A DNA stretch of 35,174 nucleotides from a virus. Of the stretch, positions 1 through 35,174 are shown piece after piece. The notes under the pieces were generated by a model, which ran no database searches, was not told the origin of the DNA, and worked only from the letters and a program-made list of their open reading frames with translations. Numbering within the stretch: the first letter of the stretch is position 1; every line of letters starts with the position of its first letter. The position numbers were made by a program, and so were the translations under genes. The stretch is from the IMG/VR virus record IMGVR_UViG_3300025759_000297, positions 1-35,174 of that record, one strand, 5' to 3'.

Positions 1-1
1 C

Positions 2-1900
2 GATAGAATTAATCTACATTACAAAGTAGGTTCAATGCTAGCTATTCAATTCACAGATGAGGAAAAAGAATTCCTAAATAGGATTGATGTTGTAGAAACT
101 TGGGACGAAGTTGTTAATGTATGTAAAGATTTATTTGATAGAGCTTCAAATGATGAGGGCGAACAGGAAGCATTAGAAAAAATAATTCAACAAACAATGA
201 AACAACCTGAAGAACAGGACAAAGAAGAGGAAGAAGAAAATCCAGACTTCGATGATTACTTTACTAGCATACCTGAAGATGAAGATGAAGAAGACGAGGA
301 AGAGGATAACGGTAGTGGGCAATCACAAGATTCAGATGAGGAACAAGAAGAGCAGGAAGAACAAGACGAATCATATCCTACATCCGGTGGTGGTATGCAA
401 GGCGGAGAAGAAGAGCCTGTTTCAATTACCGACCAAAACTTTAGAAATAATGAAGATAAAATTATTGATAAAGACGCACTTCCTCCGAAGTATGTAACAA
501 TGCCAACAAAATTAGATTTAGATTATTTTGTAACTTCAATTAACGAGCTTTTAGATACAAAATGGAGCTCTAATATGTTCGTAAGAATAGATGAGTCGTT
601 GGCAGAACATATTGTTCCTATAGAAAAAGCAAAACAAATTTTATTCAAAAGATTCGAAAACAAAAACAAGGCATATATTTCAGCACTTGTTCAACAATTT
701 GAACTTAGAAGACAGGCATCACAATTAAAGAAAGCTAGAACTTCTAAAACAGGCGAGTTAGATGTTGATAAACTTTGGGCTACAAGATTAACTGAAGATG
801 TATTTCTTTCAAACACAATTATTCCTAAAGGCAAAAATCATGGTATGGTTTTTATAATTGACTTTTCAGGTTCTATGCAAAATGATATAGCAGCGACCTT
901 AGAACAAGTTTTAATACAAGCACAATTTTGTAAGAAAGTAGGCATACCATTTGATGTTTATTCATTTACTACAGGCCAAAGCAGAAGATACCGAGATGAA
1001 AATGAGGAATTTTCATATGAAAAACATTTAAGACTCTTGGAAGAGGCACAGGGCGGTAGAAAATTAAATCAATTAATGATTAGAGAAGATGATATAAAAA
1101 TTAATCATTTACTTAGCTCAAACTTAAATCAAGGAAAATATAATGAGATGTTCAAAACATTATTAATGGTAGGAGCATCATATAGCAACCATGATAGTTA
1201 TTATGAGCATAGATATAATCCTAGAGTTACAGAGTTATGTTGTAATGGTTATGACTTACCTACACAATTTAGACTAGGCGGAACACCCCTAGTTGAGACT
1301 ATGGTCATTGCTACTGAACTTGTTAGAAAGTTTAGGCAACAACACAAGGTCGAAGTAATGAACACAATACTGCTAACCGACGGAGGTCCTACAAGCGAAT
1401 TAAGAGTAGAATGTGGTAAAGATAAATATTTTGATAGCAGAAATTATAATGGATTTGCGATACAGAAAAAAGGCAAAACTATTATTCACAAGGGTGAGAA
1501 ATATTATACTAGAGATAAAGCTATTCAATATGAGTTAGTTAAGAAATGGTTTAAACAAGAAACTGATTCTAGACTTATCAACTTTCACATAGGCAGGTTT
1601 GGTAAGTATGATGTTGAAAGAGAGTTTACTGAAAAGTATGGCTGGAGCAAAGGCGAAAAAGAATTTCAGGTAGCTTGGAAAAAGGACTGGTTAAGAAATG
1701 GTTTTGTTGAACTAACAGACTTTGAACAATATGATAGTAAGTTCATAATTAAAAATGGTAAGAACATTCAAGTTAGTGAAGATGAATTAGAAGTTAAGTC
1801 CAACAAGAAAGGTGATTTGTTAAGAGGATTTAAAAAGTTCCAAGGCAACAAAAACAAAACAAGAGTTTTTGTAAATAGATTTATAGAAAAAGTTGCATAA
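2..1900 (+). CDS. CobT-like VWA-domain protein (5' end outside window)
   Basis: The frame is open from base 2, and the first codons read DRINLHYKVG. I recognise this as internal sequence of the CobT-like proteins of marine T4-like phages, so the ATG at 35 is probably not the start and the gene is cut by the window edge. Residues about 60-130 (counted from that ATG) are an extreme Glu/Asp/Gln-rich linker. A von Willebrand A domain follows, with the MIDAS motif DFSGSMQ near residue 276 and a TDGG motif near residue 449. CobT pairs with an AAA+ CobS in cobaltochelatase, and the next gene is CobS-like, so the two probably form a MoxR/VWA-type ATPase complex. No cobalamin role is shown by the sequence. 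The family call is confident; the true substrate is unknown. Confidence 0.85.
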   Translation, partial: DRINLHYKVGSMLAIQFTDEEKEFLNRIDVVETWDEVVNVCKDLFDRASNDEGEQEALEKIIQQTMKQPEEQDKEEEEENPDFDDYFTSIPEDEDEEDEEEDNGSGQSQDSDEEQEEQEEQDESYPTSGGGMQGGEEEPVSITDQNFRNNEDKIIDKDALPPKYVTMPTKLDLDYFVTSINELLDTKWSSNMFVRIDESLAEHIVPIEKAKQILFKRFENKNKAYISALVQQFELRRQASQLKKARTSKTGELDVDKLWATRLTEDVFLSNTIIPKGKNHGMVFIIDFSGSMQNDIAATLEQVLIQAQFCKKVGIPFDVYSFTTGQSRRYRDENEEFSYEKHLRLLEEAQGGRKLNQLMIREDDIKINHLLSSNLNQGKYNEMFKTLLMVGASYSNHDSYYEHRYNPRVTELCCNGYDLPTQFRLGGTPLVETMVIATELVRKFRQQHKVEVMNTILLTDGGPTSELRVECGKDKYFDSRNYNGFAIQKKGKTIIHKGEKYYTRDKAIQYELVKKWFKQETDSRLINFHIGRFGKYDVEREFTEKYGWSKGEKEFQVAWKKDWLRNGFVELTDFEQYDSKFIIKNGKNIQVSEDELEVKSNKKGDLLRGFKKFQGNKNKTRVFVNRFIEKVA

Positions 1901-1905
1901 AATGC

Positions 1906-1946
1906 TTGACATTTTTTGCATTTGACTGTATCATATGTGGTATAGT
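1906..1946 (+). promoter_or_regulatory. Early promoter(s) of the cobS-like gene
   Basis: TTGACA at 1906-1911 is followed after 17 nt by TATCAT at 1929-1934. A second option is the extended -10 TGGTATAGT at 1938-1946, with TTGACT at 1922-1927 spaced poorly at 13 nt. The sequence AATGCTTGACATT at 1901-1913 recurs exactly in front of the gene at 19596. A ribosome site, GAGAGG, follows before the ATG at 1973. Confidence 0.65.
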
Positions 1947-1972
1947 TAATAAAAAAGAGAGGTAAATATATT

Positions 1973-3112
1973 ATGAACTATGATAAAGAAACATTTTTAA
2001 ACGCATTAGCAGAAACATTTCCAAATGTTGCTAGCGTTCAAAGAGCAGATGTCATTAAGGTGATTGAGGAAAACGGATTGAGATATCCACACTGGTTTTT
2101 TAAAGAAAACAAAGTAGGCTATAATCAATATTCTATTAACCCAGCACTCCATGTTGTTAGTAAAGTTGAGCAACCAGTTCAACAACCAATTGCAACTATT
2201 GAGTCAGACCCAAAGGTCGTAACACAGGCAAAACTAGAAGTGGAAGTAGATAATTTAATTCCAACAAAAGACGAGACGTTCGTCCCATTTGGATTCTTTA
2301 AAGACCTAAATAAAATTATCCAATCCGGAATGTTTTATCCTACATTTATTTCTGGATTGTCAGGTAATGGTAAAACAACAATGGTCGAGCAGGCGTGTGC
2401 GAAGTTAGGCAAAGAAGCACTTAGGGTAAACATCAGCATTGAAACAGATGAAGATGATTTGATTGGTGGCAATACACTTGTTGATGGCAACGTTGTTTAT
2501 AGAGAAGGCCCTGTATTAACAGCAATGAAAAGAGGCGCAATCTTAATATTAGATGAGATTGATAGAGGCTCTAACAAGTTGATGTGCTTACAGGCTATAC
2601 TAGAAGGCAAGCCTTACTTTAATAAAAAGACAGGCGAAGTTGTGCATCCAGCACATGGCTTCAACGTAATAGCAACCGCGAATACAAAAGGACGTGGTTC
2701 AGAAGATGGCAAGTTTATGTCAGCACAAATGTTAGACGAAGCATTTCTAGAAAGGTTTGCAATAACGGTCGAACAGGAATACCCTACTCCGGCAAATGAG
2801 AAGAAAATCATACTAAATAAAATGGCAAAGGCAAATGTTGAAGATGTTGAGTTTGCAGAAAACTTAGTAACATGGGCTGAAGTAATTCGTAAGACATTTT
2901 ATGAAGGTGCAATTGACGAGTTAATCTCAACACGTAGACTAGAGCATATTGTAAATGCTTATGCCATGTTTAATGACAGAGTAAAGGCTATTGAACTTTG
3001 TGTAAACAGATTTGATGAGGACACAAAGTCAGCATTTATTGAACTCTACAATAAAGTAGATGCAAAAGTAGATTTAACTGAGGAAAGTGATGTTCAAGAA
3101 GAACAATATTAA
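1973..3112 (+). CDS. cobS: CobS-like AAA+ ATPase (MoxR type)
   Basis: A 379-residue protein. The N-terminal 100 residues look like a DNA- or partner-binding module with a Pro/Gln-rich linker. The AAA+ core starts near residue 105, with Walker A GLSGNGKTT at 128-136 and Walker B ILILDEID near 190-197. A sensor-1 type ATANT segment follows, consistent with the MoxR/CobS group. It lies downstream of a CobT-like VWA protein, the usual ATPase/VWA pairing. Cyanophage annotations call it cobalt chelatase subunit CobS, but the window has no other cobalamin gene. A general protein-remodelling role is equally possible. It has its own early promoter and a GAGAGG ribosome site. Confidence 0.88.
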   Translation: MNYDKETFLNALAETFPNVASVQRADVIKVIEENGLRYPHWFFKENKVGYNQYSINPALHVVSKVEQPVQQPIATIESDPKVVTQAKLEVEVDNLIPTKDETFVPFGFFKDLNKIIQSGMFYPTFISGLSGNGKTTMVEQACAKLGKEALRVNISIETDEDDLIGGNTLVDGNVVYREGPVLTAMKRGAILILDEIDRGSNKLMCLQAILEGKPYFNKKTGEVVHPAHGFNVIATANTKGRGSEDGKFMSAQMLDEAFLERFAITVEQEYPTPANEKKIILNKMAKANVEDVEFAENLVTWAEVIRKTFYEGAIDELISTRRLEHIVNAYAMFNDRVKAIELCVNRFDEDTKSAFIELYNKVDAKVDLTEESDVQEEQY

Positions 3113-3383
3113 TTATAAATATAATGAGGGTGAAACCCTCAAAGAAATAAAGGAGTATGTGGACAACACATACTCCCAGCATTATAGTCAAAATAAATTT
3201 CAGGCAACTGAATTTATTATTGATAGTGGACATGGTGATGGATTCTTAATTGGAAACATTATGAAGTATGCCCAACGTTATGGAAAAAAGGATGGGTTTA
3301 ATAGAGCTGATTTATTAAAAGTAATACATTATGGAATGATTTCTCTATATCACCATGATTATAAATATAGAAACAAAAACTAA
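3090..3383 (+). CDS. DUF3310-like small phage protein
   Basis: 97 residues. The segment KYAQRYGKKDGFNRADLLKV matches the conserved core of DUF3310, a phage family sometimes called nucleotide kinase-like without firm evidence. GTG at 3087 and ATG at 3090 both lie behind GAGGA (3080-3084); the ATG has better spacing. The first 23 bases overlap the cobS-like gene. The 5' third contains a TATAAATA box and two strong hairpins (3125-3141 and 3152-3176), yet the protein in that stretch (EYVDNTYSQHYSQNKFQ) looks conserved, so I keep the long form. Confidence 0.75.
   Translation: MFKKNNINYKYNEGETLKEIKEYVDNTYSQHYSQNKFQATEFIIDSGHGDGFLIGNIMKYAQRYGKKDGFNRADLLKVIHYGMISLYHHDYKYRNKN
3114..3121 (+). promoter_or_regulatory. 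Possible late promoter inside the DUF3310 gene
   Basis: A perfect TATAAATA just after the cobS-like stop codon. It falls within the downstream coding sequence, so it may be chance. If active, transcription would start near 3127, within the first hairpin, and would serve the gene at 3399. Confidence 0.3.
3125..3176 (+). other. Two consecutive perfect hairpins inside a coding region
   Basis: Hairpin 1 is TGAGGGT, loop GAA, ACCCTCA (3125-3141). Hairpin 2 is GGAGTATGTG, loop GACAA, CACATACTCC (3152-3176), a perfect 10-bp stem. Neither is followed by a T tract. They could be RNA processing or translational control structures between the cobS-like and DUF3310 products. Confidence 0.6.
3360..3367 (+). 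promoter_or_regulatory. Late promoter (TATAAATA) for the 3399 gene
   Basis: TATAAATA overlaps the 3' end of the DUF3310 gene and lies 31 nt before the next ATG, which has the ribosome site TAGGAG. The predicted transcription start is about 3373, by analogy with T4 late promoters (box at -13 to -6). Confidence 0.6.
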
Positions 3384-3398
3384 TTTTAGGAGACTTAA

Positions 3399-3713
3399 AT
3401 GTCAGTAGTTAAAAGATATATTATTAACAGAACAGAGTTAGGCACAGCTTTTCCTAGTTATAGTAATTCTGATTTTTCAACTTTTAGAAGCACATGGTTA
3501 GCAGACAATTTGGTTCAAGCTACCGAGGAGTTTTCTGAAGATGGATTAACTCAAACAGTTACTTTAATTTTTGAAGACCAAGCACAATTAGATGCTTTCA
3601 ATACCGCTTGTGCAGACAAGGCAACAGAATTAGGTATTACACCAGGTCAAGATGTTAAATCTTTAATCGAAGCTGATTCTGCTCTTTCAGCAACAAAAGA
3701 AATCATAACATAA
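3399..3713 (+). CDS. Small protein of unknown function, likely late
   Basis: A 104-residue acidic, soluble protein with no family I recognise. It has no membrane segment, cysteine pair or nucleotide motif of note; the C-terminal third is Ala/Leu-rich and helical. Its start is well defined by TTAGGAG followed by ATG. A TATAAATA box upstream suggests late expression, so a minor virion or assembly role is possible but not shown. A strong hairpin follows its stop. Confidence 0.65.
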   Translation: MSVVKRYIINRTELGTAFPSYSNSDFSTFRSTWLADNLVQATEEFSEDGLTQTVTLIFEDQAQLDAFNTACADKATELGITPGQDVKSLIEADSALSATKEIIT

Positions 3714-3728
3714 TAAATTTCTTTAATT

Positions 3729-3747
3729 TGGGGAGTTAAACTCCCCA
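3729..3747 (+). terminator. Hairpin between the 3399 and 3755 genes
   Basis: TGGGGAG, loop TTAAA, CTCCCCA form a 7-bp GC-rich stem followed by TTATAT, a weak T tract. It probably terminates the late transcript of the preceding gene. It also holds the only GGGGAG-like ribosome site in front of the ATG at 3755, so it could damp translation of that gene. Confidence 0.55.
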
Positions 3748-3754
3748 TTATATC

Positions 3755-4372
3755 ATGTATCATTACGTTCAAAATTTAGTAGCACTAATCCTATCTCAAG
3801 GACCCCAACCATATTTCTTTATATCAGGAGGTGCCCTTAAGGATTCCTATCTAGGTGTTAAACCATTAGACTTTGATATGTTTTCACCTGAACCTGAAAA
3901 ACTTTTACCCACATTACAAGAAGTCTTTGGAAACGAAAAAGATGTTTCCGATTCGGTTGTTATCGACGAAACAGATTCGTGGTCGAATACTAACTTTTGG
4001 TTTTTCACATGGGGCGATGCAGTAATTTCATTATCAAAGAAACCATGTTCACATCCACATGATTGGTGGGCAATTACAGATTATGTAGATTGTATGTCAG
4101 CATATGATAGTAATAAAGAACTTCATAAGCACGAACTGTTTGAACACGTAGTGGACAATAAAATAATAAAGTTTACAGGTATTACTACTCATATGGATAT
4201 TGCAATCATTAGATGTATGCATAGGTTAAGTCAGGGGTGGACATTAACTTCTGAGGAAGCACAAAAGTTTTTCACAGACGACCAAGCCATATGGCAAACA
4301 ACAAAACTTGAACATAAAAATTTAAACAAACGAAGAGAGAAATATCTTGAAATTATTAACAGCCGTTCTTAG
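3755..4372 (+). CDS. Nucleotidyltransferase-like protein (poly(A) polymerase head-like motif)
   Basis: 205 residues. Residues 24-43 read SGGALKDSYLG, then VKPLDFDMF, which matches the GG-x-V/L-(R/K)-D-x-x-LG...D-x-D signature of the CCA-adding/poly(A) polymerase head and related nucleotidyltransferases. D39 and D41 would be the metal-binding pair. The rest is short and lacks the RNA-binding domains of a true CCA enzyme, so the substrate is unknown. No clear ribosome site outside the preceding hairpin. It overlaps the next gene by 26 bases, suggesting coupled translation. Confidence 0.55.
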   Translation: MYHYVQNLVALILSQGPQPYFFISGGALKDSYLGVKPLDFDMFSPEPEKLLPTLQEVFGNEKDVSDSVVIDETDSWSNTNFWFFTWGDAVISLSKKPCSHPHDWWAITDYVDCMSAYDSNKELHKHELFEHVVDNKIIKFTGITTHMDIAIIRCMHRLSQGWTLTSEEAQKFFTDDQAIWQTTKLEHKNLNKRREKYLEIINSRS

Positions 4373-5195
4373 TTCTGAGGATTTAGAAAAAACTAAACGT
4401 TGCCTAACAACTGTAGGTGATGATGCAGTTTTAATTATTAATACTCTTAACAAAGACTATGTTCAAGAAGTATTAAATGCTAAGTTGGACATTTCCCAAT
4501 TTGCAATTACTCTTTCAAACGGAACTCCCGGCTTAGGTAAACAATCAGTTCTCGATTACTTTTTGAAAACAAGTTACACCCATCTTACTTTTATAGATTC
4601 GGACGACTACTATATGCCGGGTGGCATAGAAAGAATTAAAGAACATTTAGAAGACTTTGATTATGTAGGTTGTTTAACAGATGTTTACACCCCACAACGT
4701 AAACTATTATCCATGCTGGAGTGGCAGTTTCCTAAAACACTAAGAAAGGAATTTGCTACGGATAAAGATAAGTTTAAAACATTTTACAAAACAATGAGAG
4801 ATATAGCTCAAGCGTATTCCCATGAAACCATAGTCCAAAGGATTGTAGGACTTTCTAAGAAGGGCGCTAGAGCATTTAAATTTTCCGACAAGTTAATGGG
4901 ACTAGATGATGTTCAGGCACAAGTAAACCTAGCCTTAGAGTGTTCTAAGGGTAATATAAAAGGCAAGATAGTATACGATAAAGACATTTACTTATATGAC
5001 AGAAGCGACGGTGCTGGCACATTATCAGATTTTGTGGATAATACATTTACTCCAGAACAAGAAAAAATATTTTGGGAAGGAATCCATGAAGGTGAATATG
5101 ATGCGGAAGCGTTTGAATATGAATCGGTCATCTCAAATTTGACTGAGGAAGAAAGGATGCGTATAATATTAGACTATGACATACAACAGAATTAA
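4347..5195 (+). CDS. Glycosyltransferase family 2-like protein (GT-A fold)
   Basis: 282 residues starting at TTG 4347 behind GAGAGA. No nearby ATG would keep the first beta strand (KLLTAVLSS). The segment THLTFIDSDDYYMPGGIER carries the D-x-D-type sugar-nucleotide/metal motif of GT-A enzymes. The N-terminal half fits a Rossmann-like nucleotide-binding half. Likely substrates are phage DNA bases, virion proteins or host surface sugars; the sequence does not decide. It overlaps both neighbours, so it belongs to a three-gene unit (3755-5814). Confidence 0.6.
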   Translation: MKLLTAVLSSEDLEKTKRCLTTVGDDAVLIINTLNKDYVQEVLNAKLDISQFAITLSNGTPGLGKQSVLDYFLKTSYTHLTFIDSDDYYMPGGIERIKEHLEDFDYVGCLTDVYTPQRKLLSMLEWQFPKTLRKEFATDKDKFKTFYKTMRDIAQAYSHETIVQRIVGLSKKGARAFKFSDKLMGLDDVQAQVNLALECSKGNIKGKIVYDKDIYLYDRSDGAGTLSDFVDNTFTPEQEKIFWEGIHEGEYDAEAFEYESVISNLTEEERMRIILDYDIQQN

Positions 5196-5814
5196 TTCAA
5201 ATTCAGACATAGAGTTAGTTAAACAATTTTGTCTAATACAACAGACAGCTAACAACTTAACAAACGATAATATAGATGTTGAAGATTGGGAAAACAAATC
5301 TCATACTTTGCTCTATACAATTTTTATAGAAAAAAGATTTGATGGAAACGGATTGTATATTGTATCTGAAGATTTACATTCAGGTGTAGGATATTATCCA
5401 GCAGACTTTGATGAGAACGTTTGCATTGTTAGTAGATTTTATAACAAGCAAACAACAAAAGCTCTTTCAAAAGATAGCGGACATAATCTTTTTTATTATT
5501 TGTTGGACAAAGCAGAAGAAGATGGCTTCCATGGATTTATAGAAACATTTAATGAATATAATTTATTTCTAATGGAACGAAACGAACGTTTCAATAGAGC
5601 TGATAGACATTCAAACTATGCCTTTATAGCAGAAAATAAAAATGACGGTGTATGGCATAAAAAACATTTTAGAGAGCCGGGTATTAGGATAACTCCTTTT
5701 ACAAGATTTGGCCCTTGCATTATTAAACACACTAAACAATGGTGTCTATATCATTTGTGGAATGAAACATATGAGCAGACGCTGGTTGAAAAAATTGGTC
5801 ATCTAAGTGGTTGA
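5176..5814 (+). CDS. Unknown protein, faintly GNAT-like
   Basis: 212 residues, overlapping the glycosyltransferase by 20 bases, with no own ribosome site, so probably translationally coupled. The centre (SGHNLFYYLLDKAEEDGFHG, then FIETFNEYNLFLMERNERF) resembles the acetyl-CoA-binding helix and following strand of GNAT acetyltransferases. The usual Q/R-x-x-G-x-G/A loop is not clear. I would treat an acyltransferase role as a weak guess. The gp45 promoter begins at its last codons. Confidence 0.5.
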   Translation: MTYNRINSNSDIELVKQFCLIQQTANNLTNDNIDVEDWENKSHTLLYTIFIEKRFDGNGLYIVSEDLHSGVGYYPADFDENVCIVSRFYNKQTTKALSKDSGHNLFYYLLDKAEEDGFHGFIETFNEYNLFLMERNERFNRADRHSNYAFIAENKNDGVWHKKHFREPGIRITPFTRFGPCIIKHTKQWCLYHLWNETYEQTLVEKIGHLSG

Positions 5815-5839
5815 CTTAGGCATACCAATCCTTTATAAT
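5811..5839 (+). promoter_or_regulatory. Early sigma70-type promoter of gp45
   Basis: TTGACT (5811-5816), exactly 17 nt, TATAAT (5834-5839). GGAG at 5855-5858 and ATG at 5869 follow. This is a near-consensus host-type promoter, expected for an early replication gene. Confidence 0.85.
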
Positions 5840-5868
5840 ACTATAAAATTATTTGGAGATAATATATT

Positions 5869-6531
5869 ATGAAAATATCTAAAGAAACTCTTGATGTCCT
5901 CAAGAACTTCGCAACTATTAATACTAACATTTTAATTAGAGAAGGCAACATGCTTTCTACTATTAGCACAGGTAAAAATATTTTTGCAAGGGCTCAGGTA
6001 TCAGAAACTTTTGACAAAGAGTTTGCTGTTTATGATTTAAACAGTTTACTCGCACTTTTAACTTTGATGGAAGATACAGATGTAGAACTAGGCGACGAGT
6101 CGATTACTATGTCTAAAGGTTCATCGCAGTTTGAATACTTTTATGCTGACCCGAGTATAATTGTATCTGCACCTGACAAAACAATTGAAGTAGATTCATT
6201 CTTCGACTTTGTTTTATCTAAGGAAGAAGTAGATATGATAATGAAGGCAGCTGCCGTAGTTAGCGCACCTATGCTAAGTGTTGTTGGCAAAGATGGAAAA
6301 GCGGTTCTTACAGTCGGTGACCCTAGCACTCCTAGAAGTAATGCTTTTAGACAAGTGATAGGCGATACTGATAAAACTTTTGATGCAAGACTAGCAGTGG
6401 AAAACTTTAAAGTTGTTCCTGGTAACTATAATGTTACAATTTCAGAAAAGAAATTTATGCACTTGTCTAGCACAACTAAAGATACTAACTATTGGTTAGC
6501 ATTAGAGCCCAATTCAGTTATTGGTGGTTAA
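5869..6531 (+). CDS. 45: Sliding clamp, DNA polymerase processivity factor gp45
   Basis: 220 residues, the length of T4-type clamps (T4 gp45 is about 228). The protein opens with KISKETLDVLKNFATINTNI and has the alternating beta/alpha pattern of the two-domain clamp fold, as in marine T4-like gp45. Trimers encircle DNA, tether gp43, and in T4 also activate late transcription, which fits the TATAAATA late promoters found across this window. It heads the replication operon and is the first gene after a strong early promoter. Confidence 0.92.
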   Translation: MKISKETLDVLKNFATINTNILIREGNMLSTISTGKNIFARAQVSETFDKEFAVYDLNSLLALLTLMEDTDVELGDESITMSKGSSQFEYFYADPSIIVSAPDKTIEVDSFFDFVLSKEEVDMIMKAAAVVSAPMLSVVGKDGKAVLTVGDPSTPRSNAFRQVIGDTDKTFDARLAVENFKVVPGNYNVTISEKKFMHLSSTTKDTNYWLALEPNSVIGG

Positions 6532-6532
6532 T

Positions 6533-7117
6533 ATGGCAGAAGGAACTAAAATTCAATTTATCCCTCAGGTTGTTTTTAAGTTGAGGGAGCTAGGTGAGTG
6601 GAAGGAAACACTTACACAAAACCTTTTTCAAAATAAAAAAGTTTTGGTTTTCGCACTACCAGGTGCATTTACACCCACTTGTTCTAATCAGCAGTTACCA
6701 GGCTATGAGTCTTTGGCAGAGGAATTTTACAAGTTAGGCGTAGATGAAATTTATTGTTTATCTGTTAATGATGCCTTTGTAATGAATGCTTGGGCGGAAG
6801 ACCAAAAGTTAAAGAACGTAAAAGTGTTACCTGATGGCTCAGCAATATGGACAACTTACATGGGTATGGATGTCAAAAAAGATAACCTCGGTTTCGGTGT
6901 AAGGTCATGGAGATATGCTATGTTAGTGAACGACATGAACATACATGAGATGTTTGTTGAGGAAGGACTAAAGGATAATGCAAGTGAAGACCCCTACAAT
7001 GTATCAAGTCCTGACCATGTGCTAAAGTGGTTAAAGGAAAATGGCTGGGGTAGAAACATAGAAATAAGTCTGCAGGATGGTGCAGGTGTTGAGGAAAAAC
7101 TTGGGCCCAAAAAGTAG
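6533..7117 (+). CDS. Type II (Prx5-like) peroxiredoxin
   Basis: 194 residues from ATG 6533; a GTG at 6521 would sit within the gp45 coding end and is unlikely. PGAFTPTCSNQQLPG carries the peroxidatic Cys50. Cys75 in EIYCLSVND sits 25 residues later, the same separation as the resolving cysteine of plant-type PrxII enzymes. The product should reduce hydrogen or alkyl peroxides with thioredoxin or glutaredoxin as electron donor. It lies between gp45 and gp44 and is co-transcribed with replication genes, suggesting protection from oxidative stress early in infection. Confidence 0.88.
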   Translation: MAEGTKIQFIPQVVFKLRELGEWKETLTQNLFQNKKVLVFALPGAFTPTCSNQQLPGYESLAEEFYKLGVDEIYCLSVNDAFVMNAWAEDQKLKNVKVLPDGSAIWTTYMGMDVKKDNLGFGVRSWRYAMLVNDMNIHEMFVEEGLKDNASEDPYNVSSPDHVLKWLKENGWGRNIEISLQDGAGVEEKLGPKK

Positions 7118-7148
7118 AAGTGATTTTTATAGAAAAAGAGCCCAAAAA

Positions 7149-7182
7149 ATTTCCTCAGAAAAATACGCGCGCGTAAGGAAAT
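7149..7182 (+). promoter_or_regulatory. Inverted repeat hiding the gp44 ribosome site, with a 12-bp CG palindrome in the loop
   Basis: ATTTCCT (7149-7155) pairs with AGGAAAT (7176-7182). The 3' arm contains the gp44 ribosome site AAGGAA (7175-7180). The loop carries TACGCGCGCGTA (7164-7175), a perfect 12-bp palindrome striking in this AT-rich genome. Opening and closing of this structure could set gp44 translation. Confidence 0.55.
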
Positions 7183-7189
7183 CAAAATA

Positions 7190-8125
7190 ATGGACAATCA
7201 AGAATTTTTATGGGTCGAAAGATATAGGCCCAAGACTTTAGATGAATGTATTTTGCCAGATGAAAAACTTAAAGTTTTTAGAGACTTTGTTAAGGCAGGA
7301 GAAATTCCAAATATGTTATTATGTGGCACAGCTGGCACAGGCAAGACAACCATAGCACGCGCTCTTTGTAATGAATTAGGCTGTGATAGTATTATAATTA
7401 ATGGTTCCGAAGAGTCCGGTATCGATGTGCTAAGGACTAAGATTAAAAACTTTGCATCTACTGTAAGTTTTGAAGGTAAACCTAAAGTTGTAATATTAGA
7501 TGAGGCAGATTACTTAAATCCTAATTCTACACAACCTGCACTTAGGGCATTTATTGAGGAATTTAGTAAAAACTGTAGGTTTATATTTACTTGTAATTTT
7601 AAAAATAGAATTATACAACCTCTGCACAGTAGAACAACTGTAATTGACTTTAAATTAGTTAATGGGCAAAAAGCTAAGATGGCATCTAAGTTCTTAAAAA
7701 GAATGTGTCATATTTTAGATGATAACAAAGTTACATATTCTGAGAAAGTCCTAGCAGAACTTCTAATGAAACACTTTCCTGATTATAGGAGAGTAATTAA
7801 TGAATTACAAAGATATGGCTCCTCAGGTGTTATTGATGAGGGTATATTAAGTAACCTATCTGAAATAAATACAAAGGCTTTAGTAGATTCAATTAAGGAT
7901 AAAGACTTTAAGAAAATGCGACAATGGGTTGCGAATAATGTAGAGTCAGACCCTCAACAAATTTATAGAAAAGTATATGATACTTTAATGGAAAAAGTAA
8001 AACAGGTTCCGCAGTTAGTTTTAATTATTGCGGACTATCAATATAAGAGTAGTTTTGTTGCCGACCAAGAAATAAACTTAACTGCTTGTTTAACGGAGAT
8101 TATGGCAAATGTTGAATTTAAGTAA
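7190..8125 (+). CDS. 44: Clamp loader large subunit gp44 (AAA+ ATPase)
   Basis: 311 residues. The typical opening WVERYRPKTLDECILPD is followed by Walker A GTAGTGKTT (46-54) and Walker B VVILDEAD (100-107). HSRTT stands where the SRC arginine-finger motif is expected, keeping the arginine. With gp62 it forms the 4:1 loader that places gp45 on primed DNA. T4 gene 44 is a RegA target, and the hairpin over its ribosome site here may be the equivalent control. The gp62 gene is not adjacent: a membrane-protein gene intervenes. Confidence 0.93.
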   Translation: MDNQEFLWVERYRPKTLDECILPDEKLKVFRDFVKAGEIPNMLLCGTAGTGKTTIARALCNELGCDSIIINGSEESGIDVLRTKIKNFASTVSFEGKPKVVILDEADYLNPNSTQPALRAFIEEFSKNCRFIFTCNFKNRIIQPLHSRTTVIDFKLVNGQKAKMASKFLKRMCHILDDNKVTYSEKVLAELLMKHFPDYRRVINELQRYGSSGVIDEGILSNLSEINTKALVDSIKDKDFKKMRQWVANNVESDPQQIYRKVYDTLMEKVKQVPQLVLIIADYQYKSSFVADQEINLTACLTEIMANVEFK

Positions 8126-8750
8126 AATTTTAATTTTTATAATGTTGGTGCCTAATATGGCATTAGCAAATAGTGTAGGTATAGGCGGAACTTTCCTTAA
8201 AGGCGGAAGTTCTAATTTTAACTTAACATTAGACTTCAAAGAAGAAGTAGGCAGATGGCAGACAGAAGTAGAAGGAAATTATTTTTATTCAGAAAAAAAT
8301 AATGTTGAAATGAGAAACGAAGGTCTTCTCAATGTAAAACGTATTTTTACACTTACAGATAAACATTATGTAATTGGTAATGTTGGTTATAACTTTGATG
8401 AATACAGAACATTGGATACAAGAACAACATATGGTGCAGGATATGGTTACAAAATTTTGAGAACAGAAAAATTTAAAGCATCAAATGAAATTACATTTCT
8501 AAACTTGAATACAGATTTAGGCGATGAACTTATTTGGAGAAACAGCTTATGGTTTTTCTATAAACTTGCTGACCAGTTAAGTTTTACAAATAAGTATTTG
8601 ATAGAAACAGGCGATACTGATTATGTTAGGAATGAAACATACTTTAACTTTCAACTAACAAAACAATTAAAGTTATCCTTAGGTAATGTTTATACTGAAG
8701 ACCCTATTAGTGATAACGTAACGACTATTAGCTTTAACTTTGCACTATGA
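8109..8750 (+). CDS. DUF481-like outer-membrane beta-barrel protein with signal peptide
   Basis: 213 residues. Residues 1-20 form a signal peptide: Lys6, a hydrophobic run from about 7 to 20, and ALA as a likely cleavage site before Asn21. The mature part alternates hydrophobic and polar residues in repeated strands (for example TTYGAGYGYKILRTEKFKAS) and ends SFNFAL, as in small outer-membrane barrels of the DUF481/YdiY type. It overlaps the gp44 end by 17 bases, has GGAG at 8096-8099, and shares ATGA with gp62, so it is built into the clamp-loader operon. Possible roles are superinfection exclusion, altered permeability or lysis; none is shown. Confidence 0.7.
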   Translation: MLNLSKILIFIMLVPNMALANSVGIGGTFLKGGSSNFNLTLDFKEEVGRWQTEVEGNYFYSEKNNVEMRNEGLLNVKRIFTLTDKHYVIGNVGYNFDEYRTLDTRTTYGAGYGYKILRTEKFKASNEITFLNLNTDLGDELIWRNSLWFFYKLADQLSFTNKYLIETGDTDYVRNETYFNFQLTKQLKLSLGNVYTEDPISDNVTTISFNFAL

Positions 8751-9199
8751 CAGGTATTCTAGATGGCTTTGGTGACGCTGTTATTGGCGTAGACCCGTCA
8801 GAATTTGTAGAAAAGAAAAAAGCAATAAGTCCTTTTGACTTTGCCAATAGCATTAACTTTACTAAAGAAAATTTAATTGTTGATGAGTGGTCAGAAAAAC
8901 AATACAACCCTTACATAGTAAACAAAGCACTAAGTTATGGGCCTGATACAGTAATTGCAGGTAACGAAGTAAATTCACGTCCGCATTTAGATAAAAAGAT
9001 GCAATATGACTTTTTACTCGGTATAGTATCTAAAAGAAAAAGATATAACAAATGGCTAAAGCCCGAAAGAGAAGAAAAGTTAGCAATCTTAAAAGAATAT
9101 TATGGCTATAACAATACTAAAGCAGCCGAGGCTCTCAGACTGCTTACAGATGAAGAATTTGCAGGTATAGAAAAAAGACTCAACAAAGGCGGAAAGTGA
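8747..9199 (+). CDS. 62: Clamp loader small subunit gp62
   Basis: 150 residues, as in marine T4-like phages (T4 gp62 is about 187). The signature SPFDFANSINFTK and the block around MQYDFLLGIVSKRKRYNKW match cyanophage gp62. It is the non-ATPase partner that joins four gp44 subunits in the loader. It starts at ATGA, overlapping the DUF481-like stop, and has no own ribosome site, so translation is coupled. The TGA stop overlaps the GTG of the next gene. Confidence 0.85.
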   Translation: MTGILDGFGDAVIGVDPSEFVEKKKAISPFDFANSINFTKENLIVDEWSEKQYNPYIVNKALSYGPDTVIAGNEVNSRPHLDKKMQYDFLLGIVSKRKRYNKWLKPEREEKLAILKEYYGYNNTKAAEALRLLTDEEFAGIEKRLNKGGK

Positions 9200-9741
9200 A
9201 TCCACTAGTAGAATTTGATGTTATTCTCATTATTGACCCTTGGGGAAAGGATTGGTATTTAAAAGAAAAATTTTCAGAAAAACCACCATGGCTTTATCGA
9301 AGAATAGCTAGTCAGATTGAATCCGTTGTTCAAAAATCTCCAAACATATTAGTTAGTTGTGATTTACATTTAGTAGATGACTTACTTAAAGGCATAGTCC
9401 CACCTATTAAAGCTGTAACAACTCTCGAGGGATTAGAAGAACACATTAAACTTATTCCTAAAAAAATTGAGGGCAATACAAACATATTAGTTATTGGGGC
9501 AGCGTGGCAAATGTGCTTACATTATGCAGACTTAGGGATAGTAAATTTAATGGATGCTGGGTATACGGTATGGACACAAGAAACAATGGTTGATACTTCA
9601 ATTGATTCAATTGAATATGTGTCTGAAAAACTGATAATGGAAAACCGAGGAGTCATTTGGAAAAAGTGGAATAATGGTTTTTATGAAGCAATAGGAATAG
9701 ACGAGGAGGATTTCCAGATAAAGAAAGTAAGAAACTTATAA
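9196..9741 (+). CDS. Isochorismatase/cysteine-hydrolase-like protein
   Basis: 181 residues from GTG 9196, behind AAAGGCGGAAA and overlapping the gp62 stop. ILIIDPWGKDW places an Asp (D14) where isochorismatase-like hydrolases have theirs. ILVIGAAWQMC places Cys107 in the nucleophile position, followed by a helix, GYTVWTQETMVDTS and an Asp-rich strand typical of the fold. Members hydrolyse isochorismate, nicotinamide or small amides; the substrate cannot be read from the sequence. The catalytic lysine is not assigned with certainty. It sits between gp62 and regA. Confidence 0.5.
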   Translation: MNPLVEFDVILIIDPWGKDWYLKEKFSEKPPWLYRRIASQIESVVQKSPNILVSCDLHLVDDLLKGIVPPIKAVTTLEGLEEHIKLIPKKIEGNTNILVIGAAWQMCLHYADLGIVNLMDAGYTVWTQETMVDTSIDSIEYVSEKLIMENRGVIWKKWNNGFYEAIGIDEEDFQIKKVRNL

Positions 9742-9744
9742 ATA
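9737..9744 (+). promoter_or_regulatory. Late promoter (TATAAATA) before regA
   Basis: TATAAATA overlaps the 3' end of the isochorismatase-like gene. The predicted start is near 9750, 16 nt before the regA ATG. The downstream segment CTTATACAA recurs at the same position after the late box at 30827. Confidence 0.6.
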
Positions 9745-9761
9745 TTCTTATACAAGAATAT
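9742..9761 (+). promoter_or_regulatory. Inverted repeat in the regA leader
   Basis: ATATTCTT, loop ATAC, AAGAATAT: a perfect 8-bp stem ending five bases before the regA ATG. RegA represses its own translation in T4, so this AU-rich structure on the read-through transcript is a candidate operator. A transcript starting at the late box would lack the 5' arm. Confidence 0.4.
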
Positions 9762-9765
9762 ACCT

Positions 9766-10182
9766 ATGAGTGAAGATTTTTTTAAAATTGATTACCCTGG
9801 TTATAGTCCATTAGAAATCAAATTACATAATGCAGATGATTTCCTAAAGATAAGAGAAACTTTATCTAGGATTGGAGTTGCTTCTAAGAAGGATAAAGTT
9901 CTGTATCAGTCTTGTCATATACTACACAAACAGGGCAGATACTTCATTGTCCACTTCAAAGAACTTTTTGCATTAGACGGCAAACCAGCCGACTTTGAAG
10001 ATTTGGATATCCAGAGACGTAATATGATTGCTGAATTATTACAGCAATGGAAACTTCTATCTATTCTAGAACCTGAAAAATTTGAGGATAGATGTCCACT
10101 AACTCAGGTCAAAATCCTACCATATAAAGAGAAAGGGGAATGGGAATTAGTAACAAAATACAACATTGGAAAGAAAGACTAA
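9766..10182 (+). CDS. regA: RegA translational repressor
   Basis: 138 residues, slightly longer than T4 RegA (122). The block DKVLYQSCHILHKQGRYFIV, then HFKELF, is almost the T4 sequence, and the ending WELVTKYNIG matches too. RegA binds AU-rich ribosome sites of early mRNAs and blocks initiation. Likely targets here include gp44, gp62 and gp45. It lacks a clear ribosome site, consistent with self-repression. The last 43 bases overlap the desaturase gene. Confidence 0.92.
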   Translation: MSEDFFKIDYPGYSPLEIKLHNADDFLKIRETLSRIGVASKKDKVLYQSCHILHKQGRYFIVHFKELFALDGKPADFEDLDIQRRNMIAELLQQWKLLSILEPEKFEDRCPLTQVKILPYKEKGEWELVTKYNIGKKD

Positions 10183-10904
10183 GGCAAACTGAAGCTCTTC
10201 AAATTAATATCCTACATTACGTCTGTCTGGCGTGCATTATTCCACTAGCATTTTTAGGCACATGGCAAAATTGGCTAGCAGTTCTTTTTGTTTACGTTTT
10301 ATTACAACTAGGTTCCACAGTTGGATATCATAGACTTATAACACACCGAGGGTTTGAAACCCACAAAACAATAGAATATATACTTTTATTCTTAGGTGGA
10401 TTTGCACTAAACTCCTCAGCAATTGCTTGGAAAAGCGCTCATCTCAATCATCACAGATACGCCGACAAACCAGAGGACACCCATTCACCTGAATATGCTG
10501 GCATATGGAATTGTTTATTTAATACTGCTGTTCTCATGGCAGGAAATAGTAAACGTCAGTTTATGAAAAGAGTATTGATGTATTGTAAACCCGAATTACA
10601 AAGTCCAGTTTACAAGTTTCAAGCAGATAATTATTTGTTAATTATCTATGGCTTTATTACACTATTAGCATTAATAAATCCTATATGGGCTTTAATATAT
10701 TTGGTAGCAGCCGGACTTTCAAAATTTGCGATGGCACTTATTGCCTCATATTCACATAGAGGCGGTAACACCCACGAAGACGGCTGGCTAAACGTAGTAG
10801 CATTTGGTGAGGGACTGCATACAAGACATCACAAAAATCCTAGAGAAGTTATTTGGAGTAACTTTGATTTAGGAACTTGGTTAATTAAATTAATTCGTAT
10901 TTGA
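10140..10904 (+). CDS. Membrane fatty-acid (acyl) desaturase
   Basis: 254 residues with hydrophobic segments around 25-60, 78-98 and 160-205. All three histidine boxes are present: HRLITH (64-69), HLNHH (101-105) and HTRHH (227-231), which hold the di-iron centre of the SCD/delta-9 desaturase family. It should introduce double bonds into host acyl chains, changing membrane fluidity or virus-related lipid flux. It starts within regA behind AAAGGGGA, so regA and desaturase expression are linked. It lacks the C-terminal cytochrome b5 domain seen in some homologues. Confidence 0.88.
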   Translation: MGISNKIQHWKERLRQTEALQINILHYVCLACIIPLAFLGTWQNWLAVLFVYVLLQLGSTVGYHRLITHRGFETHKTIEYILLFLGGFALNSSAIAWKSAHLNHHRYADKPEDTHSPEYAGIWNCLFNTAVLMAGNSKRQFMKRVLMYCKPELQSPVYKFQADNYLLIIYGFITLLALINPIWALIYLVAAGLSKFAMALIASYSHRGGNTHEDGWLNVVAFGEGLHTRHHKNPREVIWSNFDLGTWLIKLIRI

Positions 10905-10938
10905 TGACCAAAAAGCTTGAAATTTAGAAAAGAAACAT

Positions 10939-10946
10939 TATAAATA
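10939..10946 (+). promoter_or_regulatory. Late promoter (TATAAATA) before hsp20
   Basis: A perfect TATAAATA in the 104-nt gap between desaturase and hsp20; the predicted start is near 10952. Confidence 0.6.
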
Positions 10947-10970
10947 AAGTATACTGACGCCGTAAGGGTT

Positions 10971-10978
10971 GGTATAAT
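10971..10978 (+). promoter_or_regulatory. Extended -10 early promoter of hsp20
   Basis: TTGGTATAAT contains an extended -10 (TGG plus TATAAT, 10970-10978) without a good -35. The strong ribosome site AAAAGGAG and ATG 11009 follow. With the late box at 10939 this suggests hsp20 is made both early and late. Confidence 0.5.
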
Positions 10979-11008
10979 ATTAACTTGCTTATTTAAAAGG
11001 AGAAAAAT

Positions 11009-11446
11009 ATGAATAGCATTAAAACCTATATTGCGTCTGATATGCAAAAACTATTAGACGAAATTTCACCGTTCAGTGTCGGGTTCGACCGAGCATTTCA
11101 CAATTTAAGACAAATTGCTCCAAGCACTGGATATCCACCATATAACATCATTAAAGAATCAGATGAAAAATTTGTGATTGAGTTGGCTGTGGCTGGCTTT
11201 GATAAATCTGATTTGACTATTGAGCATAAACCTGAGGATAATCAACTTGTTGTTTGGTCAAAAACTAGCGACGAAAGTAAAGAGTTTTTCCATAAGGGAA
11301 TTGCCAATAGAAACTTTACACGAAGTTTTGCATTAGCAGATGATGTCGTAGTTGGTGAGGCTTCTCTAAAGAATGGGATGCTAATAATTCCATTGGAAAG
11401 AATTATTCCAGAGGAGAAAAAGCCTAGAACGGTAAAAATAAAATAG
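11009..11446 (+). CDS. hsp20: Small heat-shock protein Hsp20
   Basis: 145 residues. The alpha-crystallin domain spans about residues 38-140. It starts at PPYNIIKESDEKFVIELAVAG and includes the FTRSFALADDV strand and the GMLIIPLER motif, the G-x-L motif of this family. It is an ATP-independent chaperone forming oligomers that hold unfolding proteins. Hsp20 genes are a recurrent feature of marine T4-like phages and may assist capsid protein folding. The best ribosome site of the region (AAAAGGAG) and two promoter types suggest abundant expression. Confidence 0.92.
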   Translation: MNSIKTYIASDMQKLLDEISPFSVGFDRAFHNLRQIAPSTGYPPYNIIKESDEKFVIELAVAGFDKSDLTIEHKPEDNQLVVWSKTSDESKEFFHKGIANRNFTRSFALADDVVVGEASLKNGMLIIPLERIIPEEKKPRTVKIK

Positions 11447-11452
11447 AACTAA

Positions 11453-12067
11453 ATGATAACGAATAAAAAGATAGCAGTCATTGGACATACAAGGGGTTTC
11501 GGCAAACTTGTATTTGAAAGTTTACAGAACCTTAGTAACGATGTTATTGGGTTTTCTAAAAGTTCAGGATATGATATTTCAGATGCAGAGGACAGACAAA
11601 CCATTGTAAAAGAGTCTAGTGAGTGTGATGTTATAATTAACAACGCTTACAACTTTGATGGATGGGACGATGCTCAAATGCATATGCTAATGGACTTGTA
11701 TGGTAGACATTATTCAGACTGGGACACTTTTAAAATGTTTCGCACGGGTAACGATAAAGTATTGCTAATTAATATAGGCAGCACAATCGACCAATATTCC
11801 GATGAATTGTTCGCAACTAAAAATATATATTTAGACGACGAACAAAAACATTACCGAAGAACTAAAGAAAATCTTAATAACTTTTGCTTAGACAAACAAA
11901 TATGTAATATGAAGTTAGGTCCTATTAAATCAGGCTTAACACTTGACCAAGCAGGAGTAAAAGATAATGCTTTTGACCCAGAAGTAATTTTTCATGCCAT
12001 GTTATTTGTAATGGATAATTATTTTAACAATGATGGATTATTCGTTTATAATTTAGAACTTAGTTAA
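11453..12067 (+). CDS. Short-chain dehydrogenase/reductase-like protein
   Basis: 204 residues, short for an SDR (about 250). IAVIGHTRGFGKLV gives the GxxxGxG dinucleotide loop (G11, G15, G17). IINNAYNFDG matches the NNAG motif, and Ser110 with Tyr134-x-x-x-Lys138 forms the catalytic set. It should be an NAD(P)-dependent oxidoreductase or sugar epimerase/reductase; the substrate is not known. The region around residues 66-100 is poor in the usual helices. It follows hsp20 by six bases and is probably co-transcribed. Given the glycosyltransferase and UDP-glucose dehydrogenase genes nearby, sugar-nucleotide chemistry is possible. Confidence 0.65.
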   Translation: MITNKKIAVIGHTRGFGKLVFESLQNLSNDVIGFSKSSGYDISDAEDRQTIVKESSECDVIINNAYNFDGWDDAQMHMLMDLYGRHYSDWDTFKMFRTGNDKVLLINIGSTIDQYSDELFATKNIYLDDEQKHYRRTKENLNNFCLDKQICNMKLGPIKSGLTLDQAGVKDNAFDPEVIFHAMLFVMDNYFNNDGLFVYNLELS

Positions 12068-12108
12068 TAAAACGGTTAAAGTCAGACAACACTTTAGCAG
12101 TAATTGTT

Positions 12109-12116
12109 AATAAATA
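12109..12116 (+). promoter_or_regulatory. Variant late promoter (AATAAATA)
   Basis: TTAATAAATA in the gap before the LSm-like gene differs from TATAAATA by one base. It would start transcription near 12122, inside the following hairpin. Confidence 0.35.
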
Positions 12117-12118
12117 TA

Positions 12119-12141
12119 GGTGAGGTCATAAAGGCCTCACC
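12119..12141 (+). other. Leader hairpin before the LSm-like gene
   Basis: GGTGAGG pairs with CCTCACC across a 9-nt loop. There is no T tract after it; AAGGA (12147-12151) and ATG 12159 follow. It is more likely a leader structure or transcript-end stabiliser for the upstream operon than an intrinsic terminator. Confidence 0.5.
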
Positions 12142-12158
12142 ACCTTAAGGAATATATT

Positions 12159-12509
12159 ATGAGTAAAAAAGTAGAAACCAAACAACCATCTCAATTACAG
12201 ATTGTTAAACTTTCCTCAGGAGAAGAACTTCTCGGCAAAGTTAGTGATTTAGAAATTGAAGGTAGACAACTTATTCAAGTTGAAAAACCAGCAGTTGTTA
12301 TTATTCAACCCCACCCAACCGAAGAAGGAAAATTCAACGTTGCATTGGCACCATATGCCCCTTATGCTGAAAAGTCATTAGTTAGCATTATGCCAAATCA
12401 TGTAGTTGCAATTATGTCACCTGTAGGAAATTTAATTGATGAATACAATAGAGTATATGGTTCATCAGTTATAATGCCACAAGAAAAGAAAATACAACCA
12501 ATTAAATAG
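12159..12509 (+). CDS. Conserved small protein with LSm/Sm-like pattern
   Basis: 116 residues. LQIVKLSSGEELLGKVSDLE resembles the first half of an Sm fold (strand, G-E-E-L-x-G turn, strand). VSIMPNHVVAIMSP resembles the closing strands with a hydrophobic end. The ends are charged and probably disordered. I recall similar proteins as unnamed conserved genes of marine T4-like phages. If the Sm reading is right, it would form a ring that binds RNA, like Hfq. It is preceded by a leader hairpin and followed by the gp43 promoter. Confidence 0.55.
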   Translation: MSKKVETKQPSQLQIVKLSSGEELLGKVSDLEIEGRQLIQVEKPAVVIIQPHPTEEGKFNVALAPYAPYAEKSLVSIMPNHVVAIMSPVGNLIDEYNRVYGSSVIMPQEKKIQPIK

Positions 12510-12526
12510 TTTGGTAGTCTATCTAC

Positions 12527-12555
12527 TTGACTTCTACGACTTTTGTCTATATAAT
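12527..12555 (+). promoter_or_regulatory. Early promoter of gp43, predicted to give a leaderless mRNA
   Basis: TTGACT (12527-12532), exactly 17 nt, TATAAT (12550-12555). Only six bases (TAGGCT) separate the -10 box from the ATG at 12562, so the A of the ATG is the predicted +1. No ribosome site is present upstream. Confidence 0.82.
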
Positions 12556-12561
12556 TAGGCT

Positions 12562-15045
12562 ATGAGTGATTTTTATTCTTATGCTTGGCAATACGGCAAT
12601 AAAGTTCTTGTTCGCGGAATACGTGAAGGAGAAAAGTTTATTGAAAAGCATGCCTTTACACCTACCCTTTATGTTCGTTCTAATGAACCTTCAAAATTTA
12701 AAGGTTTGTATGGTGAGGAAATAAAGCCTGTAAGATTTAAAAATTGCACAGATGCAAAAGAGTTTTTAGAAAAATATAAGGGCATAGATAACTATCCCAT
12801 ATACGGACAAACAGATATGACTTATCAATATCTGTCCACAATCTATCCCGGAGAAATTGACTTTGACCTAACAAAGTTAGGCATTTGGTCCATTGATATT
12901 GAGACTAGAGCCGACTCCGGATTCCCGAGTGTGGAGAATCCAACCGATGAAGTGTTGCTTATTACTGTAATAAATAATCACACTAAAGAAATCTTTACAT
13001 GGGGCTCCGGAGAATGGAAGCCCGGTAAAGAAACTGTAAACTTAAATGTAAATTATACCGTATGTGATGATGAACATGATTTACTAGAAAAGTTTATGCA
13101 ATGGTGGGTTGATGAATACCCAGACATTATCACAGGTTGGAACTCCACACTATTTGATATTCCCTATCTTGTTTCTCGTATTGATAAAGTATTTGGCAAT
13201 GATGCTAAGAATACCCTAAGTCCGTTTGGCATGACTAGAAAAAGAAATGTTAGAATGAATAATAAGGAGCTCTTAGCATATGATATTAAGGGGGTTTCAC
13301 AATTAGACTATTTAGACTTATATAGAAAGTTTACTTACACAGCACAAGAATCCTACAAATTAGATTATATTGCAGAAGTAGAACTAGGTAAAAACAAATT
13401 AGAAAGTGGCTTTGATACATTTAAAGAGTTTTATGAAAATGACTGGAATAGATTTATTGACTACAACATTATAGATACAAAACTTGTAGATGAATTGGAA
13501 GATAAGATGAAACTTATTGAACTGATTGCTACAATGACCTATGATGCTAAGGCAAACTTTAATGATATATTCTCAGCTGTAAGAACATGGGATTGTTTAT
13601 TATATAATCATTTGTTAGATAAAAACATAATGATACCTCAACGTAAAACAACACAAGGTAGACGTATTGAAGGTGCCTATGTTCAAGAACCAATGCCAGG
13701 ACAATATGATTGGGTAATGTCCTTCGATGCCACAAGTCTATATCCTAGTATTATTATGCAATATAATATGAGTCCAGATACTTTAGTTCCAGGTATGTTA
13801 GATAGCACAGTAGAAGGATTATTAGATAAAACAGTAAAAGTTGGCAAGTATGCTATGGCAGCTAATGGTCAACAATTTACAAAAGAAAAACAAGGATTGT
13901 TTCCTGAGATAGTAGAAAAGTTTTTTGATGATAGACAACGATATAAGAAATTGATGCAACAGGCACAAAAGGCACACGAACAAGACAAAGATGATAAACA
14001 TCTGAATAACATTGCTAAGTTTAACAATTTTCAGATGGCTAGAAAAATTCAACTTAATAGTTTATTCGGTGCCTTGGCAAACGAATACTTTCGCTTCTAT
14101 GACGATAGAATAGCAGAAGGTATTACAATGACAGGTCAGTTCATCATCAGGGAAACTGCCAAGGCACTTGATGAGTATCTAAATAAAATATGCGATACAC
14201 AAGATGAAATGTATAGTTTTTATTCAGACACAGACTCCTGCTATATTACAATGGACAAACTTGTTCAAAAGTTTTTTAGTAAATTGCCTAAAGATAAAAT
14301 TATAGATAACTTAGACAAAATAGGTGAGGAGAAAATTGAGAAGGCAATTAATAAAGCAATGCACAAACTTGCGGAATATACAAATGCCTTTGAGGAAAAA
14401 ATATTCTTTAAACGTGAGGCAATCGCTGATAGAGGTATCTGGGTTGCGAAGAAAAGATATGCACTTAATGTTTATGATAACGAAGGTGTAAGATATACAG
14501 AACCTAAACTTAAAGTTATGGGTTTAGAAATTGTAAGAAGTTCTACTCCTGCTCCTGTTAGAAAAAGTCTGAGAGAGGCAGTAAGGCTTTGCTTAGTTGA
14601 AGATGAAAAACAATTACAGGCCTTTGTTGCTAAAACTTGGGAAGAGTTTAAAACAATGAGTCCAGAGAAAATAGCATTTCCTCGAGGATGTAACAATTTA
14701 GAAAAATATACCTCGGTCGCAGACATATACAATAAAGGAACTCCTATTCATGTTAGAGGAGCTCTGTTATATAATCATATGATTAAACAGAATAAGTTAG
14801 GTAATAAATACGAAAAAATACAAGATGGGGATAAGGTTAAATTTTTGTATTTAAAAGAGCCTAATATGATAGGTGAAAATACTATAGCATTTTCCAGTAA
14901 ACTGCCTAAGGAATTTAACTTACATGATATGGTTGATTATGAATTAATTTTTGATAAAGCATTTACAGAACCCCTTAATACTATTGCTAAAGGACTTGGT
15001 TGGAATACAAAGCCTGTAGCTACACTTGAGGATTTATTTGGATGA
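12562..15045 (+). CDS. 43: Family B replicative DNA polymerase gp43
   Basis: 827 residues, like cyanophage gp43 (T4 is 898). The proofreading exonuclease motif I is SIDIETR (D112, E114). The polymerase motif A is DATSLYPSI (D389), and motif C is YSDTDS (D556, D558). A palm/thumb C-terminus follows, ending in a short clamp-binding-like tail (TLEDLFG). It is a single intact gene, not split as in some T4 relatives. It has its own early promoter and no ribosome site. It overlaps the next gene by four bases (ATGA). Confidence 0.97.
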   Translation: MSDFYSYAWQYGNKVLVRGIREGEKFIEKHAFTPTLYVRSNEPSKFKGLYGEEIKPVRFKNCTDAKEFLEKYKGIDNYPIYGQTDMTYQYLSTIYPGEIDFDLTKLGIWSIDIETRADSGFPSVENPTDEVLLITVINNHTKEIFTWGSGEWKPGKETVNLNVNYTVCDDEHDLLEKFMQWWVDEYPDIITGWNSTLFDIPYLVSRIDKVFGNDAKNTLSPFGMTRKRNVRMNNKELLAYDIKGVSQLDYLDLYRKFTYTAQESYKLDYIAEVELGKNKLESGFDTFKEFYENDWNRFIDYNIIDTKLVDELEDKMKLIELIATMTYDAKANFNDIFSAVRTWDCLLYNHLLDKNIMIPQRKTTQGRRIEGAYVQEPMPGQYDWVMSFDATSLYPSIIMQYNMSPDTLVPGMLDSTVEGLLDKTVKVGKYAMAANGQQFTKEKQGLFPEIVEKFFDDRQRYKKLMQQAQKAHEQDKDDKHLNNIAKFNNFQMARKIQLNSLFGALANEYFRFYDDRIAEGITMTGQFIIRETAKALDEYLNKICDTQDEMYSFYSDTDSCYITMDKLVQKFFSKLPKDKIIDNLDKIGEEKIEKAINKAMHKLAEYTNAFEEKIFFKREAIADRGIWVAKKRYALNVYDNEGVRYTEPKLKVMGLEIVRSSTPAPVRKSLREAVRLCLVEDEKQLQAFVAKTWEEFKTMSPEKIAFPRGCNNLEKYTSVADIYNKGTPIHVRGALLYNHMIKQNKLGNKYEKIQDGDKVKFLYLKEPNMIGENTIAFSSKLPKEFNLHDMVDYELIFDKAFTEPLNTIAKGLGWNTKPVATLEDLFG

Positions 15046-15770
15046 GAGCATTAATCGTAGGGTATGGTTTTGTAGGAAAGGCTACAGAATATCTGTTAAG
15101 TAAAGTAAATGCTGAAATAAGCATATATGACCCGCCCTTAGGCTTTGATACTGAGGTTAGTGAGGTAGACTATGTGTTTTTGTGCGTCCCTACTCCACTA
15201 AAAGATAACACATTAGATACTTCTATACTAGAAGAAGTATATGAACAATTTAAGGATAAACAAACAGTAATAAGAAGCACAATAGGTCCTGACCAAGTGG
15301 AAAAGTTTCCTGATGCTATTATTATGCCAGAGTTTTTACGTGAGCGTTCTTGGAAGGAGGATGTAGATAATCCTAATTTACCTTTAGTTATAGGGTTTCC
15401 AGGAGAAGTTCACGAGGGGTTTGTTTCTACATTTAAGGATATAAAATCCCCAACCGTATTAGGGGCAAAGGGTGCCTCAATGTTTAAGTTAGCAAGGAAT
15501 GCCTCTTTAGCCATGAGGGTTGCACTTGCTAATGATTTTTATGAAATATGCGAACAGCATGGAATAAAATATAATGAAGTAGCCAATCTTTTAGAAAAAG
15601 ATATATGGCTGGGTGGAACACATTGGCAAGTTCCAGGACCAGATGGTCAGTTAGGTTTTGGCGGAAATTGTTTTCCAAAAGACTTGACACACATATCTAC
15701 TTTATGTTATAATAATGACAATCCAATGGCTGTAGCCCTCACACTAAATAAATCTCGGAGAAAAGAATGA
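15042..15770 (+). CDS. UDP-glucose/GDP-mannose dehydrogenase-like protein, short form
   Basis: 242 residues. GYGFVG (7-12) is the NAD-binding loop. FLCVPTPL and IRSTIGPDQV match the N-terminal domain. Lys149/Asn153 sit in the central helix region, and FGGNCFPKDL carries the catalytic Cys210. The C-terminal UDP-binding domain of the family (usually 380-440 residues total) is missing. It may therefore work with altered substrate specificity or pair with another protein. It starts at the gp43 stop. The uvsX promoter lies in its 3' end. Confidence 0.75.
   Translation: MRALIVGYGFVGKATEYLLSKVNAEISIYDPPLGFDTEVSEVDYVFLCVPTPLKDNTLDTSILEEVYEQFKDKQTVIRSTIGPDQVEKFPDAIIMPEFLRERSWKEDVDNPNLPLVIGFPGEVHEGFVSTFKDIKSPTVLGAKGASMFKLARNASLAMRVALANDFYEICEQHGIKYNEVANLLEKDIWLGGTHWQVPGPDGQLGFGGNCFPKDLTHISTLCYNNDNPMAVALTLNKSRRKE
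15684..15713 (+). promoter_or_regulatory. Early promoter of uvsX inside the upstream gene
   Basis: TTGACA (15684-15689), 18 nt, TATAAT (15708-15713), lying about 54 bases before the uvsX ATG. The ribosome site GGAG follows. It gives uvsX expression independent of gp43. Confidence 0.65.
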
Positions 15771-16831
15771 GCTTATTAGATAAAATTAAAAAGAACTCTA
15801 CAATTAAGGAGTCCGGAATACTTTCCGAATCTAAATTTTTTAATACAAAAGATTTGATACAAACACCTGTTCCTGCTTTGAACGTAGCATTGTCAGGCAA
15901 ATTAGATGGTGGACTAACACCAGGACTTACAGTTTTTGCAGGTCCAAGTAAACATTTTAAAACAGCATTTGCTATGTTACTTGCTAAGTCATATTTAGAC
16001 AAGTATGATGATGCTGTTATTTTATTTTACGATTCAGAGTTTGGTGCTCCTCAAGGATATTTCGATTCCTTTGGTATTGATACTGATAAAGTTATTCATA
16101 CACCTATTACAGACATCGAACAATTAAAGCATGATGTTATGTCGCAGTTAAATGGCTTAGAGCGAGGTGACAGAGTTATGATTATTGTTGACTCCGTAGG
16201 TAACTTGGCTAGTAAGAAAGAAGTAGATGATGCCTTAGATGGTAAAAGCGTTGCTGATATGACAAGGGCAAAACAAATGAAGTCGTTATTCAGAATGATT
16301 ACACCACATTTAACAATTAAAGATTTGCCAGCAGTTGTTGTTAATCATACATATCAAGAAATGGGATTGTTTCCTAAAGCTATTGTTTCAGGTGGAACAG
16401 GCATTTATTATTCTGCTGATAACATTTTTATTATTGGTAGAAGGCAACAAAAAACAGGTTCAGATGTTTCAGGTTATGATTTTGTAATTAATGTTGAGAA
16501 GTCTAGATTTGTTAGAGAGAAAAGTAAAATACCAGTTGAAGTATCTTTTGAAGGTGGTATTAGTAAATGGTCTGGTCTTTTAGATATAGCATTAGAATCG
16601 GGTCACGTTGTAAAACCTAGTAATGGCTGGTATCAAGTAGCTGCCGATGGAACAGACAGTAAAAAGTTTAGAACAAAAGAAACATATAGTAAAGAATTCT
16701 GGTTACCTGTATTAGCAGATGCCACATTTACAAAATGGGTTGAAGACCACTATCTAATCTCAACAGGCAAAATAATGCAGGAAGAAATTTCAGAGGAAGA
16801 CATTGCAGAAGCATATGACGATATTGGGTAA
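15767..16831 (+). CDS. uvsX: RecA-like recombinase UvsX
   Basis: 354 residues. GPSKHFKT (59-66) is the Walker A motif in the form specific to phage UvsX. ILFYDSEFGAPQGYFDSFGI and MIIVDSVGNLASKK are the catalytic Glu and Walker B regions. The acidic C-terminus (EEISEEDIAEAYDDIG) is as in T4 UvsX, where it tempers DNA binding. It forms filaments on single-stranded DNA and drives recombination-dependent replication and repair. It shares ATGA with the upstream stop and has the good ribosome site CGGAGA. Confidence 0.94.
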   Translation: MSLLDKIKKNSTIKESGILSESKFFNTKDLIQTPVPALNVALSGKLDGGLTPGLTVFAGPSKHFKTAFAMLLAKSYLDKYDDAVILFYDSEFGAPQGYFDSFGIDTDKVIHTPITDIEQLKHDVMSQLNGLERGDRVMIIVDSVGNLASKKEVDDALDGKSVADMTRAKQMKSLFRMITPHLTIKDLPAVVVNHTYQEMGLFPKAIVSGGTGIYYSADNIFIIGRRQQKTGSDVSGYDFVINVEKSRFVREKSKIPVEVSFEGGISKWSGLLDIALESGHVVKPSNGWYQVAADGTDSKKFRTKETYSKEFWLPVLADATFTKWVEDHYLISTGKIMQEEISEEDIAEAYDDIG

Positions 16832-16991
16832 ATGTGACCGTTGTGATGACAATATCCTTGACAATGATGAGGGTATATGTTTTAATACAATGGAAGGCGA
16901 AGTATACCTATGCGAGCCCTGTATAGAAATAATAAGAAAGGAATTTATAGATGAGATTAGAAACACAGATACTGAGCAACCTATTATTTAA
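16815..16991 (+). CDS. Small zinc-ribbon-like protein
   Basis: 58 residues from ATG 16815 (a TTG at 16803 is an alternative). Two Cys pairs, CDRC and CEPC, are separated by about 25 residues with a further Cys between them. This fits a treble-clef or zinc-ribbon fold of four zinc ligands. It overlaps the uvsX end by 17 bases and the gp41 start by 41 bases, filling the space between them. Function is unknown; binding to a nucleic acid or replication protein is plausible from the position. Confidence 0.65.
   Translation: MTILGKCDRCDDNILDNDEGICFNTMEGEVYLCEPCIEIIRKEFIDEIRNTDTEQPII
16858..16886 (+). promoter_or_regulatory. Candidate early promoter of gp41
   Basis: TTGACA (16858-16863), 17 nt, TTTAAT (16881-16886), located within the zinc-ribbon gene and 65 bases before the gp41 ATG, which has AAAGGA upstream. 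Confidence 0.5.
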
Positions 16992-18321
16992 TGAAGAATA
17001 TGTTAGAAAGGTTGTTCCTTTTCTAAAACCAGATTATTTTTTAGATGTAGAAGATAGAGAAGTTTATAAAACTATTTCTAACTTTGTTGTAAAATATAAT
17101 TCCCCTCCTAGTAAGTCTGCCTTACTTATAGCCCTACAAGAAAATAGAAGCATTAGTGAAGATTTATATGGTAAATGTGAAACCTTAATTAACGGACTTA
17201 TAGAAGATAACGTTAATGAGGAATGGCTTTTAGAGTCTACAGAAAAGTTCTGTAAGGACAAAGCTGTTTACAATGCCATAATGGAATCCATACAAATTAT
17301 AGATGGTAAAGGTGAAAAGACTCCTGATGCATTACCTAGCATACTTTCAGATGCCCTAAGTATAGGTTTTAATGTTACAGTTGGACATGACTATATAGAA
17401 AATGCTGAAGAACGTTTTGACTTTTATCACAGACTAGAAGAAAAAATGCCTTTCGATTTAGAGTTTTTTAATAAAATTACTGAAGGTGGATTATCAAACA
17501 AAACATTGAATATAGCACTTGCAGGCACGGGAGTAGGTAAGTCGTTGTTTATGTGTCATATGTCCTCAGGAGCAATTAAACAAGGCAAAAATGTTTTATA
17601 CATTACATTAGAAATGGCAGAAGAAAGAATTGCAGAAAGAATAGATGCAAATATGATGAACATTGCTATACAGGATTTAAAAGATTTATCTAAGCAGATG
17701 TTTGATGAAAGAATTGACAAGATTAAAAAGAAAATAGAAGGTCGTCTTGTAATTAAAGAATATCCTACAGCATCAGCACACGCCGGACATTTTAAAATTC
17801 TACTTGATGAATTGAAAATTAAAAGAAACTTTGTTCCTGATATTATTTTTATTGACTATCTAAACATTTGCACAAGTAGTAGATTTAGGCCAGGTAGTTC
17901 TGCAAACTCTTATACAATTATTAAAAGTATCGCAGAAGAGCTTAGAGGCTTAGCAGTAGAGTTTGATGTTCCTATTGTTTCTGCTACACAAACAACAAGA
18001 AGTGGTTATAATTCTAGTGATGTAGAACTTACAGATACTTCTGAATCGTTTGGTTTGCCTGCAACGGCAGACTTAATGTTTGCTTTGATTAGCACAGAAG
18101 AACTAGAACAGATGGGACAAATAATGGTTAAACAATTAAAGAACAGATATTCAGACCCTACAAGAAACAAAAGATTTATGATAGGTGTTGATAGAAGTAA
18201 AATGAAATTGTTTGACTTAGACGATTCAGCACAAAAACAAATCCAAGACTCAGGTCAAGGGCAGGGTGAAAACTCTTTTCTTAAAAAACTTGACGATTAT
18301 TCCAGTATTAAATTAGATTAA
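16951..18321 (+). CDS. 41: Replicative DNA helicase gp41 (DnaB family)
   Basis: 456 residues, close to T4 gp41 (475). The N-terminal domain (to about 150) is the helical primase-interaction part. Walker A is AGTGVGKS (191-198). Walker B is IIFIDYLNI, and VSATQTTRSGY near residue 345 is the DNA-binding/sensor loop of DnaB-type helicases. It forms a hexamer that unwinds DNA 5' to 3' on the lagging strand. The primase gp61 is not visible in the window. It is followed directly by a late promoter and riboswitches. Confidence 0.95.
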   Translation: MRLETQILSNLLFNEEYVRKVVPFLKPDYFLDVEDREVYKTISNFVVKYNSPPSKSALLIALQENRSISEDLYGKCETLINGLIEDNVNEEWLLESTEKFCKDKAVYNAIMESIQIIDGKGEKTPDALPSILSDALSIGFNVTVGHDYIENAEERFDFYHRLEEKMPFDLEFFNKITEGGLSNKTLNIALAGTGVGKSLFMCHMSSGAIKQGKNVLYITLEMAEERIAERIDANMMNIAIQDLKDLSKQMFDERIDKIKKKIEGRLVIKEYPTASAHAGHFKILLDELKIKRNFVPDIIFIDYLNICTSSRFRPGSSANSYTIIKSIAEELRGLAVEFDVPIVSATQTTRSGYNSSDVELTDTSESFGLPATADLMFALISTEELEQMGQIMVKQLKNRYSDPTRNKRFMIGVDRSKMKLFDLDDSAQKQIQDSGQGQGENSFLKKLDDYSSIKLD

Positions 18322-18322
18322 A

Positions 18323-18330
18323 TATAAATA
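18323..18330 (+). promoter_or_regulatory. Late promoter (TATAAATA) abutting the riboswitches
   Basis: TATAAATA runs into TATAAT (18329-18334), but no usable -35 exists for the latter. By T4 late-promoter geometry the transcript starts at about 18336, at the first bases of riboswitch copy 1. Confidence 0.65.
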
Positions 18331-18333
18331 TAA

Positions 18334-18380
18334 TACGTTCATCCAAACGGACGGAAGTAGTCATAAGACGAAGGAACGCA
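18334..18380 (+). ncRNA. Glutamine riboswitch, copy 1 (glnA/Downstream-peptide class)
   Basis: The core matches what I know of L-glutamine aptamers: CGTTCATC, hairpin P2 (TCC-AAAC-GGA), ACGGAAGTAG, hairpin P3 (GTC-ATAA-GAC), then GAAGGAACGCA. The outer stem P1 pairs CGTTC with GAACG. The invariant junction segments CGGAAGTA and CGAAGGAACGC are intact. A second copy follows after five bases. In known examples glutamine binding stabilises the three-way junction and raises downstream expression. Confidence 0.82.
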
Positions 18381-18385
18381 TTAAT

Positions 18386-18436
18386 TACGTTCATCTCGTA
18401 AGAGACGGAAGTAGGTAATGAAACCGAAGGAACGCA
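18386..18436 (+). ncRNA. Glutamine riboswitch, copy 2 (tandem)
   Basis: Same architecture as copy 1, with compensating changes: P2 is TCTC-GTAA-GAGA and P3 is GGT-AATGAA-ACC, while the P1 arms and junction segments are unchanged. Base-pair covariation between the two copies supports a conserved RNA fold rather than a chance repeat. It ends nine bases before the peptide ribosome site ACGGAG (18445-18450), so it could control translation start. Confidence 0.82.
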
Positions 18437-18456
18437 ATCTTTTTACGGAGATTGAC

Positions 18457-18600
18457 ATGACTAAATATCAAAACGCACTTTTAATTAAACGTGCAGTCAA
18501 AAAAGAAATATCCAAGGAAAAGCAAAGCCCTAAGGCTAATATTCGTGTAGTGAAGGAGTCTTCATTACCTGATTATATTGCTAAAAATCCCTGGTATTAA
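18457..18600 (+). CDS. Riboswitch-controlled 47-residue basic peptide
   Basis: Starts at ATG 18457 behind ACGGAG with 6-nt spacing. An in-frame ATG at 18418 lies within riboswitch copy 2 and is unlikely. The peptide is Lys-rich (KRAVKKEISKEKQSPKANIR) with an aromatic tail ending NPWY. It matches the pattern of the Downstream-peptide glutamine riboswitch, in which short unnamed proteins follow the aptamer. Cyanobacterial relatives of this riboswitch control small glutamine-synthetase inactivating factors, also short and basic, so this is a candidate modulator of host nitrogen metabolism. No sequence homology to IF7/IF17 is claimed. Confidence 0.7.
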   Translation: MTKYQNALLIKRAVKKEISKEKQSPKANIRVVKESSLPDYIAKNPWY

Positions 18601-18606
18601 TCTTTG

Positions 18607-18629
18607 GGGACTCTTCGGAGTCCCTTTTT
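18607..18629 (+). terminator. Rho-independent terminator after the riboswitch peptide
   Basis: GGGACTC, tetraloop TTCG, GAGTCCC, then TTTTT. This is a textbook intrinsic terminator that closes a self-contained riboswitch-peptide unit. Confidence 0.93.
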
Positions 18630-18630
18630 G

Positions 18631-18638
18631 TATAAATA
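18631..18638 (+). promoter_or_regulatory. Late promoter of the holin-like genes
   Basis: TATAAATA one base after the terminator T run, 35 bases before the ATG at 18673. It restarts late transcription for the membrane-protein pair. Confidence 0.7.
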
Positions 18639-18672
18639 TTATACCGATACATTATTTAAGAGAGGTATAATT

Positions 18673-19134
18673 ATGTTAAGCGGACTATTAGGTTCTGCTC
18701 TCGGTCTTGGTGGTTCAGTTATTCCAGGAATAATTGACGGATTCAAAGACAAAGCAGACAGAAAATTTGAACTTGAAAAAATAAAATTACAGGCTGAATT
18801 AAAGTCTAAAATGTCAGAAACAGAATTCAATATGTTTCAGGCTCAGGCACATGATAAAGAACATGAACGCCTAGTTGAACACGACATTTCAATTAACAAA
18901 GGAACTGGTTTTATCGCTGGATTACAGAAATCTGTAAGGCCTGTTATAACCTATTGTTTCTTTGGACTTTTTTGTGCCATTGAAGTATCTCTTTTATCAG
19001 AAGCATTATCACAAGGAATGTCTGTTTCAGAATCCCTAAACATTTTATGGGACGAAGATACAAAAGCAATATTTGCTGCCATTATTTCCTTTTGGTTTGG
19101 GTCTAGAGCAATAGATAAGAGGAAATCAAAATGA
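18673..19134 (+). CDS. Holin-like membrane protein (3TM holin type)
   Basis: 153 residues from ATG 18673, preceded by AGAGAGG; upstream in-frame starts overlap the terminator and are rejected. A hydrophobic N-terminus (LSGLLGSALGLGGSVIPGII) precedes a charged helix (residues 24-80). KSVRPVITYCFFGLFCAIEV is a membrane span, and IFAAIISFWFGSRAIDKRK is a second one ending in positive charges. This plan matches the Holin_3TMs family. It would make the inner-membrane lesion that lets the M15 endolysin (27309) reach the wall. Late promoter in front. Confidence 0.65.
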   Translation: MLSGLLGSALGLGGSVIPGIIDGFKDKADRKFELEKIKLQAELKSKMSETEFNMFQAQAHDKEHERLVEHDISINKGTGFIAGLQKSVRPVITYCFFGLFCAIEVSLLSEALSQGMSVSESLNILWDEDTKAIFAAIISFWFGSRAIDKRKSK

Positions 19135-19508
19135 ACGACATCGTAGAAAACAAAGCAACTATGGAGTTGGACAAATATACTGACCTCATTATTAAACTAG
19201 ATGAAGCTAATGATAAAATTAAGGAAATGGAAAAACTTTCCAGAGAATTAAAAATTACAGCTGACCAGGCTAAACCAGAACCAAAATTTACTTTTGGCTC
19301 TTTATTTAGAGATAACAACAATATCAATGAAAAAGCTATTATTGGATTTGCATCATTCTTTATGATGGTAGCATTTGGTATTACAGATTTAGTAACCGGG
19401 TATTGGGGGCAGGACCTTCCAATATCAGATACAATCTACACTTCATTCGTAGTTGTAACTTTAGGTTCATTTGGAATTGCGGAAGCCGGCAAGGCATTTG
19501 GCAAGTAA
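19131..19508 (+). CDS. Membrane protein with coiled coil, likely lysis partner
   Basis: 125 residues, overlapping the holin-like stop as ATGA. Residues 1-50 are a charged heptad-like coiled coil. Two hydrophobic spans follow, about 69-87 (IIGFASFFMMVAFGITDLV) and 101-121 (IYTSFVVVTLGSFGIAEAG). It might be an antiholin, a second holin or a membrane anchor; tight coupling to the previous gene is the main evidence for a shared job. Confidence 0.6.
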   Translation: MNDIVENKATMELDKYTDLIIKLDEANDKIKEMEKLSRELKITADQAKPEPKFTFGSLFRDNNNINEKAIIGFASFFMMVAFGITDLVTGYWGQDLPISDTIYTSFVVVTLGSFGIAEAGKAFGK

Positions 19509-19515
19509 AGTCCTA

Positions 19516-19546
19516 GGGGGTATGCTCTGCAGGTCCATTTACCCCC
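19516..19546 (+). other. GC-rich hairpin after the membrane-protein pair
   Basis: GGGGGTA (19516-19522) pairs with TACCCCC (19540-19546) over a 17-nt loop. There is no T tract, so it is not a classical terminator. It may protect the 3' end of the late transcript. Confidence 0.45.
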
Positions 19547-19560
19547 GAGGCATTTAATGC

Positions 19561-19589
19561 TTGACATTATACATCATTGAGTGTATAAT
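19561..19589 (+). promoter_or_regulatory. Early promoter giving a leaderless mRNA for the 19596 gene
   Basis: TTGACA (19561-19566), exactly 17 nt, TATAAT (19584-19589). The A of ATG 19596 is the predicted +1. The -35 is preceded by AATGC, as at 1901 and 20037. Confidence 0.85.
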
Positions 19590-19595
19590 GTTTAC

Positions 19596-20045
19596 ATGAT
19601 TCAACTAAACCACACCTATAGGTTTATAATAGATAACGTTGCTTTTGGAGATATTCCAAAGAAAGAATGTTATAAACTTCTCAAAGATGGCAGATTGTCA
19701 TCACACTTCCTAGAAAGACAATTAGAAATATGGTTCCCAGAACTTACCTTCGTAGATGGTAGGGGACATGACCATATAGATGAAAGCGGACAAAAGTATG
19801 ACCAAAAATGTTTCACCAAAGGTGGACTAGGTTTTGCGCCAAGTAAGATGGGTGGAGTCGGTAGAGTTTTTGTTCAAGAAGAGGCACACGAACACGCCAA
19901 AGAAATAATTTACATAGCTTGTGATATTACAGAGTTTCCAAACCTACTTGTTAGATTTGAAAGGGGTAGTGACCTATTGGTTAAGTATCCAAGATGTCAA
20001 GTTCCGTATAAACATAGACTTGAATTTTTTGAAATAAATGCTTGA
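19596..20045 (+). CDS. Unknown early protein, possibly nuclease-like
   Basis: 149 residues. A GTG at 19581 would lie within the promoter, so ATG 19596 is taken as the start. FVDGRGHDHIDESGQKYDQK has an Asp cluster followed by Q-x-K spacing that faintly recalls PD-(D/E)xK nucleases. The remainder (KEIIYIACDITEFPNLLVRF) is a plausible alpha/beta core. I do not recognise a family with confidence. It has no ribosome site and a perfect promoter, so it is an early leaderless gene. Confidence 0.6.
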   Translation: MIQLNHTYRFIIDNVAFGDIPKKECYKLLKDGRLSSHFLERQLEIWFPELTFVDGRGHDHIDESGQKYDQKCFTKGGLGFAPSKMGGVGRVFVQEEAHEHAKEIIYIACDITEFPNLLVRFERGSDLLVKYPRCQVPYKHRLEFFEINA

Positions 20046-20070
20046 CTTTTGGTTCCTAAGATGTTAAAAT
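20042..20070 (+). promoter_or_regulatory. Early promoter of the 20100 gene
   Basis: TTGACT (20042-20047), 17 nt, TAAAAT (20065-20070). It has the AATGC extension before the -35. The ribosome site AAAGG and ATG 20100 follow. Confidence 0.75.
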
Positions 20071-20099
20071 ATGGTATTAATTAAACTAAAGGTAAATAT

Positions 20100-20372
20100 A
20101 TGACTAATCAAAAATTTTTATATGCAGGTGTTTCTACAACACCAACAGGTGTAACCAAAGCTAGATTCGGTAACGATATGGTAGGCAGAGTTAAAAAACT
20201 TAAAGACCATACAGACGTTTACTTTACAGCTTTGCCTACTGAAATGACAAGAGCAGAGGCAGCTAGCTTTTTATTAGAGCAAGAAAGATATAGTTCTAAT
20301 CCTATAGTAAAAGACGCTTTACAAAAAGTTATCTATAGACACGTTCCTAAAAGGGGTATAACCAGTGTCTAA
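20100..20372 (+). CDS. Conserved-looking small early protein, unknown function
   Basis: 90 residues with no named domain I can place. It is neutral to basic, and the central part (EMTRAEAASFLLEQERYSSN) is a helical segment. The early promoter and AAAGG ribosome site are clear. Its TAA overlaps the GTG of the next gene, so the two are a unit. Early small proteins of this type often modify host enzymes, but nothing here shows that. Confidence 0.6.
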   Translation: MTNQKFLYAGVSTTPTGVTKARFGNDMVGRVKKLKDHTDVYFTALPTEMTRAEAASFLLEQERYSSNPIVKDALQKVIYRHVPKRGITSV

Positions 20373-21018
20373 AACATTTAGAATAAATGGCGAGCGCTAT
20401 GGTGGAGAACTTACAATAGGAAAAGTAAGTCAAGAATTTTATGACCACTTTAAAGACAAAGACCCTCACGATTTAGAAGAAAAAGCGTTTGACTATGATA
20501 ACGAAATGGGCCCATCTTTCAATGGCGAAGAAGAAGAAGTTTATTGGCACGACATCGATGATATAGAACACTCTAATGGTATATGGATAGACTGTGAACT
20601 CAGAGTCCATGAAATAGATGAAAAGGGTGAAGAGATTGACGATACAGAATTTTATGTTGATTTAGATGACTGCACTCATGTTTATAGCAGGGAATGTTAT
20701 CTAGATACACATGAAGCCGGCACACCAGCAGTTACTTATTTCTCAGCCGAGAAAGGTCATTTTTGGTATGCAGATGTAGAATGTGAGGAGTTTGATAAAT
20801 CCAAATTAATGTTTGGAAGTGTTGAAACTGACCTTGCGAATTTGGTGGAAACTATTGCTTATGACGGCAAGGAACTTGAATTGAACTATGATGATTATTC
20901 ATCTACAGGTAAAGGATTTGAGGCAAAATTGGGAATGTATAATCCCCAATGGCATGAGAAATATGATTCCTATGATATTGAAACCGTAATAAAAGAGGAG
21001 TATTCTGATGAACTTTGA
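20365..21018 (+). CDS. Strongly acidic protein of unknown function
   Basis: 217 residues from GTG 20365. Asp and Glu are very frequent (for example GEEEEVYWHDIDDIEHSNG), giving a low isoelectric point, as in DNA-mimic proteins, but this is only a compositional resemblance. It contains a few Cys residues (CELRV, DDCTHVYSREC) without a clear zinc pattern. It overlaps the previous gene by eight bases and the small membrane protein after it by eleven. Confidence 0.6.
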   Translation: MSKTFRINGERYGGELTIGKVSQEFYDHFKDKDPHDLEEKAFDYDNEMGPSFNGEEEEVYWHDIDDIEHSNGIWIDCELRVHEIDEKGEEIDDTEFYVDLDDCTHVYSRECYLDTHEAGTPAVTYFSAEKGHFWYADVECEEFDKSKLMFGSVETDLANLVETIAYDGKELELNYDDYSSTGKGFEAKLGMYNPQWHEKYDSYDIETVIKEEYSDEL

Positions 21019-21172
21019 AGCAAATCATTTAAATATGTCGCTTATTAAAAGTGTTATTCGTATTTTTTCAGCTTTAGCCTTAGCAATGGGTGGATTTGCC
21101 CTTGCTGGAATAGGGTTTTTAGTTGCAGAAATATTTGGAATTGTTGAAGAATTAGTTGACAACCAGGAATAG
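21008..21172 (+). CDS. 54-residue single-span membrane protein
   Basis: Starts at ATG 21008 with an excellent ribosome site, GAGGAG (20995-21000), inside the upstream gene. The centre (IRIFSALALAMGGFALAGIG, continuing FLV) is one long hydrophobic span. The C-terminus is acidic (VEELVDNQE). It is short but well supported by the ribosome site and by filling the gap before the ligase promoter. Function is unknown. Confidence 0.65.
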   Translation: MNFEANHLNMSLIKSVIRIFSALALAMGGFALAGIGFLVAEIFGIVEELVDNQE

Positions 21173-21184
21173 TTGTCTTATACT
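21156..21184 (+). promoter_or_regulatory. Early promoter of DNA ligase gp30
   Basis: TTGACA (21156-21161), exactly 17 nt, TATACT (21179-21184). The ribosome site AGAGAGG and ATG 21208 follow. Confidence 0.8.
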
Positions 21185-21207
21185 GTAAGTTATTAGAGAG
21201 GTAATTT

Positions 21208-22485
21208 ATGAAACCGTGGATTATAATTAAAAAATTAGAATCAGACAATAGTCGTTTATTTAAAGAGAAGATTATTGGCGAACATCTAGATAATGAGGAA
21301 TTTATTTTAGGTTGTAGAGAAGCACTTGACCCTATGATTACATTTGGAGTTAAGGATATTCCTATTTCCAAAAGTGAGGGCCCTGGTCTAAGTTGGATTG
21401 ATTTTGAACGTTTACTTTGTGATTTACAAAATCGAGAAGTTACAGGTAACGCTGCCAAAGAAGCCATTATTAATTGTATGAATAAATCTACTACACTACA
21501 ATGGAACGATTGGTATAGACGTATTCTTATTAAGGACTTACGTTGTGGTGTTTCAGAAAAAACAATTAACAAGATGGCTAAAGAGGCAGGTAAGGAACCT
21601 ATTATTCCTATGTTTACTTGCATGCTTGCACATGACGGCACAAAAAACGAAAAGAAAATGGTAGGTGACGTTATTGTTGAATACAAATATGATGGTGTAA
21701 GAGTTATTGCTATTGTTAAAAATGGCAGTGCTACACTTTACAGTAGAAACGGCAAACTACTTACAAACTTTCCACATATTGAAAAGGCTCTAAGTAGGGA
21801 TGCTTTTGAAGGATATGTATTTGACGGCGAAGTTATGTCCGATGATTTTCAAACTCTAATGAAACAAGTTCATAGGAAGTCTGATGTAAATACTGAGGAT
21901 GCTTACTTAGCTGTTTTTGACGTTCTTAAATTAGAGGAGTTTAGAGCAGGTAAAGGCACTAAAACTTTATTACAAAGAAGAGAACAACTAAGGGCACCTA
22001 GTTTAAATCAACTTCCTATAATGACTGTAGGATATGAGAGAATGAATTTAGATACACCTGAAGGACAAGCAAAATTTTCAGATATGAATAAAGAGGCTTT
22101 GGAAAGAGGCTATGAAGGATTAATGGTCAAGCCAGTTGATTCAATTTATGAATGTAAACGAAGTTATTCTTGGTTAAAAATTAAACCTTTTATTGAAGTA
22201 ACTCTTACAGTAACAGAAGTCGAAGAAGGCACAGGCAGAAACGAGGGTAGACTCGGCGCACTAATTTGTGAAGGCACAGATGATGGACAGTTTATCAAAG
22301 TAAATGTTGGTAGTGGACTTAGCGACACCGACAGAGATGTATTCTGGGATGCTAAGGATAAAGTAATAGGACAGTTGGTTGAAGTAAGAGCAGATGCAAT
22401 TACACAAAACCAAGATGGTTCCTACAGTTTAAGATTTCCTCGTTTTAAAACATTTAGAGGATTTGAAGTTGGAGAAAAACTATAA
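21208..22485 (+). CDS. 30: ATP-dependent DNA ligase gp30
   Basis: 425 residues (T4 gp30 is 487). The adenylation motif I KYDGVR puts the nucleophile at Lys160. FDGEVM (motif III), EGLMVK (motif IV) and WLKIKP (motif V) follow in order. The C-terminal OB-fold spans about 335-425. The N-terminal 130 residues are the helical DNA-binding part. It seals nicks in Okazaki fragments and recombination products. Its stop overlaps the next start. Confidence 0.94.
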   Translation: MKPWIIIKKLESDNSRLFKEKIIGEHLDNEEFILGCREALDPMITFGVKDIPISKSEGPGLSWIDFERLLCDLQNREVTGNAAKEAIINCMNKSTTLQWNDWYRRILIKDLRCGVSEKTINKMAKEAGKEPIIPMFTCMLAHDGTKNEKKMVGDVIVEYKYDGVRVIAIVKNGSATLYSRNGKLLTNFPHIEKALSRDAFEGYVFDGEVMSDDFQTLMKQVHRKSDVNTEDAYLAVFDVLKLEEFRAGKGTKTLLQRREQLRAPSLNQLPIMTVGYERMNLDTPEGQAKFSDMNKEALERGYEGLMVKPVDSIYECKRSYSWLKIKPFIEVTLTVTEVEEGTGRNEGRLGALICEGTDDGQFIKVNVGSGLSDTDRDVFWDAKDKVIGQLVEVRADAITQNQDGSYSLRFPRFKTFRGFEVGEKL

Positions 22486-22739
22486 TGTATTGCACAGAAA
22501 TAAATGAAGTTAATGGCGGTAAACAATATGTTTACAAATTTCCAAATGGTTATGGTGCTTCAGTAGTAAAACATGATTTTTCATACGGCGGTAAGGATGA
22601 CCTATGGGAGTTAGCAGTTTTAAAAGAAGGGGAACTTTGTTATGATACCCCAATTACTAATGATGTTTTGGGAAATCTAACTACAGGTGAAGTAAACGAA
22701 ACTTTGGAACTAATACAGGATATACCAAAGCCACGCTAA
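22485..22739 (+). CDS. Small protein of unknown function
   Basis: 84 residues, beginning at the last base of the ligase stop (TAATG). YVYKFPNGYGASVVKHDFSYG, shortened here to its start YVYKFPNGYG, looks like a compact beta-rich fold. I recall similar unnamed proteins in phages. No active-site motif is visible. It is the last gene of the early ligase unit; a late promoter follows. Confidence 0.6.
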   Translation: MYCTEINEVNGGKQYVYKFPNGYGASVVKHDFSYGGKDDLWELAVLKEGELCYDTPITNDVLGNLTTGEVNETLELIQDIPKPR

Positions 22740-22754
22740 AAAGTTTTTTCTGCA

Positions 22755-22762
22755 TATAAATA
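22755..22762 (+). promoter_or_regulatory. Late promoter (TATAAATA) of the radical SAM unit
   Basis: TATAAATA in the 46-nt gap after the ligase unit, 24 bases before the ATG at 22786, which has GGAG at 22775-22778. Confidence 0.65.
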
Positions 22763-22785
22763 ATAGAAAATTATGGAGAAATGTG

Positions 22786-23004
22786 ATGCCAATAAAATTT
22801 AAACCTTCCCAAGATATAAGAGACAAAAACTCAGGTAAAGTAAAACAAACTCATTTTTATATAAAGTCAACACCTAAAGAAGAATTGATAGAATATATTA
22901 ATTCGTCTAATGGCAAACCAAAAATAAAAATGAAATGTAGAAACGAACTAACAAGACGTGGAGTCCAAATAGTTTGGAAAACGGTTAGCCCAACCGGTAT
23001 TTGA
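22786..23004 (+). CDS. Small basic protein of unknown function
   Basis: 72 residues from ATG 22786 (a GTG at 22783 is also in frame). It is Lys/Arg-rich, with KPKIKMKCRNELTRRGVQIV in the C-terminal half. It ends as ATGA with the radical SAM gene, so the two are translated together. It could be a partner or substrate of that enzyme, or merely a neighbour. Confidence 0.6.
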   Translation: MPIKFKPSQDIRDKNSGKVKQTHFYIKSTPKEELIEYINSSNGKPKIKMKCRNELTRRGVQIVWKTVSPTGI

Positions 23005-23873
23005 TGAGACAAAAAACTTACTTAGAAATCTGGCCCGTTTTAGATTGTAATCTAAAATGTAAAAACTGTTCTATGGCAAGTCCGTATTTCAAAAGTAAAC
23101 ATGCTATTAATCTAGAACAATTTAAAAAAGATTGTGATAGAATGAAAGACTTATTTAAACTAGATGTGGTTAGAATAAGTGGAGGTGAACCTACAACACA
23201 CCCTGATATTATAGAAATTATGAAATATCCAAAGGAGTGTGGACTTGTTTACAAAACAAATCTTATTACAAACTGTCTTAACTTAGTTAGCCAACCAGAT
23301 GAATTCTGGGAAGCATTAGACATTTTAAATATTAGTGTTTATCAAAATACAAACATTAACTACGATAAAGTGTTTAGAAAGATAGAGGAAAAGTTAAAAC
23401 AATATCCACATTTAAAATGTAATGATATTACAGACCCTGAGGTATACAATAAGTTTAGGGGGTATGAAAAAGATGTTAAGTCCAAAGGTATGGAAGTAAA
23501 CATAGAACAAGGTTACTTCAAAAAAATGTGGGCAACTGAAAAATGGTCAGACGAAAAGGCAAACGAAATATTTTCAAGTTGCTGGATGAAGGATAGCACC
23601 TGGGGATTTCACGATGGACATTTTTATAGGTGTCCAATAACATTAATGAAGGACAAACTATACGAACAAGAATCATGTAGTAGGTTTAACTTTGATGCTG
23701 ATAGAATAAATATACACGACGCTGATGCAGAGGAACAATTAACTAAACTGTTGGAACAAACTACAGCATTGGAAGCGTGTAAAACGTGTTATGGCTTTAA
23801 CACAGGTGTTGATGAACCTCACGAACAAATGGACAAAAATAAAATATTAATTAAAGATATCTTATATGCCTAA
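23004..23873 (+). CDS. Radical SAM enzyme with extra C-terminal cysteines
   Basis: 289 residues. CNLKCKNC gives the 4Fe-4S motif C-x3-C-x2-C (Cys15, 19, 22). VRISGGEPTTHPD is the SAM-binding GGE motif. C-terminal cysteines, around SCWMKD, YRCPIT and the pair in CKTC, resemble an auxiliary cluster of the SPASM or twitch type, used in peptide and protein modification. It lacks features that would identify QueE or an anaerobic ribonucleotide reductase activase. The substrate is unknown. It follows two small proteins, and a tandem late promoter comes after it. Confidence 0.75.
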   Translation: MRQKTYLEIWPVLDCNLKCKNCSMASPYFKSKHAINLEQFKKDCDRMKDLFKLDVVRISGGEPTTHPDIIEIMKYPKECGLVYKTNLITNCLNLVSQPDEFWEALDILNISVYQNTNINYDKVFRKIEEKLKQYPHLKCNDITDPEVYNKFRGYEKDVKSKGMEVNIEQGYFKKMWATEKWSDEKANEIFSSCWMKDSTWGFHDGHFYRCPITLMKDKLYEQESCSRFNFDADRINIHDADAEEQLTKLLEQTTALEACKTCYGFNTGVDEPHEQMDKNKILIKDILYA

Positions 23874-23881
23874 GCGACCAT

Positions 23882-23898
23882 TATAAATATTATAAATA
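23882..23898 (+). promoter_or_regulatory. Tandem late promoters
   Basis: Two complete TATAAATA boxes at 23882-23889 and 23891-23898. The second predicts a start at about 23904, three bases before ATG 23907, so the main transcript would have almost no leader. Confidence 0.65.
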
Positions 23899-23906
23899 GA
23901 GTAACT

Positions 23907-24215
23907 ATGCCACTATATACATTTGAAAACATTGAAACAGGAGAAGTTTTTGATAAACTGATAAAACTTGCCGAACGTGAACAATTTTTGAAGGACAACC
24001 CAAATCTAAAACAGCAGATATCTGCACCGAGTTTAATAGGTGGCACAGGTGATAGGACTAAGGCACCTGCAGGGTTTAAAGATGTATTACAAAAGATTGC
24101 TGATAAGGCACCTGGTTCTAAACTAGCGCAGGATTATGGGCGCAAAGACCCTACAACGGTTAGAACTAGAACGGCGATAGAAAAAACAAAGAAGCGCCTT
24201 GGAATGGAAGACTAA
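23907..24215 (+). CDS. FmdB-like late phage protein
   Basis: 102 residues. The opening PLYTFENIETGEVFDKLI is like FmdB-family regulatory/zinc-ribbon proteins, but the usual CxxC pairs are absent, as in marine phage versions. The C-terminus (KLAQDYGRKDPTTVRTR) is conserved, as I recall, in T4-like cyanophages, where the gene accompanies virion genes. No ribosome site; tandem late boxes are directly in front. Confidence 0.65.
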   Translation: MPLYTFENIETGEVFDKLIKLAEREQFLKDNPNLKQQISAPSLIGGTGDRTKAPAGFKDVLQKIADKAPGSKLAQDYGRKDPTTVRTRTAIEKTKKRLGMED

Positions 24216-24319
24216 TGATTTTAGAAGCTCTGGGATGGGCTTTCTTAGTATTTTTAATTTGGAATACAGTAGGAATAGGTTGGATACTATACAAATTTAG
24301 AAAAGATATATTTAACTGA
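24215..24319 (+). CDS. 34-residue single-span membrane peptide
   Basis: Begins at the FmdB-like stop (TAATG). It consists of one hydrophobic helix (GWAFLVFLIWNTVGIGWILY) followed by KFRKD, positive-inside. Very short, but the start-stop coupling and the membrane composition support it. Function is unknown. Confidence 0.5.
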   Translation: MILEALGWAFLVFLIWNTVGIGWILYKFRKDIFN

Positions 24320-24412
24320 GAACAAATATTATATAATGAAAACTAAGGGGACCACTTACAACAATTGATTTATATTTTGGTTTATCCAAAGATATTACCA
24401 CGAGTAAACGAC

Positions 24413-24420
24413 TATAAATA
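24413..24420 (+). promoter_or_regulatory. Late promoter of the tRNA
   Basis: TATAAATA with predicted +1 at 24426, two bases before the first base of the mature tRNA. Apart from this box I see nothing convincing in 24320-24412. Confidence 0.65.
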
Positions 24421-24427
24421 AACAAAC

Positions 24428-24503
24428 GCTGGATTAGCTCATTAGGTAGAGCAGGGGTTTTGTAAACCTCAGGTGGCCAGTTCGAATCCGGCATCCAGCA
24501 CCA
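24428..24503 (+). tRNA. tRNA-Thr (anticodon UGU)
   Basis: The acceptor stem GCTGGAT/ATCCAGC is perfect, the D stem is GCTC/GAGC, and the anticodon stem is GGGGT/ACCTC with loop TTTGTAA, so the anticodon is TGT (reads ACA). The T loop TTCGAAT is canonical. The T stem GCCAG/CCGGC has one A-C mismatch (position 52-62). The CCA end is encoded (24501-24503). ACA is a favoured threonine codon in these genes, so the tRNA may boost late translation. Confidence 0.95.
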
Positions 24504-24521
24504 TACAACATAAGGAAAAAT

Positions 24522-25043
24522 ATGAATATAAAAATACCAACAGGAACAGAAAGACTTTACTTAGAAAAGTTAGTAGATGTTTTAAGAGACGAAATTTCAG
24601 GCCTTATGCAAGATAGGTCTAGCTTATCGTCTGCTCTTACAATCTACAATGAATTGGAAGTAGAACAAAATAGAAGACTCGATGAAGCACATAAAGAAAT
24701 TATGGAAAAAGAAATTGAGATTAAACATCTTAAACGAGAACTTGCCCAGGCTAAAAAGAAGAAACCAGTAAAGAAACAAAAACCTTCAGTATTAGAAAAA
24801 GTTACATCAGCAGTTCCTATTGAAGAAGTTACAATACCGACAGGTGAAGAATTACATAAGATGCCTAAAGCTAAACTTGTTCAGGCAGCTAAACAGCTAG
24901 GGTTTTCATATGATATGAAACAGGCTAAACATCTTATGATAGAACAATTTGAAAAAGACACAGATGCATTTATTAAAGGCCTTAAAGAAGAGGGTGCTTT
25001 TGTAAATTTAGAAGAAGAGGATTTAGATGGCGGAAGCTATTAA
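24522..25043 (+). CDS. Coiled-coil protein with a SAP/Rho-N-like C-terminal motif
   Basis: 173 residues. Residues about 8-75 are a long charged coiled coil ending in a Lys-rich stretch (KKKKPVKKQKP). ELHKMPKAKLVQAAKQLGFS resembles the helix-extended-helix of SAP/Rho-N/LEM-like nucleic-acid binding motifs. The end is acidic. It could be a DNA-binding virion or scaffold protein. The ribosome site is AAGGAAA. Its stop overlaps the next start. Confidence 0.6.
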   Translation: MNIKIPTGTERLYLEKLVDVLRDEISGLMQDRSSLSSALTIYNELEVEQNRRLDEAHKEIMEKEIEIKHLKRELAQAKKKKPVKKQKPSVLEKVTSAVPIEEVTIPTGEELHKMPKAKLVQAAKQLGFSYDMKQAKHLMIEQFEKDTDAFIKGLKEEGAFVNLEEEDLDGGSY

Positions 25044-25687
25044 TGTTCTGGGTCTTTGGTGATAGTTGGGCTGAAGGATATGGCCTAAAGAAAAACGAAA
25101 AGAATTTTAGTAACTGGATTCAAGAATTTACAGGTGAAAGAGTAGCCAACTATGGTAAAGCTGCCTCCTCATTAGGACATATTACATTTGATGTTCTAAA
25201 ACATTCTAACTCCTTTTCAGTTGGCGACACTCTAATTGTCGTTACCCCTCCTGATGTTAGATGGTATGATATTAAAAGCAAAACTCAATGCACTTCATTG
25301 TTTGAAGGTATGACGAAGTATGACGAATTCTTAGAGGATAAAACTGTAGAGTGGTTTACTTATCACCATAATTTATTCGGTATGACGATTGTAAATAAAG
25401 CTATACAAAGGGGCATGAAAGTTGTTCTTATGAGAAACTTTGGTTCTTTGCACTTGTGGGATTGGGCGGAAGATATTATACTACGACATACATTAAATAA
25501 AGAGCAAAGTCTTACAGAAATGCTAACAGATAATAAATTCAATTTAAGTTCTGGATTGGTTGAGCAAGGATTTAAAATTAACCAATTTAAAGAAATACCA
25601 CATCCAAACTTTATTCCTGGGGATAATCATCCTAACGAAACAGGACACAAAATAATAGCAAGAAAAGTGCTTGACTTTTTGAAATAA
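25043..25687 (+). CDS. SGNH/GDSL-type hydrolase
   Basis: 214 residues. GDSWAEGYG (6-14) holds the nucleophilic Ser8. VTPPDVRW and GDNHPNETGH are the later blocks, the last with the catalytic Asp and His (D-x-x-H). Family members are esterases or acetyl-hydrolases on sugars or lipids. No signal peptide, so it would act inside the cell or on the particle. Possible targets are acetylated host surface polysaccharide or phage glycans. It starts at the previous stop (TAATG). Confidence 0.75.
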   Translation: MFWVFGDSWAEGYGLKKNEKNFSNWIQEFTGERVANYGKAASSLGHITFDVLKHSNSFSVGDTLIVVTPPDVRWYDIKSKTQCTSLFEGMTKYDEFLEDKTVEWFTYHHNLFGMTIVNKAIQRGMKVVLMRNFGSLHLWDWAEDIILRHTLNKEQSLTEMLTDNKFNLSSGLVEQGFKINQFKEIPHPNFIPGDNHPNETGHKIIARKVLDFLK

Positions 25688-25699
25688 CGAACTTATAAT
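25671..25699 (+). promoter_or_regulatory. Early promoter giving a leaderless mRNA for the ligase-fold gene
   Basis: TTGACT (25671-25676), exactly 17 nt, TATAAT (25694-25699), then six bases and ATG 25706, so the predicted +1 is the A of the ATG. The -35 lies in the last codons of the SGNH gene. Confidence 0.85.
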
Positions 25700-25705
25700 A
25701 AGTGT

Positions 25706-26791
25706 ATGAATAAGAACTTACACTTAGAACACTTAGAAGATACAGTTTTAAACTTCGGCACACAGGGTGCTAAAGATAGTGTTGAACTGTTGAACAAAGG
25801 TTTTGTTCCTACTGTAAAATATGACGGCTCCCCAGCTGTCTTTGCAGGCACAGACCCAAGTGATGGTAAGTTCTTTGTTGCTAAAAAGTCCGTCTTTAAT
25901 AAAACTCCTATATTATATAAGACCCCTGGTCAAATTAAAAAGGCGGACTTGCCTAATGACCTTAAAGATAAATTTATGGTCGCACTTAAAGAATTTAAAA
26001 AGTTAGACATCAAGGGTGTTATACAAGGTGATATCATGTTTACTAAAAATGATATTAAAAGAATAAATAGTGCTTATGTTACATTTCAACCTAATACGAT
26101 TACTTACAGATTACAAGAAGTTGAAGTCAGAGATAAAAACATAGGAGTTGTTTGGCATACACAATACACAGGTAAGTCATTAGAAACTATGACAGCATCC
26201 TTTGACTTTAGTATTGATTCCTTAAAACAAACTAAAAATGTATGGCAACGAGATGCAAACTACAAAGGTGGCTTCGTTAGTGTAGACACAAACAATATCA
26301 ATATACCAACTAAACTTACTAAATTCCTTAATATACAAAATAGTTTTCCTAGTAAACTTATAGGTGCAAAGTTAAAAACATTTAATAACAAGTTCGTAAT
26401 GGATGGCAAAAAATTACCGTCATCTAAAAGACATGCTAAAAGTTATATTACATATGTTAAAAACAGATATAATATTGAAATAGATAAACTTAAGACAGTC
26501 AAAGCACGCACACAGCTAACTGAACAAAGAGACCAGGTAGTTAAGGCACTACAGGCAGAAGTAAACACTATACAGAGTGTCGTAGAGTTTCAGAAAGCTA
26601 TTACAACGGCTAAAAACAAAGTAATAAACAAACTTAACAAAAATCATGACGTGGCTTGTTTTATAGGTGAACAAAGAACTAATCCTGAGGGCTATGTGGC
26701 AATCAGTAAAAGTGGTCCTATAAAACTTGTAAATAGATATGAATTTAGTTATAATAACTTTAACGGAGAAAAACAATGGCAAAAACAGTAG
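25706..26791 (+). CDS. Nucleotidyltransferase/RNA-ligase-fold protein (DUF6267-like)
   Basis: 361 residues. VKYDGSPAVFAG contains K-x-D-G (Lys38), the adenylation motif of the ligase/capping-enzyme superfamily. IQGDIMF (about 106-112) stands for motif III, EGYVAIS (from Glu328) for motif IV, and PIKLVNR (Lys340) for motif V. The spacing between III and IV is long, with a helical insertion. I recall such proteins in marine T4-like phages as DUF6267. It should form a covalent Lys-NMP intermediate; the acceptor is unknown. The next gene, a NadM-like enzyme, overlaps by 16 bases. Confidence 0.65.
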   Translation: MNKNLHLEHLEDTVLNFGTQGAKDSVELLNKGFVPTVKYDGSPAVFAGTDPSDGKFFVAKKSVFNKTPILYKTPGQIKKADLPNDLKDKFMVALKEFKKLDIKGVIQGDIMFTKNDIKRINSAYVTFQPNTITYRLQEVEVRDKNIGVVWHTQYTGKSLETMTASFDFSIDSLKQTKNVWQRDANYKGGFVSVDTNNINIPTKLTKFLNIQNSFPSKLIGAKLKTFNNKFVMDGKKLPSSKRHAKSYITYVKNRYNIEIDKLKTVKARTQLTEQRDQVVKALQAEVNTIQSVVEFQKAITTAKNKVINKLNKNHDVACFIGEQRTNPEGYVAISKSGPIKLVNRYEFSYNNFNGEKQWQKQ

Positions 26792-27321
26792 TATTTACAT
26801 ATGGCAGATTTAACCCACCAACTAAGGGGCATGCTAAATTGATTAGCAAAATTAAAGACGTCGCACAAAGTAATAATGCTGACCATGTAATTGTTGCATC
26901 CCATACACAGGACAACAAAAAGAATCCGTTACCACAAGACGTAAAAGTAGAACATTTAAATAACTTGTTCCCAGAAACAAACTTTAGATGTTCAGATAAA
27001 ACAAATCCTACTTTTGTCAATCAACTAGCTTTGTTAGATAAAGAGTATGATAATGTTGTATTTGTTGCAGGAAGCGACCGTGTAGAAACTTACGCCTCGG
27101 TTCTTAATAAATACAATGGTAAAGACTTTACATTTAAAAATGTAGAGGTTGTATCCGCAGGTCAAAGAGACCCAGACGGTGATAGCGTTGAAGGTATATC
27201 CGCAACACAAATGCGAGAGTATGCTATTAACAATGACCTCGAAAGTTTTAAGAAAGCTTTACCTAGCGATTACGCATTATCAGAAAATTTATTTAACGAG
27301 GTTAGAAAATGTTTAAATTAA
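26776..27321 (+). CDS. NadM/cytidylyltransferase-like nucleotidyltransferase
   Basis: 181 residues. GRFNPPTKGH (10-19) is the T/H-x-G-H nucleotide-binding motif. ISATQMR (141-147) is the second signature (I-S-x-T-x-x-R). VFVAGSDRVETY fits the central strand. The size is that of archaeal-type NMN adenylyltransferase. It would join a nucleotide to NMN or another phosphate ester. The ribosome site is CGGAGA. Overlap with the ligase-fold gene suggests a two-step pathway, perhaps NAD- or RNA-related. Confidence 0.75.
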   Translation: MAKTVVFTYGRFNPPTKGHAKLISKIKDVAQSNNADHVIVASHTQDNKKNPLPQDVKVEHLNNLFPETNFRCSDKTNPTFVNQLALLDKEYDNVVFVAGSDRVETYASVLNKYNGKDFTFKNVEVVSAGQRDPDGDSVEGISATQMREYAINNDLESFKKALPSDYALSENLFNEVRKCLN

Positions 27322-27758
27322 GTAACATAAGCAAAGAAAGATTAGAAGGCATCAAGCCTGAATTACGTGCAGTTGTAGAAAGAGCAATAGAAATTACAGA
27401 AGTTGATTTCGGAGTAACTCAAGGACTAAGAACAATAGAAGAACAAGAAGCACTTGTAGCTAGAGGTGCAAGTAAAACTATGAAGTCCAAACATTTAACA
27501 GGTGACGCTGTAGATTTAGCTGCCTATGTGGGCTCTAGAGTTAGTTGGGAAATTAAACTTTATGATGATATTGCTGATGCTATGAAACAGGCAGCTATAG
27601 AATTAAATACTCCTATTAGATGGGGAGCAGCTTGGACAGTAGCAGATATTACTAAATGGGAAGGCACAATGGAAGAGGCTATGAATGCCTATGTCGATTG
27701 GCGTAGAAAAGAAGGAAGAAGACCATTTATTGATGCACCGCATTTTGAACTAGTTTAG
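27309..27758 (+). CDS. M15 peptidase endolysin
   Basis: 149 residues. SKHLTGDAVDL places the zinc ligands His62 and Asp69. APHFELV places His145 as the third ligand, and QGLRTIEEQ is the usual N-terminal motif of the L-alanyl-D-glutamate peptidase group (T5 endolysin type). It cleaves peptidoglycan cross-bridges at lysis. It has no signal peptide, so it needs the holin-like protein at 18673. The ribosome site region is GAGGTTAG. It overlaps the preceding gene by 13 bases. Confidence 0.85.
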   Translation: MFKLSNISKERLEGIKPELRAVVERAIEITEVDFGVTQGLRTIEEQEALVARGASKTMKSKHLTGDAVDLAAYVGSRVSWEIKLYDDIADAMKQAAIELNTPIRWGAAWTVADITKWEGTMEEAMNAYVDWRRKEGRRPFIDAPHFELV

Positions 27759-27761
27759 TCT

Positions 27762-27769
27762 TATAAATA
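27762..27769 (+). promoter_or_regulatory. Late promoter giving a leaderless mRNA at 27775
   Basis: TATAAATA with predicted +1 at 27775, which is the A of the following ATG. No ribosome site exists in the 16-nt gap. Confidence 0.65.
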
Positions 27770-27774
27770 GTCGT

Positions 27775-29184
27775 ATGAGTAAACGACTACAATCATTTAA
27801 AGACTCAATAAAAGAGCAAACATTTATGGATAAAATCCGTAGTCGTGTTGCCACAGCTAAAAAGAATTTACAAAAAGGGGCTGATGCATACGCTGCCGAC
27901 CATAAAAAGAGAGCCAGCCAAAATCCCTTAAAACCCACTCCAGGTGGTATATTTGATAGAATGTCTAAAAAGAATGAAGAATTAGACACACTAAAAGGAC
28001 TAACTTTACCAAAGATAAAAAAGAATTTATCTACCAATCAGAAAAAATTGAGAAAGGATAAAGAGAAAAACAAAACTTTTAAAAAGATAGATATACAGGA
28101 TAACACGAATAGGGGTGGGGGCGAGAACGTTGTCGAGGACGCTCAATACAACGCTAAGCCGGGCGGGCATGAATGGGGCACCGCAAAAGGAACGGAGTAT
28201 TATAAAAAACTTACTCCGGGTCAAAGTTCTAAGTTTAATCAAAAACCTGAACCAGTAAAAGTTCCAGTAGAAGAAGATGTCGCAGGAGCAATTAAGGACA
28301 CAATAAAAAGTTTAGCAAACCCAAGCAAAGTTGTTAGACAAAAGGTTAAAGTTGCTGGTCGTAAATACAATCCTAAAACACCCCTAAATAAAACACAAGC
28401 TTTTCATGCCAAAATGAATAGAAATATGTCTCATGGATTAAAACAAGCATTAAGAGCCAAAAAGGTTGCTTGGGTTGACGATGTTAACCACGATGAAGAT
28501 TTAATAGAAGGATTAAATAAGGAACTATTAGATTACATTAGTCAAGTAGAAGAGCATGGCTTTACAGAACAAGACATTCTCGAAATGGAAAAAGAAGTTG
28601 ATTCAATGGATTTGGAAGACTTTTTAACATTGGGAGGTTATTCAGACGAAGACTTCTATGATGAAGATGAGGATAATGATGGCGATGTAGATATCTATGA
28701 CGACTTAAACATTACAGAAGTTCTAACTATTCAAGGACGTATTAAAAGAAGGTTCGCAGCTAGACGTAATAGACAAAAATTAAAAGTTGCGAGGGCAAGG
28801 GCATTAAGAAGGTCAAGTTCTCCAGATAGAATTAAACTTAGGTCAACTAGGTCAGCAAGAAACTTTATGTATAAAAGGCTCTTACGTGGAAGAGATAAAA
28901 CTAATCTCCCACCATCAGAGAAACAACGTTTAGAAAAACTTATTAAACGTTTTGAGCCGATTGTAAGTAGAATTGCTGTTCGTATGTTACCACAAATTAG
29001 GAAGAAAGAGGTAGAGCGTCTAAAACGTAGAGGTTCAATGAAGTCTCAGAAAGCTAAGAAATTCAGAGTTTCAAAAGGCGGTTCAGCTTCCAAATATAAA
29101 GCTAAGAAATTTAAAATTAAAAACAAGCCAACTCTTAGACCAAAATTGACTAAGAAGGCTAAAGCAGTAGGGAAAAGAAAATGA
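27775..29184 (+). CDS. Large basic late protein, probable virion or DNA-packaging component
   Basis: 469 residues. The N-terminal 120 residues are Lys-rich. Residues about 230-320 are acidic (for example DEDFYDEDEDNDGDVDIYDD). The C-terminal 150 residues are extremely basic, including GRIKRRFAARRNRQKLKVAR and a Lys-rich tail. I recall this Arg/Lys C-terminal block recurring in proteins of marine T4-like virion regions, but its function is not established. It may bind packaged DNA or act in the prohead core. Late promoter, leaderless. It overlaps the next gene by four bases. Confidence 0.65.
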   Translation: MSKRLQSFKDSIKEQTFMDKIRSRVATAKKNLQKGADAYAADHKKRASQNPLKPTPGGIFDRMSKKNEELDTLKGLTLPKIKKNLSTNQKKLRKDKEKNKTFKKIDIQDNTNRGGGENVVEDAQYNAKPGGHEWGTAKGTEYYKKLTPGQSSKFNQKPEPVKVPVEEDVAGAIKDTIKSLANPSKVVRQKVKVAGRKYNPKTPLNKTQAFHAKMNRNMSHGLKQALRAKKVAWVDDVNHDEDLIEGLNKELLDYISQVEEHGFTEQDILEMEKEVDSMDLEDFLTLGGYSDEDFYDEDEDNDGDVDIYDDLNITEVLTIQGRIKRRFAARRNRQKLKVARARALRRSSSPDRIKLRSTRSARNFMYKRLLRGRDKTNLPPSEKQRLEKLIKRFEPIVSRIAVRMLPQIRKKEVERLKRRGSMKSQKAKKFRVSKGGSASKYKAKKFKIKNKPTLRPKLTKKAKAVGKRK

Positions 29185-29918
29185 AAACATTTCTAGAATA
29201 CGTAATTGAAAATCAATTAGGAGTTAAACAAAGAACAGATATGGCAGGTAAAGGCATATTTCCTAAGGATGGTGCAGGAAAACCTTTAAAGAAACATCTA
29301 TTTTTTAAAACTCCACAGAAGAATAAAACAACAGGCAAAACTTCTATGCAACCTCATGCTAAAATAGGAGCAACTGCGGACACCTTTAGAAAAGAAGAAA
29401 AACAAAAAGGTGTTGACGGCAAAGTATGCTGGAAAGGCTATAAGCGTATGGGCACTAAGAAAAAAGGTGGCAAAACTGTAGATAATTGTGTTCCAATAAA
29501 AGAAGTAAGCACTAATACTATGGCAAACTATTCACAGGCTGCACAACAATCAATGAAAAAAGATTCTTCACCTGAGAATGTTAAGAAAAGAACAAAGGGT
29601 TTAGCCAATGTAGGTAAAAGATTAGGATTCAAGGCATTCAATAAAAAACTGAATGAGGACGATAAACCTAATAAAACAGGCGACGATGCTAAAGGGCATA
29701 AAAGACCTACAGAAGATGGTGCTGGACTTACAGCTAAAGGTGTAGCAGCCCATAGAAGAGCTAATCCAGGCAGTAAGTTACAAACAGCTGTAACAACACC
29801 GCCAAGTAAATTAAAGAAAGGTAGTAAAGCAGCCAAAAGACGTAAGTCATTTTGTGCTAGAAGTAAATCATGGACAGGTGAAAGGGGCAAAGCTGCCAGA
29901 CGTAGATGGAACTGTTAA
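29181..29918 (+). CDS. Basic protein with DUF6321-like C-terminus
   Basis: 245 residues in modules. A cysteine motif sits around CWKGYKRMGTKKKGGKTVDN, followed by C. A helical middle follows, then GLTAKGVAAHRRANPGSKL leads into KSFCARSKSWTGERGKAARR and a final WNC. The last block matches, as I recall, the DUF6321-type ending found in marine phages. Four cysteines may bind metal or form disulfides. Late, co-translated with the previous gene (ATGA). It is probably virion-associated or DNA-binding. Confidence 0.65.
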   Translation: MKTFLEYVIENQLGVKQRTDMAGKGIFPKDGAGKPLKKHLFFKTPQKNKTTGKTSMQPHAKIGATADTFRKEEKQKGVDGKVCWKGYKRMGTKKKGGKTVDNCVPIKEVSTNTMANYSQAAQQSMKKDSSPENVKKRTKGLANVGKRLGFKAFNKKLNEDDKPNKTGDDAKGHKRPTEDGAGLTAKGVAAHRRANPGSKLQTAVTTPPSKLKKGSKAAKRRKSFCARSKSWTGERGKAARRRWNC

Positions 29919-30652
29919 TAGATGATATTGTTCAAAAGCAGGAACACTTAGACCCTATACTATTTGAAAATAACACTTTAAAACCTGACGTAAAGGAAGA
30001 ACTTTTATCTCTTTTTGAGGAAATACAACCAGGTTGTTACAATAACTTTCCAGACGTTGTTATTTCAGGTTCACGTTCTACTTATTACTATCACGAACAT
30101 TCAGATTTAGATATAGCCTTTTTGGCTGAACGGCCTTTACCCCATTTACCAAACCTCAGAGAAACTATTATGTTTAGAGGCTTACGTCTTGAGTATTCGG
30201 TAGTTCCTAAAGATGCCTTTGTTCATGCTACTAGAATAGGAGTTTATAGTCTTAAAACTGAAACATGGTATCATAATCATGATTGTGAACTGCCTAATGA
30301 AGAAAGAAAACAAGAAGCATATCGTATATACAATAGATTAAAAGAAGAGATATGTAACTTAGACCCTAAGGATGTAAAACAATATATGGGATTAAGTCAT
30401 TTAGAAGAAATAGGAAAGTTTGATAGGAAAAAACTTTTTACACCTTATAAACCAGAACTACCATTAGATGAAGTTGTAAAAGAAGCATCGGATAACATGG
30501 GATTCGGTGTTCATATGCATCAGGTGAAATTACGTATACATAATGAATGCCCGTATAGTATATTTCACCCACTAGTATTAGCAACAAAACTAATAATAAA
30601 GAATGGCTACTATGAAAAATTAACAGGGCTAAGAGTAAACGGACAAATATGA
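29906..30652 (+). CDS. Pol-beta-type nucleotidyltransferase-like protein
   Basis: 248 residues starting within the previous gene. VVISGSRSTYYYHEHSDLDI contains G-S-x(9-12)-D-x-D, with Gly55-Ser56 and Asp67/Asp69, the metal-binding signature of minimal nucleotidyltransferases. The central strand RLEYSVVPK may supply the third acidic position. The C-terminal half is helical (KEEICNLDPKDVKQYMG). Substrates in this superfamily include tRNA, proteins and small molecules; none can be assigned here. Confidence 0.65.
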   Translation: MELLIDDIVQKQEHLDPILFENNTLKPDVKEELLSLFEEIQPGCYNNFPDVVISGSRSTYYYHEHSDLDIAFLAERPLPHLPNLRETIMFRGLRLEYSVVPKDAFVHATRIGVYSLKTETWYHNHDCELPNEERKQEAYRIYNRLKEEICNLDPKDVKQYMGLSHLEEIGKFDRKKLFTPYKPELPLDEVVKEASDNMGFGVHMHQVKLRIHNECPYSIFHPLVLATKLIIKNGYYEKLTGLRVNGQI

Positions 30653-30813
30653 AAAGACCAGAAGTAGGAGACAAAATAGAACATTTTTGTCGTTTGAACG
30701 GAGCATTTCAAGGTGAAGTAATAGAAATATTATCATCACAATTTGTTTATAAAACAGATAAGGGCGAGGAACGTTTCTGTTTATTCAGAGAATTATGGAA
30801 AATTGTTAAATAG
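30649..30813 (+). CDS. 54-residue SH3/KOW-like small protein
   Basis: ATG 30649 overlaps the stop of the previous gene (ATGA). The pattern VGDKIEHFCRLNGAFQGEVI, then strands ending FRELWKIVK, resembles a small SH3-like barrel as in KOW proteins (G-D-x-I...G-x-V). Short but coherent. Function is unknown. Confidence 0.55.
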   Translation: MKRPEVGDKIEHFCRLNGAFQGEVIEILSSQFVYKTDKGEERFCLFRELWKIVK

Positions 30814-30826
30814 AGTGGTTTAGAGT

Positions 30827-30834
30827 TATAAATA
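30827..30834 (+). promoter_or_regulatory. Late promoter (TATAAATA) of the 30863 gene
   Basis: TATAAATA followed by CTCTTATACAA, nearly the same downstream sequence as at 9737. The start is predicted near 30840, 23 bases before the ATG. Confidence 0.65.
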
Positions 30835-30862
30835 CTCTTATACAAACAATTAAGTAAATAAT

Positions 30863-32134
30863 ATGTCAGAAATAGATTCAATTAAAAGAATAATGTTAGG
30901 AGAAATGTCTCCAGACATGAAACGCTTGGACCAACTTGTAAGACAAGGAATGGCACCGACAGCGTCTTTACCTATGATACATCGAGGATTACAAAAACTT
31001 CAAAGTGGACAAACATTAAATCCAACTGAAAGAGCCGCTGTTAATAATGTCATGCAAAAGATGATGGCTATGGTAACAGGTGATGATACAGTTTTTCAAA
31101 GAACTAGAATGCATACACAAAAAACACGGTATCAAACTGAGGAAGCAGATGAGTTAGAGATAGAAACTACTGAAATTCCATTAAGCGAATTAATGGAGGA
31201 AGTAAAACCTCATAAAATGTTCAAAGATGATAAAGTTAAAATGGCAAAAGATAAAAAAGACCATGATAAGTTAAAGAAGAAAGGCTATACGCACGATGAC
31301 CCCGAGACTAAAGAAGTCGAGGAAGAGAAAAAGAATTGTGGGTGTGGAGAAACACCATGTAAAACACACGGCAAAAAGAAAAAGGATATGGAAGAAGGTA
31401 TAGATATTAAAAAAGCCGACATGGGAGAAGTAATTAAAGATTTTCAGGATTCAGATGCACCTCAATTTAAAGGTAAATCTAAGGACAAAAAACGAGAAAT
31501 GGCAATAGCAGCCAAACTTGATGCAAAAGACAAAAAAGAGGAGACCCAAGTGGAAAACACATTAATATCAAAAACGCTTGAAGTAATAGAACAACAAGTA
31601 GTAGACAAAGGTCAGCGAATGAAAATTAAGAAGAAGGGAGCTAAAGTTAAGAAGCAACTTTCATCTAAAGACTTCGGACAACCTGAGGCAATTAGGCAAC
31701 AACCTCATATGAGAAAAAAGATGCCTAACTTAAAGAACGAAACAGAATATTCAAATGTTCTTAAAAGTCTATCTGAAATGGATATTAAATATAAAGTATC
31801 TAGACCAAAGGCTATTAGTCCTGAATTAAAAGACACATTAAAGAAAGGTAATAAAGAACTTTCTAAGTCAATGGACAAACTTAAAAAGATGAAAGGCGAT
31901 AATATGCCGGAGTCTTACAAAGACAAATTTAAGAAAATGCTTAAGGGCAAAGATTTAGGTAAAATGTCAGATGCAGAAACCAAAGAGTTTTTCAAAAATG
32001 TAGATAAATCACATAAAGCTGACAATGAGGCATATCAACCAGAACTTCCTGGAATGGGGCAAAAGAAACCTGTTCAACCGGAACTTCCAGGTATGAAACC
32101 TAAAACTAAACCTGTAATTAAGAAAACAACTTAA
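30863..32134 (+). CDS. Low-complexity charged virion-region protein
   Basis: 423 residues. The N-terminus (SEIDSIKRIMLGEMSPDMKR) is ordered. The rest is mostly Lys/Glu-rich, with a small Cys/His patch (NCGCGETPCKTH) that could bind zinc. DSDAPQFKGKSKDKKREMAI is a block I have seen in cyanophage head-region proteins. Near the end QPELPGM occurs twice (about residues 395-401 and 408-414). It is probably a prohead core or scaffold-like protein, processed or disordered. Late promoter in front. Confidence 0.6.
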   Translation: MSEIDSIKRIMLGEMSPDMKRLDQLVRQGMAPTASLPMIHRGLQKLQSGQTLNPTERAAVNNVMQKMMAMVTGDDTVFQRTRMHTQKTRYQTEEADELEIETTEIPLSELMEEVKPHKMFKDDKVKMAKDKKDHDKLKKKGYTHDDPETKEVEEEKKNCGCGETPCKTHGKKKKDMEEGIDIKKADMGEVIKDFQDSDAPQFKGKSKDKKREMAIAAKLDAKDKKEETQVENTLISKTLEVIEQQVVDKGQRMKIKKKGAKVKKQLSSKDFGQPEAIRQQPHMRKKMPNLKNETEYSNVLKSLSEMDIKYKVSRPKAISPELKDTLKKGNKELSKSMDKLKKMKGDNMPESYKDKFKKMLKGKDLGKMSDAETKEFFKNVDKSHKADNEAYQPELPGMGQKKPVQPELPGMKPKTKPVIKKTT

Positions 32135-32144
32135 CAATTTATAG

Positions 32145-32152
32145 TATAAATA
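32145..32152 (+). promoter_or_regulatory. Late promoter (TATAAATA) of the 32174 gene
   Basis: TATAAATA in the 39-nt gap, followed by the ribosome site AGGAG (32163-32167) and ATG 32174. Confidence 0.7.
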
Positions 32153-32173
32153 AAAATAAAATAGGAGAAAAAA

Positions 32174-32422
32174 ATGTCCGCATGGAATAAAACAACTCAG
32201 AAGCCTGTCGTAACTGGTTACGATGCAGCTGATATCTACATGGTAGACGAGGCCGAAGTCGCAGCTACTAATGGGATTGCACAACCTGGTTGGGTCCACG
32301 TTAAAACTGTAGGTTCTAGAAAACTTTACGAAACTCTAGTAGCTATGGCACAACCTTCAACAGATGCTGAATATGAGGCAGCTGGTGGAGCAGATGACGA
32401 CGCTGAATTCCCAGACAGTTAA
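32174..32422 (+). CDS. Small late virion-type protein
   Basis: 82 residues, beginning SAWNKTTQKPVVTG and containing GWVHVKTVGSRKLYETLVAM. That pattern (MSAWNK ... GWV ... ETLVAM) recurs in my recollection of marine T4-like phages as a small structural or decoration protein. The C-terminus is acidic (ADDDAEFPDS). The AGGAG ribosome site and late promoter suggest high output. A short inverted repeat (TTAATTA-G-TAATTAA) overlaps its stop. Confidence 0.6.
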   Translation: MSAWNKTTQKPVVTGYDAADIYMVDEAEVAATNGIAQPGWVHVKTVGSRKLYETLVAMAQPSTDAEYEAAGGADDDAEFPDS

Positions 32423-32435
32423 TTAGTAATTAACA

Positions 32436-32882
32436 ATGGCTGATCAAAAATTAAGTGAACTAACGAGTGTATCGGGAGCAGCTGCTTCTGATACTCTCTA
32501 TTTAGTTAAAGATGGTGCAAGTAGTAAAATAACTTTTGCTAATCTTTTAGCTACGGTTCCTACCCCTGTAGCTTTTACAGATAAAGTTACAATAGGCGAT
32601 GTAGATACAATGACTTCATTGGGTTCTGTTAGTATAACAACTAACGTTACTTATCTTAATAACCTATCATCAGGCGGGACTTTGAGTATTGGAACAGGAA
32701 CTGAAGGTCAAATTAAAATTATTATTATGACAAGTAATACAGGTGGATATACAGTAGACTTAGATGACTCTGATGTTCAGCACGACCTTATTAGATTTAC
32801 GGAGGCAGGTCACACTGCTACTTTACTATGTGCCAACGGTAAGTGGTTTATGATTGGAGGAACTGCTACTGTTACTAACTAA
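32436..32882 (+). CDS. Virion-associated protein, fibre-like N-terminus
   Basis: 148 residues. ADQKLSELTSVSGAAASDTLYLV is typical of the start of phage fibre or head-decoration proteins that open with K-x-S-E-L-T. The remainder is a Thr/Gly/Ser-rich beta-solenoid-like chain (SSGGTLSIGTGTEGQIKIII). No enzymatic motif. It lies between small late proteins. Confidence 0.6.
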   Translation: MADQKLSELTSVSGAAASDTLYLVKDGASSKITFANLLATVPTPVAFTDKVTIGDVDTMTSLGSVSITTNVTYLNNLSSGGTLSIGTGTEGQIKIIIMTSNTGGYTVDLDDSDVQHDLIRFTEAGHTATLLCANGKWFMIGGTATVTN

Positions 32883-32889
32883 ATAATGT

Positions 32890-33270
32890 ATGATTGAAAT
32901 AAATGAGAATAACTTTCTCATATATGCTATAAAGAATTATAACAATCCAGAATGCGAAGGCATGGATGATTTAGAACAAGACTTAAAACGGTTTAAGTAT
33001 CTAAAAAGATTGTTTGGCAGATATGCGAAAAACGGTGTATTAAGCGAAAGGCTAATACTTAACCATCTAGTAGTGCTATATAATGTGTTCGGGAACTCTG
33101 CGACACGTTTACTTTTCTATCAAATTGAGGAAAAGTATTGGGCAATATTAAAGTCCTTTTTAGTTTATTTGAAAAGGGTGCCGTTGGATGAGATAGCAAA
33201 GCCAACAAAGTCGGAATTTTTTAACATTCCATTAGATGGAAAGGTATTGGATAAACTTAGGGAAATTTAA
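32890..33270 (+). CDS. Conserved helical late protein, unknown function
   Basis: 126 residues. RFKYLKRLFGRYAKNGVLSE and ERLILNHLVVLYNVFGNSAT form a helical block that I recall from marine T4-like phages, where it lies next to the following gene. The next ATG lies immediately after this stop, so the two are co-expressed. No function can be assigned. Confidence 0.65.
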   Translation: MIEINENNFLIYAIKNYNNPECEGMDDLEQDLKRFKYLKRLFGRYAKNGVLSERLILNHLVVLYNVFGNSATRLLFYQIEEKYWAILKSFLVYLKRVPLDEIAKPTKSEFFNIPLDGKVLDKLREI

Positions 33271-33807
33271 ATGTCAAGATTTGTAGACTCCGTAGTAGTA
33301 TATCGCATATTGCGATTACTTTCCACGCCGATTGTTCAATCAGATGCCTATAAATTGGGCCTAGTAGATAAAGACGCCAAGAAAATAAAAGAACCACAAA
33401 CAAATCAAGAGTTAGAAGCATACAGCTTACTTCAACGTTTCGTATTTAAAATACAAAAAGCATTAACAAGGTCTAGCGATATGAACGCTAAAAGACTTTT
33501 AACTTTCGCAGCTGCACTCTCTATTTTAAGAGAATATAAAGAGATAGATGAGGAAACACCAATTGAAACGTTAATCGAATTATTTGAAACAGACCCTAAA
33601 GTTCAAGAGCAAGCAAGACTATTAGAAAATCACAATCTAATATCATTTAAAAATTACATACAGGACCTAGATGAAATGATGGGTGTAGGTGGTGGTGCCA
33701 TTGCCGGATTAGGTGTTGGCCCTCAAGGCGAGCCCGGTGTATCTAAAAAGAAACAAAAAGAAATACAAAAGAAAGGGGGAACAGTCATAAGACGTAACTC
33801 TAAATAA
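33271..33807 (+). CDS. Conserved head-region protein, unknown function
   Basis: 178 residues. The start SRFVDSVVVYRILRLLSTPI and the Gly-rich GGGAIAGLGVGPQGEPGVSK near the end are recognisable features of a protein conserved in T4-like cyanophage head clusters. The C-terminus is basic (KKQKEIQKKGGTVIRRNSK). It may act in prohead assembly. It directly follows the previous gene. Confidence 0.65.
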   Translation: MSRFVDSVVVYRILRLLSTPIVQSDAYKLGLVDKDAKKIKEPQTNQELEAYSLLQRFVFKIQKALTRSSDMNAKRLLTFAAALSILREYKEIDEETPIETLIELFETDPKVQEQARLLENHNLISFKNYIQDLDEMMGVGGGAIAGLGVGPQGEPGVSKKKQKEIQKKGGTVIRRNSK

Positions 33808-33810
33808 ATT

Positions 33811-34473
33811 ATGAAAATCCTAATAGTAGGCAACTTTCGCACAGGAAGTTGGACACTCCTTAACAAATTAAAAGAAGAATATAATCTCGGAAGCATGGGT
33901 GAGCTTTTTAGTGATTTTAGAGCTCAAGACGCAGACAAAATAATAGAAGAAAAGTTCAACACATTTGCCTATGGTAAAAATGTTATTGCTAAATTACATC
34001 CTACACAATTGGAAAGAGGCTTTCTTTTAAACTCAAATGAAATAATTGATATATGTCTTAAATTTTGTAAGTTTTCAGATAAAATAATATATTCACATAG
34101 AAGAAATACATTAGAACAAGTTGTAAGTTATACAGTAGCTAGAGAACAGTCAGTAGGTAAAGCATTTGCAAACCCAGAAGCATGGTTAGCCGGAGATAAG
34201 GACATGACTCCTTTTGATGCTACTAGGGATAATTACACAAAGGAAATGACTGATGTAGCTTTATTAAATGGGTATAGAAGGTTATTAGATGGGCATAATT
34301 ATATACAAAAGATATATGAAAAATATCCACGTGAAGTAATTACTATGGAAGATGTCAAACCTTATAACCCATATCCAAATCAATATAAATACAAAGGAAG
34401 CTGGCAACCGCCAACAAATTTTATTTTAGGAAAAGGTGAGATGGAACCTAAACCTAATACTGAAATTACATAA
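33811..34473 (+). CDS. Sulfotransferase-like protein
   Basis: 220 residues. GNFRTGSWTL (7-16) resembles the PAPS 5'-phosphosulfate loop (x-x-x-R-S/T-G-S/T-x-x). YSHRRNTLEQVVSYTVA resembles the 3'-phosphate binding block (R-x7-S) followed by the usual helix. It should transfer sulfate from PAPS to a sugar, lipid or protein. The donor-binding His/Lys catalytic base is not assigned. Its position among late virion genes suggests sulfation of a particle or surface component. Confidence 0.65.
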   Translation: MKILIVGNFRTGSWTLLNKLKEEYNLGSMGELFSDFRAQDADKIIEEKFNTFAYGKNVIAKLHPTQLERGFLLNSNEIIDICLKFCKFSDKIIYSHRRNTLEQVVSYTVAREQSVGKAFANPEAWLAGDKDMTPFDATRDNYTKEMTDVALLNGYRRLLDGHNYIQKIYEKYPREVITMEDVKPYNPYPNQYKYKGSWQPPTNFILGKGEMEPKPNTEIT

Positions 34474-34476
34474 ATA
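34469..34476 (+). promoter_or_regulatory. Variant late promoter (CATAAATA)
   Basis: CATAAATA overlaps the sulfotransferase-like stop codon and differs by one base from TATAAATA. It lies 42 bases before ATG 34518, which has the ribosome site TGGAGG. Confidence 0.4.
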
Positions 34477-34517
34477 ATCATTACGTAATTAATAAACTAT
34501 ACTATTGGAGGCATATT

Positions 34518-34769
34518 ATGTTACAAAGTTTATTGGAAAAATTAAAAGCCTTTTTTGACTTTAATAAAGACGGAAAGGTTGACCAAAAGGATGCTGTTGA
34601 TGCAGGAAAAGCTGTTAAAAAAGCAACTGTAAAAAGAGCAAAGGCAGTTAAAAAAGAAATCGACGATGTCGGTAAAGCAGTTAAAAATGTTGGCAAACAA
34701 GCCAAACAAGTAGCATCTGCAGCTACAGGTAAAAAGCGAAGAGGTCGCAAACCAGCAGTTAAAAAATAA
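34518..34769 (+). CDS. EF-hand/H1-like small basic protein
   Basis: 83 residues. DFNKDGKVDQKD (14-25) is a perfect calcium-binding loop (Asp14, Asn16, Asp18, Gly19, Val21, Asp22, Asp25). The remaining 55 residues are Lys/Ala/Val repeats (KAVKKATVKRAKAVKKE) ending GKKRRGRKPAVKK, like histone H1 tails with an AT-hook-type RGRKP. A calcium-responsive DNA-binding virion protein is an attractive reading. It is preceded by a very good ribosome site, TGGAGG. Confidence 0.7.
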   Translation: MLQSLLEKLKAFFDFNKDGKVDQKDAVDAGKAVKKATVKRAKAVKKEIDDVGKAVKNVGKQAKQVASAATGKKRRGRKPAVKK

Positions 34770-34775
34770 AACATC

Positions 34776-35174
34776 ATGGCTAAGGAATTAGAAACACAAG
34801 TTGCATTATTAGAGAAAGAAATTACTTCTACTAGAGAAGTCTTCTCTAAACTTGATTCTGCTATTGAAAAAATATCAGATGTTTCTAATTGCATTAATAA
34901 AATGTTAGCCGTTCATGAGCAGAAGATTGCCCAAACGGAACAAGATACGGAAGATTTATTTCATTTAGTAGAAAAAAGACGTTTGGAGTTAAACGAAGAC
35001 ATGAAGGAGTTGCATAGTAGGATAACAACCGGACAGCGTGAGGCTCAGAAAGAAGCTCATGCCCAGGTTGATAAAATTATGAATGCTATTGGTGATTTAA
35101 AAGTTCATATTGAACAAAAGGATTTAAAACAAGATGAGGCTCGTTGGAAACTAGAGCAAAAAATGGCTGACCTA
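34776..35174 (+). CDS. Coiled-coil protein, cut off by the right window edge
   Basis: At least 133 residues from ATG 34776, open to the last base. The protein is a nearly uninterrupted coiled coil, from AKELETQVALLEKEITSTRE through KMLAVHEEQ-like heptads to LKQDEARWKLEQKMADL. I recall a similar protein in marine T4-like phages beside the head genes. It may be a prohead core or fibre-like rod protein. It starts six bases after the previous stop. Confidence 0.65.
   Translation, partial: MAKELETQVALLEKEITSTREVFSKLDSAIEKISDVSNCINKMLAVHEQKIAQTEQDTEDLFHLVEKRRLELNEDMKELHSRITTGQREAQKEAHAQVDKIMNAIGDLKVHIEQKDLKQDEARWKLEQKMADL

Follow-up and report, generated by a model that had tools for sequence, protein, structure and literature searches.

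Tandem glutamine riboswitches were reported by Weinberg in 2010 (PMC2864571), and a 2022 review counts 157 glutamine doublets and 4 triplets, which it files as pseudo-cooperative (PMC9481103). Glutamine activates gene expression through the class-1 and class-2 switches characterised so far, and the riboswitch class was called restricted to cyanobacteria in a 2018 review (PMC6316151); earlier marine metagenome matches lie upstream of nitrogen genes (PMC2864571). In the crystal structure, glutamine binding leads the junction base G23 to pair with C60 (PMC11477058), which in the crystal sequence is the base directly after P1 (PMC5393176). The T4-like marine phages Melnitz, Mosig and S-CREM1 likewise carry the glutamine-I riboswitch (glnA motif, RF01739), and the accessible parts of the two reports mention no tandem aptamers in them (PMC9004378, PMC9964418).

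The cassette described here resembles the tandem form of RF01739 in that each of its aptamers aligns with the complete model, and differs from known RF01739 tandems in that it belongs to a phage, lies behind a late-promoter box and controls a small ORF whose family has no name. By contrast, the glutamine riboswitch of Melnitz is reported with ssrA (PMC9004378), and that of S-CREM1 precedes a YRG-motif ORF. The Downstream-peptide motif (RF01704, class-2) is likewise a glutamine aptamer before a very small ORF (PMC2864571, PMC6316151) but is described by a separate covariance model, and the gifB (IF17) glutamine riboswitch of cyanobacteria likewise precedes a small basic protein; unlike IF17, a glutamine synthetase inactivating factor carrying the DUF4278 domain, the ORF of our cassette has no DUF4278 match. 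Tandem and phage-borne glutamine riboswitches are thus already known and the basic finding is not new; in our judgement, what is worth following is that the aptamers appear to be coupled, that they sit behind a late-promoter box and that the arrangement is shared with SAR86. The analysis establishes both aptamers, a conserved hairpin anchored at C60 with covarying arms, covariation between the inter-aptamer linker and P3, and an ORF family tied to the switch. We propose, with a probability of roughly 0.55, that the cassette is a translational ON switch on a late mRNA, with its two aptamers arranged in series to act on a single start site.

Results

Two glutamine aptamers in a phage sequence

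The window is the entire 35,174-base IMG/VR viral record, which is probably a fragment of a larger genome. Its replication genes are of T4 type and encode a DNA polymerase, a UvsX-like recombinase, a sliding clamp, a clamp loader and a gp41-type helicase, the last being nearest to those of cyanophages and methylophage Melnitz. The gene after the cassette best matches phage C48C1 and Pelagibacter phage Mosig. Using the leader DNA and the 47-aa peptide as queries, we found no homologue of the cassette in cultured phages.

An all-Rfam cmscan of the 35-kb window returned two glutamine riboswitch matches and one tRNA. Aptamer 1 (+ strand, P1 to P1 18336..18378, Rfam span 18334-18382) scored 57.4 bits (E 2.8e-10) and aptamer 2 (+ strand, P1 to P1 18388..18434, Rfam span 18386-18438) 60.3 bits (E 4.3e-11), both above the RF01739 gathering score of 35 and both aligned over the full length of the model, confirming the tandem glutamine riboswitch that the first-pass annotation had named. 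Each copy has the P1-P2-P3 three-way junction with CGGAAGUA, GAAG and a C after P1, and equivalents of G23 and C60 (numbering from PMC5393176). The helices are as that annotation listed them (P2 TCC/GGA versus TCTC/GAGA; P3 GTC/GAC versus GGT/ACC), with identical junctions, CGGAAGTA and CGAAGGAACGC, in both copies, and its appeal to covariation as a sign of selected RNA structure is borne out by more than 100 relatives that vary in sequence yet keep pairing. The copies are not five bases apart, as it had stated: the P1-to-P1 spacing is 9 nt. The Downstream-peptide model (RF01704), which it had also proposed as a check, has no match in the window at the gathering score. The first aptamers of L009, L013, L057, L253 and other loci share a near-constant P2 extension, CACTCTAAATGTAGCAGTG, and some second aptamers carry a related one.

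A TATAAATA box at 18323..18330 (+ strand), a consensus match to the T4-type late-promoter core, lies directly 3' of the gp41 stop codon (18319-18321) and ends 5 nt before aptamer 1, a few bases ahead of the putative transcript, as in a T4-type late gene. Of 65 distinct tandem leaders from viral relatives, 48 have TAAATA at 3-14 nt before aptamer 1 (background 0.8%), and TATAAAT is taken as the T4-like late promoter in the Melnitz report (PMC9004378). The window holds 14 copies of TATAAATA, all on the + strand, where 6.2 would be expected on both strands together. These sites span 3114-34391, through the replication genes, and from their sequence are likely to be late promoters. The placement of the riboswitch in a phage late region is accordingly supported by the upstream motif and not by the adjoining genes, which serve replication (DNA polymerase, UvsX, gp41-type helicase) and are not structural genes. 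An intrinsic terminator, GGGGACTC-TTCG-GAGTCCC-TTTTTG (18606..18630, + strand), is the sole + strand terminator near the cassette and sits 3' of the ORF; the next TATAAATA box begins right after it, at 18631. The cassette thus runs in the order late box, aptamer 1, 9-nt linker, aptamer 2, Shine-Dalgarno (SD) hairpin, 47-aa ORF and terminator.

An expression platform for each aptamer, which characterises pseudo-cooperative tandems, was not found: the whole cassette has one SD hairpin and one start codon, with no terminator or start between the aptamers. For aptamer 1 this leaves only aptamer 2 or the start codon to act as a platform. Judged by the relatives, the aptamers look more like a coupled pair sharing a single expression platform than like two independent copies; a steeper glutamine response from the tandem, proposed in the first-pass annotation, is plausible.

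A conserved small ORF follows the switch

The ORF (18457..18600, + strand; ATG at 18457, stop codon 18598-18600) encodes a 47-aa peptide, MTKYQNALLIKRAVKKEISKEKQSPKANIRVVKESSLPDYIAKNPWY, of a conserved family that we call family A (MTKYQ...RAVKK...LPxYITDNPFYP), in which seven positions are invariant across 37 aligned sequences (M1, T2, P38, Y40, N44, P45 and Y47). It has no match in Pfam, PHROG or PDB. Assignment to DUF4278 (PF14105) found no support, the peptide having no Pfam match up to E = 1, and neither did resemblance to a solved structure. AlphaFold predicts one confident N-terminal helix with the rest loose (pLDDT 76).

An exact-pattern scan for two close aptamer cores retrieved 115 viral stretches with the same tandem arrangement, and a single-core scan at least 120 viral matches; the ORF after viral aptamers is almost always very small and belongs to several unrelated families. 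Searching by the family A peptide alone yielded 36 viral loci, all with an aptamer directly upstream (36/36) and 28 with two, counts that overlap with the 115 because some of these contigs also appear in the pattern scan. This search and the prokaryote scan below used an earlier family A alignment that differs in the tail of one row (L216) and has the same seven invariant columns. Some viral relatives of the cassette encode DUF4278 (36.9 bits); viral tandems of L016, L021, L037, L054 and relatives precede ORFs with three YRGV repeats matching this domain. In the annotated glnA riboswitch of S-CREM1 (L255:1505-1603), the P3 region contains an inserted second hairpin that resembles an aptamer (CGTTCATTCG...GAACGC).

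A hairpin anchored at C60 covers the Shine-Dalgarno sequence

The SD hairpin, CAATCTTT-TTAC-GGAGATTG (8 bp; 18435..18454, + strand), has the C60 equivalent of aptamer 2 as its first base and abuts P1 of that aptamer flush. A helix of at least 5 bp beginning exactly at the C60 equivalent was found in 93 of 113 distinct leaders versus 12% of shuffled leaders; it ends in or beside the SD and overlaps it in nearly all leaders, and most of the remaining leaders seem, by eye, to carry an SD-covering stem in a different register. With the 3' arm picked by its TG and without reference to pairing, the arms were Watson-Crick at 69% of the three free positions, compared with 43% after permutation (17 distinct arm pairs). 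The covariation score was 0.416 versus 0.243 in shuffles, none of 500 shuffles reached the observed pairing and covariation, and shifting the partner arm abolished the signal.

Because G23 pairs with C60 on binding and the hairpin starts at C60, we infer that glutamine would open the hairpin by capturing this base. The reverse arrangement, in which glutamine lowers expression, or an effect on mRNA stability or termination instead of translation, appears improbable. Flush stacking of P1 on the hairpin could stabilise the closed state, but activation is the mode of the glutamine riboswitches characterised in class 1 and class 2 (PMC6316151), the only nearby + strand terminator lies after the ORF, and nearly every leader has its SD overlapped by the hairpin.

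The linker covaries with the P3 arm of aptamer 2

The linker CATTAATTA (18379..18387, + strand), whose first base is the C60 equivalent of aptamer 1, contains CATTA, the complement of TAATG at 18416-18420, which is part of aptamer 2's P3 arm. Among tandem relatives the linker between the P1 helices measures 6-11 nt, and linker and P3 fall into matched classes (CATTA with TAATG, CATTG with CAATG, CATC with GGTG). The anchored linker-P3 helix averages 5.38 nt, versus 4.40 nt with permuted partners (0/2000 as high), and 1.8 nt when the linker is set against aptamer 1's own P3. A P3 starting GG[CT]AATG is present in 31/51 distinct second aptamers versus 3/75 single aptamers. We traced the classes on a tree of ORF and leader from which the linker and P3 elements had been excluded. 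The combined linker and P3 label changes at least 16 times on this tree; within family A every linker class stays with its own P3 class, and the CATTG/CAATG class alone accounts for 5 changes, 3 of them forced by well-supported branches. Neither a matched linker nor a matched P3 is present in 12 of 43 family A loci. Throughout, many of the loci are near relatives, and locus numbers should not be read as numbers of independent events.

The inter-aptamer covariation and joint switching are signs that the first switch may control the second. If the two riboswitches were instead independent and merely stacked, in the pseudo-cooperative manner, the linker-P3 and P3-start complementarities would be incidental; glutamine doublets have been filed this way (PMC9481103) and a minority of loci are missing the coupling helix. 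We regard this as somewhat unlikely, given that linker and P3 arm switch together on the tree and that the tandem shares one ribosome site and one SD hairpin with neither terminator nor start between the aptamers. Near-identical aptamer 2 modules in separate ORF clades suggest recombination, which can shift linker and P3 jointly with no need for selection on pairing, and the CAUU/AAUG portion may amount to no more than a harmless contact between loops. In the open-licence literature on glutamine tandems, we found no description of inter-aptamer complementarity.

Predicted pairing over the start codon and ligand-free folding

TAGTCAT, formed by the P3 5' strand and loop of aptamer 1 (18358..18364, + strand), is complementary to ATGACTA over the start codon (18457-18463). 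This complementarity spans 5-7 nt in 42/43 family A tandems, and the second codon is ACT in 46/47 distinct family A loci. Synonymous recoding of the ORF start lowered the predicted P3-start pairing in 43/43 loci, from 5.6 to 2.9 pairs on average. The pairing is absent from other ORF families, for example MTMWTRYC; it is a family trait, weaker than the SD-hairpin and linker-P3 helices.

In ligand-free ensembles the mean number of pairs was 5.3 for the SD hairpin, 4.0 for linker-P3 (with shuffled linkers as the control) and 5.6 for P3-start in family A, and the window RNA alone folds better than its shuffles (z -2.5). The ViennaRNA folds contain no ligand, tertiary contacts or E-loop and give the native P1 helices almost no weight; they consequently overstate the ligand-free fold, and the gap of approximately 6-14 kcal/mol by which the alternative fold lies below the native one is not literal. 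P1 strand swapping between the aptamers, which is implied by the invariant P1 sequence and is not evidence in itself, was rejected at 0.2 pairs in the folding.

The cassette is shared with SAR86

Scanning 84,980 prokaryote genomes for family A identified two SAR86 single-cell contigs, one of 313 kb, each carrying tandem RF01739 aptamers (55-62 bits) and a family A ORF in an ordinary chromosomal neighbourhood. SAR86 loci with a tandem RF01739 before a family A ORF are L253, L254, L263, L264 and L265, at least two of which share an oxidoreductase gene as a conserved neighbour. Within the family of the genome with the 313-kb contig, 5 of 35 genomes have tandem matches over the cut-off, and several have a sub-threshold aptamer variant (26.9 bits) whose P3 is enlarged and which precedes a YRG-motif ORF. 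In such variants from SAR86 relatives (L262, L266-L269 and L275), P3 is larger by approximately 70 nt and the small YRG-motif ORFs are DUF4278-like. A sample of 369 gammaproteobacterial genomes included one small genome in which a tandem precedes glutamine synthetase and another in which single aptamers precede gltB and gltD; a sample of 398 genomes of the phylum contained no further case. In the small gammaproteobacterial genomes G066 (L273, L276, L279) and G322 (L274, L277), RF01739 precedes glnA (tandem), gltB and gltD, and also a probable outer-membrane protein gene and a small ORF. We found no link between SAR86 and glutamine switches in the literature, limited to open-licence papers. Cyanobacteria as the sole source are ruled out by the SAR86 loci.

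In an unrooted whole-cassette tree, the four SAR86 copies group together in a supported clade that lies among the viral copies. The homologous tandem and ORF in SAR86 chromosomes would fit a cassette of host origin that travels as passenger DNA and plays no part in infection. We consider this very improbable, as viral copies have an upstream late-promoter box that the SAR86 copies lack, and divergent viral contigs have kept both the RNA pairing and the ORF.

Discussion

In the translational ON switch that we favour, the late promoter would give rise to an mRNA of approximately 290 nt that starts at the first aptamer and comprises two class-I aptamers, the 47-codon ORF and the terminator. Without glutamine, the hairpin after aptamer 2 would cover the Shine-Dalgarno sequence, and aptamer 1 would engage two partners, its 3' flank pairing with the P3 arm of aptamer 2 and its own P3 strand pairing over the start codon. 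With glutamine bound, the junction base G23 is predicted to capture the conserved C60 just after P1. C60 would be the first pair of the SD hairpin in aptamer 2 and of the inter-aptamer helix in aptamer 1, so that binding by aptamer 1 would free aptamer 2 and binding by aptamer 2 would free the ribosome site. The ligand, the ON direction, the serial order and the late timing are what we infer from comparative sequence analysis.

A more specific version, which we offer tentatively, is that aptamer 2 serves as the expression platform of aptamer 1, giving an AND-type response to a single ligand in an arrangement common to phages and SAR86. The linker would block P3 of aptamer 2 until aptamer 1 binds, with P3 of aptamer 1 masking the start codon and aptamer 2 gating the Shine-Dalgarno sequence. 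If real, this coupling would be a naturally occurring example of one aptamer gating another, and a candidate reason for the frequent pairing of glutamine switches.

Glutamine aptamers occur in marine phages as well as in streamlined heterotrophic gammaproteobacteria, in contrast to the restriction to cyanobacteria stated in the 2018 review (PMC6316151). The product of the ORF is a small basic protein, which is perhaps a counterpart of the cyanobacterial small proteins under glutamine riboswitches. Any function proposed for it is a guess; glutamine synthetase or a different enzyme of nitrogen metabolism may be its target, and this conserved small protein would perhaps be made late in infection, when glutamine is plentiful.
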